A DNA stretch of 58,723 nucleotides from Verrucomicrobiota bacterium. GTDB lineage: Bacteria; Verrucomicrobiota; Verrucomicrobiia; Limisphaerales; UBA9464. Below are positions 1-58,723 of this stretch, piece after piece; position 1 is the first letter of the stretch; every line of letters starts with the position of its first letter. Location: positions 1 to 58,723 of the forward strand of contig CANIZL010000030.1 in the NCBI GenBank assembly GCA_947471985.1, given 5' to 3'. Below the pieces are notes generated by a model. It was not told where the DNA came from and did no database searches. It saw nothing but the letters and a program-made list of their open reading frames with translations. The translations under genes were made by a program, and so were the position numbers.

Positions 1-131
1 AGCGCCAACCAGACGTAAACATCGCCAACGGCAAACACGAGACGGCCCAACAACGCCTCCGTTCACCCCGCAATCCAAGGCAAAACCACCTCGGAAGTAT
101 AGCACCAAGAAATGTGGGTAAGGATGAGAGA

Positions 132-162
132 GGACTGCCGCAGTCCAAAACCTCGCGGAATT
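132..162 (+). repeat. 31-bp direct repeat flanking repeat A, left copy
   Basis: Matches 329-359 with two mismatches and begins with a 7-bp-arm palindrome (GGACTGC, one centre base, GCAGTCC). It is probably the basic unit of the repeat family. Confidence 0.65.
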
Positions 163-170
163 CACCCGCC

Positions 171-327
171 GCGTCAGTAGTCGCGATAGCGTCGTGGACT
201 GCGGTCGTCTTCTACCGCTTTGCAATGGAGCGTCACCGCACCCAAAGCGTCCGAAAACACTGCAGTCCTCGCCGACTGATTACTTCGGCGCGCGTCCGGC
301 TCGCATGTTGGATATCCAAAGCGGCAG
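171..327 (+). repeat. Dispersed repeat family A, copy 1 (157 bp, REPIN-like)
   Basis: This 157-bp block recurs in inverted orientation, at the same length, at 25698-25854. By hand alignment 54 of the first 60 bases match, with weaker similarity beyond. It is flanked by a ~31-bp direct repeat at 132-162 and 329-359 (two mismatches). Each flank begins with the palindrome GGACTGCCGCAGTCC (132-146 and 329-343). A degenerate inverted copy of the same 31-mer lies inside the block at about 178-209. The plus/minus/plus arrangement of a short palindromic unit resembles REP doublets. No transposase is nearby. Confidence 0.75.
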
Positions 328-328
328 T

Positions 329-359
329 GGACTGCCGCAGTCCAAGACCTGGCGGAATT
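329..359 (+). repeat. 31-bp direct repeat flanking repeat A, right copy
   Basis: Second copy of the unit at 132-162, with the identical 15-bp palindrome (329-343). It directly abuts the end of the 157-bp block. Confidence 0.65.
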
Positions 360-422
360 TGTCGATGCGCCGATACTGTCGAGACATGTCGACAGTCTCC
401 ACACGCCCCCACCCCACTCTCC

Positions 423-1775
423 TCACTTCGCCGGACGCAGTTCGATGTGATTGAGCTCAAGTCCGGCGTCGTCCCGGACCGTGAGCGCGTACACATCCGT
501 CAACTCCAGGCCTTCCGGCGTCGCCGCCAATTGCGGGTACAGCGGACGAAAATCCGCCAACGAAAGTTCTACTTCCCAGGTTTCACCGGCTTTCCCGAGC
601 GACGCGGCGGGGACGTCGATTTCAAATTTACCGGCAAAGACGCCCCGGATTTTCTGGGCGCTGAACCCAAACCGAACCGTGTGCTCCCGCTCCGTCCGCC
701 CCCGGAACTGCAGCTTGGAATCGGCGTGAAGCACGACCGGATGCTCGCTGGACTTCCACGCCGCCAACGCGGCCGCATAGAGCATTATCGAGTCGCGTTG
801 CGAGATCGGCCACAGCAACGGCTCCGCGCCGAGGCGCGCGCGCTCGCCCGGAGTCGACGGCAGCCAGCGGCCCAGAATCACTTCGGGGACGGTCCCGAAA
901 TTGCAGGCCCAGAAATCGATCGGTGCCGGTTGCGCCGATGCGGCGAGCGGAACGTTCCGACGGAGCGACGACGACGCCTGCTGCCCCTTCGCCAGGGTCA
1001 CCGTGCCACCATCCAGATTCCGGGTCACCTGCCCCGACCCTTCATTGAGCCGCACAATCGATTCGGTGGGCGAAGTCTGGACGTCGAATTGGGCGCCCTT
1101 CACTTCCACCTGCAAGGCCGGTGTCTGAACCTGGACGCGTTCACCGCGTGTACCGGACGACGGATTGACCCAGAGACTTCCCCGCGACAATTCAAACTGC
1201 TGGCGACCGGAATCGCCGTTGAGCAGGCGCAGGGTCGAATTGCCCCCGAGAGTGACCATGGTGCCATCCCGCAACTTCAGATCGATCCAGGCATCACACG
1301 AGCGAGTCTCCAGCGTATCGCCCGCACCGATGGTAATACCCGCGAGGCCGGCCATCCGGGCGTTTTCGAGCGCGCCTTGGGAGCCGAAGTACCGACTCAA
1401 TCCGGTCGCCCGCGCCACGCGGACCTGACCTGTCCGGCCGTTCGGTCGGAGTCCAAGGGCCAGCGCGATGAGGAACAGAACCCCCGCCGCGATCAATACG
1501 CGCGGCATCCATCGGCGGAAATCCGGGCGCAAGATCGGTTCGGGATTCTTTTCCTTCAGGGCCCGCGGGGCTCCGGCATTCAGCGCCTCCGCGCGGCTGG
1601 CCGCGGTCCGTTCCAGATCCGCCACCTGGACGGCGTGTTCGGAAACCGTGCGGACGAAGGCGCGCGCCGTGGCGTCGGTCCGCAGCATTTCCACAACGAC
1701 CGCCCGTTCCCCGGTCGACACCCGACCCTCCAGGTACCGCAGCAGCAATTCCAGATCCGCCTGGGGAGGATTCAT
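423..1775 (-). CDS. FecR-domain membrane protein, putative anti-sigma partner
   Basis: A 450-residue protein starting MNPPQADLELLL. The N-terminal ~100 residues are helical and resemble the cytoplasmic part of FecR-type sigma regulators. One hydrophobic segment follows (RRWMPRVLIAAGVLFLIALA). A FecR domain comes after it (WIDLKLRDGTMVTLGGNSTL, then LSRGSLWVNPSSG and VEVKGAQFDV). The C-terminal ~200 residues form a beta-rich domain I do not recognise. The ATG at 1775 shares one base with the stop of the sigma gene (TGATG), which decides the start; a longer upstream frame would overlap the sigma gene. The arrangement suggests the protein holds or modulates the adjacent ECF sigma factor at the membrane. 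No TonB receptor is adjacent, so a classical iron-citrate-type surface signalling circuit is not supported. Confidence 0.8.
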   Translation of the reverse strand: MNPPQADLELLLRYLEGRVSTGERAVVVEMLRTDATARAFVRTVSEHAVQVADLERTAASRAEALNAGAPRALKEKNPEPILRPDFRRWMPRVLIAAGVLFLIALALGLRPNGRTGQVRVARATGLSRYFGSQGALENARMAGLAGITIGAGDTLETRSCDAWIDLKLRDGTMVTLGGNSTLRLLNGDSGRQQFELSRGSLWVNPSSGTRGERVQVQTPALQVEVKGAQFDVQTSPTESIVRLNEGSGQVTRNLDGGTVTLAKGQQASSSLRRNVPLAASAQPAPIDFWACNFGTVPEVILGRWLPSTPGERARLGAEPLLWPISQRDSIMLYAAALAAWKSSEHPVVLHADSKLQFRGRTEREHTVRFGFSAQKIRGVFAGKFEIDVPAASLGKAGETWEVELSLADFRPLYPQLAATPEGLELTDVYALTVRDDAGLELNHIELRPAK

Positions 1776-2311
1776 CACGCTGAACCTCCGGTGCCGCCGG
1801 TTTGGCGAAGCTTTCCTTCCACACAGTCCTTCAGACTTTCGTGCAGCCGGGAGAGGCGCTTGTAGACCGCATTCAAGCCCACGCCCAACTGCGTGGCCAC
1901 TTCCTCGCAACTGCAGCCCTCATAATACCGAAGCTTGAGCAATCGCCGCGCCGGCTCCGGAGCTGCGGCCAGACAATCCTGCAACGCCTCCACCCGCGAC
2001 CCATCCGGAGCGGCGTTGTCCCGCTGCCATTCCTGTTCCAGCAAATCCAGAACGTCCTCCTCCAGGGAAACCACTTCCCGGCGGTTGCGACGCAACCAAT
2101 CAATCCCTTCGCGCCGGGCCGTGATGAACGCCCACGACAGCAGCATGCCTTCATTGGGAAAGCTCACATCGCGGGTCATCGCCTTCAGCGCGACATTCTG
2201 AAATATATCCTCCGCCGCGTGCGCATCCCGGACCACGACCCAAGCCGCCGCCGACAGGCGCGTACGCGCCTGCATGAGCGCGTGAAGAATAGCTGACTCG
2301 TCGAGATTCAT
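1775..2311 (-). CDS. ECF-type RNA polymerase sigma factor
   Basis: A 178-residue protein. The region 2 helix is recognisable (RDAHAAEDIFQNVALKAM), followed by a DNA-melting-like segment rich in W and R (ARREGIDWLRRNRREV). Region 4 has a helix-turn-helix (LKLRYYEGCSCEEVATQLGV, then NAVYKRLSRLHESL). Length and layout fit the ECF sigma-70 branch common in Planctomycetes and Verrucomicrobia. It is translationally coupled to the downstream FecR-domain gene, so the two probably form a sigma/regulator pair. Its targets cannot be read from the sequence. The MacAB-like operon lies 78 bases upstream in the same direction and could share transcripts or be unrelated. Confidence 0.88.
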   Translation of the reverse strand: MNLDESAILHALMQARTRLSAAAWVVVRDAHAAEDIFQNVALKAMTRDVSFPNEGMLLSWAFITARREGIDWLRRNRREVVSLEEDVLDLLEQEWQRDNAAPDGSRVEALQDCLAAAPEPARRLLKLRYYEGCSCEEVATQLGVGLNAVYKRLSRLHESLKDCVEGKLRQTGGTGGSA

Positions 2312-2389
2312 CGGGGGAAACGAACCGCACCCGCACCCGCGGGGGCGAACGTGGCTTGGTTAAAGATCGTCCCCATCATGGATCGCTCC

Positions 2390-3778
2390 CTATTCATACC
2401 GCAACGCCTGGATGGGATGCAACCGCGCCGCCTTCAGCCCGGGAAAAATCCCGGCCAGAACCCCGACGGCGACGCTGAAGGCGAACGCCAGCAACATGGC
2501 GTCCCACGTAATAACGGGCGTGTTGCCGCCGGGCGACAGGAGTGCCAGCAGATTCACCAGAGCCTTCGACGCCAGCAATCCGGCCAGGCCGCCAATCACC
2601 GCAATGACGACGCTCTCCACCAATATCTGAACAAAGACATCAAAAAACGTCGCGCCCACCGCCTTGCGCACGCCGATCTCGCGCACCCGCTCGGTGATGC
2701 TGGCCAGCATGATGTTCATGATGCCCACGCCGCCGACGAGGAGGCTGATCGCCGCAATGATGCTCCCGCTGAGACGCGCGTTGCGCACGGCGGTGTTAAT
2801 GCTTTCGGAGTAATTTTCCTGCGTATTGAAGGCAAAATCCTCGATCCCATTGTGGGTCCGGGAGAGCACGTTTTTGACCTGCTGCAGCGCCACATTCATC
2901 TGGCTCAGATCATTGACCTTGAAGTAAATGGAGGACAGATGCGGGTCCGCCTCGTTGTTGGTGCTCGCCCCCACCCGATAGCGCAGCCACATGGTATTCA
3001 GCGGAATATAGATGGTCTTGTTCTTCCACTCGAAGGCCAGTCCCATGCCGCCCCCGGCACCACTGCGACTGCGTTTCGCGCCGCCCGCCGCGCCTCGCCG
3101 ACTGGGCCCGCTCAGCGCCGGTTCCGGTCCCCGCTGGGCCGCCAATTCCCGTTCCTTGCGGTCCAGCTCGCTCTCGTAGTGCTCGAACATTCCGATGATG
3201 CGAAAGCGTTGGTTGTTGATGTTGATGAATTCGCCCACCGGATTGACGTCGCGTCCAAGGTCCTCCGGCGCTCCGAAAAGGGCGTCGCGAATATCCGTCC
3301 CGATCACACAAACGTTCCGGGCGAGCGTTTCATCGACCGAGTTGAACATGCGTCCGTACTGCAGCGTGTGCTGATTCAATTCCAGGGCACCCGGCCAGGT
3401 GCCGACGAAGTGCCACGGATTGATCGCCTTGCCCGCGCGGGTGGCGGTGACCTCGGGCATGCGCATCTCGGGCACCACCAACCGCACCAGCGGGGCGCTG
3501 TGCTGGAGGGCATAGATATCCTTCATGGTATTGCCCACGGCCTGACCGGCGCGATGACGCTGCCAGATGGGAATGGCCTGGGCGGTCACGTACACCTTTT
3601 CCAATCCGCCCACCGCAACCAACGCCTCCTTCATCCCATTCTCCAAACCTTTCACCAAGGCGGACTGCGCCACCAGACTGCCCACGCCCAGGATGATGCC
3701 GAGCATGGTGAGCAGGGAGCGGAACTTGTTCGCCCAAATCTCCTTGAGCCCAATGTTGATGGTGTTCCAGAAGTTCAT
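2390..3778 (-). CDS. MacB/FtsX-type ABC transporter permease
   Basis: A 462-residue inner-membrane permease. The N-terminus is typical of the family (IWANKFRSLLTMLGIILGV, first membrane segment), followed by a large periplasmic MacB-like domain and three C-terminal membrane segments (ISLLVGGVGIMNIMLASITERVREIGVRKAVGA region onward). The periplasmic part contains an unusual G/S/R/A-rich insertion at about residues 205-250. The start overlaps the ATPase stop by ATGA. With the two preceding genes it forms a MacA-MacB-type export set, with ATPase and permease as separate polypeptides as in LolCDE-like transporters. The substrate is unknown: lipoprotein, peptide or small-molecule export are all possible. 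Confidence 0.9.
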   Translation of the reverse strand: MNFWNTINIGLKEIWANKFRSLLTMLGIILGVGSLVAQSALVKGLENGMKEALVAVGGLEKVYVTAQAIPIWQRHRAGQAVGNTMKDIYALQHSAPLVRLVVPEMRMPEVTATRAGKAINPWHFVGTWPGALELNQHTLQYGRMFNSVDETLARNVCVIGTDIRDALFGAPEDLGRDVNPVGEFININNQRFRIIGMFEHYESELDRKERELAAQRGPEPALSGPSRRGAAGGAKRSRSGAGGGMGLAFEWKNKTIYIPLNTMWLRYRVGASTNNEADPHLSSIYFKVNDLSQMNVALQQVKNVLSRTHNGIEDFAFNTQENYSESINTAVRNARLSGSIIAAISLLVGGVGIMNIMLASITERVREIGVRKAVGATFFDVFVQILVESVVIAVIGGLAGLLASKALVNLLALLSPGGNTPVITWDAMLLAFAFSVAVGVLAGIFPGLKAARLHPIQALRYE

Positions 3779-4530
3779 CGGGAAGTTGCGGTGGAAGGGC
3801 TTCCGGCGGAAGGGAGTGAGAAGCGCGGTGTGGCACTGGCGCCCGCCAACTTGGCATCGACCTGCTGGGCCACTTTGCCGTCGCGGATTTCGATCCGCCG
3901 CGGCGTGAAGGCCGCAATTTCCGGATCATGGGTGACCAATGCGATCGTGCGTCCCTCCTGACTCAGCCGGTAAAACAGTTGCAGGATGGCCTCACCCGTA
4001 TGGGTGTCGAGATTGCCGGTGGGCTCATCGGCAAAAACGATCTTGGGGTGGTTCACCAGCGCGCGGGCAATCGCGGTGCGCTGTTGTTGCCCCCCGGAAA
4101 GCTGCATCGGGCGATGCCGCGCACGATTGTCCATGTCCACCAATTGAAGTGCCTGCATCGCCCGCTCCCGGCGTTCCCGACTCGAGACACCGCTGTAATT
4201 CATCGGCAGTTCGACATTCTGCAGCACATTCAATTTGGGCAGGAGATTGAAGGACTGAAAAACAAACCCGATCTTCTGGTTTCGGATGCGGGCCAGCTCC
4301 CGCTCCGAGGCGTTTTGGATCATGGTGCCGTCCAGTTCCAGGGTGCCCAGCGACGGAGTGTCCAGGCAACCGAGAAGGTGCATGAGCGTGGATTTCCCAC
4401 TCCCCGAGGGGCCGATGATGGAAATGAATTCGCCCAATTCGATGTCCAGCGAGACATCGTCCAGCGCACGAATCTCCTCCCCCCCGAGCTGGTAGATCTT
4501 GCTGACGTGACGCAGGGCAATGAGCGGCAT
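3775..4530 (-). CDS. ABC transporter ATP-binding protein, MacB/LolD type
   Basis: A 251-residue ATPase with all canonical motifs: Walker A ([14 protein letters not shown]), Q-loop (FQSFNLLP), signature ([15 protein letters not shown]), Walker B with catalytic Glu ([13 protein letters not shown]) and H-loop (VTHD). The N-terminus ([25 protein letters not shown]) and the signature are typical of the MacB/LolD subfamily that powers FtsX-type permeases from the cytoplasm. About 25 residues after the ATPase core are not conserved. It lies between the adaptor gene (11-base gap) and the permease (4-base overlap), so the three are one operon. Confidence 0.93.
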
Positions 4531-4541
4531 GGCAAACCTTC

Positions 4542-5765
4542 CTAGCGGGCCGGCGTGGCGGTTTTTTCCTTGGCCCCGGCTGCCGCTCCGCCCTTGGTTC
4601 CCGACGCCCCCCCCGGGGCACTCCCCGTGCCCGCCGGTATCACCAGCGACACAACTTCTCCTGCCTGAAGACCCTTGGTGATTTCGACGAAATCGAAATC
4701 CGCCACGCCCACCTGAACCGGCCGTCGCACAAACTCACCCTCGGCCTTTTTCACATAGACGAACGATTCGCCCTGATCGCTGAAAACCGCCCCCAGCGGA
4801 ATGGCCAGCACATTGCCCACGGAAATGAGCGGGATGGAAAGATTCGCGGTCATTCCCGGCCGGACGGCTCCCTCGGCGTTGTTCAGGAGAATGCGGGTCG
4901 CAAAGCCTTTGACCCCGTTTTTGAAGGTCGCCTGGGGCGCGATTCGATCCACCCGGCCGACGATCTTGAGGCCCGGGACTGCTTCCACCTCCACGGTCAC
5001 CGACTGCCCCACCTTCAGCCGCGTCACATCGGACTGATTGAGGTGCGCCGTGATGATCATGTCCGTCAGATTGGCGATGGTGAACACCTCGGTGCCGCTG
5101 TTGAAACCGCTCGAGCCCGACACCGCCTGACCGACCGAAACCGGGCGCGTCAGGATCGTGCAATCGAAGGGCGCCCGGATGATGGTCTTCACCAGTTTGT
5201 CCTCGACGGTCTGCAGGGACGTCCGGGCGGTCTCCAATCGATTCAGGGCGATGTCGTGGCTGTTCTTGGCGAGGGCGTAGTCGAGGCGCGCGTTGTCGAA
5301 CGCTTCCCGGGCCACCAATTTTTGCCCAAACAGCTCGTTCACCCGATCGAAGTTCACCTTCATTTTTTCCGTCTGAATCCGCTGCGTCTCAACGGCCAAT
5401 TTGGCGCCTTCGATCTCCGTCTTGCGCGACGATTTCTCGGTTTGCAGATCGTAGTCATTCAGGGCGAAGAGGATCTCGCCCTTTTGGACCTTGTCGCCGA
5501 TGTCCAACGTCAGCCGGGCGATGAGGCCACCCACTTCGGGGCGGACCGAAACCGTATCCACGGGGCCAATCTCACCCGCGGCGGTGATCGCGAAATTGAT
5601 GTCCCGCGTCCCGACCACGGCGGTCGTAGGCAGGGCCGAGCCCTTCTCCACGGCGCCGGGCGCGGACTTCCTGAACGCGAGCCGGTCCGGATACTTGTAC
5701 CACAGCCAGTAACCGCCACCAACGACGACCAAGAACAACAGCAGCCCGGGAACCGTTCTTTTCAT
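4542..5765 (-). CDS. HlyD/MacA-type periplasmic adaptor protein
   Basis: A 407-residue membrane-fusion protein. It has an N-terminal signal anchor (KRTVPGLLLFLVVVGGGYWL), the first half of a lipoyl/barrel-sandwich domain (VRPEVGGLIARLTLDIGDKV), a long alpha-helical hairpin (about residues 110-190), the second lipoyl half (KTIIRAPFDCTILTRPVSVG) and beta-barrel and membrane-proximal domains (AIPLGAVF). The C-terminal tail is low-complexity Gly/Ala/Lys. I start at the ATG at 5765 because it places the anchor at the N-terminus; an alternative 15-residue upstream extension begins at TTG/ATG near 5810. The protein would link the ABC permease to an outer-membrane TolC-like channel, which is not encoded in this window. 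Confidence 0.9.
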   Translation of the reverse strand: MKRTVPGLLLFLVVVGGGYWLWYKYPDRLAFRKSAPGAVEKGSALPTTAVVGTRDINFAITAAGEIGPVDTVSVRPEVGGLIARLTLDIGDKVQKGEILFALNDYDLQTEKSSRKTEIEGAKLAVETQRIQTEKMKVNFDRVNELFGQKLVAREAFDNARLDYALAKNSHDIALNRLETARTSLQTVEDKLVKTIIRAPFDCTILTRPVSVGQAVSGSSGFNSGTEVFTIANLTDMIITAHLNQSDVTRLKVGQSVTVEVEAVPGLKIVGRVDRIAPQATFKNGVKGFATRILLNNAEGAVRPGMTANLSIPLISVGNVLAIPLGAVFSDQGESFVYVKKAEGEFVRRPVQVGVADFDFVEITKGLQAGEVVSLVIPAGTGSAPGGASGTKGGAAAGAKEKTATPAR

Positions 5766-5794
5766 GAATCTGAGTTCGATCAAAAGGAGTGATC

Positions 5795-5808
5795 GATGCC
5801 AAGGCATC
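5795..5808. promoter_or_regulatory. Inverted repeat upstream of the MacA-like gene
   Basis: GATGCC-AA-GGCATC, six-base arms, centred about 36 bases upstream of the adaptor ATG. The position suits an operator or an mRNA leader hairpin for the export operon. No cognate regulator gene is adjacent except the ECF sigma downstream. Confidence 0.3.
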
Positions 5809-6061
5809 AACCGAAAGCCAAACGCCCGACGACCGCGAATCCTGACCCATTAACGGCAAAAGGAGAAACCAGGCCGCCACCAACAGCCCATCCCAGCTCG
5901 AGAATAGGCTTAAAAGTGCGCTTTTCATTGCACAAGCAATGCCCATGTATTGCATTTTCAACCAATTGCAAACCTTTGTGAGCGTTCGGAAAGGCAACAA
6001 ATGGTGAGGAAATCTCCCGTATTGAACTGGTTACCTCATATAATACACCCTGGAAACGGCG

Positions 6062-6078
6062 TGGCACGCCCCCTGCTT
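6062..6078 (+). promoter_or_regulatory. Putative sigma-54 (-24/-12) promoter of the PEP-CTERM/exosortase operon
   Basis: The sequence TGGCACG-CCCC-CTGCT matches the RpoN consensus TGGCACG-N4-TTGCW with one mismatch. The invariant GG (6063-6064) and GC (6075-6076) are at the correct 12-base offset. The GC is 42 bases before the ATG at 6118, so transcription would start near 6088. A 13-bp palindrome, GGCGTGGCACGCC (6058-6070), overlaps the -24 element. Sigma-54 control of PEP-CTERM genes together with PrsK/PrsR is known in other phyla (for example Zoogloea). No PrsK or PrsR gene is in this window. Confidence 0.6.
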
Positions 6079-6117
6079 AACCTCGATCGACGGGAGTAAC
6101 ATTTAACAAACACTGCA

Positions 6118-7713
6118 ATGAATACGACACCGAAACGATGGATTGGAATTTTGGCGGCCATGACCCTTTCTCAGAGCACCCTGGCGCTGCGCGGGGCCGG
6201 TACCGAGGACTCCAATACGGTTGCGAAGTCCGCGGAAACTGAATCCCAATCCGCCAATTCAAGCCAGAAGGAGCTGGAATCAGCCAAGGCGTTGTCCGAT
6301 ACGAAGAGCGCTGAAGCCGCCAAGGCCGCCGAGGTGGCCAAGACCGCGGAAGATACCCGCGTCTCCGAAGGCGCCAAGGCGGCGGACGCGTCGAAGACCG
6401 CCGAATCGGCCAAGGCCCTCGCCACGGCCAAAGCCGAAGAAGCAAAGCAGGCGTCCGATGCCTACAAAGCGGCCGAGTCCACCCGGTCCAGTGAAGCCTC
6501 CAAGCTGAACGATTTAGCGAAGCTCGCCGAGTCAACCAAGGCGACTGCGGCCTCCAAGGCGGCGGACGCCGCGAAGAGTAACGACTCCCGCGAGGCCGAT
6601 GAAGCGTCCAAGGCGGCGGCCACGGCCAAAGCCGCGGAAGAGGCCTGGAAAGCGGAACTACCCAAAGCCGACGAAGCCACCAAGGCGGCGACGGTGGCCA
6701 AGGAACTTGCCACCATCAAGGCCTCCGAAGCGTCCAAAGCCTCCGATTCAGCCAAGGCCGCCGAGGCCATCAGCGCGGTCCGAAACCAACGCGCGAGCGA
6801 AGCCACCCGGGTCGCCGAAGCGGCGCAGTCGGTCTTGGCCACCAAAACCACCGAAGCCACCAGCGCGGCGGAAAAGTTGCAAACGCTCGAGACCACGATC
6901 GCCAAGATCGCCGAGGCAAACGGGGGATTACAGTCCCCCGTCCAATCGTCAGCCCGCCCGCTGGGCCTCAATGTGGTGGGGCCGGTCATGGCCGCGGGAT
7001 CGGATCCCAGCGCTGCTGCCTTCCAGAGCGACGCCCTCACCGCCGTCACCGACATGCTCAATTCCAAACTGAGCGAGACCAAGAAGGTCGATGATTCCGC
7101 GATGCTGCTGGATCCCTCCAAGCTCACGCTTCAGACCGATGCGGATGTCCGGGTCTATTTTGTGGGTGAGGGAGCTGGTTATAAGAACACGTTGGGCTTC
7201 AATACGACCGGCACCGGAGTGACCAGCGGAGATCCTCTGCTGATCTTCCCGGACGCTTCGAGTTCGGTGTCCACCTACGATCCGGCCTCCAAAGCTGTTC
7301 GCTCGACATCGGCCCCCTTGCTCCCGGGTGACTTCGTCAATCTCGGGCTGGTCGAATCCGGAACCCTGCTGAACTTCTTCCTCATCGCCAACGGGGCCAA
7401 CGGCGGAAAAACCGTCTTCTCGACGGATCAATCGGCCAACCCGGACGGCATCAATCACGTCGTCGCCTTCGCCTATGCGGTTCCGGGAAGTTCCTTCCTG
7501 GTCCTCGGCTTCGAAGATCTACTCGGTGGCGGTGATCGGGACTTCAACGATCTCCTTTTTGCAGTGGACATCGGGGCGCAAAACATCGCCGCGCTGACCG
7601 GCACCCCGGAGCCAGCGCTTTGCCTGACCTTGGGATCGTTTGTGGTGGGCGCCTTGTGGCTGAAACGCCGTCGCGACAGCTCGGCCGGCAACACGTCGTT
7701 TATTCTCGCCTGA
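6118..7713 (+). CDS. PEP-CTERM surface protein: Ala-rich helical stalk plus DUF4114 domain
   Basis: A 531-residue exported protein. A signal peptide (MNTTPKRWIGILAAMTLSQS) precedes about 240 residues (roughly 25-270) made almost only of A, K, E, S, T and D, in imprecise repeats such as AAKAAEVAKTAE; these should form a long charged helix or coiled coil. A DUF4114-like beta domain follows (GDFVNLGLVESGTLLNFFLI ... FEDLLGGGDRDFNDLLFAV). The C-terminus is a textbook PEP-CTERM sorting signal: PEP at 497-499, a hydrophobic stretch (LTLGSFVVGALWL), an RRR cluster and a short tail. It is the first gene of an operon that also encodes an exosortase, so it is probably that enzyme's substrate. The helical segment may project the protein from the surface or act as an extracellular-matrix spacer. 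Confidence 0.88.
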   Translation: MNTTPKRWIGILAAMTLSQSTLALRGAGTEDSNTVAKSAETESQSANSSQKELESAKALSDTKSAEAAKAAEVAKTAEDTRVSEGAKAADASKTAESAKALATAKAEEAKQASDAYKAAESTRSSEASKLNDLAKLAESTKATAASKAADAAKSNDSREADEASKAAATAKAAEEAWKAELPKADEATKAATVAKELATIKASEASKASDSAKAAEAISAVRNQRASEATRVAEAAQSVLATKTTEATSAAEKLQTLETTIAKIAEANGGLQSPVQSSARPLGLNVVGPVMAAGSDPSAAAFQSDALTAVTDMLNSKLSETKKVDDSAMLLDPSKLTLQTDADVRVYFVGEGAGYKNTLGFNTTGTGVTSGDPLLIFPDASSSVSTYDPASKAVRSTSAPLLPGDFVNLGLVESGTLLNFFLIANGANGGKTVFSTDQSANPDGINHVVAFAYAVPGSSFLVLGFEDLLGGGDRDFNDLLFAVDIGAQNIAALTGTPEPALCLTLGSFVVGALWLKRRRDSSAGNTSFILA

Positions 7714-7741
7714 ACTCCAACTCACTCACGTTCGAGTTCGC

Positions 7742-9679
7742 ATGAAAAAGCTCCTCCTCCTGGCCGCACTGGCCGCTGCCCTGCTCGTCGGCGGCATTGT
7801 CGGCACCCGGGTCTGGCGCGCCCGGGTGGTGGCCAAGGTGGAGGAGCGCGCTTTTCTTCAGGCGGGAAAACTCCTGCGCGAGGGCAAGTCCCTGGATGCG
7901 CTCGCCGTCATCGACGAGCAGCCTCGCAAGGATGTTCGTTTCGCGTGGAGCAAGCTGGAGCTGGAGGCCCTGGTGGGCAGTCGTCACGTCACCCGCGTCG
8001 CGTCGATCTATGGGCGCGCTCCGGAACGCGTTCTCGGCAACGAGGAAGGCTCTTTGCTGGTCGCCCGGGCCTTTCTGGCCGCGCATCAGCCGGGAGATTT
8101 TCTGAAGGTGCGCACGGCCTGGCAGGGACGCGAAATCCATCCGGAATGGTGGCTGGCCCTGGACTCCGACGTCCTGGGGTTTGAGGGGAAGGTTGCCCAA
8201 GCCGAGCGTCTGTTGCGCAGTCGCACCTTCGTGGGCGAGGGCGAAGCCACGCGCCTGGTGCGCCTGGCCTTGCACGCCGCGCCCCGGAACCTCGCGGAAT
8301 CATGGGAGCTGCTGGATCGCGCTTTTCGGGTTTCCCCGCGCAATCCGGAAATTCGGTCCTTTCGGGCGCAGATTCTCGAATCCATTGGCAAGTCCGCCGA
8401 GGCCCGGGTCGAATATGTGGCCGCCGTGGTCGCCGATCCCCGGAATCCCTTGCTGCGGGATGAACTCGCCGAGTTCTATCGTCGCCAGGGCAAATACGAT
8501 CTGGCCCTGGATACATGGCGCGAGGCCCTGCATCAGCCCGCTCCCGACTTCATTGCCCTGAAAGAGGCGTTTTGGAGTCGGATCATTCAACCCGCGGCCG
8601 CCCCGGCCCATCAGGACGTTCCGGGAACGATGGGTCCGCTGGTCGCCTTCATTCGGGCGCTTCCCGCCGATCGCTTTTGGGATGCCGAAGGTTTTGCCAG
8701 ATTGGCGCAAAACGAGCGGTTCGTTCGCGAGCGGCCCGAAGTTTATTGGTTGCAGTTGTTGGAGCTGATGCGGACGGGAAAGGATACGGAGGCCGCGGAA
8801 AAAATCACCGCCAACCGTTTCCGCAAACGCTCCTGGCGGCCCGAGTTGGAAACCGCATTGGCTCGCGTCCTGCAGTTTCGCACCCGTCGATCGCTCCACG
8901 TTGCCGGACTGGTCTCCACCGGAGCCAATACCAATCTCCATCCCTTTTTAAAGGAACTCGAAGCAACTGCCCGGGCGGAGTCCATCACGCACAAACCGAC
9001 CGCGACCAATAATGCGTTGGCGATGTACCTGACCGGCCCCAACGCCTTCGCCGGTGCGCTTCTGACGGTGGGCTGGCGGCAGGCGGCGCTCACGATCAAT
9101 GGGCCGACCGCCGGCACCAACACCCCCGCCTGGTTCACCTATGGATTGGCCCAGAGCCTGCGCTTCAACCGAGGCAATGCCGCGGCGCTCGAATTCCTTT
9201 CCCGCCAACGTACCGACTCCGAAGTAGTGCTGCTGCGCGGCGAATTGCTGCTGGCGGAAAAGCGCGTGGCGGAAGCCAAAACCACCCTGCAGACGATTGC
9301 CGAAGCGGATTCCGAGGCGGGCTCGCGAGCGGCGTGGCTGCTGGCGCAACTCGCCTTCGACGGCCGGGATTCCGCTGGCGTCGAACGGATCGTGGCGCGG
9401 CAGCCCCGATTGTCCTCCTCCACCCTCGGTCGCGAATTACTGGCGCGCTCCGCGCTGCAATCCGGGAAGGTGGCCCAGGCCGAGCGCCTGTACGTGTCCT
9501 TGGGCACCAACTCGATCGAAGCGCAGACCTACCTGGCAAAGCGCGCCTTTGCGCAGGGCAACTGGGCTGAGGCTCGTCGCCATACCGAAGCGCTTCAACG
9601 CCGGATGCCGGATGAACTCCAACTCCGGGAAAACCTGGCCGCCATCGCCAAAGCGGAGCGCTCCCATGAAAAACGCTGA
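7742..9679 (+). CDS. Membrane-anchored TPR-repeat protein of the exosortase operon
   Basis: A 645-residue protein starting with a signal anchor (MKKLLLLAALAAALLVGGIVG). The rest is helical with degenerate tetratricopeptide repeats, clearest at about residues 180-270 (APRNLAESWELLDRAFRVSP, NPLLRDELAEFYRRQGKYDL) and again near the C-terminus (LYVSLGTNSIEAQTYLAKRA). It starts 28 bases after the PEP-CTERM gene and overlaps the exosortase start by 14 bases, so cotranscription is likely. TPR proteins of similar placement accompany other exosortase/exopolysaccharide loci and may scaffold assembly in the periplasm. No enzymatic motif is visible. Confidence 0.85.
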   Translation: MKKLLLLAALAAALLVGGIVGTRVWRARVVAKVEERAFLQAGKLLREGKSLDALAVIDEQPRKDVRFAWSKLELEALVGSRHVTRVASIYGRAPERVLGNEEGSLLVARAFLAAHQPGDFLKVRTAWQGREIHPEWWLALDSDVLGFEGKVAQAERLLRSRTFVGEGEATRLVRLALHAAPRNLAESWELLDRAFRVSPRNPEIRSFRAQILESIGKSAEARVEYVAAVVADPRNPLLRDELAEFYRRQGKYDLALDTWREALHQPAPDFIALKEAFWSRIIQPAAAPAHQDVPGTMGPLVAFIRALPADRFWDAEGFARLAQNERFVRERPEVYWLQLLELMRTGKDTEAAEKITANRFRKRSWRPELETALARVLQFRTRRSLHVAGLVSTGANTNLHPFLKELEATARAESITHKPTATNNALAMYLTGPNAFAGALLTVGWRQAALTINGPTAGTNTPAWFTYGLAQSLRFNRGNAAALEFLSRQRTDSEVVLLRGELLLAEKRVAEAKTTLQTIAEADSEAGSRAAWLLAQLAFDGRDSAGVERIVARQPRLSSSTLGRELLARSALQSGKVAQAERLYVSLGTNSIEAQTYLAKRAFAQGNWAEARRHTEALQRRMPDELQLRENLAAIAKAERSHEKR

Positions 9680-10490
9680 TCGCCAAACCCTGGTCCTGCT
9701 GGCCCTTGGCGTCGCCTTCATCTGGCTCTTCGACCGCGCCTGGCTGGGAGCACCCGATGAATTCCTGCCCCTGCTGGGGGCCCTGCCCTTGCTGGTCTGG
9801 TTCGCCGGCCCGTGGAAATTTTCCCCCGACCCATTCCAGCTAAATCGCCAATGGCTCGGGTTCTCCGCCCTATTCGCGGTGGCGGGTTGGTTCACCGGCT
9901 TCAATATCCTGCTCGCCCTCGCGTGGACCAGCGCCCTGTGGGCTTGGGGAGATCTTCGCCTCGAAACCAACACCCGGGCTCGCTTGCTCCGACTGCTGCC
10001 CTTGGCGGTACTGGCCTTTCCCTGGCTGACCCTGGATTTTCCTTCCCTGGGCTGGTGGTTTCGTCTCTCCGCCGCTTGGACCTCGCAATACCTTTTCGCC
10101 GCCCTGGGCTTCACCGTCGAACGCGCGGGCACCCAATTGATGGTCGCCCGCATGCCCTTCGACGTCACGCCGGCGTGCGCCGGTTTAAAGGCGCTTCAAG
10201 CGATGGCCATCGGCGGGACGGCCTTGTGCTTCCTGCAGATCCGCCGGACCGGCAGTTATTGGCTCGGACTGGCCTGCCTCCCTCTGCTCGCGTGGATTGC
10301 CAATACACTGCGCGTCGCGGTCATCGTGGTGGCCGCCTTGACTGTCGGTCCCGAATTCGCCTCGGGCTGGTTTCATACCACCTCCGGGTGGCTGATCCTT
10401 ACCGGTATCTTCGCCCTGAGCTGGCTGGCCACGGAATTCCTTCGTCGGCCGGCGCGGCCTTTGAAAACGACGACGATCAAAGCCGGGTAA
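9666..10490 (+). CDS. Exosortase (archaeosortase/exosortase family transpeptidase)
   Basis: A 274-residue polytopic membrane protein with about eight hydrophobic segments and the family's catalytic set in order: Cys171 (VTPACAGLKALQAM), Arg216 (IANTLRVAVI) and His237 (GWFHTTSGWLIL). Exosortases are thought to cleave PEP-CTERM signals and attach the protein to another molecule. The ATG at 9666 lies inside the end of the TPR gene and begins MKNADRQ, just before the first membrane segment. It is shorter than XrtA-type proteins that carry a fused C-terminal EpsI domain; here the EpsI-like part is a separate downstream gene. I cannot assign a numbered Xrt subtype by eye. Confidence 0.9.
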   Translation: MKNADRQTLVLLALGVAFIWLFDRAWLGAPDEFLPLLGALPLLVWFAGPWKFSPDPFQLNRQWLGFSALFAVAGWFTGFNILLALAWTSALWAWGDLRLETNTRARLLRLLPLAVLAFPWLTLDFPSLGWWFRLSAAWTSQYLFAALGFTVERAGTQLMVARMPFDVTPACAGLKALQAMAIGGTALCFLQIRRTGSYWLGLACLPLLAWIANTLRVAVIVVAALTVGPEFASGWFHTTSGWLILTGIFALSWLATEFLRRPARPLKTTTIKAG

Positions 10491-10491
10491 C

Positions 10492-10965
10492 ATGAACCGG
10501 ATCTTCGCCGGAATACCCGTGGAACTGGGAGTGGCGCTTTTTTGCGCCGTCCAGAATCGCGTGCTGTGGATCGCCTGGCGCCATTCCCCGCGGGATCGCC
10601 TGGGGGACCTCACCTTTCTGATCTGGCTGCTGCCCGCGCTGTGGATCGCTTTTCGAAAACCGGCCAACCCACCCCGATCGGGAGTGCCAATCTTCTCGGT
10701 GGCCGCATTGATGATGGCGACCGTGGGCTTCATCACCGATGTCAACGCCCTGAACGCCGTGGCCCTGGCCCTCTCCGTGGCCGCCCTGCTGCCGCGCCCG
10801 GCCGCATCCCTCGTCTGGTTGCTCGGGGCCGTGGGTTGGATGCCCGCCTTCGGATGGTACGCGCACTTCCTGCCCACCATTGCCCTCGCCTTGGCGCGCC
10901 TGACCCTGGGCGTGGGCGCCTCCGCCTGGCTGCTGCAAGCATCGCGAAAATCTTCGTCTCCATGA
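10492..10965 (+). CDS. Small polytopic membrane protein of the exosortase operon
   Basis: A 157-residue protein with four to five hydrophobic segments (PVELGVALFCAVQNRVLWIA, FLIWLLPALWIAF, VPIFSVAALMMATVGFITDV, LNAVALALSVAALL, LTLGVGASAWLLQ). It starts one base after the exosortase stop and overlaps the next gene by ATGA. I recognise no family motif. Its fixed place between exosortase and EpsI-like genes suggests an accessory membrane subunit of the sorting system, which is inference from context only. Confidence 0.8.
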   Translation: MNRIFAGIPVELGVALFCAVQNRVLWIAWRHSPRDRLGDLTFLIWLLPALWIAFRKPANPPRSGVPIFSVAALMMATVGFITDVNALNAVALALSVAALLPRPAASLVWLLGAVGWMPAFGWYAHFLPTIALALARLTLGVGASAWLLQASRKSSSP

Positions 10966-11555
10966 ACCCGAAATCTTCCGGCCGAAAAATCCTGTGGCTA
11001 GCCCTCCTGTTGGTGGCCGTGGGTTGCATTCTATGGGAACTGCTTCCCGAGACCCGCGAGCCCTCGCGCTTGACCCAGCTGCCCCTGAAGGGATTTGGGT
11101 TCGCCGGACGCGACGTGCCGCTCACCGAAGCCGAAGCCACCGTCTTCAAACGCGCCGCGGTGTTGAAGCGCCTCTACCAGGTCGGCGGCGATCGCTTCGT
11201 GCTCCTCGCCGTGGACTCCGCCGGGGATCGGCATGCGGTCCACGATCCCCTGTACTGCTTTCGCGGTGCCGGTTGGTCCGTGGCGAGTGAAGTCCCCGTG
11301 GGGCTTCCCGGCGGCGAGAGCAAGTTGGTTCGACTCGTGAATGGCGAACGTTCCGCCGAAGCCCTGTATTGGATGACCGACGGCGAGAAACGCCATGCCT
11401 CGGTGCTGAAAGCCTGGTGGCAGGCGACGCTGAGACGCTTGGGCCTGCGACCCGCCGCGCAGGCCACGGTCCTGGTTTTATTGCAGCCCCTTTCCGGCGG
11501 CGACGTCCACTGGGCGGAAACACTCGACCGTTTCCCGGAATTGCTCAAACTCTAA
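10962..11555 (+). CDS. EpsI-like exosortase-associated protein
   Basis: A 197-residue protein with an N-terminal membrane anchor (ILWLALLLVAVGCILWELL) and a periplasmic domain resembling the EpsI family. It has a conserved-looking segment HDPLYCFRGAGW with His94 and Cys99, equivalent to the H-x-P-x-x-C...GW motif of EpsI proteins, and a later segment LLQPLSGGDVHW. EpsI domains accompany exosortases and exopolysaccharide export. The ATG at 10962 overlaps the preceding stop by four bases. It is the last gene of the operon; 153 bases follow before a gene on the other strand. Confidence 0.75.
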   Translation: MNPKSSGRKILWLALLLVAVGCILWELLPETREPSRLTQLPLKGFGFAGRDVPLTEAEATVFKRAAVLKRLYQVGGDRFVLLAVDSAGDRHAVHDPLYCFRGAGWSVASEVPVGLPGGESKLVRLVNGERSAEALYWMTDGEKRHASVLKAWWQATLRRLGLRPAAQATVLVLLQPLSGGDVHWAETLDRFPELLKL

Positions 11556-11708
11556 CCGGAACGACACACCGCCCCTTCTGACCCGCCGGTACCACGCCCT
11601 CATGGGCGGATCGGCGTGCGGTGGTTAGCCGGGACATTGACCGGTCACCACATTGACCCCTTCCCTGCCTCGCCAGACTTCGGCCCGGTTTTTCCGGCCC
11701 CACCGGAC

Positions 11709-12584
11709 TCACTGACCCGTCGGATGCGCGGCCCACCAGTCCGCCCATTTTTCCAACAATTCCCGGATCCGCTTTTCCGCCGTCCTTATGCCCTCCGTAT
11801 TGGACATGAAGAGCGGATTCATGGGAATCTCGCCGAAGCTTTTGCCCGTAATCCGCTCGAACGAAGCGAACAGCGACTCGGCTTTCCGATAGAGGGTGAA
11901 CGTCGAGGTCGTATCCTTGCGCAACTCTGCCAGCACCCCTTTCAATTCACTCAGACCCGCGGCATCCTGGAATTCCGTGAGCAGGCACGCGGCGGCAAAT
12001 CGGACGTCGCCGCTCTCATCTTTCAAGCGTTCCCGGATCGGGGCGATCGCCGCCGGCTCACGCGTATCAGCCAGCGCAAACAAGGCGAAGAGTCGGTTCG
12101 CTTCGGTCGGATCGCCCGCCGCCCGGATCAGGCTGGGCAGCAAGCCCGCCACCGACGGGGCAAATTCCGGACCGTTTTGCGTTCGTTGGCCTCCACTGCG
12201 ATTCACCCGCCCCGCCAGCAGGCGCAACGATCGGATCGCCGAGCCGCGGACCTCGGAATCCGGATCCGAGAGCAATTCGACCAATATCGCCGCGGATTCC
12301 GGGTTGGGAAACGGACGTAAAGTTTCGGCCAATTCGGCCCGCTGACGGGGATCCTTGATCGAACGCAACGCGAGTTTGATCGCCGGCACGGCGGACTCCG
12401 GCATCTTCTCCAATCCCCGCAAGGCTTTCAGCCGAACCATCCGCGCTGAGCCCAGCGTATCCGCCGAATGTTCCGGGAACGGCAGCTGCAAGTATTGTTC
12501 GAGAATTTTGGCCGCTGTGGGCCCGTCGGCCGCGTGCACTTCCCGGCCCAGCAGAAGGAATCCGGCCAGAACAACCTGTCGCAC
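11709..12584 (-). CDS. Secreted HEAT-repeat protein
   Basis: A protein of 291 residues if read from the GTG at 12584, which yields a signal peptide (VRQVVLAGFLLLGREVHA). A longer frame back to 12740 adds 52 residues without signal or domain character and crosses the AT-rich presumed promoter. The body contains several HEAT/PBS-lyase-like helical repeats (PESAAILVELLSDPDSEVRG, SAIRSLRLLAG, FALFALADTREPAAIAPIRE, DVRFAAACLLTEF). HEAT repeats are protein-interaction scaffolds; the partner is unknown. It converges on the exosortase operon and diverges from the gene at 12849. Confidence 0.75.
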   Translation of the reverse strand: MRQVVLAGFLLLGREVHAADGPTAAKILEQYLQLPFPEHSADTLGSARMVRLKALRGLEKMPESAVPAIKLALRSIKDPRQRAELAETLRPFPNPESAAILVELLSDPDSEVRGSAIRSLRLLAGRVNRSGGQRTQNGPEFAPSVAGLLPSLIRAAGDPTEANRLFALFALADTREPAAIAPIRERLKDESGDVRFAAACLLTEFQDAAGLSELKGVLAELRKDTTSTFTLYRKAESLFASFERITGKSFGEIPMNPLFMSNTEGIRTAEKRIRELLEKWADWWAAHPTGQ

Positions 12585-12848
12585 TGCGTCATTAATCTTC
12601 GGAATTCTAAAACAAAAGCGCGCGGGCGCTATTCCGACCGGGGTATATATAAAAGGCCCGGCGGACTCATGGGTGGGGCCGTTGGATTTACCGAGGGTGC
12701 TCACGCGGCAAAGTTTGGCGCGGTGAATCCGGTGCAGCAAGGGGACAACGGCCGACGCGGCATCCCGGATTCCTGACTTCGGTGCGATAACTCAATCTCC
12801 GACCGAAGTCCCATATCGCGTCCCCTTCCCGTCACATAAATAATTCCC
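12585..12848. promoter_or_regulatory. Divergent promoter region with a 9-bp-arm inverted repeat
   Basis: An AT-rich stretch (TATATATAAAAGG region, about 12644-12656) upstream of the HEAT gene could hold its -10 box. At 12775-12783 and 12802-12810 a perfect inverted repeat (GACTTCGGT / ACCGAAGTC, 18-base spacer) lies 38 bases before the ATG at 12849. It could be an mRNA leader hairpin or an operator. Confidence 0.4.
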
Positions 12849-13703
12849 ATGAATTATCGAAAACTCGTCCTCAGCGCATTGCTCGCGAGCCTCACCCTGA
12901 CGCCCGTCCGCAGCCTGGCGGCTCCCGTCAGCTTTGGCTTTAGCGGCGTCATCAATTCCGTCACCAGTCCGGGCGGGGGACTGCCCGCAGGCCTCGCCGT
13001 GGACCAGCCCTTCCTGGTTATCGTGACCTACGATCCGGACCTCCTGCCGGCCGCGTTCGAATCACCGGCCAATGTGACCGACGCCAATTACTACACCACC
13101 AACCTGGCAGCGTATGGCTATTGGGCGCGGTTCGGCAGCCTGGAAATTTCCCTCCCTAACCCCGCGCCTGTCAAAGTCACCCACAGCATCGAGGTGCGAA
13201 ACGGGTTTGGCGGATGGGATGGGGTGCAGCAGGAAAGCTATGGCGCGGATGCCTGGTTCAATCAGGCGCCGCTGCCCGCCGGACAAATGGCCACGCGCGG
13301 CTTCAGCATCATGGACGACACCATGACGGCCTTCGACAGCGAGTCCCTCCCCTTGACCCTGCCGCCGATCAGCCAGTTCCAAAGAATCCACCGCGCCTCA
13401 TTCGCCGTGTTCCAAATTAATTCGGAAACCGGTGTTCCATCCACCCTCTATCAAGCCGGCGGTCTGATTTCCGAAATCACCAACTCCCCCCGGCCACCCC
13501 TCTCCCTGAGCCGGCAACCCAGCGGCAGCCTCCGCCTGTCGTGGCCCAGAATCCTGCCCGGGTACGTCCTTCAGTCTGCCAACGACCTGGACGGCAGCCC
13601 TTGGACTCCCGTCGCTGCGACGCAGACGGAAACCCCCACCGAATTCGTCGTCGAAGTAAAATCCGCCCCCGCGGGCACCTTTTTCCGTCTGCAGAAAAAC
13701 TAA
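12849..13703 (+). CDS. Secreted protein with a C-terminal shared beta module
   Basis: A 284-residue protein with a clear signal peptide (MNYRKLVLSALLASLTLTPVRSLAA). Residues about 25-210 form a beta-rich domain of the sort often seen in PEP-CTERM-type secreted proteins (FGFSGVINSVTSPGGG, VIVTYDPDL), but no PEP-CTERM tail is present. The last ~65 residues (LRLSWPRILPGYVLQSANDL ... WTPVAA ... TFFRLQKN) belong to a module that recurs in four other proteins of this window. The function is unknown; extracellular or envelope location is inferred. Confidence 0.78.
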   Translation: MNYRKLVLSALLASLTLTPVRSLAAPVSFGFSGVINSVTSPGGGLPAGLAVDQPFLVIVTYDPDLLPAAFESPANVTDANYYTTNLAAYGYWARFGSLEISLPNPAPVKVTHSIEVRNGFGGWDGVQQESYGADAWFNQAPLPAGQMATRGFSIMDDTMTAFDSESLPLTLPPISQFQRIHRASFAVFQINSETGVPSTLYQAGGLISEITNSPRPPLSLSRQPSGSLRLSWPRILPGYVLQSANDLDGSPWTPVAATQTETPTEFVVEVKSAPAGTFFRLQKN

Positions 13704-13752
13704 GCGGCGTTTTGGTGAGCCCCTCCCGCTCCCAAGGGCAGTAGCTCCGCGT

Positions 13753-13772
13753 CCCGGGGAATTGCCCCTGGG
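13753..13772 (+). terminator. Possible hairpin terminator after the secreted-protein gene
   Basis: CCCGGGG-AATTG-CCCCTGGG, a strong GC stem with one unpaired T, 50 bases after the stop at 13703. No T-run follows, so intrinsic termination is uncertain. Confidence 0.25.
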
Positions 13773-13847
13773 AATCATCCGTTCATATACCCCCGGCCGA
13801 TCGGACCGGAACCGGTGGTCGCACACCCTCGATGTTACGGTACGCCT

Positions 13848-13935
13848 TATCGCTCCCCTTTGGGGCGCCACCCTGGGGACACGGCGAACCCAGCCCGTTG
13901 GGCTGGGCTAGGGGATCACGCCCCTTTGGGGCTTC
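13848..13935 (+). repeat. Dispersed repeat family B, copy 1 (88 bp)
   Basis: This 88-bp segment aligns without gaps to 34247-34334 in the same orientation, about 66 of 88 bases by hand. It contains nested palindromes: CCCC-TTT-GGGG near both ends and a central CCCAGCCC-GTT-GGGCTGGG (8-bp arms). Both copies are intergenic. It has no coding potential of its own. Confidence 0.75.
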
Positions 13936-14182
13936 GGAACGTGACCCAGTGAAGGATTCGCAACACCTCCAGGATCCGCGGCAACCACCCCACACCCCAT
14001 CCGGCAAACGAGACCATCCGCCTCAGGCACGACGTCTCATCCTTCAGCCCGAATCGCCGTTCCTCCGACGAAAGGCGGATCGCCTCTATCCGGACCGGCC
14101 TTAACTATAGGAACCGTTGGATCCAATCGGATCATCCGATCCACCGCCTGCGGTCCGTCAAAACTCCGGGAGTCCTATTGCC

Positions 14183-15223
14183 ATGAATCTATCGCCACTG
14201 TTTCAAACCGCGGGCAACGTCTGCGTGGGCCTCGCCGCCGTGCTCTATGCCCTCCCGTTACAATTACTTTTGTGGGAACTTTCTCGTAAGCGGGACAACG
14301 GCGCCGGCTTGATTCTTGGGATCCTTATCCTGGTGCCGATGTGGCTGCTGCTGCTGGCCGGATTGATCTGCGTCACGGCGAATGGCGGCTTTGATTGGCT
14401 TCCCTTCACTCGCCGCTGGGTCACCACCCTCGTGGTGCCCGCCACGCTGGCCCTGGCCGTCTTTTCACTCGCGCGGCTGGATCTGGGCCCACTGATCCGC
14501 TCGCAGCCCTTCATCCGCACACTGGTCGGCTCCCTCATCCAACTGCTGCCGGCCCTCACGATTCTGCTGGTGGTTCTGGGCCTCAATCCCCGCTTCGCGC
14601 CGGGCCTTCCGCTCAAAGCGGTCAGCGTGCCGTGGACCCTCTGCGCGGCACTCAGTCTGGCCACGGTGGGCGGCTATATCGCCTATCAGGTGGCGGCCTT
14701 CGGCGCGAACCAGGTCCGCGCCATCGCCCACCGCTTCCACGGCGATAGCCAACTCGCCCGAAAGAACCTCGCCCGCATACCGGATCTCGATCCCCAGCGG
14801 GATTTCACTGAACTGCTCGGATTCACGGGAGATTTCCAAAGCCCTGCCCTGCGGGAAGCGGCGTTGACGCAACTTCGCCGCCATCCCGACTTCGTCGCCC
14901 GCCTCGCCACCGAACTGAAGGACGGCTCCGTCTCCGGCGGCTCGGTCGACCACGCGCTGGCCGCCGTGGCCGCGGCCTCATGGACGGACGATGAGAAGCA
15001 ACTCCTCGCCCTTCCGGCCCGCTCCGCGATGCAGCGGATCACCCGCTATATCCGCTCCGAGTTCCGCCACTTTACGAAGGATCGCCGGCAGCTGACATAC
15101 AAGTGGGGAAACCGTCTGTTCCGGACCGTCGCCTCCAAATTCGCCGGTGCGGGCGTCGATTTCCAACCGGCCCTCGCTGGCTTTGAAAAAGCCTTCACCG
15201 CCCCGGACGCAGAGAGGAACTGA
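14183..15223 (+). CDS. Polytopic membrane protein of unknown function
   Basis: A 346-residue protein. The N-terminal half has about five membrane segments (VCVGLAAVLYALPLQLLLW, LILGILILVPMWLLLLAGLI, WVTTLVVPATLALAVFSLA, LIQLLPALTILLVVLGL, LCAALSLATVGGYIAYQVAA). The C-terminal ~170 residues are hydrophilic and helical, possibly HEAT-like (SPALREAALTQLRRHPDFVA). I prefer the ATG at 14183; a frame from 14117 adds 22 polar residues with no character. The gene is followed 85 bases later by another small membrane protein, and the two may form an operon. I do not recognise a family. Confidence 0.72.
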   Translation: MNLSPLFQTAGNVCVGLAAVLYALPLQLLLWELSRKRDNGAGLILGILILVPMWLLLLAGLICVTANGGFDWLPFTRRWVTTLVVPATLALAVFSLARLDLGPLIRSQPFIRTLVGSLIQLLPALTILLVVLGLNPRFAPGLPLKAVSVPWTLCAALSLATVGGYIAYQVAAFGANQVRAIAHRFHGDSQLARKNLARIPDLDPQRDFTELLGFTGDFQSPALREAALTQLRRHPDFVARLATELKDGSVSGGSVDHALAAVAAASWTDDEKQLLALPARSAMQRITRYIRSEFRHFTKDRRQLTYKWGNRLFRTVASKFAGAGVDFQPALAGFEKAFTAPDAERN

Positions 15224-15308
15224 AAACCACCTGACCGAAACTTCACCCCTCCGGCGAGCCCGCCGATTCCGGGGTCCTCACCGATAACTTGGATCAACCC
15301 ACTCTTAT

Positions 15309-15887
15309 ATGCTTTCCGACTCCTCGCCGGCGGCCGTGCCGGTCACCCTTACCGGGCAAGTCATCACCCAGGCCATCGCGTTTTTCTGTTTCCTGGTGCT
15401 GCCAACCGTGATCACCCTGATGGCGCCCCGCACCCGTCTCGAACTCCAACATTCCCCCACCGGTCCCACGGGAACCGTGACACGCTACGTGTTCCTCTTC
15501 CTGCCGTGGAAGACCGAGCATCGGGCCAACGTGAGCGGTATCCGCGCGGATATCACCCCGGAATATCGATACCGCGGAACCAGCGTAGAGCGACGCAAGG
15601 GCCAGAAGGGCGTCCGCCTGGCCACCGGCCAGTTGATCCTGAGCGGTGATGGGTCAGAGTTGGTGGTTCAAGCGGCACCGGATTTGGCCGAGACCGTCGC
15701 CCAGCAGGGCGCCGCCTTTATCGCTGACCCATCGGCCGGGCCAAAAACGTTCTCCCTTTATGCTTCCTGGGGCCTTTCGTACGTATTGGGCGGGATCGCC
15801 ACCGCGTTCGCCGCTTTGTATCTCTTCGGTGTGAGCATGACCGTCCTGATGTCGGTCTACCGCCTGCTGCGGCCCACGGGCCATTAG
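15309..15887 (+). CDS. Membrane protein of unknown function
   Basis: A 192-residue protein with an N-terminal membrane segment (VITQAIAFFCFLVLPTVITL), a central soluble domain (residues about 45-140; VFLFLPWKTEHRANVSGIRA) and a C-terminal pair of hydrophobic segments (SWGLSYVLGGIATAFAALYL). The architecture resembles PH-like or stress-related membrane domains, but no family signature is visible. It probably shares a transcript with the gene at 14183. A terminator-like structure follows at 15937-15986. Confidence 0.68.
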   Translation: MLSDSSPAAVPVTLTGQVITQAIAFFCFLVLPTVITLMAPRTRLELQHSPTGPTGTVTRYVFLFLPWKTEHRANVSGIRADITPEYRYRGTSVERRKGQKGVRLATGQLILSGDGSELVVQAAPDLAETVAQQGAAFIADPSAGPKTFSLYASWGLSYVLGGIATAFAALYLFGVSMTVLMSVYRLLRPTGH

Positions 15888-15936
15888 CGGATGGCTCTTT
15901 GCGGTCGGACCGGAAATGCCGCCCAAAAGAATCGTC

Positions 15937-15986
15937 AACGAACAGGCGCGGCGCCGGTGACGCCGTCTTTCGTTCATCAGTTTTTT
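15937..15986 (+). terminator. Putative intrinsic terminator
   Basis: An imperfect stem pairs AACGAA (15937-15942) and GGCG (15945-15948) with CGCC (15961-15964) and TTCGTT (15969-15974). A run of six T follows at 15981-15986. It lies 50 bases after the stop at 15887. Confidence 0.35.
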
Positions 15987-16050
15987 AAGGCGGCGCAGCG
16001 GGAACTGCTTTAGGCTCCTATCCAAGGTGCTTTGGTTGCTTTTCCCAGTT

Positions 16051-19000
16051 ATGTCTCTCGCTTCTATTTTCCGATCCATCCGGCAATTGGGATCCGTTTC
16101 GGCCATTGGCGCCGGCTGCTGCCTGACGTCGGTCCAAGGAGCCACGGTGCTGCAAGCCGTTCCCGAGGCCGACGGCCGGTTACGCCTGGAATGGAGCACG
16201 GCCCGTTCCCCGCTGCTGGAAGCCGCGGGTTCATTGGGAACCCCCTGGCAGCCGGTCACAGAGTTGCCCGTGGTGACCGGCGGCATCGCCCGACTCTCGA
16301 TCACTCCCGGGGATCAAAGTCGCTTCTTCCGGCTGCATGAATCGACCGTCACCACTGTCACCAGCACATCCCCATTACCCGGCGAAACTGGAGTGGCCGT
16401 CACTCGCGAAACGGTCGTGCGCTTCTCCGCCCCGCTGGCGGCGAATACGCAGGTGGGCACCAACCAATTTTTTGCCGAGGCCGGCGGACGCCGGATCCTC
16501 AGCCGGGTGGAAATGGGGTCGGATCGACTCAGTGCCACCTTGTTTTACCTCGAGCCCGTTCAGTCGAGCAGCCGCGTTTTGGTGACGCTGGTGGGCACGG
16601 GTCTGTCCGATGAAAACGGTATCGAGGTGGACGCCGACGGCAATCGCAGTCCCGGGGGCACCCGCTGGTTCACCTATGATACTGCTCCGGTGACCTCGAC
16701 GCCCAACTCGGCGGTCTCCGGTCATGTCTATGCTTCCGAACGATTGCCCGACGGCAGGAATCGACCGCTGGCCGGGGTCTTGATCACTGTGGACGGCGCG
16801 GAGGAAACCCTGCGGGCCAAGACCGACGCGCTGGGCTTCTTCCAACTCAACGACTGTCCGGCGGGTCGCTTCTTTGTTCATATTGACGGCCGCCCGGCCA
16901 CCGGCAGCAGCTGGCCCGGAGGCGCCTATTACCCCTACGTCGGCAAGGCTTGGACCGCGATACAAGGCATCACCAATAGCCTCCCCGGTGGGACGGGCGA
17001 TATCTACCTGCCACTGATACCCGCGGGCGCTCTCCGCGCCGTCAGCCCCGTGGCCGCGACCACAATTACCTTTCTGCCCGCCCTTATCGCAACCAATCCC
17101 GCTCTGGCCGGCGTTCAGATTGTGGTTCCGCCCAACGCCCTGTTTGCGGATTCCGGTGTGCGCGGCGGACGGGTGGGCATCGCACCGGTGCCCCCCGACC
17201 GCCTGCCCGAACCACTGCCCCCGGGATTGGAAATGCCGCTCGTCATCACCATTCAGACCGATGGCCCACAGAATTTTGCCGAGCCGGTCCCCGTACGTTT
17301 TCCCAATCTTCCCGATCCCAAGACCGGCTTGAAGTTGCCACCCGGAGCCAAGAGCGGGCTTTGGAGTTTCAATCACGACACCGGTCGCTGGGAATTGCAA
17401 GGCCGCATGACCGTCAGTGCCGACGGCCGCTTTCTCGACACCGATCCCGGCGTGGGCGTGCGCCAACCCGGCTGGCACGGGTTCAATCCCGGCACCAACG
17501 GCGACGGGGATGCGCCCGACGCGCCGCAGGTGGATGACGATCCCCTGCCGGATCCCACCGCACCGTCCCCCTTTGAGAAGTGCAAGAGCGAGATCTCCAA
17601 CCTGATGAACTCGGCCTTCGATTGCGCCTACGGGTCCGTCATTCCCGGCAAACTCTCGCCGGACAGCAGTGCGGACGGGTGCGCGATCGGCGTCGGACTC
17701 GGGGCCCTCGGCACCGTGCGCGACTGCCTGTCGGACCCCTCCGGATGCAAGGCGACCATCGTCAACAACACCGGCGGCGCGGTGATTGGCTGTTCCGGCG
17801 TCTTGGGCGATGCGCTGGCGCCAGCTTCGAAGGTTCTGGGCCCCGTCGGTACCATCGCCGGACTTATTCAAGGTTGTGTGCTTGGCCCGGGGCTGAATTT
17901 CTGCGCCATGGCCGACTGCCTCGAGCAATCGAGTGGCGACTCGTTCTGTGTTCCAGATAAATATGAAGCGGGGATGCAGCGCTGGCTGAACGATTGGGAT
18001 TTTCTTGGTAAAATATTCAGTTCAGATCCATCCCCGGCCCGGGCACGTCCCCTCGCGCAGGCCAACCTCGGCGAAGCGCCGCCCGAATTCATTGCGGAGG
18101 CGCGGACCAACGCCTTTCTGGCCCAAGCGCGTTTCTCCGCCGCCTTGCGCCAGTATATGGTCGCCTTCTATGGCTCGGCCAAATGGTTCCCGGCCACGGC
18201 CGCGGAAGCCCACTTGAGCGCGCAATTCCTCCGTCAATTGGACACCGCCACGTCCCCGCTGGGCGAGGGTGGCGCGATCGTAACCCCCGGCGAACGGACC
18301 GCCCTGCTGGCCCTGCCCTTGCCCGCGGGAGCGACCGCCGCGGACGCCCATGCCGTGATCTCCCGGATGGAACAGATCGGCAACGGCACAATTCCGGATG
18401 CCGAATTGAATCTGCGAGCGCTCTTGGGCTCGGCGGTGAAGTATGCCGAAATGTCGGCGGTCTTTCAGGCCTTGGGTTGGACCAGTTCCACAGAGGCGTT
18501 CAATCAGGGGCTACTCCAAATCTCGGCGAAATTTGACGCCCGCTGCAAAAGCTCCGGCGGCGTGGCCATCACTCCGGGAAGCGATGAAGCCAATGGGGGC
18601 GGCGGCGGCGGCGGGGGCGGGGGTGGCGGCGGCCAGTCGGGAGCGCAACCCATCCCGGTCCGCCCGCTCAGCTATCTGCTCCAGAATATGGACACCGGCT
18701 TCGCTCTACGCGGAAAAACCCAGACGGGCGCCTCCCTGGCCTCGTTGATCATGGCGCCCAACACCTACTACGCGCTGTACTTCGTTGATGACCTTTCGGG
18801 AACGACGTCGGTCAGTTTCTTCAAATCCGCGGAGGCGGGACAACCCACCAAGATCCCCTGCTCGATCTGGCTGAATGGGGGGGTGGCGTTGCACGATACC
18901 GACGGCGATGGGCTGAATGACATGGCCGAACGGGTGATTGGCACGTCCCTGACCCAGGCCGATACGGATGGCGACGGACAGATCGACCGACTCGAACTCG

Positions 19001-22000
19001 CGAATGGCACCAGCCCCGCCGATGGCGTGGCGCTGACGACCGGGCTGGTGGGCCAGGCCGCGATTCCCGGGGGCGGCGCGGTCACCGTGGCCGCCGAGGG
19101 ACGCGTCCTTTACGCGGGCGGTGCGGCGACCGGATTGACGGTTTTGGACGTGTCGAAGCCGCTCACCCCGGTTCAGATGGCCCGGCTGAACTTTCCCGGG
19201 CAAAATTTCAGCTTCGCTTTGGCGGCCCAAGGGGGGCGCGTCGCTCTCGGCGGCCCCAGCGGCTTGGCCTTGGTGGACGCCCGCACGCCGGCGGCCCCAA
19301 CCCTCATCACCAACCTGCCCTTGGCCCCCGTCATCGCCGCGACGTGGAGCCAGGACGACGTGGCCGCCCTCACGGGGTCCACGCTCCATCTTCTTGCTGC
19401 CACCACCGGCCGCACCCTCCTGCAGTATGGTCTGGGTGCGGATGCCGGTCAGGATGTCCAGGCGGTGGGGGACTATGTCTACGTATTGACCAACGTCCGA
19501 CTGCTGATTCTGCGCCGCATGGATGGGCTGCTGTTGGAACTCGGACGCATCAGTTTGACCGGCACAATCTCCCCGTTGGAGAACGGTCGAAAACTCTTCG
19601 TCGGTGGCGGAAAAGCGTATATCGGAGCCTTCGACGGATTCTCCATCGTAGACGTGCTCAATCCCGCACTACCCACGGTGCTGGGTGCGCCCCCGACGAC
19701 GCAGGCGGCCATTCACGATTTGGTGGCGAATGGCGCCGGCCTGCTGCTCCCGGTGGTCAGTTTCTCCGGAACCAGCACGCTCGCAGTGGGCGCGTATGAC
19801 GTCCGTAATCCGGGCGATACCACCCGTTTCCTGACCTCCTGGCAAACTCCCGGGGAAGCCCGCGCCCTCGTACTGCATCGCGGACTTGCGTACGTCGCCG
19901 ACTCGGGCAACGGCCTTCAGGTGCTGAATTATCTTTCGCCCGACCTCGCCGGGGTGGCGCCGACACTGACCTACACGGCCAATTTCGCCCTCTCGCCCGC
20001 CCGCGCGTCCTACGGCTCGCGCCTGCGCCTGCAGATCGACGCCCAGGACGATGTCCAGGTGCGGGAAGTCACCGCTTTTGTGGACGACGTACCGGTGGCC
20101 ACAGCCGAACGATTCCCGTTTCAACTGAGTTTCACGGCCCCCAATCAGGCTCCGGGACGCACCAACTTTTCCCTCCAACTCCGGGCCACGGACACGGCGG
20201 GCAATACGCGATCCACCCCACCTTTGCTCGTCGCGCTGGCGGTGGGCATTGATCCACCGCGATTGCTGACGACCTATCCCTATCCCGGCACCCGGCCGGA
20301 CTCTTTTGGCTTCACCAATGTCACGGTTGATTTCGATCAACCGCTCGCGCCGGCTTCCGTCACTCCCACCATGCTGTCGGTATTGGGGGCCGGAACGGAC
20401 AAGAAATTTGGCACAGCAGATGATGTCGCGCGCGCCGGCACGACCGTTCTCAGTCCCGACGGCAAGCGATTGGAATTTGTCGGGACCACTCAATTCCCGG
20501 ACGGATTGTTCCGCGTGCAACTGACCCCCGGGGCCCGCGGCACGGCGGTCGATGGGCTCGCGCGCGTGGAACCCGTCACGTGGAGCTTTGAAGTCGTGAG
20601 TGTCCGACCGCGCTTGAGTGCCGCCACCTCGCCCTCGGGCCTGGTCGCCGCTCCGCTCGATGGTCTGGCCGTCGTCGAGGCTGCGCTGGATCAGCCCACG
20701 ACTCCCGCGCGGGCGCCGTTGGCCCTCTTCAGCCTGAAGGAAGCCGGACCGGATCGAACCCGGGGGACAGCCGATGATATAACCCTGCCGCTGACCTCGA
20801 TCATCCTGACCGAGACCGCCAAGGGCTTTCAACTGACGCCCGCGACCCGCTTGGGCGCCGGGCGTTATCGCCTGTCCCTGAGCGGCAACGGCTATACCGC
20901 CTCCCAGGTTGATTTTGAATTGCGATCGGTCCCCAACATCTGGCGCAATGCCGCCGGCGGCCGGTGGACAGTGGCGACCAATTGGGCCAGCGGCGCCCCC
21001 CTGGTAAACGATTTCCTCAGCATTCCGCGTTTAACGCCGAATCTAAGCACGACCAACAACACCCTTCCGACCTTGAACCGCATCGAGAGCGCCGCGGATT
21101 TTGTCCAGGAACCCGGCAATCTAATTTTGACCGGCGAGGGCTACTTCGATGGGTACAGCCGTTTTCTCAGCAGCACCTTCGGTGCGGTTAATCTTTCGGG
21201 CGGTGGCACGATCATCAACCGGGGCACGATGCAACTCTCCACCGGCAGCGGGGCCGTCAATCGCACCGTGGAGTTACAGGACATAACCCTGGAAAACCGT
21301 GGGGAATTGACGTGGGACGCCGCCCAGTTGGGATTCACCCACACCAATGCTATGCTCTTCAACGGGCCAACGGGCGTGTTTTCCCTGGGGGCCAAGGCGA
21401 CGAGCACCCACAACGGAGGAGGTGCCTTCACCACCGTGGGCCGAATGGTCAACGCCGGCCTGCTGCGCAAATCGGCGGACACCAATCCGGTGAGCCTGCG
21501 AACGATTAAAATGGAGAACTCCGGGCAAATTCAGGTCACTCAAGGCATCTTGACCCTCGGAGAAACCGATGGCCCCGGAACAATGGAGGTGCAAGCGGGT
21601 GCCGGCATCATCTTCACGCGGCTGACTCAGATGGCGCCCGAGGCCCGCATCTTTGGCGGGGGTGATATCTACATCTCGGGCGGACCGACCAACGCACCGC
21701 AGGAACTGACCCATCGGCACGAGATCACCGGTCTCACCATCGCCACCACGGGGTACACCGATATACGGCAAGCCTTGAATTTCCCCGGCCTGCAGTTTCG
21801 CTCTTCCGGCGGCTGGTTTCGCTTCCACGCCCCCAGCACCACGCGGAGGCTTTGGGTCATCGGCGGAAGCTTCGAAGGCCTCGAGGTCAATGCGCCGGCG
21901 CTCACCGAAGTGCTGGATCTGGAACAAGGCCGCTTCACCGGGTCCGGCACAGTCGCCGTGAGCCAGAATCTCCGCTGGAAAAACGCCTGGCTCGGGGCCG

Positions 22001-22773
22001 GTGGCGATATCTCCGTCGCGGCCCAGGGTGAAATCTACGGCTCAGGCAAACTCGACCAGCGTCAGATCCACATTCTACCCGGCGCCACGGTGGTCTGTCC
22101 GGACACCGCTTTCATCGGCACCAGCGCCCGCGCTCTGGAAGGACGGATCGTCAACGACGGCACCTTGATTAAGCGCGGCCCCGGTACCCTGAGCGTGCAA
22201 GTCAGCCTGGAGAACCGTTCCCTGATCCGACTGGAAGCGGGCGAGCTGCTGATCGAACGCCAGCCGCAAGGGGACGGACAATTGTTCTTCCCGCGGGGCG
22301 AACTGCAATTCGCCGGCGGCTCTCTCCGATTGTATCTCCAAACCATCAACGGTTCGTCCCTGGGCCTCGGGACCAATGGTGTGATCAGCGGTTTTGGAAA
22401 AATCACCACTGAATCCGGTTTCGGCAATCGGCTCAGAAATAGCGCCTTGATACGTCTCAATGTCCCCGGTCGCACGCTGGAGTTAGTCGATCATGACTAC
22501 GATCAAACCGCCGCCGGTGAATTGGAAGTTACCCTGGGCGCCGCCGGGATTGGCCGCTTGTCCGGCAATCGCGGCGCCAGCCTCAAGGGCCGCCTCCGCA
22601 TCGTTCTGGAGCCCGGCTTCGAACCCACCGTGGGACAAAGCTTTGTGCTCCTCAGCATGGTGCGTTCGGGAACTTTCAATGAAGTGATCCTGCCCCCGCT
22701 CGGTGCCGGTCACCGTTTGGCCGTCACCTACCCGGCCGGACAGGTGGCGGTAACCGTTGTTGCGGATCCTTGA
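16051..22773 (+). CDS. Giant secreted multidomain protein (2240 residues)
   Basis: Starts MSLASIFRSIRQLGS with a signal-like segment (VSAIGAGCCLTSVQGA). A GTG eight codons upstream is the alternative start. In order: the shared L-x-W beta module (residues ~35-100); a Big_5-like Ig domain (SPLPGETGVAVTRETVVRFS); a carboxypeptidase-regulatory-like domain (PLAGVLITVDG); a cysteine-rich region (~510-640); a run of 12 Gly (~850-861); calcium-binding DTDGDGLND/DTDGDGQID repeats (~950-985); an LVIVD-type beta-propeller (~1010-1310; LTVLDVSKPLTPVQ, FSIVDVLNPALPTV); further Ig/Big_5 domains; and an autotransporter-like beta-helix beginning WRNAAGGRWTVATNWASG (~1630) that ends with a YDQTAAGELEVTL...PTVGQSFVLL segment. 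No membrane barrel or PEP-CTERM is present. A cell-surface or matrix role is likely; the ligand is unknown. Confidence 0.85.
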   Translation: MSLASIFRSIRQLGSVSAIGAGCCLTSVQGATVLQAVPEADGRLRLEWSTARSPLLEAAGSLGTPWQPVTELPVVTGGIARLSITPGDQSRFFRLHESTVTTVTSTSPLPGETGVAVTRETVVRFSAPLAANTQVGTNQFFAEAGGRRILSRVEMGSDRLSATLFYLEPVQSSSRVLVTLVGTGLSDENGIEVDADGNRSPGGTRWFTYDTAPVTSTPNSAVSGHVYASERLPDGRNRPLAGVLITVDGAEETLRAKTDALGFFQLNDCPAGRFFVHIDGRPATGSSWPGGAYYPYVGKAWTAIQGITNSLPGGTGDIYLPLIPAGALRAVSPVAATTITFLPALIATNPALAGVQIVVPPNALFADSGVRGGRVGIAPVPPDRLPEPLPPGLEMPLVITIQTDGPQNFAEPVPVRFPNLPDPKTGLKLPPGAKSGLWSFNHDTGRWELQGRMTVSADGRFLDTDPGVGVRQPGWHGFNPGTNGDGDAPDAPQVDDDPLPDPTAPSPFEKCKSEISNLMNSAFDCAYGSVIPGKLSPDSSADGCAIGVGLGALGTVRDCLSDPSGCKATIVNNTGGAVIGCSGVLGDALAPASKVLGPVGTIAGLIQGCVLGPGLNFCAMADCLEQSSGDSFCVPDKYEAGMQRWLNDWDFLGKIFSSDPSPARARPLAQANLGEAPPEFIAEARTNAFLAQARFSAALRQYMVAFYGSAKWFPATAAEAHLSAQFLRQLDTATSPLGEGGAIVTPGERTALLALPLPAGATAADAHAVISRMEQIGNGTIPDAELNLRALLGSAVKYAEMSAVFQALGWTSSTEAFNQGLLQISAKFDARCKSSGGVAITPGSDEANGGGGGGGGGGGGGQSGAQPIPVRPLSYLLQNMDTGFALRGKTQTGASLASLIMAPNTYYALYFVDDLSGTTSVSFFKSAEAGQPTKIPCSIWLNGGVALHDTDGDGLNDMAERVIGTSLTQADTDGDGQIDRLELANGTSPADGVALTTGLVGQAAIPGGGAVTVAAEGRVLYAGGAATGLTVLDVSKPLTPVQMARLNFPGQNFSFALAAQGGRVALGGPSGLALVDARTPAAPTLITNLPLAPVIAATWSQDDVAALTGSTLHLLAATTGRTLLQYGLGADAGQDVQAVGDYVYVLTNVRLLILRRMDGLLLELGRISLTGTISPLENGRKLFVGGGKAYIGAFDGFSIVDVLNPALPTVLGAPPTTQAAIHDLVANGAGLLLPVVSFSGTSTLAVGAYDVRNPGDTTRFLTSWQTPGEARALVLHRGLAYVADSGNGLQVLNYLSPDLAGVAPTLTYTANFALSPARASYGSRLRLQIDAQDDVQVREVTAFVDDVPVATAERFPFQLSFTAPNQAPGRTNFSLQLRATDTAGNTRSTPPLLVALAVGIDPPRLLTTYPYPGTRPDSFGFTNVTVDFDQPLAPASVTPTMLSVLGAGTDKKFGTADDVARAGTTVLSPDGKRLEFVGTTQFPDGLFRVQLTPGARGTAVDGLARVEPVTWSFEVVSVRPRLSAATSPSGLVAAPLDGLAVVEAALDQPTTPARAPLALFSLKEAGPDRTRGTADDITLPLTSIILTETAKGFQLTPATRLGAGRYRLSLSGNGYTASQVDFELRSVPNIWRNAAGGRWTVATNWASGAPLVNDFLSIPRLTPNLSTTNNTLPTLNRIESAADFVQEPGNLILTGEGYFDGYSRFLSSTFGAVNLSGGGTIINRGTMQLSTGSGAVNRTVELQDITLENRGELTWDAAQLGFTHTNAMLFNGPTGVFSLGAKATSTHNGGGAFTTVGRMVNAGLLRKSADTNPVSLRTIKMENSGQIQVTQGILTLGETDGPGTMEVQAGAGIIFTRLTQMAPEARIFGGGDIYISGGPTNAPQELTHRHEITGLTIATTGYTDIRQALNFPGLQFRSSGGWFRFHAPSTTRRLWVIGGSFEGLEVNAPALTEVLDLEQGRFTGSGTVAVSQNLRWKNAWLGAGGDISVAAQGEIYGSGKLDQRQIHILPGATVVCPDTAFIGTSARALEGRIVNDGTLIKRGPGTLSVQVSLENRSLIRLEAGELLIERQPQGDGQLFFPRGELQFAGGSLRLYLQTINGSSLGLGTNGVISGFGKITTESGFGNRLRNSALIRLNVPGRTLELVDHDYDQTAAGELEVTLGAAGIGRLSGNRGASLKGRLRIVLEPGFEPTVGQSFVLLSMVRSGTFNEVILPPLGAGHRLAVTYPAGQVAVTVVADP

Positions 22774-22885
22774 GAACCACGCGTTCCCCGCTGATCCAAC
22801 GCAGCCTCCCGTGAACGAGAGCGTACCTGCTGACTCCGTGTCTCAATCCACGGAGCCTCCGATCGTTTCACCCCCACGGACACCC

Positions 22886-23821
22886 ATGCCGGCATCTTCG
22901 AATTGGGCCGTCCGCCTCCTGCGGCTCTTCGCACTCTTTACGCTCGCCAATGGCGTGGGACTCCTCACCCGCCAGATCCCCAGCCAACTTTCGGGCCTCA
23001 ATACGTTTGAGACCAGAGACCTGATTCAGGTGGGGTATGGATGCCTCTTGGTGACCGGCAGCATCGGCGCACTACGCGTGCGCCGCTCCGGCATCCGCCT
23101 TCTGGTCGCGGCCGTCCTGTTGCGCACAGCTCAACTCGGCTTCGGCGTGGCTCCCCAATTTCTCATCGTTGGGCTGGATACCCTCGGGATCGTTCTATTC
23201 GCCCTAGTTCTGGGCATCCACCTGGCCGTTGCTGCGCTCCTGTTTTGGCTCCAACGGCGCCGCAAAAGCGAAGCGTTGGGTTTGCCGAAAACGTGGAAGG
23301 TAGCCACCACCGCCACTGCTCTCATCGTCGCCGCGATATACCTGGCGCTGTTCCTGCCGCAACAGGATGCCCGTGACGATCAACGCCACCCCCTGCCCCA
23401 AGCCCTCGACTTGCGCGGCACCGGCATCCGCAACTTCCGCCGGTTCTTCCCACACGCCTCGCCCGCGCCCAGTGCCTCCGGCTTCGCCATCGTGGAACAA
23501 CGCGATGGACTCATGGAAATCACGGGCCTTCCTTTCGGAAGCCACGTCCGATGGCAATGGCTCATCGACCAAAACTACATCGAAGCCAGCGGCCCGGTAC
23601 GGTTCTTCGGCAAGTCGTGGCAATCTCCCCCGTTGATTCCTGGCGGACTCCCGCTTCGCGGAATTGAATTCTCCAACGACGACGGTCCCATCACCGGCAC
23701 CCTCACCCTGGCCACCGATGCCCGGCGAAATCTCTACGTCTTTGTCGAGAATTTCTCCGTATACGGCAAAGAGAGCGAAGGCGCCTACGTGGCGCCGGAT
23801 CCCGCCCGCCCCCGGCATTGA
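22886..23821 (+). CDS. Polytopic membrane protein with a C-terminal extracytoplasmic domain
   Basis: A protein of 311 residues if started at the ATG at 22886. A GTG at 22811 would add 25 polar residues, and the longer frame overlapping the giant gene relies on TTG. It has an N-terminal cluster of four to five membrane segments (LRLFALFTLANGVGLLTRQI, VGYGCLLVTGSIGALRV, LDTLGIVLFALVLGIHLAV, TTATALIVAAIYLALFL). A soluble domain of about 130 residues follows (FAIVEQRDGLMEITGLPFGS ... GTLTLATDARRNLYVFVENF). I do not recognise the family. It may be cotranscribed with the giant gene. Confidence 0.65.
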   Translation: MPASSNWAVRLLRLFALFTLANGVGLLTRQIPSQLSGLNTFETRDLIQVGYGCLLVTGSIGALRVRRSGIRLLVAAVLLRTAQLGFGVAPQFLIVGLDTLGIVLFALVLGIHLAVAALLFWLQRRRKSEALGLPKTWKVATTATALIVAAIYLALFLPQQDARDDQRHPLPQALDLRGTGIRNFRRFFPHASPAPSASGFAIVEQRDGLMEITGLPFGSHVRWQWLIDQNYIEASGPVRFFGKSWQSPPLIPGGLPLRGIEFSNDDGPITGTLTLATDARRNLYVFVENFSVYGKESEGAYVAPDPARPRH

Positions 23822-24215
23822 GCTGATCAAGCGATCCACCGCGTCCTCGTTTCCACGGGATCACCCGGGGACCTTCGCAAAACCTCAAAGTCGCACTATT
23901 CCCCGTCCTGAGAAGTCCTTGGATGGATCCCGGTTACCCAGCGTGCCCTCCGACACCAAATTCCTGAAATCCACCACCAACCCGGACAAGGCGCAACGTC
24001 CCACTTCCCCCCAGGATCGGTCACGTCCGCTTGAGCAAAGGGTGTCGACGGGGCACGTACCCGAAACGTCGCCCATTCGGTGCGTTGAGGAGCGAGTGGC
24101 CGAATCCGGAGTTTCCCGGGGCCGGGAAGCAGAAATGATATCGCACGATCTCTTCGCCCACTTTCATTCCGCCGCCGACACCCAACCGAAGGTAGTGCAT
24201 TTGACGATTTGATGT
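23822..24215. other. Intergenic region without a recognised gene
   Basis: This 394-base stretch has open frames on both strands, but none with a plausible start, domain or protein-like composition. The last part lies directly upstream of the antitoxin gene and presumably contains its promoter, though no clear -35/-10 pair is visible. Confidence 0.5.
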
Positions 24216-24446
24216 ATGTCCGTCAAAGTGTCCGTCATGCGAGTAACGTCCCGCGATTTTCAACGCGACTTTGCCAAAATGAAAGCCAGGGCCAAAGGGG
24301 GTGAGGTAATTCTCGTTACTTCGGACGCCGAAGAATTTCTGTTTCAAGCGGCAAAACCCCGAACCTGGCAAGGCGCTCTAAAAGGCCGGGCGCAAATCAA
24401 AGGGGATATCTTCCAAACGGGCCTGAGTTGGAACGCGAGCCGGTGA
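24216..24446 (+). CDS. Phd/YefM-type antitoxin-like protein
   Basis: A 76-residue protein. Its N-terminal part (VTSRDFQRDFAKMKARAKGG, then EVILVTSDAEEFLFQ) resembles the Phd/YefM fold, which binds DNA and autoregulates the operon. The C-terminus (RTWQGALKGRAQIKGDIF) would be the toxin-wrapping segment. An alternative start is the second Met (MRVTSRD) at 24237. The stop overlaps the GTG start of the PIN-domain toxin by four bases (GTGA), a typical antitoxin-first arrangement. Confidence 0.7.
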   Translation: MSVKVSVMRVTSRDFQRDFAKMKARAKGGEVILVTSDAEEFLFQAAKPRTWQGALKGRAQIKGDIFQTGLSWNASR

Positions 24447-24847
24447 AATATCTACTCGATACCCACGTTTGGATTCAGGCGGCATTGGGCGAGCCCTTGC
24501 CGGCCTTGGTCCAGCAGGCGCTGACCGAGCATGGGGATCAACTGGCGCTGGCGGATATATCGCTCTGGGAGGTGGCCAAATTGGTGGAGTTGGGCCGATT
24601 GGAACTATCGGTGTCGCTCGCCGAATTTCTTCAGCTCGCGCTTACAGCGGAACTCACCGTTCTGCCAATATCTCCAGCCATCGTCGAGCGGGTCTCGACA
24701 TTGGAAGAATCCGGCTTTCACAAGGACCCGGCGGATCAACTGATTGTCGCGACGGCCCTCGTTCACCAGCTTCGACTGATTTCCGACGACTCCCGCATTC
24801 GACAATGGGGCCAGGTTCCGCTGCTTTGGCGTACGCTGCGCCACTGA
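24443..24847 (+). CDS. PIN-domain toxin, VapC-like
   Basis: A 134-residue protein with the PIN nuclease acidic residues in place: Asp6 (YLLDTHVW), Glu43 (ISLWEVAK), Asp95 and Asp98 (HKDPADQLIVATAL). Such toxins cleave specific RNAs, often tRNA or rRNA loops, until bound by the antitoxin. The GTG at 24443, overlapping the antitoxin stop, gives a start directly before the first catalytic Asp. The LLDTHVW/DPADQLIVATA signature matches the PIN subgroup usually paired with Phd-type antitoxins. Confidence 0.85.
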   Translation: MKYLLDTHVWIQAALGEPLPALVQQALTEHGDQLALADISLWEVAKLVELGRLELSVSLAEFLQLALTAELTVLPISPAIVERVSTLEESGFHKDPADQLIVATALVHQLRLISDDSRIRQWGQVPLLWRTLRH

Positions 24848-25028
24848 ACGCTGGCCGATTATTTTCGAGGAAGGGGATCCCACGATCTCGCCCTCGCAAC
24901 CGCACGGGCGGGGAAGCCCTGGCAAAATCCGCGATCGGGTTGCAGCGGTAGTTTGCCCTCTACTGGGTTCAATCCATCGACGTTCGGAACCAGGAAATTT
25001 CTCCGTCGACGGCAAAATTAGCGCCCTC

Positions 25029-25571
25029 CTAAATCGCGGTTTCATCCCGACTCAAATTCTCCCGCCGGGCGAAGGGTTCCATCGTCACTATCCAGCCGCC
25101 GTGTCGGGTCATCAGGGCCACGTCGCCCACCCGAAATTCGCGTAGAAATTTATCCTCCAACTGACAGATCCGGCGGTGGCCATCCGGAAACTCGACCCAA
25201 AACAAATATTCCGCCCACGGACTCAGTTCGCTGTGAGGTTGCCCGAACCCGGGGGTTCCGTCCTGGACCATCTTCCGATCCGCCACAATCTGGACCACCG
25301 TTACAGCGTCGGTTTGGGGCGAGGAAAAGCGGCAGCTCAGTTCCCGAATCAGCGGACTGCCCCGGCGCCAGAGGAGATAGAGACACAGGCCCACCGCATA
25401 CAACGCACCGAGGGTAAATTCCACGCTGGGCGAGGGACTCACCCACAGCATCCAGGTGTTGCCGGTTGCACCGAGGTAAAGCAGCAGCGCGATCAAGAGT
25501 CCGATCAGCGCCAGACCTTCCACGAAACGGAGTGCGGGAATCCGCCCCTTGGGGTTGTATTCGAGCCGCAT
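25029..25571 (-). CDS. Membrane protein with a C-terminal beta domain (DUF2500-like logic)
   Basis: A 180-residue protein. Two membrane segments (FVEGLALIGLLIALLLYLGA and VEFTLGALYAVGLCLYLLW) precede a cytoplasmic or periplasmic beta-rich domain (YLFWVEFPDGHRRICQLEDK, then FRVGDVALMTRHGGWIVTMEPF). The pattern of an F-x-D-G strand followed by a 'GD.a.L...G' turn recalls small membrane proteins such as DUF2500, but that is only a structural analogy. It is isolated, with 181 bases before and 409 bases after it free of other genes. Confidence 0.65.
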   Translation of the reverse strand: MRLEYNPKGRIPALRFVEGLALIGLLIALLLYLGATGNTWMLWVSPSPSVEFTLGALYAVGLCLYLLWRRGSPLIRELSCRFSSPQTDAVTVVQIVADRKMVQDGTPGFGQPHSELSPWAEYLFWVEFPDGHRRICQLEDKFLREFRVGDVALMTRHGGWIVTMEPFARRENLSRDETAI

Positions 25572-25980
25572 TTGTTGGGACTATCCGTAGTTCGTGCGAA
25601 TCGACAATGGGAATTCGGTAATACTCGCTCCAGTCCTTCGGAATGGGAGGGCCCGCGCGGTTAAAGCGGAATCAGCAGCCCCGAGCATCGACGACCTCTG
25701 CCGCTTTGGAAGTCCATCATGCGAGCCGGACACGTGCCGAAATTATCAGCGGGCGGGCATTGCAGTTCTGCGGAAGACTCGGGTGCCAGTCACTCTCCAT
25801 TGCAAAGCGGCAGAAGACTACCGCAGTCCAAGACGCTGGCGCGACTTCTGACGCGCTCGATCGCAACGCGGCGGGGGGCGGGACGCTCGTTCGGTCCCAA
25901 GGAGTGGGTCGTACGTGGGAGGTGAGGGGAACGACCACCACTTGCGGGTTTTAGCTAACTCCCATAGCATCAATGCCTAC
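25572..25980. other. Intergenic region carrying repeat A copy 2
   Basis: This 409-base region lies between a minus-strand gene and a plus-strand secreted-protein gene, so it is a divergent regulatory region interrupted by the dispersed repeat at 25698-25854. Small frames across it mirror those of copy 1 and are not credible genes. Confidence 0.6.
25698..25854 (-). repeat. Dispersed repeat family A, copy 2 (157 bp, inverted)
   Basis: Reverse complement of the block at 171-327, exactly the same length and ungapped by eye. The best-conserved part is the end at 25795-25854, which contains the degenerate palindrome unit. The ~31-bp flanking direct repeats seen around copy 1 are not present here. 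Confidence 0.75.
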
Positions 25981-28008
25981 ATGCAAAGGAGAGGATCCGG
26001 TTGGGCCGTTTCTCGCGCCGTCCTAATCGGTGGACTGGCCACTCATTTGGCCCAGAGCGCCACGCCTCCGGTCAATGACGCCTTCACGAATGCGATCCCG
26101 GTTACCGGGAACTCCTTGATCCTCGAAGCCGATCTCACCGCGGCGACACTCGAACCTTTCGAATCCGCCGCTGGCATTTCTGGAACTGCCTGGTGGCGCT
26201 GGACGGCTCCCACGGATGGCCTTGTCGAGTGGGTCGGAACCGGAGTCCGACCGGAGTGGCTTGATGGCATCCGCACGAGTGAGATTCTCTCGGTCTTCAC
26301 TCGGGACGGCCAGGGGCAGTTACATCTCCAATCTTCGTCAATGGATCGGGGGTCGTTTCAAACAAAGGCAGCTCAGGAGTATTTCCTGCAAGTCAACACC
26401 GGTTGGAGCGGTGGTCATGGTCAAATCATCATTCTTCCGCTGCCGCCGCTCGTTGCCCCTTGGCAGGCGCGGGTCGAACTGCACCCGGTCGTGGAACCCG
26501 CCCCCGCAAACGATTCGTTCATCGGCCGAACGGTCCTGACGGGAGTGGACGCGGTCTTCGGCGGAAGCCTGCGCGCCGCCACAGAAGAGGACGGTGAACC
26601 GCCATTGCCCGGCACGCTCCGCCATACGCGTTGGTGGTCCTGGACCGCCCCGGGAAATGGAACGGTCCGACTCCAGAATCTGGGCACCAACACCCCGGCC
26701 GTTATCGGAATTTATCGCCAGGGCACCTGGTACCAACTGGAGTCCATCGCGAACTCCGCCACCGAATTCGGAAACGGCTGCCAAACGATTCCGCGCGGTC
26801 GGGAAACACTCGAGTGGGACACCGTCGCCGGCGAGGACTATGCGATACAGCTGGATCGGGCAGCCGAAGGTGAATGGGATACCGCCTATTCCTTGCAGTT
26901 GTCGTTCACGGCAGCGCCCGAGAACGACGCAGCAAAACACGCCCGCGAATTGACGGGCAACGATCTTTCCCTGGTGGTGAACAACTTCGGGGCGACGACC
27001 AACCCCGGCGATCCCGTGCTGCCGAAGGAGTCGGGTGCCGGTTCAGTCTGGTTTCGTTGGACTCTGCCCGGTGCCGGTATCGCGCAAGTGGTCACCAACG
27101 AGCCCATTCGCTATCACGAGCCGGTGTTCGAAGTAATTCCCCCGGCCGGCACGTGGTCGGGCAGTGTTGAGATTCGTATCAACACGGGTGGTGGCGGCTG
27201 CGGCGCGCTGGTGGATTTGCATCCCCTGCCCTCCTTCCTGCCGATGATTGGGCTGTATCAGGGGTCCGTTTCACCAGCGCCCGGGCAGCCAGCAGCCCTA
27301 GGGCTGCTGGCCTCCGGCACGAACGGCGCAGTAGCCGAAATCAGTAACGAGGTGTGGATACAATTGGATGGACACCTCGGCACATCCGGATCCACCCCGT
27401 TGAACCTCCTCTTCACGGCGCCGCCGGCCAATGATGAGTACGAGAATCGCATCGTCCTGCCGTCGGCGGCGGTGAACGTGGGTGGACGTACCTTCGCCGC
27501 GACCCGGCAGGCGGCGGATCTGATCGGAAATCGAACCGTGTGGTGGGAATGGCAGGCGCCGTCCGCGGGCCGCTGGGTGCTGCGACCGAAGGCGGGGCAA
27601 TACGATCACGAATTCATTGTGGCTCCCGGTCCGACCCGGCATCCGTTGGCGGAATCCTTCTTCACAGATGCGGCGCCGGTAATGTTCACGGCCGCGGCTG
27701 GGGACGTCTTTACGATCTGCGTGACGGCTCGTTCGGGTTTCGGAGACAACGTGAGCTTTACCCTGGAGCCGGTGGTGGCCGCTGCATTGGAATTCGGCCA
27801 GCGGTCCGGAGGAGGCTTTGATCCGCAGCATCCGGCGTTGCTCTTCCCGGCCAGCTTCGATCTGCCGTTTCAAATCGAAGCGTCGACAAACCTGATCGAC
27901 TGGCAGATGGTCACCACCCGACCGGCGTATCCCGGGGGAATCTGGCTTGATACCGTGACCAATGAACCGGCCGCCCGGTTTTACCGGACCCGGGTGCTTT
28001 CGCCCTGA
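25981..28008 (+). CDS. Secreted protein with four tandem beta repeats and a C-terminal shared module
   Basis: A 675-residue protein. The ATG at 25981 begins a charged n-region and a hydrophobic signal (VSRAVLIGGLATHLAQS). Four repeats of about 120-160 residues begin with P-x-N-D motifs (PPVNDAFTNAIPVTG, PANDSFIGRTVLTG, PENDAAKHARELTG, PANDEYENRIVLP). Three contain a tryptophan-rich strand (WWRWTAPTDGLVEW, WWSWTAPGNGTVRL, WWEWQAPSAGRWVL); the third repeat has VWFRWTLPGAGIAQV. This P-x-N-D/WW-x-W-x-AP repeat is common in secreted proteins of Verrucomicrobia and cyanobacteria. The C-terminus is the shared module (FQIEASTNLIDWQMV ... RFYRTRVLSP). The next gene, a hydrolase with the same C-terminal module, starts 24 bases later. 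Confidence 0.82.
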   Translation: MQRRGSGWAVSRAVLIGGLATHLAQSATPPVNDAFTNAIPVTGNSLILEADLTAATLEPFESAAGISGTAWWRWTAPTDGLVEWVGTGVRPEWLDGIRTSEILSVFTRDGQGQLHLQSSSMDRGSFQTKAAQEYFLQVNTGWSGGHGQIIILPLPPLVAPWQARVELHPVVEPAPANDSFIGRTVLTGVDAVFGGSLRAATEEDGEPPLPGTLRHTRWWSWTAPGNGTVRLQNLGTNTPAVIGIYRQGTWYQLESIANSATEFGNGCQTIPRGRETLEWDTVAGEDYAIQLDRAAEGEWDTAYSLQLSFTAAPENDAAKHARELTGNDLSLVVNNFGATTNPGDPVLPKESGAGSVWFRWTLPGAGIAQVVTNEPIRYHEPVFEVIPPAGTWSGSVEIRINTGGGGCGALVDLHPLPSFLPMIGLYQGSVSPAPGQPAALGLLASGTNGAVAEISNEVWIQLDGHLGTSGSTPLNLLFTAPPANDEYENRIVLPSAAVNVGGRTFAATRQAADLIGNRTVWWEWQAPSAGRWVLRPKAGQYDHEFIVAPGPTRHPLAESFFTDAAPVMFTAAAGDVFTICVTARSGFGDNVSFTLEPVVAAALEFGQRSGGGFDPQHPALLFPASFDLPFQIEASTNLIDWQMVTTRPAYPGGIWLDTVTNEPAARFYRTRVLSP

Positions 28009-28032
28009 CCGCCGACACTTCAGCATTTCTCC

Positions 28033-29424
28033 ATGGCAGCACTTAACATCCTACCAAGCTTTTGCCTCTGGCTGACCGGAATCAGCCTGGCGCTGGCCCA
28101 ATCCGATGTTTCCGCGGAATTGGAACCAATCCGGGCGAAGTACCATCTCCCAGGGCTCTCGGCCATGGCGATCAAGGACGGGCGAATCCTGGCGCAAGGT
28201 GCGGCGGGAGTGCGGCGGATCGGTCAGACCAATCGGCTGACGGTGGCGGATAAGGTGAACATCGGGTCCTGCACCAAGTGGATGACCGCGACGATCGCCG
28301 CCCGGCTGGTGGATCGGGGACTGATTCGCTGGGACACCCGGATCCGGGACCTCTTCCCGGAATATAAGGGATTCCATACCGCGTTTTCGGAGGCGACCTT
28401 GGACCAGATCCTGGCCCATCGGGCGGGGATCCAGCAGGGGCTGACCTTTGAGAGTCGGCACTGGAATCAATTGATGGCCCAAAATGGGACTATTTCCCAG
28501 ATCCGTCGGTGGGTGGCGGATACCGTCCTGTCCGATCCGCCAGAGGTGACTCCCGGTGAATTTCTCTATAGCAATCAAGGCTATACCGTGGCGGCAGTGA
28601 TGCTCGAAACGGCCACCGGAAAACTCTGGGAAGACCTGATGGTGGACGAGGTTTTCACCCCATTGCGACTGGAATCGGCTTCGTTGGGATTGTCGTACGG
28701 AGCCGCCTTGCCGCCGAAAGCTCCGGTGGGACATGACCTCGCCCAGGGTCAGACACAAGCGGTGCCCCGCGCGCCCATGGACGCCGGCACGCGCCTACGA
28801 TATCAAGCCGCCACTGCGCCCGGCGGATTTGTCGTCTGCACGCTGCAGGATTGGACCAAGTTTCTGCACGCCCACGCCACCAGCGATATCAGCGACTACC
28901 TGACGACGGCTTCCGCAGAGCGACTCCAGAAGCCGTTCATCGGGGCGGAGGGCTATGGCCGCGGGGTGGTCGCGGTGGACCGCTCTTGGGCGACGCCAGG
29001 CCAGGCGCTCAGTCACGACGGCGACATCTTTGGGGAAGGCGCTGTCGTGTGGATGGCGCCCGCCCGAAACCTCATCGTGGTGGTCTTTACCAATTGCCGC
29101 TCCGAAGGCTCGGAAGTGCCGCTGGGAATGGACGAAGTGGCGGGATTGCTGGTCGGCCGCTATGCCGGAGCGTTCGCCAAAGGCCCCTGGCTGGAACAAC
29201 CCAGGATGGGGCGGATCCGAGCGGACGCCGGGAAACTCGCGCTCGAACTGCAAACGTTGCCGGGCGTGAAGTACCTACTGGAGAGTTCGACCGCGCTGGA
29301 GAATTGGACGGTGATCCCGGGAGCCATCGAATCGCCGGCGGGATCTTTCCTCCAGACCTACATCGAGACGAATCCGCTCGCCCCCAAGTTCTATCGGCTC
29401 CGCCTGAGCGGCGACGCGAACTAG
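28033..29424 (+). CDS. Secreted class C beta-lactamase-like serine hydrolase
   Basis: A 463-residue protein with a signal peptide (ILPSFCLWLTGISLALA). The serine hydrolase core has the SxxK motif at 79-82 (SCTK), the YxN motif at 179-181 (YSN) and an HDG triad at 328-330 replacing KTG, as in the beta-lactamase/D-Ala-carboxypeptidase/esterase family. Likely activities are esterase or peptidoglycan carboxypeptidase; true beta-lactam hydrolysis is less likely, given the many non-lactamase relatives. The last ~65 residues form the shared module (VKYLLESSTALENWTVIPGA ... KFYRLRLSG). It is probably cotranscribed with the preceding secreted protein. Confidence 0.87.
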   Translation: MAALNILPSFCLWLTGISLALAQSDVSAELEPIRAKYHLPGLSAMAIKDGRILAQGAAGVRRIGQTNRLTVADKVNIGSCTKWMTATIAARLVDRGLIRWDTRIRDLFPEYKGFHTAFSEATLDQILAHRAGIQQGLTFESRHWNQLMAQNGTISQIRRWVADTVLSDPPEVTPGEFLYSNQGYTVAAVMLETATGKLWEDLMVDEVFTPLRLESASLGLSYGAALPPKAPVGHDLAQGQTQAVPRAPMDAGTRLRYQAATAPGGFVVCTLQDWTKFLHAHATSDISDYLTTASAERLQKPFIGAEGYGRGVVAVDRSWATPGQALSHDGDIFGEGAVVWMAPARNLIVVVFTNCRSEGSEVPLGMDEVAGLLVGRYAGAFAKGPWLEQPRMGRIRADAGKLALELQTLPGVKYLLESSTALENWTVIPGAIESPAGSFLQTYIETNPLAPKFYRLRLSGDAN

Positions 29425-29493
29425 CGGCCGGTGGTGGATGTCCAACCGCGCTAAGGGTGCACGTTTGGCAAACCGTAGCCGAATCCCGGCACT

Positions 29494-30954
29494 TCACCGT
29501 TCCACGGTGAACGTCTCGTCGAACGCGTCCACCGGACCACGCGACGGCCGTACCCGGCCACCCTCATCCGATCGATCTTTGCCTACGGAGTAGATTCGGT
29601 AGCCACGCTCCGACCGGACGAACTTCAGCGGCTGTGGTAGAAAGACATCCTGAAGAAGCTCGTTCGGGGGTAGCGAATCCAGTTCCTCGATCCGCTGCGG
29701 AACCATGCCACCGTGCGCCAGCCGATGCCGCTCAATCGCCACCGCGATCCATGCCAACCGTCGTCGGGCCTCGAGGACGCCCCAAGAATCGCCAAAACCA
29801 GTCAGTGCCGGCAACAGAACGCCGCTATAATATTTCGGCGGGAAGGACGCCACCGACTGCTTCGCCGTCTCAAAAACCCGCCGCAGTTCCTGGAGATTCT
29901 GCGGCGTGGGATCGCCCGACAATTCGATGGCCCGGGCGTACGTGGTGAGTACCAAACGGGTATCCGCCGCTTTCCAGCCAGCCATCACGTAGAGCCATTC
30001 CGCCATTCGCAGTGGCCGTCCGTTCAGCTGATCGATGCCATCACCATCGGGATCGCCATCGAGATTGGCGACGTCCATGATGGGCATGCTCAACAAATGG
30101 AGTGCCATCGCCCGCTCGTTGCTAAAGGCATGCGACAGTCCCTTCAGAAAACTTAGCTTGGCCAGCACCTGTTCCATGGCCACCAACTGCCGGGCGGTGG
30201 GAGTCCCGCGGCAGAGCAGATACTCAACCACGCCAACGGCCCTGCTGGCGCTACTCAAGCGAACCAGGTGCCCCTCCATCGTCGGTTCCTCCGCGAGCAG
30301 GTCCGCCACCCGCTCCAAGTCCCCCATCACACGGATGGCGGCATCCGCGTCCCCCCGATCAATCGCCAACAACGCCTCCAACCAGAACAAGCGCGCCTCA
30401 CGCCTCATTTCCCGCTGGTGCGGCAGCAAAGTGCCGAACCATTCCCGGGGATCCACCTTGAAATCCGCTCGCGGCCGCCGGAGTGCAACGCGGACAGCCG
30501 CCAAATGATCGGACTGCGCCTTCAGGTATTCCGCGGCGACCGACCGCACCGCGGTGTCCATCGGCAATTTTCCCTTCTTCCATCCCACGGTGCGCACCAA
30601 TTCGACCAGCTCCGGAGGCATTTTAGGCTCCGCCTGCTTGGCGGTCGGATGACTCCCCACGCGCCACTTGGACCAAAACTCCGGGGACTCCGACTCCCAC
30701 AAATCAAGCAGTGGCACGGCGGCGTTCTCCGGATCCGCCACGACCGATCGCCGGGCCTGAACGTCTGGCAAGGTCATGGGCTCGCCCGCCTCGCGAACTT
30801 CGGCGATCAAACGACGATTCGCCGAATCATTGCCCGAACGCCACAGCCAACACCCACCGATCAGCGTCAGCAGACCGAAGCCCAGCCCGGTGAGCAAGCG
30901 TCGCGCGATCCGACGAAGCGAGCGCTGCGGCAAGCGAGGCGAGGTGGCGGTCAT
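29494..30954 (-). CDS. Membrane-anchored protein of an uncharacterised family (paralogue of the gene at 48660)
   Basis: A 486-residue protein. I use the ATG at 30954, which gives a basic segment and one membrane anchor (LLTGLGFGLLTLIGGCWLW); a longer frame adds 32 residues. The middle is all-helical. The C-terminus resembles the tail of type II-secretion pseudopilin-like proteins: IAVAIERHRLAHGGMVPQRI, a PP...D.F..QPL segment, then RGYRIYSVGKDRSDEGG. The protein at 48660 has the same layout and motif order, so they are probably distant paralogues. Function unknown; an envelope location is inferred. Confidence 0.72.
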   Translation of the reverse strand: MTATSPRLPQRSLRRIARRLLTGLGFGLLTLIGGCWLWRSGNDSANRRLIAEVREAGEPMTLPDVQARRSVVADPENAAVPLLDLWESESPEFWSKWRVGSHPTAKQAEPKMPPELVELVRTVGWKKGKLPMDTAVRSVAAEYLKAQSDHLAAVRVALRRPRADFKVDPREWFGTLLPHQREMRREARLFWLEALLAIDRGDADAAIRVMGDLERVADLLAEEPTMEGHLVRLSSASRAVGVVEYLLCRGTPTARQLVAMEQVLAKLSFLKGLSHAFSNERAMALHLLSMPIMDVANLDGDPDGDGIDQLNGRPLRMAEWLYVMAGWKAADTRLVLTTYARAIELSGDPTPQNLQELRRVFETAKQSVASFPPKYYSGVLLPALTGFGDSWGVLEARRRLAWIAVAIERHRLAHGGMVPQRIEELDSLPPNELLQDVFLPQPLKFVRSERGYRIYSVGKDRSDEGGRVRPSRGPVDAFDETFTVER

Positions 30955-31165
30955 GATTAAATCCAATTGGATTGTAAAGAGCCATTCATCACCAATCAGG
31001 TTCGTGATCCAACCATCAATCGCGCCCAAAACCCGAACTCTAAACCGCATGATTGGTCCCTAACCCTAACCAGCGAAATATTCGATTGTCTTCCCATATT
31101 GTAGATTCGATCGACTCTTGGTGAAGTGATCCACTTTGAGCATTCCAGGATCCCGGACCGTGAAA

Positions 31166-33874
31166 CTATTTCGGCGATACTGTAGGCTCGATTCGAACCC
31201 GGTAGAATCTCGTACTGGTCTCGGTGGCCGGATCACGAATGGTCTGCCAATTGCCGTCGCCCGAAACTCGCAGTAGGGACGACCAGTTCACGGCCTGGAG
31301 TTGTCCGGAGAATTCCAACGCGTAAACGTGATTGGTGACGGTAGGAAAGGCTAGTTCAAACCCTGCCGCAGAAACAAATGGGCCCCAAAGCATGCTTTCC
31401 GGAACCTGTGCGGTGGTATGGATTCGGGCGATGCGATTTCGCGGGGTCCGATTGACCTGCTCGAAGCTTCCTCCAATCAACATGCGGCCTTGAGAATCCC
31501 ACGCCATGCATTCAAACCCGGGCACCAGCGCCTGGAATCGTGGATCCTCCTGCCCGCGAGGTGATCGACGGCTGATGATGAAACCGCAAATCGCAATATC
31601 CCCGTTAGGGAATGTGCCAAATCCGCCGATCTCCCCAACACGCCAGCCGGTAGGAAAGGTTTCATCAACCCGGCCATCAGGCAACAATCGCAAGAGCCGT
31701 CCTTTCCCGTTGGGATCCTTGGCCCATTTGAGCCCGCCGAAACCTCCCCCGACCAGTATACCGCCATCGGGCATCAAATGCAGGCGTCCCATGATATCAG
31801 TGTGCACTTGATCAGTTTGAAATGTAGGATCAAGACCACCATTGGGCAGGAAGCGGTACACCGTATACCTCGAACTTCCGTCGACCTTGGGGTCCATGGC
31901 CAGCCCCAGGAATCGACCGTCCGGATAAACCGCCAATTGACGAATTTCCGAGGGGATTTCGATCCCGGCAATTACAAACGTCGGATCCCGTCGGCCAGAA
32001 GTGTCGAGAATGGCAGTGAATGGGCGGGAATTTTTTTCCATCCCGGAGATCAACACCCGTCCTTTGTCGAGCAGCGCCAAGGACCCCACCTGTACCCCAT
32101 GGGGCACTTCCGGCAAAAAGGTGGGATCCAACTCGCCGTCCGCACTCAGGCGCACCAAACCGAAGCGTTCGGCCCCGTTGTACTGTTCAAAACCGCCGGC
32201 AATATAGATTCGGCCAACGCTATCCAATGCCATGGTGGTCGCCCGCGACGTCGCCGAATCGGACTTGTGAAATGTGTCATCCAACGCGCCGTTGGGGTGC
32301 AACCTGGCCAAGCCACCGACCACAGCGCCCCGATACCGGCTAAAGCGCCCCAGAATTATGATTTTGTCGCCTTGAACAGCAATACACTTAACCACTTGGT
32401 TGGGCCCATCCAGCGGGTCGAAGGTCGCGTCCAGTGCTCCGGGCGAAACCGGTTCAGCATTCACGATCAAGTGGGCCGGCGCCGTAGTGATTTCGCCAAA
32501 TTGGTTGGAAACAACCAGTTGGTAGGAGCCCATATGGTGGTAGGCCAAGCGGGCGATGGAAAATGCGGAGTTTGTTGCCGCGGGAACATCTTGACCGTTG
32601 AACCGCCACTGGTACCGGCCGGGCGGGTGACTTCGGACGGCCGCGGAAAACTGAACGTCCTGTCCCCTCACTCGAACCTGGCTCGTCGGTGATTGGGGCA
32701 CGAGCGGCGGCCCCGTTCGGGGAATGCCAGCATGGATCTTGGCCAGCAGATTCCGACCACTTGAACCCGTCACGATGATGTCGTCGCCGGGTCCCATGGC
32801 CCCAAGGCGGACGCGATCGCCCAGTGGGGGGGTGACCAGATAACTTTCATCAACGCTTCCATCGGCATTTAATCGAGCAATGGACTGTCGAGTCGCTCGT
32901 CCCACCTGATCGAATTGCCCAATCACGACCACTTTGCCGCCCTTTTCCGAAAACGCATACTCGTAGTCAATCGGGAATTCCGGTGGCGTAAAACTGACAT
33001 CCAAGCTGCCGTCCCAGTTGAGCAAAGCCAAATTCCGACGTCCGTCGCCACGAGCATCATCAAATCGACCTAGGACCAACAATTTGCGCTGCGGCGTCAA
33101 TTGGACACTTGCGATTCGGGGTCGCTGGGCTCCGCTTGATTTCAAAGGAACCGGATTGAAGCCTTGATCCAGCGAGCCATCCATGTGCAAACGCGCCAAT
33201 CCAAAGCGAGGGGCGTCGTTAATTTCCATGAATTGGCCCCACACGTAAATGCGATCATCCTGGCCCACCATTATTTCACTGATCATCAGGGCGTCCTTCA
33301 CTGGATGAAATGTCCCATCCAAATTCCCGTCGCTTCGGAGCCTCAGAATTTGATTTGATCGGTCATCGGGAGGGTTCTCTTCCTCTGATTCAGGCGAGGA
33401 TCCAGTCAATACGATCAAGCCTCCATCCGGCACTCCGGCAATTTTGGATATTTCATTGGTAATTCCAACAGCGAACGCAGCGTCCCGTTGACCATCCGGC
33501 AACAACCGAATGACCTGAACCGATTCAGGGTCGCCCGCGACGGTGACACGTGCGTAAATCCATTCACTTCCCGCATCGGCAATCTTCCAGAGGCGCTTGA
33601 AATTCAACTCACCGGAATCGAATAGAGGATCCCTGCGTCCATTGACGAGGTAACGACGAATACAGGGCGTGGTCGGATCGGTTGGCGAATCGCATCCTGT
33701 CAAAAATCGGCCATCCTGCAAAACCAGGATTTGATCAATTGAAAAAGTTGGGTCAGTGCCGCCGAACGTTGGGTCCATGTCGCCAGGCTCGGCTGCTTTC
33801 AGGATTGGCACCCAGGCGAGGGCGATGATCCACAGCCAAAGTGGAAGCAGGTAATTCGCGATGGGCTTGGCCAT
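31166..33874 (-). CDS. Secreted delta-60 repeat protein with an Ig-like domain and shared C-terminal module
   Basis: A 902-residue protein with a signal peptide (IANYLLPLWLWIIALAWVPI). Delta-60-type repeats are seen throughout (GLARLHMDGSLDQGFNP, SIARLNADGSVDESY, GLARLHPNGALDDTF, GLVRLSADGELDPTF, KGRLLRLLPDGRVDETF), likely a beta-propeller. An Ig-like domain interrupts them at about residues 395-475 (YQWRFNGQDVPAATNSAF). The C-terminal ~75 residues are the shared module (VYALEFSGQLQAVNW ... RFYRVRIEPT). The start at 33874 gives the signal peptide; a frame from 33967 is longer. Codon usage and composition look slightly more AT-rich than the neighbouring hem genes. Confidence 0.82.
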   Translation of the reverse strand: MAKPIANYLLPLWLWIIALAWVPILKAAEPGDMDPTFGGTDPTFSIDQILVLQDGRFLTGCDSPTDPTTPCIRRYLVNGRRDPLFDSGELNFKRLWKIADAGSEWIYARVTVAGDPESVQVIRLLPDGQRDAAFAVGITNEISKIAGVPDGGLIVLTGSSPESEEENPPDDRSNQILRLRSDGNLDGTFHPVKDALMISEIMVGQDDRIYVWGQFMEINDAPRFGLARLHMDGSLDQGFNPVPLKSSGAQRPRIASVQLTPQRKLLVLGRFDDARGDGRRNLALLNWDGSLDVSFTPPEFPIDYEYAFSEKGGKVVVIGQFDQVGRATRQSIARLNADGSVDESYLVTPPLGDRVRLGAMGPGDDIIVTGSSGRNLLAKIHAGIPRTGPPLVPQSPTSQVRVRGQDVQFSAAVRSHPPGRYQWRFNGQDVPAATNSAFSIARLAYHHMGSYQLVVSNQFGEITTAPAHLIVNAEPVSPGALDATFDPLDGPNQVVKCIAVQGDKIIILGRFSRYRGAVVGGLARLHPNGALDDTFHKSDSATSRATTMALDSVGRIYIAGGFEQYNGAERFGLVRLSADGELDPTFLPEVPHGVQVGSLALLDKGRVLISGMEKNSRPFTAILDTSGRRDPTFVIAGIEIPSEIRQLAVYPDGRFLGLAMDPKVDGSSRYTVYRFLPNGGLDPTFQTDQVHTDIMGRLHLMPDGGILVGGGFGGLKWAKDPNGKGRLLRLLPDGRVDETFPTGWRVGEIGGFGTFPNGDIAICGFIISRRSPRGQEDPRFQALVPGFECMAWDSQGRMLIGGSFEQVNRTPRNRIARIHTTAQVPESMLWGPFVSAAGFELAFPTVTNHVYALEFSGQLQAVNWSSLLRVSGDGNWQTIRDPATETSTRFYRVRIEPTVSPK

Positions 33875-34332
33875 CGCCGGCTTATTGCCGGGAACGATTG
33901 ATTGGCCGGCGCGCCATTCCTCCTTTGGGGGACTAACGACCTGATTAAATTGCACAGCCGGCGTCATTTGAATTTGGAGAGGCTTAGCGGTTGCCGAACT
34001 AGGTGCAAGCCGGGAGCCTGCGAGGCGCCCAGGCTGGACTCGCTCGCGGCGGATCCGAAAGGCTTGGAAGGTGCCGAGGGCGAGGTTGCACCGGCGGGCC
34101 GCCGTGGAGCACTGATTACTCCCGTCTCAATTGCATATAATCGACACCGCCGGATTTTGGCTTGCCTGTGCTATGGGCTGGAGCGCCGCTTTCCGGCCTG
34201 TAGGGACGGGATGGGCGCGTCGAACGCCCTTCGCAATCGCACGCTCTATCGCTCCCCGTTGGGGCACACTCCTCGAGGGGACGTGGACCCAGCCCGATGG
34301 GCTGGGCTAAGTAATTCCGCACCTTTGGCGCT
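33875..34332. other. Intergenic region with repeat B copy 2
   Basis: This 458-base region lies between the delta-60 gene start and the ars operon end. It holds repeat B at 34247-34334 and no recognised gene. Confidence 0.6.
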
Positions 34333-34334
34333 TC
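34247..34334 (+). repeat. Dispersed repeat family B, copy 2 (88 bp)
   Basis: Ungapped partner of 13848-13935 in the same orientation. The central palindrome is CCCAGCCC-GAT-GGGCTGGG. Its right end reaches the stop codon of the FmdB-like gene (34333-34335), so the element sits immediately at the operon's 3' end and could act as a hairpin terminator or mRNA stabiliser there. Confidence 0.72.
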
Positions 34335-34551
34335 AGCAACAGCCCGAGGGGCCGCAGCCGCAGTCGCCGTCGGAGACTATTATCGCCGCGCCTTTCTTCG
34401 CTCCCCAGCCACCGAGGATCACGCGGCGGATGGGCTCGCCCGTCTGCGGGTGTTGGGTCAGCGCCTCGTCGTTCATGCTTTGCTGGAGTTCGTAGTGCTT
34501 CACGACGTCGCCCTCGCGGGTCGGCACGGTTTCGTAGAGATAAGTGGTCAT
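34333..34551 (-). CDS. FmdB-like small protein lacking the zinc-ribbon cysteines, Cys-rich tail
   Basis: A 72-residue protein. The frame of an FmdB zinc ribbon is visible: MTTYLYE..., HYELQQSMNDEALTQHPQTG, EPIRRVILGGWG. Yet the usual CxxC pairs are replaced (V-P-T-R at the first site, H-P-Q-T at the second), so zinc binding by the classical site is not expected. The C-terminus is GDCGCGPSGCC, with four cysteines that could bind arsenite or another thiophilic metal. The start overlaps the arsA stop by ATGA, so it is the last gene of arsD-arsA. The function is unknown; a metal-binding accessory role is inferred. Confidence 0.7.
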   Translation of the reverse strand: MTTYLYETVPTREGDVVKHYELQQSMNDEALTQHPQTGEPIRRVILGGWGAKKGAAIIVSDGDCGCGPSGCC

Positions 34552-36347
34552 AGAGTTTGAGTTGCGAGTGTGGAGCCGGCCAATCGGGCCAGGGCGTCGG
34601 GGCCGGTGGGCTCTTCCAATTGCCAGGGCAGCCAGGCGGTGCGGGTGGCGTATTTCTCCACCACCTCGTTCATATAACGATGCTCGGCTTCCTCCCGGCA
34701 TTTCAAAAGGGGATCGCACGAGCCGCTGTGCAGCAGGCTTTGGTTGATCACCCACGCAAAGGGTTCGATGTGCGCGCGGCGCAAATCCTCCTGCAGGGCC
34801 GCCGCTTCATGCACCGGCGTGGCTTCCGGCAGGGTGACCAGCAGGATGTGCGTAAAGGCCGGATCCCGCAGGCGCTCCAGCAGGTGCAGGACTTCGTCCG
34901 GCTGCGTGCTGCGGGACTGACGTTGAAGTTCGCGATTATACGCTTCGCTGGCGTCCAGCAGCAGCAGCGTGTGGCCCGTCGGGGCCGTGTCGAGCACCAC
35001 AAAGCGGTCGGTGCCGCGTCCCACTTCGCGGGCAAAGGCGCGAAAGACCGCGATCTCCTCCGTGCAAGGCGAGCGCAGATCCTCTTCCATCAACGCGCGA
35101 GCGGCCGCATCCATCGCACTCCCCTGAGCGCGCAAAACCTCTTGTTGATAGGCCGCGGTCTCGGCCGCGGGATCAATCCGACTGAGCGTCAGTCCCTCCA
35201 CCTGTCCGGCCAGCGTCTGGGCCACATGCGCGGCGGGATCGGTCGTACTGAGGTGCACCTGATGGCCGTTCCGGGCGAGTTGGACCGCGATCGCCGCGGC
35301 GACCGTGGTCTTCCCCACCCCACCCTTGCCCATCGTCAAAATCACGCCGCGACCCGACTTCTCCAGCGTGGCGACCAATTCCGCCAGGCTTTCCATCGGC
35401 GGCGGGGTCCAATCGGCTTGGGGCACGGTATGACACTCACCGGATGCTGCGCCGCTCAACAACACCCGTAGACCGGCGATGCCCAGGATGTTGATCGGTC
35501 GCAGCGGCACCAGAAAGCTGGGTAAACTCGCAATGAACGCCGCGGAGGCCTTCAGCGCCGCCAATCCGCGCTGCTGCAGGGCCTGCGCGGTGGGGTCGTC
35601 GGGACAACGCGTGGCAAAGCTGCCGTTGATGATCAGGCATTGGTTGCCGACGCCGATTGCCCGGAGTTCCAGCGCGGTGCGTTCAGCTTCGCGCAGGGCG
35701 GCGCGTTGGGGGCGACTCACCAACACAAGAGTCGTCGCCGTGGCATCGGCCAAGGTCCGCACGGTGGCCTCGTAGATGCTGCGCTGCTTCGCGAGTCCGG
35801 CCAGCGGGCCCAAACACGAGGTGCCACTGGTGCTCTGATCCAGAAACTGATCCCACGCCTTGGCGAGGCTCATCAGGCGCAGCGTGTGCCCGGTCGGGGC
35901 GGTGTCGAAAATGACGTGGTCGTAGCCCTGGGCCGTCTCGGGATTGCCAATGAGTCCGGAAAACTCATCAAAGGCCGCAATCTCCACCGTGCAGGATCCG
36001 GAGAGTTGCTCCTCCATGCTGCGCAGAGCCGCCTCGGGCAGCAGTCCGCGCATCGGTCCGATTAACCGCTCCCGATAGGCGGCCGCCGCGGCGACCGGAT
36101 TGATGTTCAGGGCATCGAGTCCCCGCACGCCCGGAATTGGCGTGGGCAAATGGGTCAGCGGAGTGGCCAGAACTTCATCGAGATTCGACGCTGGATCGGT
36201 GCTGACGAGCAGCACGCGTCGACCGGCTTCGGCCAGTTTGAGCGCGGTGGCGCAGGACAACGACGTCTTCCCCACGCCGCCCTTGCCGGTGAAGAAGAGG
36301 AAGCGGGTCGTGCGAGCCGCTTCGGGTTGATACGGCGGCAGATTCAC
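34548..36347 (-). CDS. arsA: ArsA, arsenite-stimulated ATPase
   Basis: A 599-residue tandem ATPase. Both halves carry a deviant Walker A (GKGGVGKTS at about 21-29 and GKGGVGKTT at 340-348) and the DTAPTGHTLRL switch. The three As(III)-binding cysteines of the enteric enzyme appear present: Cys119 (SGSCTVEIAAFDEF), Cys178 (TSCLGPLAGL) and Cys428 (RSPCTEEIAVF). ArsA normally drives the ArsB or Acr3 permease; neither is adjacent here. The start codon is GTG and overlaps the arsD stop (GTGA). Confidence 0.93.
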   Translation of the reverse strand: MNLPPYQPEAARTTRFLFFTGKGGVGKTSLSCATALKLAEAGRRVLLVSTDPASNLDEVLATPLTHLPTPIPGVRGLDALNINPVAAAAAYRERLIGPMRGLLPEAALRSMEEQLSGSCTVEIAAFDEFSGLIGNPETAQGYDHVIFDTAPTGHTLRLMSLAKAWDQFLDQSTSGTSCLGPLAGLAKQRSIYEATVRTLADATATTLVLVSRPQRAALREAERTALELRAIGVGNQCLIINGSFATRCPDDPTAQALQQRGLAALKASAAFIASLPSFLVPLRPINILGIAGLRVLLSGAASGECHTVPQADWTPPPMESLAELVATLEKSGRGVILTMGKGGVGKTTVAAAIAVQLARNGHQVHLSTTDPAAHVAQTLAGQVEGLTLSRIDPAAETAAYQQEVLRAQGSAMDAAARALMEEDLRSPCTEEIAVFRAFAREVGRGTDRFVVLDTAPTGHTLLLLDASEAYNRELQRQSRSTQPDEVLHLLERLRDPAFTHILLVTLPEATPVHEAAALQEDLRRAHIEPFAWVINQSLLHSGSCDPLLKCREEAEHRYMNEVVEKYATRTAWLPWQLEEPTGPDALARLAGSTLATQTL

Positions 36348-36697
36348 GGCGCCACCTGCGACTTCCCCCCGACGGTTTCGGCGGTGGCGGCCACGGTGGC
36401 CGCGGTCAGGGATTCCCGTTCCGCATCGGTCGGATAGCGGCCCTTCAGATGGACCGCGCCGTCGATCAGGAACAGAGGCAGCGCCGCCATCCCTTCCGTA
36501 TCGAGCAGGGACTTCACCTGCGCATTCTGCACGAAGGCCATCGGCTGCTGGCCCAGATTGTACCGTTCCACCCGGACCCCTTGTTGACTCAACTGCGGTA
36601 GCAGCGCTGCCAGGCGGACCAGCGCGGGATCGATTTCAGTGCCGCAGAGACCGGTCGAACAGCACATCGGTGGATCGTAAATCTGGAGGGTTTTCAT
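36344..36697 (-). CDS. arsD: ArsD, arsenic metallochaperone
   Basis: A 117-residue protein. Residues 1-20 contain the ArsD signature with Cys12, Cys13 and Cys18 (PPMCCSTGLCG), the sites that carry As(III) to ArsA. The thioredoxin-like fold is suggested by VERYNLGQQPMAFVQ and LPLFLIDGAVHLKGRYPT. The ATG at 36697 is chosen because it gives the family's usual N-terminus; an upstream extension of 18 residues is not conserved. It is the first gene of arsD-arsA-fmdB-like. No arsR is recognised upstream, so regulation is unclear. Confidence 0.93.
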   Translation of the reverse strand: MKTLQIYDPPMCCSTGLCGTEIDPALVRLAALLPQLSQQGVRVERYNLGQQPMAFVQNAQVKSLLDTEGMAALPLFLIDGAVHLKGRYPTDAERESLTAATVAATAETVGGKSQVAP

Positions 36698-36972
36698 CGG
36701 GAGTTTCGCCAAGACCAAAGGATCAAGACACCGCCGCCGCGGCAGCCACACTGGCGCCGGAAAGTGGCGCGTGAGCTTGTAACGTCGGGTGCATCGATAC
36801 TTCCACGATTAGCCAAAGGAGGGACGAGTCAAGGTGGGGCTTCCTGTCGTCCGCGCGCCATCGACCGTTCTGCGCCAATCCCTCACCGTTTCTTGCCCTT
36901 ACGGGGAAATGTCACGCCCGATGACACTTCCGTGACACAAGGCCGACGACGGCGAGCGAGAGTGCCCGGGTC
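36698..36972. promoter_or_regulatory. Divergent arsD/hem operon regulatory region
   Basis: A 275-base intergenic region between two divergent operons. The only clear signal is the direct-repeat set at 36910-36938, listed separately. No good sigma-70 promoter pair was recognised for either side. Confidence 0.4.
36910..36938. promoter_or_regulatory. Putative OmpR/PhoB-type operator upstream of the heme operon
   Basis: TGACAC occurs at 36922-36927 and 36933-36938, a direct repeat with an 11-bp period. On the minus strand this reads TGTCA-N6-TGTCA, the spacing of PhoB-type boxes. A third inverted half-site TGTCA lies at 36910-36914. The site ends 34 bases before the hemA-like ATG. The operon itself encodes an OmpR-family regulator, which makes autoregulation plausible but unproven. 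Confidence 0.42.
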
Positions 36973-38007
36973 ATGATTCGTCATCTCACCGTTCTGCATC
37001 TGGCCCGCACGGCCGGACACCCGGCTCCGCCCGCGGGCTGGGAGCGGTGCCTCCCACCGTCGAGCGCGACGAGCTGCTGGCGGCTGGAGACCTGCCAACG
37101 ATCGCTGTTCGTGTCGCTGAATCCCGCCAGCCGCGTCGCGGTCCCGCTCGTCGCATTGCCGCCGGGCGTCGAAATTTTTCACGGCGCCACGGCGTATGAA
37201 TTCCTGCTGCGCGTGGCCACCGGGCTCGCCAGCGAACTGGCCGGGGAAACCAATATTCTCGGACAACTGAAAGCCGCCTGGAGTCATCAATCCCGCCAAT
37301 CCCCGTGGCTCCAATGGCTGTTTGCCGACGCGAAGGAAATTCGGGCGAACTACCTTTCGTCCGTCGGGGGCGCGTCGTACGGCCGCTTGGTGCGTCAGCT
37401 CCTGCGCTCCGCCGGCGGGTTGGACGCCGGCCCCGTGTTGATCGTGGGCGCCGGCGACATGGCCGAGACCGTCTGCCCCTGGCTCCGCGCCACGCCGATG
37501 CAAATTCTCAATCGCACGCCCGCCCGCGCGGAAGCGCTGGCCCGCCAACTGCAGGAGCAACCCGGCGCGACTGTGGAAGTGGTCGCCGCCGATCAAGCCG
37601 AAGCCGCGTGGCGCAACGCCGGGGCCGTCGTGGTCTGCGCACCGTTTGATCCGGTTGAAGATGTCCTTCGCCAGGAGTGGCTGCGCCCCGCCGGCCCGAA
37701 CGAATTCGCCCGGCCCGTGATTCATCTGGGAGGCAATCGCCAGGACGCGGGCGATTGGTCCACGTTGCCGCAATTCCACTGCCTGGACGACCTCTATACG
37801 CTCCAACGTCAATCGGACGGACGGCAAGCCCGTCAACTCGGGCTCGCGTTCCAGGCCTGCCTCGAACGCGCCCGGCATCGTCTGTTGGGCAGTTCCCTGA
37901 GTCATCCCCATGGTTGGGAGGATTTGCCGGGCTTCTTTCCCGCGCCGGATTTCGCCCACGCCGGTTCGGTCACGGCGGAGTTTGCTCCGGCGGCTTGGGC
38001 GGCATGA
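36973..38007 (+). CDS. hemA: Divergent glutamyl-tRNA reductase-like protein (HemA)
   Basis: A 344-residue protein. The catalytic region is recognisable: Cys41 (RLETCQRSLF, equivalent to STCNRTE), GETNILGQLKAAW and FADAKEIRANY. An NAD(P)-binding fold follows (VLIVGAGDMAETV). The C-terminal part after about residue 275 is shorter than the roughly 130-residue helical dimerisation domain of usual GluTR, and total length is about 80 residues below the family norm. It is the first gene of the heme operon, so a role in 5-aminolevulinate synthesis is likely, but a diverged second copy or regulatory paralogue cannot be excluded. No hemL, hemB, hemC or hemD is in the window. Confidence 0.75.
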   Translation: MIRHLTVLHLARTAGHPAPPAGWERCLPPSSATSCWRLETCQRSLFVSLNPASRVAVPLVALPPGVEIFHGATAYEFLLRVATGLASELAGETNILGQLKAAWSHQSRQSPWLQWLFADAKEIRANYLSSVGGASYGRLVRQLLRSAGGLDAGPVLIVGAGDMAETVCPWLRATPMQILNRTPARAEALARQLQEQPGATVEVVAADQAEAAWRNAGAVVVCAPFDPVEDVLRQEWLRPAGPNEFARPVIHLGGNRQDAGDWSTLPQFHCLDDLYTLQRQSDGRQARQLGLAFQACLERARHRLLGSSLSHPHGWEDLPGFFPAPDFAHAGSVTAEFAPAAWAA

Positions 38008-38126
38008 AGGTCGGGAGTCCGGCCATCGCCACCGGCCCGGTGTCCGGAACCGCCTTGTGGCCGGCCGGAATTTGGCTGGCTTCGCCGACGCCCTCCCCCG
38101 TATTTTCTCCCCATCATTGCCGTCGC

Positions 38127-39104
38127 ATGAATCCCACGGGCCAGCTCAACGCGCGTCCGCCGACCCGTCTTCGGACGCTGGTCGCGCTGAGCTTTGCGTG
38201 GCTGCTGTTCCTGTTCGCGCTGGGCGCGTGGTGGGTCTTTCACATGCAGCAACAGGCCGGGCGCATCGCGATGCTCGAGCAACAAGCCGGCCTGACCTCG
38301 CTGCAATCGGGGCAACAAGCGGCCCGCACGCAGCGGATGTTGTACTGGGAAGGGGCCACCTTTTTCGGGGCTTTGACCGTCAGTTTGCTGTTGCTCGGCT
38401 GGCTCTATTGGCGCGATGCCCGGCGGGCGCGCTCCCTGCACGGCTTCTTCGCCTCCGTCACCCACGAACTGCGCACCCCGCTCACCGGCCTGCGCCTCGA
38501 AGCGGAATCGCTGGCGGAACTGACGGCTCCGGATTCCCCGTCCCGCGCCTTGGTGGAACGTTTGCTCGATGACACCACCCGCATTGAATCACAGGTCGAA
38601 CGCGCCCTCGAACTCGCCCGGGTGGAAGGCGCCGGTCCGGTCCCGACCCAACCGCTGAGTCTCCGCAGTGCGGTGGGCCAGTTTCTGCGCCAGTGGCGCG
38701 CGCCGATTTCTCCGGTCGTCACCGTCCGAAACAACGTCACCGACTCCGCCATCCTCGCCGATCCCGCGGCGTTGCAGATTATCCTGCGGAATCTGCTGGA
38801 AAACTCCGTCCGCCACGGCGGCCGCGATCAGGTGACCGTCGAACTCTCCGACCACAGCACACCTGAAGGCGTGGTCTTGAGTGTCACGGATGATGGAGCA
38901 CCGACAGCAGTGTTGCCGCGGGAATTGGGACGTCTCTTCGAAAAGGGTTCGTCATCCCGCGGAGCCGGCGTGGGACTTTATCTCGTGCGGGCCCTCATGG
39001 AGCGCATGGGTGGACGCGCCCGATTCCTCCCCGCCCGGAGCGAGGCGCCCGCGCGGGGCTTCCAAGTGCAACTGCAATTCCGCCCGGAGGTGACCGATGT
39101 CTGA
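38127..39104 (+). CDS. Membrane histidine kinase inside the heme operon
   Basis: A 325-residue sensor kinase. Two membrane segments (about 17-38 and 75-95) enclose a short periplasmic loop of some 37 residues, rich in Gln and Ala. A HisKA domain with phospho-acceptor His113 (SVTHELRTPLTGLRLE) and an HATPase_c domain follow (N-box LRNLLENSVRHGG, then SVTDDG and GAGVGLYLVRALM). The ATG at 38127 gives the first membrane segment its basic n-region. The gene ends inside the next one with an 8-base overlap, so kinase and regulator are coupled. The small sensor loop suggests it senses membrane state or a partner protein rather than a bulky ligand. Confidence 0.9.
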   Translation: MNPTGQLNARPPTRLRTLVALSFAWLLFLFALGAWWVFHMQQQAGRIAMLEQQAGLTSLQSGQQAARTQRMLYWEGATFFGALTVSLLLLGWLYWRDARRARSLHGFFASVTHELRTPLTGLRLEAESLAELTAPDSPSRALVERLLDDTTRIESQVERALELARVEGAGPVPTQPLSLRSAVGQFLRQWRAPISPVVTVRNNVTDSAILADPAALQIILRNLLENSVRHGGRDQVTVELSDHSTPEGVVLSVTDDGAPTAVLPRELGRLFEKGSSSRGAGVGLYLVRALMERMGGRARFLPARSEAPARGFQVQLQFRPEVTDV

Positions 39105-39810
39105 TCGCCCCGCCGCCCGCGTGCTGTTTGTCGAAGACGAAGCCAATCTCGGCAGCACCCTGATGGAGCGATTGACGCGCTCGGGATTTGAGGTCACCTG
39201 GGCGCGGTCGGTCGCCGGCGCACAGGCGGAATTGGCGCGGCAGAGCTTTGATCTCGCCCTGCTGGATGTCGGTCTGAGCGATGGTTCCGGGTTCCTGCTC
39301 GGCGAGTCCATCCGTCAGAAGGCGGTTGGCACAGCGATCATTTTTCTCACCGCGATGGGCGATCCGCAATACCGGGTCCGCGGCCTGGAACTCGGCGCCG
39401 AGGATTACATTGTGAAGCCCTTCAACTACCAGGAGCTGGTCCTGCGCATGGAGAACGGGCTGCGTCGCGCCCGCTTTTGCGGCACCGGGCTCAACCGGGT
39501 GCAGGTGGGCCGGGCCGTGATTCATTTCCCCGCGTTCACCGCCGAGGTGGAGGGCCGGACCACGGCCCTGAGCCAGCGCGAAACCGCCTTGCTGAAGCTG
39601 CTGGTGGAACGACGCGGCTCGGTCGTCAGCCGGGACCAGATTCTGGACGTCGTCTGGTCACGCGACGATCATCCGACTTCACGCACCGTGGATAATTTCA
39701 TCCTGAAACTCCGTCGACTCGTCGAGCTGGATCCGGAAACGCAGACCGTCATTCGCAGCGTCCGCGGAGTGGGTTATCAACTGAATGGCGACGCCTGCCG
39801 CGAACTATGA
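39097..39810 (+). CDS. OmpR/PhoB-family response regulator inside the heme operon
   Basis: A 237-residue protein: receiver domain with acidic pocket (FVEDEA), phospho-acceptor Asp57 (LALLDVGLSD), conserved Thr/Lys (ILTAMG-type FLTAMG, and IVKPFNY). A winged-helix output domain follows (LSQRETALLKLLVERRGSVV, then TVDNFILKLRRLVE and IRSVRGVGYQL). It overlaps the kinase gene by 8 bases and hemE by ATGA. A PhoB-spaced direct repeat upstream of the operon is its best candidate target. Confidence 0.93.
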   Translation: MSDRPAARVLFVEDEANLGSTLMERLTRSGFEVTWARSVAGAQAELARQSFDLALLDVGLSDGSGFLLGESIRQKAVGTAIIFLTAMGDPQYRVRGLELGAEDYIVKPFNYQELVLRMENGLRRARFCGTGLNRVQVGRAVIHFPAFTAEVEGRTTALSQRETALLKLLVERRGSVVSRDQILDVVWSRDDHPTSRTVDNFILKLRRLVELDPETQTVIRSVRGVGYQLNGDACREL

Positions 39811-40847
39811 ACCGTTTCAATCTCGCCTTTCACCGCCGCAATCCCGGGCGGCCGCCGGTCTGGCTCATGCGCCAGGCGGGCCGCTACCACGCGCACTATC
39901 AGGCACTGAAGCGCGATCACGATTTCATCGCCCTGTGCAAGGACCCCGTGCTCGCGTGCGAAACCACGATGGGACCGATCCGCGACTTCGACTTCGATGC
40001 CGCGATTCTTTTCTCCGACCTGCTGTTTCCACTGGAGGTGATGGGGATGGGTTTGAAGTACTCGCCCGGACCGGTGCTGGACTGGCACCTGAAATCGGTC
40101 GCCGATCTGGCGCGACTCACCGGAGGCGCCGCGCGGGTGAAGGACCTCGAATTTCAAGCGGAGGCGCTGCGCCTCATCCGGACCGCCCTGCCCGCGGAGA
40201 AGGGTCTGTTGGGCTTCGTGGGCGGCCCGCTCACGCTGTTCGTTTACGCGGCGGTGGGAAGTCACAAAGGCGATCTCAGCGACGCCATTGTCGGACTCGA
40301 TGACGGACGCTTCGCCGGGTTCTGCGACCAACTGATGGACCTGCTGGCCGCCAACATCGTTCTCCAATTTCGCGCGGGCGCCGACACGGTGGCGGTGATG
40401 GATACCGCCGCGGGGGAAATTCCCTTGGAAGCCTTCGAACGTCTGGTGGTGCCCCGCCTGGCCCAATTGTTCGCCGACGTCCGCGCGCAGGTGCCGAACG
40501 CGGCGTTCACCTATTATTCGCGCCAGACCGGTCCGGCCCACTGGCGGGCGCTGGCCGGACTGCCAATCGGCTGTCTGGGCGTGGACTGGCTGCATCCCTT
40601 GCCGGAAGTGTTCGCGGCGGTGGGGGATCGCTGGGCTGTTCAGGGCAATTTCGATCCCCACCTGATGCTGCTGCCGGAAGCGCAACTCCGACCGCTCCTG
40701 GTGGACTTTTTCTCCACCGCCCGAACCCTGAAACCCGCGCACCGGGCGGGCTGGGTTTGTGGACTCGGCCACGGCGTTCTGCCGGGAACTCCCGAGGACA
40801 ACGTCCGACTCTTTCTCGCTCTCCAACGCGAATTCTTTGCCCCATGA
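39807..40847 (+). CDS. hemE: Uroporphyrinogen decarboxylase
   Basis: A 346-residue enzyme, the family's usual length. Signature regions are present: PPVWLMRQAGRYHAHY with the substrate-binding Arg pair, and DFDAAILFSDLLFPLEVMG with the catalytic Asp. Later blocks GFVGGPLTLFVYA and QGNFDPHLML are typical. It decarboxylates uroporphyrinogen III to coproporphyrinogen III in the cytoplasm. It is translationally coupled on both sides by 4-base overlaps. Confidence 0.95.
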   Translation: MNRFNLAFHRRNPGRPPVWLMRQAGRYHAHYQALKRDHDFIALCKDPVLACETTMGPIRDFDFDAAILFSDLLFPLEVMGMGLKYSPGPVLDWHLKSVADLARLTGGAARVKDLEFQAEALRLIRTALPAEKGLLGFVGGPLTLFVYAAVGSHKGDLSDAIVGLDDGRFAGFCDQLMDLLAANIVLQFRAGADTVAVMDTAAGEIPLEAFERLVVPRLAQLFADVRAQVPNAAFTYYSRQTGPAHWRALAGLPIGCLGVDWLHPLPEVFAAVGDRWAVQGNFDPHLMLLPEAQLRPLLVDFFSTARTLKPAHRAGWVCGLGHGVLPGTPEDNVRLFLALQREFFAP

Positions 40848-42223
40848 CCGCACCTTCCCGTCAGCAACTGCTGCGCAAATACGACGTCCCCGGTCCCCGG
40901 TACACGAGCTACCCGACGGTCCCGTACTGGACCGGTCAGCCCACGGCCGCGGAATGGCTCGCGAGTCTCGGAACTCCGGGATCCACCCGCCGGGGTGCGC
41001 CCGCCGGCGCGGCGATCTACGTCCACATTCCCTTCTGCAAATCGCTGTGCACCTATTGCGGGTGTAACACGCGCATCACGCAGAATAAGGAGATCGGCCA
41101 CCGGTACGTCGACGTGGTCCTTCAGGAATGGGAGCTTTACCGGCGCGAACTCAGCCCGGACCGCCGACTGCCATTGGCCGAGATTCATTTCGGTGGCGGC
41201 ACCCCCACGTATCTCGAACCCGCCGATCTTCACCGTCTGGCGGCGGGTTTGATCGCGGGCGGCACGTTGACGTCGGAAGCGGAGTTATCCGTCGAAGCCG
41301 ATCCCCGGGTCACCACGCGGGAACACCTGGCGGCGCTCGCTGAACTCGGGTTCAACCGATTGAGCCTCGGCATTCAGGATTTCGATCCGCGGGTCCAGGA
41401 CGCCGTGCATCGGGAACAGAGTGAGGAATTGGTGCACACCGTGGTGCAGCACGCGCGCGAACTGGGCTATCGCAGCATCAATTTCGATCTCATCTACGGA
41501 CTCCCCTTTCAAACGGAAGAAAGCATCCGCAACACCGTCGCTGCCGTCACGCGGCTGGATCCGGACCGGCTGGCCTTCTACGGCTACGCGCACGTGCCCT
41601 GGATCAAGCCGGCGCAACGCAAATTCACCGAGGCCGACCTCCCTGTGGGCGAGGCGAAACGCCACCTCTATGAGGTTGGTCGCGAATTACTGGAAGCGGT
41701 GGGCTTCCGGGAAATCGGCATGGATCACTTCGCCAAGGAATCCGATTCGCTCTGGACCGCCGCCCAGGAGAATCGTCTGCACCGGAATTTCATGGGCTAC
41801 ACCGCCCGTCCGGTGTGGCCGCAGATCGGGCTCGGAGTTTCGGCGATCGGCGATTCGTGGCGGCATTTTGCGCAAAACGAAAAAGTGTTGGAACCGTACA
41901 TGCAACGAGTGCTGGCCGGCGAACTGCCTATCGCCCGCGGACACACCCTCACCGCCGAGGACCTGGTTCTGCGCCAGCACATCCTGAATCTGATGACCTC
42001 GTTTTCGACCCGCTGGTCGGACCCGGAATTGCACCTGCCGTTCCTCGACGCCGCGGCGGAACGCTTACGTCCTTTGGAGCAGGACGGACTGGTGGAAGTG
42101 CACGCGGATGGCTGCTCGGTCACGCCGCTCGGGCGCACCTTCCTGCGCAACGTTTGCATGATCCTCGATGCCCGACTGGCCCGGCAGACGCCCCCGGAAC
42201 GGCTCTTCAGCCGCGCAGTGTAA
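40844..42223 (+). CDS. hemN: Oxygen-independent coproporphyrinogen III oxidase
   Basis: A 459-residue radical SAM enzyme with the 4Fe-4S motif Cys65-x3-Cys69-x2-Cys72 (HIPFCKSLCTYCGC) and the HemN-type neighbouring CGCN. GGGTPT-type SAM contacts (HFGGGTPTYLEP) and the N-terminal YDVPGPRYTSYPT segment are those of true HemN rather than HemW. The C-terminal HemN domain is complete. It converts coproporphyrinogen III to protoporphyrinogen IX without oxygen. The start overlaps hemE by ATGA. Confidence 0.95.
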   Translation: MTAPSRQQLLRKYDVPGPRYTSYPTVPYWTGQPTAAEWLASLGTPGSTRRGAPAGAAIYVHIPFCKSLCTYCGCNTRITQNKEIGHRYVDVVLQEWELYRRELSPDRRLPLAEIHFGGGTPTYLEPADLHRLAAGLIAGGTLTSEAELSVEADPRVTTREHLAALAELGFNRLSLGIQDFDPRVQDAVHREQSEELVHTVVQHARELGYRSINFDLIYGLPFQTEESIRNTVAAVTRLDPDRLAFYGYAHVPWIKPAQRKFTEADLPVGEAKRHLYEVGRELLEAVGFREIGMDHFAKESDSLWTAAQENRLHRNFMGYTARPVWPQIGLGVSAIGDSWRHFAQNEKVLEPYMQRVLAGELPIARGHTLTAEDLVLRQHILNLMTSFSTRWSDPELHLPFLDAAAERLRPLEQDGLVEVHADGCSVTPLGRTFLRNVCMILDARLARQTPPERLFSRAV

Positions 42224-42244
42224 GCGGTCCTTATTGCCCCACCG

Positions 42245-43666
42245 ATGTCCTCCCAACCGGCTCCTTCTTCCGCCTCCGTCGCCATCATCGGCGCCGGGGT
42301 CACCGGGCTGACCGCCGCGTTTCGCCTGCAACAACGCGGCGTACCCTGCGTGATTTACGAAGCCGGGGAGCGTCCGGGCGGACCGGTGCACACCACCACG
42401 CGCGACGGCTATGTGGCCGAGGACGGGCCCAACACCCTGCTGGAAACCTCGCCCAAACTGCGCCAGCTCATCCGGGATCTCGGCCTCGAATCCGAATGCC
42501 TCACCTCGAATCCCGCCGCCAGCAAGCGCTACATCGTGCGGGGCGGACGCCTGTTGGCGGTGCCGGAATCCCTGCCCGGCTGGGCGACCACGCCACTGTT
42601 CAGTTTCGGCGCAAAATTGGGCGTGTTGGCCGAGTTCCTCCGTCCGCGCGGACGGACGGATATTGAGGAAAGTGTTGCCGATTTCGTTCGACGCCGCCTC
42701 GGCACCGAGTTCCTCGATTACGCGATCAATCCCTTCGTGGGCGGCGTCTATGCCGGCGATCCGGAACGGCTTTCGCTGCGGGAGGCGTTTCCTAAACTGA
42801 TGCACGTCGAGCAGCGCTATCGCTCGCTCTTCGTCGGACAATTCCTGGGCGCGCGCGAGCGGCGGCGTTCCGGGGAAGTGCCGAAAGATCGGGCCCCGAA
42901 ATTGTCCTTCAAGAATGGCCTCGGCTCGTTGGTATCGGCGCTCGCCCGGAAGCAGGGGGACGCACTGGAACTGCAGGCACCGGTCCAGGCACTGCGACGG
43001 ACCGCCACCGGATGGCAGGTCGAATTCCCACGGGCCGGCCGGATGGAACATCGCGCACATTCCGCCGTCCTCCTCGCGGCTCCCGCGCACCGGCTGGCGA
43101 CCATCGATCTCGACGCCGGCCCCGAAGCCTCGCTCGCCTGGCTCGGCGACATCCACTATGCGGCGGTCACGGTGCTGGTGCTGGGGTTTGCCCGCGCGCA
43201 GGTGGCGCACGCCCTCGACGGCTTTGGTGCGCTCATTCCGGCGGTGGAAAAGCAGGCCATTCTGGGCTGCATTTTCAATTCCTCACTTTTCCCGAACCGC
43301 GCGCCGCGCGATCACGTGACGCTGACGTGTTACCTCGGCGGCTCCCGGTCCCCGGAACTCGCCACCGCCCCGCTGGAAACCCAGCTCGCCTGCACCCGGG
43401 AAGCTCTCGGCCGACTGCTCGGCGTTCGCGGCGAACCCACGTTCATTCAGCGCTGCGTCCATCAAAAAGCCATTCCCCAATACAACCTGGGCTTCGGTGA
43501 CTTCCGCGCGCGCATGACCCGACTGGAACAGCAGGCGCCGGGTTTGCGCCTCGCCGGACACTTCCGCAACGGCATCGCCCTCACGGACTGCCTGCTCGCC
43601 GGACTCCAGATCGCCGACGAAATGGCCGCCACCCAGCTACCGACTTCGACTCCGACTTCCGCATGA
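42245..43666 (+). CDS. hemY: FAD-dependent protoporphyrinogen oxidase (HemY/HemG type)
   Basis: A 473-residue flavoprotein. It has an N-terminal dinucleotide fold (VAIIGAGVTGLTAAFRLQQR), the FAD contact EAGERPGGPVHTT, the segment EDGPNTLLETSP and the conserved FVGGVYAGDPERLS block. A C-terminal FAD motif (GLRLAGHFRNGIALTDCLLAG) closes the fold. It oxidises protoporphyrinogen IX to protoporphyrin IX, or in some Gram-positive types coproporphyrinogen. Because ferrochelatase follows and HemN precedes, the classical protoporphyrin branch is expected. Confidence 0.92.
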   Translation: MSSQPAPSSASVAIIGAGVTGLTAAFRLQQRGVPCVIYEAGERPGGPVHTTTRDGYVAEDGPNTLLETSPKLRQLIRDLGLESECLTSNPAASKRYIVRGGRLLAVPESLPGWATTPLFSFGAKLGVLAEFLRPRGRTDIEESVADFVRRRLGTEFLDYAINPFVGGVYAGDPERLSLREAFPKLMHVEQRYRSLFVGQFLGARERRRSGEVPKDRAPKLSFKNGLGSLVSALARKQGDALELQAPVQALRRTATGWQVEFPRAGRMEHRAHSAVLLAAPAHRLATIDLDAGPEASLAWLGDIHYAAVTVLVLGFARAQVAHALDGFGALIPAVEKQAILGCIFNSSLFPNRAPRDHVTLTCYLGGSRSPELATAPLETQLACTREALGRLLGVRGEPTFIQRCVHQKAIPQYNLGFGDFRARMTRLEQQAPGLRLAGHFRNGIALTDCLLAGLQIADEMAATQLPTSTPTSA

Positions 43667-44733
43667 CCGCACCCACCGCCACCCCCACCGCTGCCCCACG
43701 CTCCGGCACCGACCGCCCCGGCGTGCTGTTGATGAATCTCGGTTCGCCCGATTCCCCCTCGGTGCCGGATGTTCGCCGGTACCTCGGCGAATTTCTCATG
43801 GACGGCCGGGTCATCGATGCCCCCTGGCCGATTCGTTATATGATCGTGCACGGGTTCATCCTGCCGTTCCGACCGAAGCGCTCGGCCCACGCCTACGCGC
43901 AGATCTGGCAGCCGGAAGGATCGCCGCTGGTGATGATGGGCAAACGCCTGCGGGACCTGCTGGCGCCCCAGTTGCCCTGCCCGGTCGAACTGTGCATGCG
44001 CTACCAAAACCCGACCGCTCATCATGCGCTGGCAGCGCTACAGCGACAGGGCGTGAACCGCGTCGTGCTCCTGCCGCTGTTCCCCCACTACGCGATGTCG
44101 AGCTACGAATCGGCCGTGGAAAAGGTGCGCGACGACCTGCGTGCGTTCCCCGGCATGACTCTGGAAGTGGTGCCGCCCTATTATCAGGAGCCGGCCTATC
44201 TGGACGCACTGCTCCAAGCCGCCCAGCCAACCCTGGCCGCGCCGTTCGATCATCTCCTGATCAGTTTTCACGGACTCCCCGAGCGGCATCTGCGGAAATC
44301 GGATCCCACCAAAAAGCATTGTCTCACCTGCGCCGACTGCTGCCATCAGCCCAGTCCGGCCCACGCGACCTGCTATCGGCATCAATGCTACACCACCGCG
44401 GAGGAATTCGCCCGGCTCGCGGGCATACCCGGCGAGCGTTGGTCCGTGGCGTTTCAATCCCGCTTGGGACGGGATCCCTGGCTCAAGCCCGACACCGAAT
44501 CGGAATTGGTGCGCCTGGCCAACGCCGGTGTAAAAAAACTCGTGGTGACCTGTCCGGCCTTCGTGGCGGACTGTCTCGAAACCATCGAGGAAATCGGTCT
44601 GCGCGCGCGGGAGATCTTCCTCGAACACGGCGGCACCGACTTCCAGCTGATCCCCTGCCTCAATGATCACCCGGCCTGGGTGCAGGCCGCGCGGGGCCTG
44701 GTCCAGGATCGCATCGCCCCACCCACCCGCTGA
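43663..44733 (+). CDS. hemH: Ferrochelatase with a Cys-rich internal segment
   Basis: A 356-residue enzyme. The N-terminal block GVLLMNLGSPDSPS and the catalytic His203 (LLISFHGLPERHLRKSDP) are typical. Directly after it lies a cysteine cluster: Cys220, 223, 226, 227, 237 and 242. An internal Cys segment of this kind characterises a class of [2Fe-2S] ferrochelatases described from Bdellovibrio and some other bacteria, so a cluster is likely. The later acidic block FVADCLETIEEIGLRA is conserved. It inserts Fe(II) into protoporphyrin IX. The start overlaps the oxidase stop by ATGA; only two bases separate its end from the converging gene. Confidence 0.93.
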   Translation: MTAPTATPTAAPRSGTDRPGVLLMNLGSPDSPSVPDVRRYLGEFLMDGRVIDAPWPIRYMIVHGFILPFRPKRSAHAYAQIWQPEGSPLVMMGKRLRDLLAPQLPCPVELCMRYQNPTAHHALAALQRQGVNRVVLLPLFPHYAMSSYESAVEKVRDDLRAFPGMTLEVVPPYYQEPAYLDALLQAAQPTLAAPFDHLLISFHGLPERHLRKSDPTKKHCLTCADCCHQPSPAHATCYRHQCYTTAEEFARLAGIPGERWSVAFQSRLGRDPWLKPDTESELVRLANAGVKKLVVTCPAFVADCLETIEEIGLRAREIFLEHGGTDFQLIPCLNDHPAWVQAARGLVQDRIAPPTR

Positions 44734-44735
44734 GC

Positions 44736-47210
44736 TCAGCGGGCCCGCTCCGACGGAATTCGCAGCGCAGTGGGCGGTCCCAATCGACGCACCTCGATGG
44801 CCAGACTCGCGCTGCCGGCCAGGGCGGCGCCGACTTCCAATTTCGCCGGACCGACCGCGGGATGGCTCACGTCCCGGGCAATCGGCAAACGACCGACCTC
44901 GCGCCACGCGGCGTCGGCGACAATCACCTCGGTGCCCCCGGCATACCGCAGGCTTCCGCCCGCAGGCACGGTCTTGTCCTGAAGATCGAGGATGGCACCC
45001 CCATTCAAGGCCAACGTGAGGCCGGCCAACGGCACCGTGGAGCGGGCGCGCAGAATCCACTGCACGCCGGTTGAACCCGGCGGGTTTTCGAATTCATACG
45101 TCGCGCGGGCCACGCCGTTGGTGCCGTGGGTAAAACGAACGACCTGCACCTCGGACAAATCCCACTGCCCGGTCCCCTTGGCGCGCAGCTGAAATTCCCG
45201 CGCGTTGTCGCGCAAGCGCGCCTTCACATCGGGCGGGAAAGCCCCGGCCAGTCGAGCCGATTCCCACTGGCGGATCGTCGCCAGAATGGCCGGCGCCGCG
45301 CCGAACTGCCGAGAGGTGTCGGCGGACTCGGGATCGGCGGCCAGTTGCGCCGTGCTCGCCAGACTGGTGGCCAGCGTGAAACCCGCATCGAATCCCGCCG
45401 CCCGCGCCAGCAACCATTCCGCGTCCTCCACGCTGGTGTCGGCCCGCAGGGCGAACCAGCCGAGCATGTGCGGCATATAGTTCCGCTCGAACAAAACCTG
45501 ATTCTTGAAGCGATAGAGCGTCTGACTCTCCCGGAAGCCCGCATACCACGGCTCGCCCCAGTTCATGCGCGTGTTGATGTGCCAGTTGAAGTGACCCGGA
45601 TTACTGGCGTCGTTGATCACCTGGCCTTGCAGTTCCGGCGCCAGCGCGTCGTACCAGGCCTGCGTGAAAAGCGTGCGACCGTACTGACCGTAACCCGTCG
45701 ACCAATTGCCTTCGAGTCCGTCAAAGGACAACTGCCGCGCCCCGGTTTGATTGCAGAAGGCCGCGATCTGGCGAGCGATTTCCAGGGACAAACTCGCGTC
45801 GGCGAGGAAGACCTTGTACTCGTGATCGAGCAACCGGTTCACCGGGGCACCTACGGTATGCGCCGCCGCCCGCGTGCCCCAAGCCCCGCGTTCGCACTGC
45901 AGCAGACGCCACGGCGCCTGCTCCGACACGCCCCCGAACTTCACCAATTCGTCCCCGATCCGCACGGTGTTCAGCGCGGATTTCCGGGTGAAATACTCCG
46001 CCGCCGTCACCGGAATCTCCCGCGCGTCCGCCGTCACCGCGGCGCTCAAGTCGCTCCCGCCAACCACTGCCAGACGCGCATCCGGATTCGGCGTGACGTA
46101 GGCATCGTTCGGCGTGATGAAATTCGAAAGCGTGTGAAATCCCAACTGCACGCCCACCCGCCGGGCTTTTTCCACGCAGGCGCGGAAACCCTCCCAGCCC
46201 CGGGGAAACAATTTGGGCTTCAGCTGGAAGTGACCCCAGGTCTCAAACGGCGAGCTGTGATAGAGATATTTCAACCCCGCGCGCTGCGTCATCTCGATCG
46301 CCCGATCCACCGTGTCCTCGCTGAAATCGACGATCAGATACGAGGCCGTGGCGGCGGGCGACATCTTGGCCCAGACGCCATCGAGGGTCGGGTGCGGCAG
46401 GCCTTCAGCGACCTCGATGGCGCCGATGGTAGGCAAAGCCTGGGAGGACGCCCCGGCAAACAGGGCGATCCGGCTCCCCACCACCCCGCCGTCGGCGTAG
46501 GGCAGGACGTGGTATTTTTCGTGTCCCCAATTCGGAAGGACGCGGGCCTGCTTGCGATTGCGGACATAGGCCTGCACCAGACCGCCGTACGGCATGGCCC
46601 GCGCCGTGTCGCCGCGGAATCCCTGACCCTGCCGGAGTTCCGCGGGGAGGCCCGGATAAAACCCGTGATCATCGGCGCCGTACTCGACATCGATATCGTT
46701 TTCATTCGCCGGCGAGCCGCCCAGGGTTTTGGCATTGAGCGCCTGGATCCCCACCGCGAAGTCGCGATCGCGCACCACGCCCACGATCTCTCCGATGGTT
46801 TCCCCGAGGTTGAGCGGGTACGGCCCCCACAAGGCCAGTTCCACGCGATCGGCGGGCTCCACGACGACCAGTTCCAAAACGACGTGCGTGGGTTTGGCCA
46901 CCGCGCGAACCACCGCCGAGGCCCCCGCCGCCTTGTACCGAAACTGCAAGCGTTGCTGGGCGGCATCCCACGTTGCCTGATCGGGCGTCACCACCCGTCC
47001 ATCGATCCGCAGGCTCAGCACGGGGGCCGGCTGATTCGACGCCATATAATTCCGGCCCGGCCAACCACCCGTGAGCCCACGAAGTGAACCCGTGGCGTCG
47101 ATCTCCCATTTCGCCTCCGCGGTGCGGAGGGTGAGAATGGTTTCCGCCGCGAAGGCGGAAGCCAGCGGCAGCCAGGCCGTCAGAGCCAGAAGCAAGGTGG
47201 GAGCACGCAT
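44736..47210 (-). CDS. Large secreted protein, possible glycoside hydrolase-like TIM barrel
   Basis: An 824-residue protein with a signal peptide (TLLLALTAWLPLASAFA). Residues about 25-270 are beta-rich. A central region looks like a (beta/alpha)8 barrel: AGLKYLYHSSPFETWGHFQL, VGVQLGFHTLSNFITPND, ARQLSFDGLEGNWSTGYGQY, with acidic residues at strand ends that could be catalytic. The C-terminus is beta-rich again and may be a carbohydrate-binding domain. I cannot assign a GH family by eye. It stands alone, convergent with hemH. Polysaccharide degradation in the periplasm or outside the cell is inferred. Confidence 0.6.
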   Translation of the reverse strand: MRAPTLLLALTAWLPLASAFAAETILTLRTAEAKWEIDATGSLRGLTGGWPGRNYMASNQPAPVLSLRIDGRVVTPDQATWDAAQQRLQFRYKAAGASAVVRAVAKPTHVVLELVVVEPADRVELALWGPYPLNLGETIGEIVGVVRDRDFAVGIQALNAKTLGGSPANENDIDVEYGADDHGFYPGLPAELRQGQGFRGDTARAMPYGGLVQAYVRNRKQARVLPNWGHEKYHVLPYADGGVVGSRIALFAGASSQALPTIGAIEVAEGLPHPTLDGVWAKMSPAATASYLIVDFSEDTVDRAIEMTQRAGLKYLYHSSPFETWGHFQLKPKLFPRGWEGFRACVEKARRVGVQLGFHTLSNFITPNDAYVTPNPDARLAVVGGSDLSAAVTADAREIPVTAAEYFTRKSALNTVRIGDELVKFGGVSEQAPWRLLQCERGAWGTRAAAHTVGAPVNRLLDHEYKVFLADASLSLEIARQIAAFCNQTGARQLSFDGLEGNWSTGYGQYGRTLFTQAWYDALAPELQGQVINDASNPGHFNWHINTRMNWGEPWYAGFRESQTLYRFKNQVLFERNYMPHMLGWFALRADTSVEDAEWLLARAAGFDAGFTLATSLASTAQLAADPESADTSRQFGAAPAILATIRQWESARLAGAFPPDVKARLRDNAREFQLRAKGTGQWDLSEVQVVRFTHGTNGVARATYEFENPPGSTGVQWILRARSTVPLAGLTLALNGGAILDLQDKTVPAGGSLRYAGGTEVIVADAAWREVGRLPIARDVSHPAVGPAKLEVGAALAGSASLAIEVRRLGPPTALRIPSERAR

Positions 47211-47273
47211 AGAGGCCTTCGGGGTAAACGCCCACCGCCACCGCCTCCAGAGAATTGTTGCCGGATCAACGCG

Positions 47274-48500
47274 TCAGAAAAACCAATCGTCCTCCTCGGC
47301 CTGCCGCCGGATTTCCTTGATCGCTTCACTCAGGTATTTTCGAAAGGCCGGGGAATCCGCCTGAATCCGGGCCAGGTCCGCCGCCACTTCCTGCGTGGAC
47401 TTCTGCAGAAGATCCGCCTGACGCTGCACCGCGGCGCGGACCGCGGCCTGATCTTCGGGCAGGATTTCTGTGAAGCTTAGTATGTCCAATCCCAACCCAT
47501 CCCGGCGCCACAGGCTGGGGATCGATTGCTCCAGTCCCATGGCCTTTTCCCTCAGCAACTGAACGAGGGTCTTCAGCGTCGAATCCGAAAACAACTGCCG
47601 CTCCAACTCCGTGGCGTCATCGTTGTACAGGACGTGCAGGCGCAGCAGTTCCGTGTAGTCATTTTCATCCCGCGCCCGGATGAGGATCTTCATGAGTTCC
47701 TCCTTCTCCAGCTTGCGCACCGGATCCTGTTCCCGATCGGGATGCAGCTTCACCGCCAGGTCCTTGAACAGGCGCTTCAAGTCCCGATCCAGCAACTCCT
47801 GCGCCGCCTCCCGGGCGGCCTCCCGTTGCTGCTGCTTTTTGTTCATGCGCCGCGGAGGCGGTCCGGCCTCGGCGGCTTCGCGGATCTTTTCCCCATACTT
47901 CTCGTGGAGAAAGGCCATCTTTTCCGCGGTCAAATCCCCGCCCAGATCGGCGGGATCCACCTTGATGCCCATCATTTCCTCCAGCAGTTCGCTGGCCGCC
48001 AGCTGGGATTCGGCAATTTCATCCGCGTCCGGACCGGGCTCATATTTTTCGAGTATCGGCCGAAAGTCCGTCCGGCGCCATTCGTGGACGAGGGTGATCA
48101 ATTTAGCCGTCACCACATCGCGGAGGTTTCTCCGGACCGTCTTGGGCAACGGATGCGGGCACTCGGTATACCAGGCATCCAACAGGCGGCATTCCGCTTC
48201 CAACTGCACCACCAGGGCCGTCTCCAACGGAAGGACCGTGGTCCGCACCATTTGATCCTTGAAGGCGCGGAGATCGTCGTGGTAGCGCCGACGTCGCTCG
48301 GCCTTTTCGAGGCGCCGCAGGACCAGACTAAAAGCGTTCCGGGTTTTCTCCTCCCCCTGAACGACGCGCACCACCGCCCGCGAATCCACGGGCCGGGCCA
48401 CGGCCGCGGGTGCTCCCTCCGTTGCCGCCAGGGTTTTCCCGTCCGGCACCTCCCCATTGTTCTTACGACCCTTCATGTTCTTTGCGCGTCCTGATTCCAT
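47274..48500 (-). CDS. J-domain-containing protein of unknown role
   Basis: A 408-residue soluble protein, very rich in charged residues. About residue 235-290 contains a J-domain-like segment with the HPD motif (RLFKDLAVKLHPDREQDP), followed by LEKEELMKILIRARDENDYT. It is flanked by long helical regions. Similar proteins with a mid-to-late J domain exist in many bacteria and are presumed DnaK co-chaperones. No zinc-finger or G/F domain of classical DnaJ is seen. Possible starts are at 48500 (MESGRAK) and 48476 (MKGRKNN); the upstream frame to 48611 has no support. Confidence 0.75.
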   Translation of the reverse strand: MESGRAKNMKGRKNNGEVPDGKTLAATEGAPAAVARPVDSRAVVRVVQGEEKTRNAFSLVLRRLEKAERRRRYHDDLRAFKDQMVRTTVLPLETALVVQLEAECRLLDAWYTECPHPLPKTVRRNLRDVVTAKLITLVHEWRRTDFRPILEKYEPGPDADEIAESQLAASELLEEMMGIKVDPADLGGDLTAEKMAFLHEKYGEKIREAAEAGPPPRRMNKKQQQREAAREAAQELLDRDLKRLFKDLAVKLHPDREQDPVRKLEKEELMKILIRARDENDYTELLRLHVLYNDDATELERQLFSDSTLKTLVQLLREKAMGLEQSIPSLWRRDGLGLDILSFTEILPEDQAAVRAAVQRQADLLQKSTQEVAADLARIQADSPAFRKYLSEAIKEIRRQAEEDDWFF

Positions 48501-48659
48501 GATCCCCGAGCCGGCGGTCGCCGGCGTTGTCAGGGCCCAAGCAGTATCGATATGCGCCCACCCGGAACCCCGCCAATCGGAATTCGCAAAACCCATTGCG
48601 GTGCCAGGCAATTAGAACTGGTGTGACACCCGGGTGGGGGCGCACGGTCAGAGCTTCAC

Positions 48660-50057
48660 ATGGAACCATCGAATCCGCTCCGCTCGCGCCGCCGATTCTG
48701 GCTGCGGGTTTTGCTCGCCCTGCTCGCCGTGGCGGTGCTTGCCGGTATTTTCCTGCACCTGCGCCCCCAACCGGTCGCCGCCGTCCGCCTGGCGCATCTG
48801 CGATCCCTCGGATATCCGACCTCCACGGCCGAACTCGCGACGTGGCTGCCGGCCGTGGCGGACTCGAATAATCTCTGTATTCCCATCCGAACTGCCGCCC
48901 AGGCCCTGCGCATTTCGACCGGCGGCAAAGTGCCCTGGGTCATGGGCAATCGGACGGATCTGCCGCGCGGGCAGGCGTGGCCGGAGGATATCCTCGCCGC
49001 CACCCGCGCGTATGTGACGAACAACGCCGAGGCGTTTACCGGAATGGCGGAGATTCTAAACCCCACCCGGACCGCCGGACGAAATCCGCTCAACGTCGCG
49101 CAGGGTTTCAGTCTCCTGCTGCCGCACCTGTCGGAGTTCAAGGGATTAACCCAGGGACTGGCCGCCAAGGCCGGGCTCGCGGCCCAGGAAAAGCAGCCCC
49201 GGGAAGCGGTTGAGGCCGTGCGGGCACAACTGGCCATCGCCCGGAGTCTCGACAGCGAGCCGTACGTCATCTCCCAACTCGTCCGCATCGCCCTCGACAC
49301 TCTGGCGTGTACCACGATCGAGCACGTGGTGAACCGGATCGAACTCGACGACGCCTCACTGGCCCGGCTGCAGCAGGAGTTTGAAACGCGGTCAGAGCTG
49401 AAGCCCATGGTGCTGGGTCTGGTGGGCGAATTCTGCACGGCCCGCGACGCCCTGTCCGATTCGGCGAATTCCGCCACTCTCCTGGCCACACCCACGCCCG
49501 CCGGCGGACCCGCTCCCACGGGACCGAGCGGCCAAATGGGACTCTACGCGGCCTTGGGATTCCTGCGGCAGGATCAGGCCGCTTACATTGAGATGATGAC
49601 CGACTTGATCGACATCGCCCGCCTCGATCCTTGGAAGCAAGTTGAACCGCTCCAGCACTGGAATCAGCGACTCGCGGGGTTCAAGTGGTATCAAGGCCGG
49701 CTCTTTACCCGCATGCTCCTGCCGGCGATTGCCAACGTGACCGTGAAGGAGACCACGCGCATCGCCCAACAACGCTGCACCGCCACCGCCCTGGCCATTC
49801 TGCGCTACCGGCACCAGCACGCCGGCCAACTGCCGGCCGCCTTGACCGACCTGTCTCCCGGGTTGCTCGCCACGACGCCCATCGATCCCTTCGCGGGGCA
49901 GCCGCTGCACTACGAAAAGCGGGCGGGCGGCTTCGTGGTGTATTCGGTCGGAACCAACCGCGCGGACGACCACGGACGCGAACGGAGCAAAGGCCAGGCC
50001 GGCGACGCCTACGACCTGACGTTTACGCTGGAGGGGGCGTCGCCTTCTCCACGCTGA
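48660..50057 (+). CDS. Membrane-anchored protein, paralogue of the gene at 29494
   Basis: A 465-residue protein with an N-terminal anchor (FWLRVLLALLAVAVLAGIFL), a helical middle, and a C-terminal segment with the same motif order as the protein at 29494: TALAILRYRHQHAGQLPAAL, DPFAGQPLHYEKRAGG, FVVYSVGTNRADDHGRER and a terminal D-x-T-F. The last part resembles the beta-sheet end of type II pseudopilins. Function unknown. Its 3' end overlaps the converging symporter gene by 35 bases, so the two mRNAs are complementary at their ends. Confidence 0.75.
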   Translation: MEPSNPLRSRRRFWLRVLLALLAVAVLAGIFLHLRPQPVAAVRLAHLRSLGYPTSTAELATWLPAVADSNNLCIPIRTAAQALRISTGGKVPWVMGNRTDLPRGQAWPEDILAATRAYVTNNAEAFTGMAEILNPTRTAGRNPLNVAQGFSLLLPHLSEFKGLTQGLAAKAGLAAQEKQPREAVEAVRAQLAIARSLDSEPYVISQLVRIALDTLACTTIEHVVNRIELDDASLARLQQEFETRSELKPMVLGLVGEFCTARDALSDSANSATLLATPTPAGGPAPTGPSGQMGLYAALGFLRQDQAAYIEMMTDLIDIARLDPWKQVEPLQHWNQRLAGFKWYQGRLFTRMLLPAIANVTVKETTRIAQQRCTATALAILRYRHQHAGQLPAALTDLSPGLLATTPIDPFAGQPLHYEKRAGGFVVYSVGTNRADDHGRERSKGQAGDAYDLTFTLEGASPSPR

Positions 50058-51342
50058 GCGACCACGCCTCGGCTTTGGCGTCGTCAAACTCCCCTTCCCA
50101 TCGGGCGACAACCACGCACGCGAGGCAATTGCCCAGCACGTTGACGGACGTGCGCGCCATATCGAGGAGCGCATCGACGCCGAGAATCAGAAACGCCCCG
50201 GCGACGGGCAGCTTGAAGGATTCCAAGGCCGCCACCAGCACCACGAACGAAGCCCGCGGCACCGCAGCCACGCCCTTGGAGGTCAGCATCAGCATGAGCA
50301 TCATGGTGAGCTGTTCCCGCAGGCTGAAGTGGATGCCGGTGGTGGTTTCCGCCGCCTGGGCGACGAATACCGCCGCCACGGACAGGTGCAGGGTCGAGCC
50401 GTCGAGATTGAATGAATACCCCGCCGGCAGCACGAAGCCGACGATGGATCGCGGGACGCCCACCTTTTCCAAGTTCTCGTAAGCCTTCGGCAAGGCGGCC
50501 TCGCTGTTGGCGGTGGCGAAGGCCAGGGTGAATGGTTCCCGCACGGCGCGGATAAAAGGCTTGAGCGGCACGCGGGCCAAGCGCACCACCAGACCAAAAA
50601 CCAGCACGACAAAAATCAGCAGCGCGCCGTACAGAGTCAGCACCAGCTTGCCGAGCGTCAGCAACGCCCCGGGCCCCTGATGTCCCACCGTAACCGCGAT
50701 GGCCGCGCCGACACCGAACGGCGCGAACTTCATGATGAGTCCGGCAAACTTAAACATCACGTGCGTCAGGCTGCCGAAAAATTGCAACACCGGCTTCCCC
50801 GCCTCGCCCGCCGCGATCACCGCCATCGAAAACAGCACCGCGAAGCACACCACCTGCAGGACATCATTCCGCGCCATGGCGTCGATCACGCTGACGGGAA
50901 ACATGTGCAACACGATTTGATCGAGGGTCTGCGGCTTGGCCAACGCCGCCGTGGTCTGGGTGGTGTTCGTGTCCAGCACGACGCCCGCGCCCGGCTTCAC
51001 GACATTGACCACCAGCAATCCCACGGCCAGCGCCAGGGTCGTGACCACCTCAAAATAGAGCAGCGATTTCCAGCCGATCCGCTGGGCCTTCTTCATGTCG
51101 CCGGTGCCCGCGAACCCCTGGACCACGCTGGCAAAAATCAGCGGGGCGATCATTACCTTGATCAAGTGCAGAAACACGTCCCGCACGACCACCAGCGCCT
51201 TGTCCCAGGACTGCTGCGACTCGGCAGGCATCCGACTCATCCACCACCCCACCAGGACGCCCACCACGAGTCCCAGAATAATTTGTTGGGTGAGCGAGAG
51301 GCGAAGCCCCTGGCGCGGTGCGGCGACGACGGGATCGGACAT
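50023..51342 (-). CDS. Dicarboxylate/amino acid:cation symporter (DctA/GltP family)
   Basis: A 439-residue membrane protein with eight to ten hydrophobic segments. Family blocks are clear: VMIAPLIFASVVQGFAGTGD, WKSLLYFEVVTTLALAVGLL, the re-entrant serine/threonine-rich loop near TANSEAALPKAY, and PAGYSFNLDGSTLHLS, with the conserved NLDG that binds cation and substrate. These transporters import C4-dicarboxylates, glutamate or aspartate with Na+ or H+. The substrate cannot be fixed by eye. No sensor pair (DctB/DctD-like) is adjacent. Confidence 0.93.
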   Translation of the reverse strand: MSDPVVAAPRQGLRLSLTQQIILGLVVGVLVGWWMSRMPAESQQSWDKALVVVRDVFLHLIKVMIAPLIFASVVQGFAGTGDMKKAQRIGWKSLLYFEVVTTLALAVGLLVVNVVKPGAGVVLDTNTTQTTAALAKPQTLDQIVLHMFPVSVIDAMARNDVLQVVCFAVLFSMAVIAAGEAGKPVLQFFGSLTHVMFKFAGLIMKFAPFGVGAAIAVTVGHQGPGALLTLGKLVLTLYGALLIFVVLVFGLVVRLARVPLKPFIRAVREPFTLAFATANSEAALPKAYENLEKVGVPRSIVGFVLPAGYSFNLDGSTLHLSVAAVFVAQAAETTTGIHFSLREQLTMMLMLMLTSKGVAAVPRASFVVLVAALESFKLPVAGAFLILGVDALLDMARTSVNVLGNCLACVVVARWEGEFDDAKAEAWSLSVEKATPPPA

Positions 51343-51548
51343 AAATTTGCCGGTCGAAACTACGGGCGGGCCACTTGCTGGCGAGGAAATTTTGCCGGCC
51401 GGACGATCAATTTTCGGCTCCCTCCCAAGGAGCGCCCGACGACAGCTCGCGGTGATGCAACCGAAGGTCCACCCTCACGTCAGCGCGCCGACAAAATGCC
51501 ATCATTGTTTCTCCGCTGGTTCCCCGTTAGAAGGACCGCGTCGCTGCC

Positions 51549-54254
51549 ATGCCTCGATTTCGTGTTGGCCTGTCCTGGTTCTTACGCACCGCGCGCGTCC
51601 GGCAACGCCTCGCACTCACCGTCGTCGCCCTGGTCCGGCTCGCCATCGTCCGGACAGCGGCCGATTCGGCGTCACCGATTCCCTTCCTCATCACCGACCC
51701 CAGCCTCGAAGTAAAAGTCTGGGCAACTGCGCCCTTGGTTCCCGGCCCGACCCCGTTTGATTTCGATGCCGACGGTCGCATCTGGTTGATCGAACGAACC
51801 CAGTCCTCCGGCGAGACCAAACGCCCGCCCGAAGGGGATCGGATCGTGATTCTCGAGGATTCCCACGGTGAGGGAAAAGCCGACCGGAGCAGCGTCTTCG
51901 TGCAGGAACCCGCGTTACGGGCGGCTCAGGGCCTCGCGGTTATTGGTAATCGGGTGGTGATTTTTATGCCGCCCGATCTGGTGGTTTATACCGATGTAAA
52001 CGGCGATCGGAAATTCGATCCGGCCATCGATCGTCGGGACGTGCTGCTGACCGGATTCAACCGCGGAAACGGGGATAACGCGCCACGCACTGTGACGGTG
52101 GGTCCGGACGGCCTCTGGTATTTCCGCGGCGGCACCGGCGGGGCGCAGCTCACGGACAAGTCCGGGCGGATGTTGCGCGTCGAACGAACCGATGCGCCTG
52201 GACCGCTGCCCGAAGGAAAGCCCTCAAAAAGCGACGGCCCGGCCCGCGATGAGGATAGCCCCACCTATCGCGGCGGTTTTGTGGCCCGGATGAATCCCGA
52301 TGGCACCGGCCTCACCCTCATCGGACATAATTTCGGGAACGGCGCGGGGCACACCCTGACGGCTTTGGGCGATGTCTTTCTCAACGACCGCGATAACGGA
52401 TTCTGGGGCCGAACCACCTTCCTGCTGGAATACGGCAACGCGGGTTTCACCGCCGCGGGCGGAACGAATTCCGCACTACCGGATCGACGCCCCGGTCAAA
52501 GCCTGCCCACGGCCGAGTGGCAACAGGAGGATCCCGGAATCATGCCGGCGGGCGACGTCTATGCGGGTGGCGCACCGTGCAGCCTCGCGTTTGTCGAGGA
52601 CAGCACTCTGGGGAAGAAGTTCCCGGGTCTCCTGCTGAGCTGTGATCCCGCACGCCACACGGTGTTCGGCTCCTTTCCACGTCCGGTTGGCGCGGGTTTT
52701 CAACTGGACCGATTCGACTTCCTGACCTCGATGCCCGGGGGAAACTTTGCCGGCCGGGACCTCCCGGAGGGTCCACGGCCGCCGGGTTTCGTTTCGGCGC
52801 AGCGGTTCCGCCCCAATGGCGTGAGCCTCGGGCCGGACGGGGCAATCTATGTCAGCAGCTTCCCGTCGTCCCCGGACGTCGCCTCGGGCGGCACGATTTA
52901 TCGCGTGGCGCCGAAGGGCTTCAAAGGCCGCGCGCCCAAGCTCAATCTCAAGAGCCTGAGTGGCGCTCTGGAAGGACTGCGCAGCCCGGCCGTCAACGTG
53001 CGCGGCGCCGCGTTTTATGCGATCCAAAGCCACGGCACGAAGGCGATCAAACCGCTGCTGCCCTGGCTCAAGGATCCGGATCCGGCGCTGCGGGCGCGGG
53101 CCGTTTGGCTCCTGTCCACGCTGGGATCCGAGGGCCGGGCCGCGGTGGAACCGATGCTGCGTCATCCGGAACCCCAAATGCGTCTGACGGCCTTCCGGGC
53201 GTTGGGCCGACAGAACCAGAACGTCGGGCCCTACGCCCGAACGCTCGCCGAGGATCCGTCGCCGGCCGTGCGCCGGGAGGTGGCCATCGCCTTGCGCGAC
53301 GTTTCATTCGCAGAGTCGAAGGACCTTCTGCTGGCGTTGGCGCACGGATTTGATGGCTTGGATCGCACCTATCTGGAAGCCCTCGGCACCGGCTGCCGCG
53401 GGAAGGAGGCGGAGTTTTACGACTACGCCCGAGAGCTTCTGGGCGATGCCAATCCACTGCGTTGGAGCGTCGCTTTTGCCCGGCTGGCCTGGCGACTGCA
53501 CCCGCCCCAAAGCGTCGCCGATTTCCGGGTGCGCGCCCTGCTGGCAACGGTGGAACCGTCCTTCCGTCGCGCGGCTTTGACCGCGATGGGCCAAAATCAA
53601 ACCCCGGAGGCCGCGGCCGCCCTGCTGGAGGTGGCCGCGCAGGCCGGCGGACCGGAAAGCCAATCCGTTCACATCGAAGCCCTCTGGTGGTTGCTGCACC
53701 GAAAAGACAGCGCCGGGAAGGACTTCAACGTGCGGGAGCAACTGAAAGAACGCGGGCTCTATGATCCCGAGACGGTGGTCCTGACCGACTTCGCGGCGCC
53801 GGAACCGGACGCGGAGTCGAACCACTTCCCTCCCCTGACGGAGATCCGCCAAATCCGCGGCAGCGCAGCGCGGGGGGCCGGGACGATGAACATCTGTTAC
53901 GGCTGCCATCGACTCGGTCCCACCGGAACCGAATACGGACCCGATTTGACCGGATGGGTCCAACGGCATTCCGTGGAAGATTTTCTGCAACGGTTGCTCC
54001 ATCCGATCCCTGACCCCGCGCTGGGTTACCACGGCACCCGGCTCACCCTGACGGACGGATCCGCAATCCACGGCCGAGTCGTCGCTGAAGGCGATCCCCT
54101 GATGCTGCAAGGTCCCGGTGGGCGGGTGCAGTTGGTACCTGCGCGTCGGGTGGTCGCCCGCCAGCGTCTCAACCACTCGCTGATGCCGAACGCCGAGCAG
54201 CTCGACCTGGTTCCCCGGGATCTGATGGACCTCCACGCCTTCTTGGCGCGCTGA
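51549..54254 (+). CDS. PVC-type CxxCH heme-binding protein with propeller and HEAT repeats
   Basis: A 901-residue exported protein. A hydrophobic N-terminus precedes a beta-propeller of the sugar-dehydrogenase-like type (PTPFDFDADGRIWLIERT, TVGPDGLWYFRGG, GAPCSLAFVEDS, GVSLGPDGAIYVSSF). HEAT repeats follow (VRGAAFYAIQSHGTKAIKPL, LTAFRALGRQ, RREVAIALRD). The C-terminal domain carries a heme-binding motif at 783-787 (CYGCH) in the planctomycete/verrucomicrobial heme-domain context (GPTGTEYGPDLTGW). Such proteins are abundant in PVC bacteria and are thought to be periplasmic dehydrogenases or sugar-related redox proteins. It is alone on its transcript, convergent with murA. Confidence 0.88.
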   Translation: MPRFRVGLSWFLRTARVRQRLALTVVALVRLAIVRTAADSASPIPFLITDPSLEVKVWATAPLVPGPTPFDFDADGRIWLIERTQSSGETKRPPEGDRIVILEDSHGEGKADRSSVFVQEPALRAAQGLAVIGNRVVIFMPPDLVVYTDVNGDRKFDPAIDRRDVLLTGFNRGNGDNAPRTVTVGPDGLWYFRGGTGGAQLTDKSGRMLRVERTDAPGPLPEGKPSKSDGPARDEDSPTYRGGFVARMNPDGTGLTLIGHNFGNGAGHTLTALGDVFLNDRDNGFWGRTTFLLEYGNAGFTAAGGTNSALPDRRPGQSLPTAEWQQEDPGIMPAGDVYAGGAPCSLAFVEDSTLGKKFPGLLLSCDPARHTVFGSFPRPVGAGFQLDRFDFLTSMPGGNFAGRDLPEGPRPPGFVSAQRFRPNGVSLGPDGAIYVSSFPSSPDVASGGTIYRVAPKGFKGRAPKLNLKSLSGALEGLRSPAVNVRGAAFYAIQSHGTKAIKPLLPWLKDPDPALRARAVWLLSTLGSEGRAAVEPMLRHPEPQMRLTAFRALGRQNQNVGPYARTLAEDPSPAVRREVAIALRDVSFAESKDLLLALAHGFDGLDRTYLEALGTGCRGKEAEFYDYARELLGDANPLRWSVAFARLAWRLHPPQSVADFRVRALLATVEPSFRRAALTAMGQNQTPEAAAALLEVAAQAGGPESQSVHIEALWWLLHRKDSAGKDFNVREQLKERGLYDPETVVLTDFAAPEPDAESNHFPPLTEIRQIRGSAARGAGTMNICYGCHRLGPTGTEYGPDLTGWVQRHSVEDFLQRLLHPIPDPALGYHGTRLTLTDGSAIHGRVVAEGDPLMLQGPGGRVQLVPARRVVARQRLNHSLMPNAEQLDLVPRDLMDLHAFLAR

Positions 54255-54275
54255 ACGGGGAGTCCGCGGTGGCGA

Positions 54276-55538
54276 TCACTCGCCCGGCACGCGGGAGATG
54301 CGGGCGCCGAGTTTGCTCAACTTCGCCTCCATGCGTTCGTAGCCGCGATCGAGGTGATAAATCCGGTGCACCTGCGTGGTGTTGCGCGCACACAGACCGG
54401 CGATGACCAGGGCCGCACTGGCCCGGAGATCGGACGCCATCACGGGCGCACCCGTCAGCGGACGCCCGCCTTTGACGATGGCGCTCGGGCCTTCGATGGA
54501 GATATCCGCCCCGAGCCGCATCAATTCCGCGGCGTGCATGAAGCGGCTTTCAAAAATCCGCTCCGTCAGAATGCTCGTACCGGGCGCCAGGCACAGCAGG
54601 GCCATCAACTGCGCCTGCATGTCCGTGGGAAAGCCCGAATAGGGCATGGTGGTGACATCGACGGGACGCAATCCCCGATGTCCCCGGATGGTCAGCGCGC
54701 CCTGCGTGCGATCCAACCCCACCCCGGCTTCGCGGAGTTTTTCCAGCACCGCCCCGAGATGATCCAAGCGGGCGCCGCGGAGGGTCACTTCGCCGCAGGT
54801 GGCCGCGGCGGCGCAGGCAAACGTTCCGGCTTCGATACGATCCGGAATGACTTCGTGCTCGGCCCCGTGCAATTCCCGGACGCCGGTCACCGTGATCGTC
54901 GGCGAACCCACGCCCTGGATCTTGGCGCCCATCGAAATGAGGAAATTCGCGAGATCCACCACCTCGGGTTCGCAGGCCGCGCTTTCGATGACCGTGACCC
55001 CTTCGGCGAGCGTCGCGGCCATCAGGATGTTGGCGGTGCCCAGCACCGTCGGTCCCGCACGACCGCCCAGGAACACCAGATTTCCCTGCAATTTCGGGGT
55101 ATCGCAGCGGAGGTAACCGCCATCCACGGTGATTTTGGCGCCCAACGCTTCGAGTCCCTTGAGATGCAGATCGATGGGTCGGGTCCCGATGACACATCCG
55201 CCGGGCAGCGACACCGTGGCCTGCCCCAAGCGCGCGAGCAGCGGGCCCAGAATGCAGATGGAGCCCCGCATCTTGCGGATCAGATCATAATCGCCGAAGC
55301 CGCGGATGGCACCGCAACGGATCGTCAACATACCCTCGGCCGCGGTCACCTCGGCGCCCAGCGACCGGAGGATTTTCACCATGAAATCGACGTCCGAGAG
55401 ATCCGGCACACGGCGGATGACGCAGGTTTCCGCGGTCAGGAGCGTGGCCGCCAGAATGGGCAGCACGGCATTCTTGGAGCCACTGATCTGCACCTCGCCA
55501 TGCAACGGCACTCCGCCCTCGATCAAAAAACTATCCAT
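54276..55538 (-). CDS. murA: UDP-N-acetylglucosamine 1-carboxyvinyltransferase
   Basis: A 420-residue enzyme of standard length. Lys22-Asn23 (SGSKNAVLPILAA) and the catalytic Cys115 (LPGGCVIGTRPIDLHL) match the numbering of the E. coli enzyme. Phosphate-binding and C-terminal blocks (TMPYSGFPTDMQAQLMAL, DLRASAALVIAGL, RGYERMEAKLSKLGA) are conserved. It catalyses the first committed step of peptidoglycan synthesis from phosphoenolpyruvate and UDP-GlcNAc in the cytoplasm. The active-site Cys predicts fosfomycin sensitivity. Confidence 0.96.
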   Translation of the reverse strand: MDSFLIEGGVPLHGEVQISGSKNAVLPILAATLLTAETCVIRRVPDLSDVDFMVKILRSLGAEVTAAEGMLTIRCGAIRGFGDYDLIRKMRGSICILGPLLARLGQATVSLPGGCVIGTRPIDLHLKGLEALGAKITVDGGYLRCDTPKLQGNLVFLGGRAGPTVLGTANILMAATLAEGVTVIESAACEPEVVDLANFLISMGAKIQGVGSPTITVTGVRELHGAEHEVIPDRIEAGTFACAAAATCGEVTLRGARLDHLGAVLEKLREAGVGLDRTQGALTIRGHRGLRPVDVTTMPYSGFPTDMQAQLMALLCLAPGTSILTERIFESRFMHAAELMRLGADISIEGPSAIVKGGRPLTGAPVMASDLRASAALVIAGLCARNTTQVHRIYHLDRGYERMEAKLSKLGARISRVPGE

Positions 55539-55675
55539 TCACGCGAACATTCCGATTCCCGGTCGACGGTCAATCATTCCTCGTCGCGAGTCGCACTTCA
55601 CGGCGCACTGACCGTCCCGGGATTTCCGGCCTCGAATAACGGGCCCCTCGCCGAACGGGAGGCGGACGGGGCGCT

Positions 55676-58552
55676 TCAGCTTCCGCTGGCGTCGAGCGCG
55701 GAACGAACCGCCTGAAGAAGCGATCCTCGATGCGCGGGATCCAGCATGGTGAAGTGCGTCCCCGCGACCGGTTCGCAATGGACCTTCCCCCGCACCAGCC
55801 AGGGCCAAAAGGAAATATGATGCCCCGGCGTGTCCTCGGCCACCAGCAGGTGGACGTCCCCGGGATAGGGGGCCGGGCGGTAGCGCGAAGCGACCACCTG
55901 AAAGTGGTCCGGCGGTGGTTCTGATGCGGCGGCCGAAGCGGCTTCGGCTTTATCCGCCTCAATTAGCGGAAGTGGACGCCCCGCTTTGAGGTGGAATTGG
56001 AAGGCCTGCCAAAGTCCGATCAAATACCTCCCCCAGGTTCGCCAGGAATTCGAGCTGGCGGTCCGCGCATGGACCTTCAGCCGTTCCCAAAAATAGGGTA
56101 CCAGCACCCGGGCGCGGATCGACCACTCCAGATGCGTGTTGGCGTGCGTGTCGATCAACCCCAGCCAGGCCACCTGCGCGCCCTGACGGATAAGCTCCTG
56201 GGCCACGGCATACGCAATCCATCCGCCGAGGGAATGACCCGCCAACAGGTACGGACCCGCCGGTTGAAAGGCCCGAATTTCCCGGGCGTAATGAGCCGCC
56301 ATGGCTTCCATCGTCTCATGGCGCGCTTGCCGGCCATCGAGCCCCACCGCCTGCACGCCGAAAATGGGTCGATCCGCCTTGAGTTCCCGGGCGAGATCGA
56401 GGAACCAATAAACATCGCCACCCCAGCCGTGGATGAAGAAAAGCGACGTTTTCCGGCCTTCGGGGTGCAAGGGCACCAGCGAACTCCAGGCCGGCGCCCA
56501 ATCCTCCCGCCGCAGCATTTCCGCCAATCCGGCAATCGTCGGGGCGTGAAACAACGCGGCGATCGGCACCCGCCGCTGCACCAAAGTCTCCACCTGGACC
56601 GCCAAGCGGGCCGCCAGCAGGGAATGGCCCCCCAGCTCGAAGAAATTATCGTCCCGCCCGATTCCCGGCCGCTGAAATAACTGCTCCCAGATCTGAATCA
56701 GTTTCCACTCCAATAAATCCAGCGCCGCCGCTGGACCCACGGTCGTCGTGACCCCGGCGGATGGCGCCGGTAGCGCTTGGGAATCGAGCTTGCCATTGGT
56801 GGACAGGGGAAGGTGAGCGACGACCACCAAGGCGGTGGGCAGCATGTAATCCGGCAGGAAGTCCCGGAGGAACCCGCGCGCGTCCAGAAGTGTCGGCGGG
56901 CGCTCCGCCTGTGCCGCCACCACGTACGCTACCAAGCGCTTCTCCCCCGGTGTATCCTCCCGCGCCAACACCACCGCTTCCCGAACCTCCGGGTGTCGGG
57001 CCAGCGCCGCCTCAATCTCCCCGGGCTCAATTCGGAAACCCCGGATCTTCACCTGCTGGTCCATCCGCCCGAGAAACTCGAGATTCCCATCGACACGGTA
57101 CCGCACCCGATCCCCGGTCCGATACCAGCGCTCGCCCTCCGCCCCACCAATACCCTCCGGCACGAACTTCGCCGCCGTCAGCTCTGCGTCCCCGACATAT
57201 CCCAACGCGAGGCCGTCCCCACCGATCCAAAGCTCGCCCGCCACCCCCACCGGCACCGGCTGCCCTTGGGCATCCCGTACCCGACACCGCGTATTGGCGA
57301 TCGGACGACCGATCGGAATCGAATCCTCCCCCGACACCACCGTTGGCACCGTGTACGTGCAGGCAAAGGTGGTACCTTCCGTGGGACCATAGCCATTCAC
57401 CAAACGGGTCTCCGGCAACAATTCTCGAGCCCGCCGGACGTGAACCGGCGACAACGCTTCACCGCCCGTCAACAAGTGCCGGACGGATCGCAGAATGTCC
57501 GGCGCGTCATCCACAATCTGATTAAACATTCCCGCCGTCAGCCACAGACACGTGATCCGCTCCTCCTGCAGCACCCGTCCGAGCCGGTGCGCGTCGGGAA
57601 AATCCGGGGTGAACACCACCAACGTCGCCCCGTGCAAAAGCGCCCCCCAAAGTTCCAAGGTCGACGCATCGAACGCCACCGGCGCCAGCAGCAGAAACCG
57701 CAAGTCCGGTCCCCAGGGCAGAAAATCCGTCCCCCGCACCAGACGCACGACTGCCCGATGCGGCACCACCACTCCCTTGGGTCGCCCCGTCGATCCCGAC
57801 GTGAACATCACGTAGGCCGGAGCCATCGCCGCCACCTGCCGCTTCGGCCGTGCGGCGGATCTTCCGGCGATCTCCCCGGCCTCTCCCCGGAGGTCGACCC
57901 GCGTCAACTCCGGCGGACCCGCCGCCATCTCTCCGCCTCCCACCGTAATTAAGAACCGGACCCGGCCATCCTCCAGCATGCCGTGGCGCCGTGCAGCGGG
58001 ATACTCCCGTGGCACCGGCAGGTAGGCGGCGCCCGCCTTGAGGATCGCCAGCACCGCGATCACAAAGTCCAAGGAACGCGATAGCTCCAGGCCCACAAAG
58101 GTCCCGGCCACCACGCCCCGGGCGATCAGATGGTTCGCCAGTCGATTCGCCCGAATCTCGAGTTCCCCATAAGTCATCCCCTGGCCGTCCGCCCGTAGGG
58201 CCGTCGCCTCCGCCCGTTGATCCGCCACTGCTTCAAACAAGGTCGCGAGGTCCACGTCCCGCGGATAGTCCGCCGCCGTCTCGTTCCACGCCGCCAACTG
58301 CTGCCTCTCTCGAGCGCTCAGCAGAGGCAGTTCCCCAATCGTCTGCCGTGGATCCGCCACCACGCCCCGCAACAGCGTCTCCCAATGTTCCAGCAACCGC
58401 TGAATGCTCGTTGCTGCGAACAAATCTGCATCGTATTCCAACTCACACCGCACGCCTCCGGCCGTCTCGCGCAGCGACAAGGTCAGGTCGAATTTGGCGG
58501 CGCCCGAATCGGCCTCCAATACCTCCACAGCCAGGTCGTCCAACGCGGGCAC
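55676..58552 (-). CDS. 5'-truncated single-module NRPS (condensation remnant, A, T, TE)
   Basis: A 958-residue protein from a GTG at 58552. Residues 1-85 match only the last part of a condensation domain (GAAKFDLTLSLRETAGGV). A complete adenylation domain follows: A3 YVMFTSGSTGRPKGVVV, A4 FDASTLELWGALLHGATLVV, A5 NGYGPTEGTTFACTY, A7 YRTGDRVRY, A10 LPLSTNGKLDSQALP. Then come a carrier domain with phosphopantetheine Ser (DNFFELGGHSLLAARL, ~638) and a thioesterase (AGHSLGGWIAYA, later LGLIDTHAN and GTHFTML). By eye the A-domain code is D-A-L-W-L-G-G-T-F-K, close to one valine-type code. The in-frame sequence upstream loses condensation similarity and reaches a TAA at 58658-58660. It may be a truncated remnant or a stand-alone module fed in trans. 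Confidence 0.82.
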   Translation of the reverse strand: MPALDDLAVEVLEADSGAAKFDLTLSLRETAGGVRCELEYDADLFAATSIQRLLEHWETLLRGVVADPRQTIGELPLLSARERQQLAAWNETAADYPRDVDLATLFEAVADQRAEATALRADGQGMTYGELEIRANRLANHLIARGVVAGTFVGLELSRSLDFVIAVLAILKAGAAYLPVPREYPAARRHGMLEDGRVRFLITVGGGEMAAGPPELTRVDLRGEAGEIAGRSAARPKRQVAAMAPAYVMFTSGSTGRPKGVVVPHRAVVRLVRGTDFLPWGPDLRFLLLAPVAFDASTLELWGALLHGATLVVFTPDFPDAHRLGRVLQEERITCLWLTAGMFNQIVDDAPDILRSVRHLLTGGEALSPVHVRRARELLPETRLVNGYGPTEGTTFACTYTVPTVVSGEDSIPIGRPIANTRCRVRDAQGQPVPVGVAGELWIGGDGLALGYVGDAELTAAKFVPEGIGGAEGERWYRTGDRVRYRVDGNLEFLGRMDQQVKIRGFRIEPGEIEAALARHPEVREAVVLAREDTPGEKRLVAYVVAAQAERPPTLLDARGFLRDFLPDYMLPTALVVVAHLPLSTNGKLDSQALPAPSAGVTTTVGPAAALDLLEWKLIQIWEQLFQRPGIGRDDNFFELGGHSLLAARLAVQVETLVQRRVPIAALFHAPTIAGLAEMLRREDWAPAWSSLVPLHPEGRKTSLFFIHGWGGDVYWFLDLARELKADRPIFGVQAVGLDGRQARHETMEAMAAHYAREIRAFQPAGPYLLAGHSLGGWIAYAVAQELIRQGAQVAWLGLIDTHANTHLEWSIRARVLVPYFWERLKVHARTASSNSWRTWGRYLIGLWQAFQFHLKAGRPLPLIEADKAEAASAAASEPPPDHFQVVASRYRPAPYPGDVHLLVAEDTPGHHISFWPWLVRGKVHCEPVAGTHFTMLDPAHRGSLLQAVRSALDASGS

Positions 58553-58723
58553 CGTTTCGGGAGCGTTCTGTAAAACTGTAGCGCTTCGCGTGATTTCGTG
58601 AGGGGAGAGGCAGACGCTGGCTAATTGATCTGTGGACGAAGTTCCGTGGAGGCCGGATTAATTTGCCATTGTTCACCACGGATTTTTGCGCTTTTGATCA
58701 GCGATTCAGTTTCGGGCCGATCA
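58553..58723. other. Sequence upstream of the truncated NRPS
   Basis: Condensation-domain similarity is still seen for a few codons before the GTG (VLQNAPET) and then stops. The frame ends at TAA 58658-58660. No other gene is recognisable up to the window edge, so the breakpoint of the truncation lies at about 58575-58590. Confidence 0.5.

Follow-up and report, generated by a model that had tools for sequence, protein, structure and literature searches.

Within the window, the 58,723-nucleotide stretch of a Verrucomicrobiota contig analysed here, the open reading frame list and a Pfam/NCBIfam profile search placed five tightly spaced genes on the same strand at 6118-11555, exactly where the first-pass annotation had seen a packed five-gene locus. 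Their products are, in order, a DUF4114/PEP-CTERM protein, a TPR protein, an exosortase, a 157-aa membrane protein (M157) and an EpsI-like protein, and successive genes are separated by a 28 b gap, a 14 b overlap, a 1 b gap and a 4 b overlap. The first gene (6118..7713, + strand) encodes the 531-aa substrate, which carries a DUF4114 domain (PF13448, E 1.5e-13), a signal peptide recognised by eye, a stretch rich in A/K/E/S/T/D and a C-terminal TPEP-transmembrane-KRRR tail. The sorting signal in this tail (7603..7674, +), delimited from the sequence, the tail consensus and the tail classes, consists of a PEP motif, a hydrophobic helix and a basic cluster (TPEPALCLTLGSFVVGALWLKRRR). The 645-aa TPR protein (7742..9679, +) was matched by Pfam TPR models and has an N-terminal hydrophobic stretch recognised by eye; it is a conserved partner and distantly PrsT-like, matching the PrsT model TIGR02917 with E 2.8e-11 but with 42.1 bits against a cut-off of 312.2. 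The EpsI-like protein (197 aa; 10962..11555, +) is a conserved neighbour encoded by a separate gene and exceeded the cut-off of DUF3485/EpsI (PF11984, E 2.2e-12, 47.5 bits, cut-off 26.1), stayed below that of TIGR02914 (26 bits vs 42.8), and was also matched by the XrtO model (E 3.5e-7). The split of EpsI from the enzyme had been read as a specialised feature; it is ordinary instead, because Haft 2006 (PMC1569441), in its accessible portion, already describes EpsI both fused with and adjacent to exosortases, and gives no known function for it.

The exosortase (274 aa; 9666..10490, +; AlphaFold2 pLDDT 93.9) belongs to the exosortase superfamily, with 77.7 bits for PF09721 (E 1.2e-21, cut-off 25.7) and 51.8 bits for TIGR04178 (cut-off 23). 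Cys171, Arg216 and His237, which the first-pass annotation had picked out and which would be the catalytic residues by analogy with the family, were invariant in an alignment of 39 sequences, window included. The enzyme scored below the subfamily model TIGR02602 (61.7 vs 105.55), and none of the typed Xrt/Crt cut-offs (NCBIfam 20.0) was exceeded by the five exosortases scanned with these models, namely that of the window, L110, L093, L120 and L095. In two trees, the group of 56 sequences formed one long branch apart from 26 other exosortases (support 1.0, UFBoot 100). Searches of the PDB with the exosortase returned no sequence match at E <= 1 and no fold match at E <= 0.001, and a viral scan yielded no exosortase relative. 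The locus is best labelled as an exosortase type without a name, joined by a new family of partner proteins.

The gene order was compared across 38 loci that had enough sequence on both flanks. All five genes were present in order in 22 of them, window included, and the TPR-exosortase-M157-EpsI core in 29; since the order recurs in 22/38 loci, the five-gene arrangement is more than chance. Records that contain the unit bear the labels Verrucomicrobia, Deltaproteobacteria, Pirellulaceae and others, and one named species, Desulfoluna butyratoxydans (L093), has it too. Homologous exosortases lacking these neighbours had been named beforehand as evidence against a self-contained system, and this objection applies in part: four members of the exosortase group (L088, L089, L092 and L109) have a divergent TPR gene, with substrate, M157 and EpsI absent alongside. 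Loci L108 and L116 have EpsI and lack M157.

M157 (10492..10965, +; AlphaFold2 pLDDT 89.3) matched no Pfam or NCBIfam family at E <= 1, and PADLOC returned nothing for it. It is fused in frame to the exosortase, to EpsI or to both in seven relatives, and among 387 genomes of the phylum, the seven in which both M157 and this exosortase were detected encode them side by side in every case. M157 is a genuine part of the exosortase unit, and the earlier suggestion of an undescribed subunit is supported in so far as the fusions and the co-occurrence point to a real partner that is unnamed in the libraries scanned.

The profile of M157 aligned with that of the exosortase (hhalign, E 1.3e-4) colinearly from residue 1 with zero offset, residues 1-123 falling on 1-132, whereas reversed controls gave E 0.15 and 0.35. 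Across comparisons the match to the exosortase reached E about 1e-4 to 3e-4, with an hhalign probability of only 41-60%, and in one case out of 60 a block-shuffled control scored higher than the real pair (35.3 vs 34.0). These values, weak in absolute terms, would also suit a small membrane protein of other descent, such as an exosortase chaperone, whose likeness to the enzyme arose by convergence of hydrophobic sequence. A PDB fold search with M157, which gave no match at E <= 0.001, favours convergence as well, as do the weak NCBIfam/Pfam matches of M157 members, which are mostly to families unrelated to exosortases. However, when the M157 profile was compared with 24 families of neighbouring proteins, the exosortase scored 34.8, the highest score among the 22 families other than M157 and the exosortase was 16.6, and five other hydrophobic families reached only 8.9-14.3. 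In a joint MAFFT alignment, in which some rows were misplaced and which was used only for the placement of M157, the invariant or nearly invariant W29, W45, G79 and W116 of M157 lay under W26, W45, G74 and W120 of the exosortase, and the AlphaFold2 models of the two proteins agreed in the lengths and order of their helices. Matches of single M157 members to exosortase models were weak, few and set amid chance-like matches to other families, but those of M157 members or the M157-like domain included five exosortase models (XrtT, XrtD, XrtA, XrtS and PF09721). Taken together, we consider convergence rather unlikely, and M157 is probably paralogous to the N-terminal exosortase half and lacks the catalytic half, a relationship suggested by modest profile scores and predicted models. 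A PDB sequence search with M157 gave six matches with E 0.26-0.49, which were taken as chance. A catalytic Arg in M157 was considered and rejected: MAFFT set Arg136 under exosortase Arg216, but this needed a large gap, and by helix order Arg136 pairs with exosortase Arg133, both lying seven residues along corresponding helices of the two models. An M157-like domain was also found ahead of an EpsI-like domain in L201 and L202, beside two other exosortases.

The core of the substrate shares 44-63% identity with 24 relatives, and in its DUF4114 region Asp443, Asp467, Asp475 and Asp478 are conserved. Residues 25-270 consist to 80% of A, K, E, S, T and D, in agreement with the nearly six-letter region of about 240 residues described in the first-pass annotation, where it was further interpreted as a helical stalk in a surface-fibre or matrix system. 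Polymerisation of such a long stretch into stalks would fit a low-complexity region of 246 residues with 30% Ala, and the EntB wall-protein model picked up the substrate through its low complexity (51 bits vs a cut-off of 780). The charges in residues 25-270, however, peaked at a strict period of six residues and gave no signal around 3.5-3.6 or 7. The main peak of the hydrophobic/Ala track was at 3.0, with a lesser one at 3.52 (8.6 vs a shuffle limit of 6.9). A long low-complexity insert was present in only five of the 34 substrate rows compared, four of which were cut at the front, and the five (window, L100, L107, L122 and L123) differed from one another in letters and repeat. The period and the absence from most relatives led us to reject the coiled-coil or fibre reading of the stretch, which, judged by these alignments, is lineage-specific and not part of the system. 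Tandem repeats in the DNA beneath it were weak (four short rows in the part searched, scores 33-36), and an extra substrate copy at L127 has a different, Gln/Ser/Asn-rich region. As for the domain itself, the published work, as far as it was accessible, shows mannose binding for a DUF4114 protein of Acanthamoeba and treats DUF4114 as a sugar-binding type of domain or proposes it as such. A polymerising fibre is therefore not indicated and is highly improbable, whereas DUF4114 suggests, by analogy, a sugar-binding adhesin. A PDB sequence search with the substrate gave one match (E 0.73), taken as chance.

The PEP-CTERM signal of the substrate, with PEP, a transmembrane stretch and KRRR, was recognised by eye, and its PEP was invariant in 25 aligned sequences, which upholds the original identification of a PEP-CTERM protein. 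The window substrate was absent from the PF07589 matches in its own genome at E <= 10 and from the TIGR02595 matches at E <= 0.001. In leave-one-out scoring, 21 of 22 tails of the substrate family (SUB) fell in their own class, compared with 2 of 27 other PEP-CTERM tails. In support of a sorting signal of this type, the tail recurs in G057, whose only exosortase is of this type, on three proteins that have no match to the substrate profile. The window genome contains one SUB-family substrate and three other exosortases, which are available for the ordinary PEP-CTERM proteins, and 14 of its 16 other PEP-CTERM tails scored fell in the non-SUB class. Among 51 genomes, exactly one SUB-family match was found in 28, two to six in 15 and none in 8. 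The operon could instead encode a general exosortase for many PEP-CTERM proteins, the adjacent substrate being merely one of them. Such a general role would account for G057, where five of six PEP-CTERM proteins scored as SUB-type tails. It would likewise account for G066 and G074, each with a single exosortase, of this type, and with 12 and 6 PEP-CTERM matches, respectively (E <= 0.5), and for the weak matches of the substrate-tail profile to ordinary PEP-CTERM tails (E values no better than 4e-4 in G066 and 6e-4 in G000). Nevertheless, tail scoring in G066 and G074 placed all 11 tails in the non-SUB class, and missing contigs could explain the excess of PEP-CTERM proteins in these two genomes. 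In addition, the four PEP-CTERM matches of G067, none above the curated cut-off, were all SUB-family proteins, and the sole match in G087 was the operon's own substrate. Together with the class difference in the window genome, these results make a general exosortase unlikely. The dedicated pair proposed at first holds in that one substrate is usually encoded beside the enzyme; the pairing is usual, not strict, since service to many PEP-CTERM proteins, named earlier as the contrary outcome, finds a partial counterpart in the 15 genomes with several SUB matches.

The closest known arrangement is the XrtA/EpsH system with PrsT and EpsI, which, in the available part of Haft 2006 (PMC1569441), likewise combines an exosortase, a fused or adjacent EpsI-like protein, a TPR protein and a PEP-CTERM signal. 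The window exosortase nevertheless reached only 54 bits against the XrtA cut-off of 208, M157 is added, none of the ten window neighbours scanned encoded PrsK/PrsR or polysaccharide functions, and the window type usually has one adjacent substrate where XrtA/EpsH has many scattered ones. XrtF of Flavobacterium johnsoniae also has a neighbouring partner, the exosortase F system-associated protein, and the accessible text of PMC10936215 reports that each of the two is required for biofilm; 0/39 M157 members, by contrast, matched the XrtF-associated NCBIfam model at E <= 0.1. The NCBIfam models XrtO, XrtD and XrtN share an EpsI-like part, C-terminal in those models, but their typed cut-offs were not reached by the window type, and in the XrtO model the exosortase is matched up to position 258 and EpsI from 286 onwards, an interval too short to accommodate an M157 domain. 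A rhombosortase paired with a single GlyGly-CTERM target, called dedicated in the available part of PMC3237569, offers a similar pairing with an unrelated, rhomboid-family enzyme.

A reasonably likely reading of the locus, in our view, is a self-contained exosortase system of unnamed type, with M157 as a non-catalytic half-enzyme and a sugar-binding substrate. The DUF4114 substrate would be exported through Sec, its C-terminal PEP-helix-basic tail would keep it in the inner membrane, and the exosortase would cut or transfer it at the PEP motif by means of Cys171, Arg216 and His237, as expected from the family. M157, which by profile and helix order appears to have arisen by duplication of an N-terminal exosortase half and to lack the catalytic half, is probably placed next to the enzyme, serving as a scaffold or as a subunit for specificity; the gene fusions in relatives suggest that it joins the exosortase to EpsI. 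The TPR protein may act as an anchored adaptor. The product would be a protein of the cell surface, probably an adhesin that binds sugars in a calcium-dependent way and attaches the cell to polysaccharide, as DUF4114 elsewhere suggests, and the A/K/E stretch may be an optional spacer lifting the binding domain off the surface. More tentatively, and with slightly less than even confidence, we propose a heteromeric exosortase in which M157, a catalytically empty copy of the front half, links the enzyme with EpsI and makes it specific for a single sugar-binding protein of the surface.

Many exosortase systems are difficult to study because their substrates are numerous and scattered, and to our knowledge the roles of exosortase partners (EpsI, TPR proteins and small membrane proteins) are not established. 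A compact unit in which one enzyme goes with one usual substrate and a fixed set of three partners would let enzyme, partner and EpsI be tested with a single substrate, for which its presence in the named species D. butyratoxydans is relevant. If M157 is half an exosortase, it tells how exosortases are assembled; and if the heteromeric arrangement is true, the M157-like and EpsI-like domains of L201 and L202 would make half-enzymes a general, overlooked part of exosortase machines.

The window carries five genes on one strand at 6118-11555, encoding in order a substrate (DUF4114 in Pfam, with a PEP-CTERM sorting signal), a protein with TPR repeats, an exosortase, a 157-residue membrane protein (M157; 10492-10965) and a DUF3485/EpsI protein. 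They are spaced by a 28 b gap, a 14 b overlap, a 1 b gap and a 4 b overlap. One side has a MacAB-like efflux set together with genes for an ECF sigma factor and a FecR-like protein, and the other a HEAT-repeat protein; none of the ten scanned neighbours was named as a polysaccharide gene, and three of the ten had no match. Near the operon, at 16147-22773, a protein of 2208 residues contains Ig-like and LVIVD repeats. Several source-genome proteins have an FFRL/FYRL-type C-terminus, such as GTFFRLQKN or RFYRLFQP (window 12849-13703; the gene ending at 16959 in locus L077; those ending at 1838 and 15248 in L078), perhaps another shared C-terminal domain.

A family-level search of 50 genomes revealed nine more sites, spread over six other genomes and sharing 41-47% identity at E values no worse than 4e-47, and one scan of a species-genome collection with the alignment of these matches returned 54 loci. 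Their records are labelled, in the depositors' own terms for MAGs, as Verrucomicrobia, Deltaproteobacteria, Pirellulaceae, Lentisphaerae, Bacteroidetes and, in three cases, names of Chlamydiota type; the species Desulfoluna butyratoxydans is also represented. With the window, 55 loci, among which three pairs share one genome each, were scored with profiles of the five proteins. Where at least 1.3 kb lay downstream (48 loci), EpsI was present in 44 and M157 in 43; L108 and L116 had EpsI without M157. Where at least 3.3 kb lay upstream (43 loci), a TPR gene directly preceded the exosortase in 33 and a substrate match occurred in 25, the one in L125 being a tail only. L098 was not counted because its TPR match was partial; L088, L089, L092 and L109, which branch together (UFBoot 100), had only a divergent TPR gene beside the exosortase; and no TPR gene was found upstream of the exosortase in L117, L125, L126 and L129. 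By eye, another PEP-CTERM protein adjoined the exosortase in L089, and L125 and L129 had a neighbouring one that was not DUF4114-like. In L123 the substrate and TPR genes follow EpsI. A tandem pair of DUF4114-like PEP-CTERM proteins precedes the TPR gene at L127:2440-4948; the first member has an extended Gln/Ser/Asn-rich N-terminal region. Among the 38 loci with both flanks, 22 kept all five genes in order and 29 the TPR-exosortase-M157-EpsI core, confirming a conserved unit.

The exosortases of the window, L093, L095, L110 and L120 passed the general signature TIGR04178 and none of the typed NCBIfam cut-offs. In trees, 56 sequences, including L206-L208, separated from a limited outgroup sample of 26 other exosortases with support of 1.0 (FastTree) and UFBoot 100. 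Cys171, Arg216 and His237 were invariant in 39 aligned rows. This exosortase is also carried by three MAGs (L086, L096, L098) with the labels Parachlamydiales, Waddliaceae and Parachlamydiaceae, which cluster together in the tree; exosortases under Chlamydiota-type labels, here those of the depositors, would be unexpected.

The first-pass annotation had suggested that M157 may be an undescribed subunit, and in this it was right. Neither Pfam nor NCBIfam gave a match for the window protein at E <= 1. Across 387 genomes of the phylum, with at most nine M157 and six exosortase candidates scored per genome, M157 turned up in 10 at E <= 1e-4 and the exosortase in 8 at E <= 1e-20; the seven having both carried them adjacent on the same contig. 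In L090, L097, L117 and L130, M157 was fused in frame with the exosortase, in L120 with EpsI, and in L110 and L204 with both. In G147, M157 and EpsI adjoined an exosortase remnant, the gene at L200 (G147:C60) being reduced to a short stub, as if the system were decaying. G440 gave only a partial, weak exosortase match. In G110 and G182, a single ORF with an M157-like and then an EpsI-like domain (E 0.0019 in G110; TIGR02914 at E 1e-9, below cut-off, in G182) adjoined another kind of exosortase. Two exosortase systems of the phylum that differ from this one (L201:4644-9417 and L202:3425-7842) place an M157-like domain ahead of an EpsI-like one (motif AWRHSPLDRWDW / AWRSSPMDRFDW); both have a TPR gene, recognised by NCBIfam in L202 and by eye in L201.

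Profile comparison aligned M157 with the exosortase from its first residue and with no offset (E 2.8e-4), and another comparison placed 1-123 on 1-132 (E 1.3e-4); reversed controls gave E 0.35 and 0.15. The median of 60 block shuffles was 18.1, with one (35.3) exceeding the real score of 34.0. Against 24 families built from neighbouring proteins, the M157 profile scored 34.8 with the exosortase, at best 16.6 with the 22 that were neither M157 nor exosortase, and 8.9-14.3 with five other hydrophobic families. The 39 M157 members weakly matched XrtT (three), XrtD (two), XrtS, XrtA and PF09721 (one each; best E 0.00097), mixed with single weak matches to fourteen unrelated families. AlphaFold2 models were confident (pLDDT 89.3 for M157, 93.9 for the exosortase). 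Because the M157 helices (10-21, 23-31, 33-55, 66-82, 85-97, 103-116, 118-123, 129-154) are matched in order by the exosortase front helices (3-22, 24-28, 34-37, 39-47, 61-77, 80-98, 101-116, 120-124, 126-146), beyond which strands and helices bear the Cys, Arg and His, M157 as modelled looks like the front half of an exosortase alone.

The proposal of one dedicated substrate stood in part. The source genome has four exosortases, 15 PEP-CTERM matches at E <= 0.01 (16 over cut-off in another search) and a single protein of the substrate family (SUB). Over 51 genomes, where some matches are fragments of one protein and some contigs are truncated, 28 had exactly one SUB match, 15 had two or more and 8 had none. 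Leave-one-out scoring called 21/22 SUB tails SUB-like versus 2/27 others, a separation helped by shared ancestry of the SUB tails; both exceptions were in the source genome. A tail profile search of six genomes ranked SUB first in G000, G064, G066 and G087, all in the training set, and weakly matched ordinary PEP-CTERM tails. Genomes with this exosortase alone are more telling. G067 had four PEP-CTERM matches, none over cut-off and all SUB proteins (2/3 scored tails positive); G087 had one, the operon's own, whose tail belongs to the training set; and G057 had six PEP-CTERM proteins with 5/6 tails positive, including all three outside the SUB profile. Against dedication, G066 and G074 had 12 and 6 matches, with all 11 scored tails in the other class, although these genomes may be incomplete. 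G069, with one exosortase, had neither a PEP-CTERM match at E <= 0.5 nor a SUB match.

From residue 267 on, the substrate shared 44-63% identity with 24 relatives. The preceding low-complexity stretch had been read as a special stalk; long inserts there occur in 5 of the 34 substrate rows listed (window, L122, L123, L100, L107) and are unlike in letters and repeat. In the window, the charges have a six-residue period (power 30 and 23 at period 6; shuffle limit about 7) and show no heptad signal, so a coiled coil is not supported; the hydrophobic/Ala track peaked at 3.0, with a minor peak at 3.52. The stretch is possibly a single helix or spacer. DUF4114 is reported to bind mannose in Acanthamoeba (recombinant expression, without mutants), and in Myxococcus PilY1.1 it has been put forward as a calcium-dependent, polysaccharide-directed domain (PMC11934332, PMC9109919, PMC13190605). 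Acidic residues of the FEDLxGGGDxDxND motif (E466, D467, D475, D478) are kept in 25/25 sequences. By analogy, we infer that the substrate is probably a calcium-dependent sugar-binding adhesin.

Fusion or adjacency of EpsI, the PrsT protein and numerous scattered substrates are already described in PMC1569441, so a separate EpsI is not distinctive; the concept of a dedicated sorting pair (PMC3237569) and, for XrtF, an exosortase neighbour required for biofilm (PMC10936215) are also known. In the literature collection searched, no paper joins DUF4114 with PEP-CTERM. Among the titles listed on exosortases together with verrucomicrobial or planctomycete groups, archaeosortases or EpsI, none concerns this unit; an earlier mention is possible. 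The first-pass annotation was right on the unit and its undescribed subunit, and wrong in its reading of what makes EpsI and the stalk special. These results indicate that the unit is a genuine and widespread type of exosortase that the family library scanned does not name, and that its conserved partner, M157, is probably a half-exosortase.
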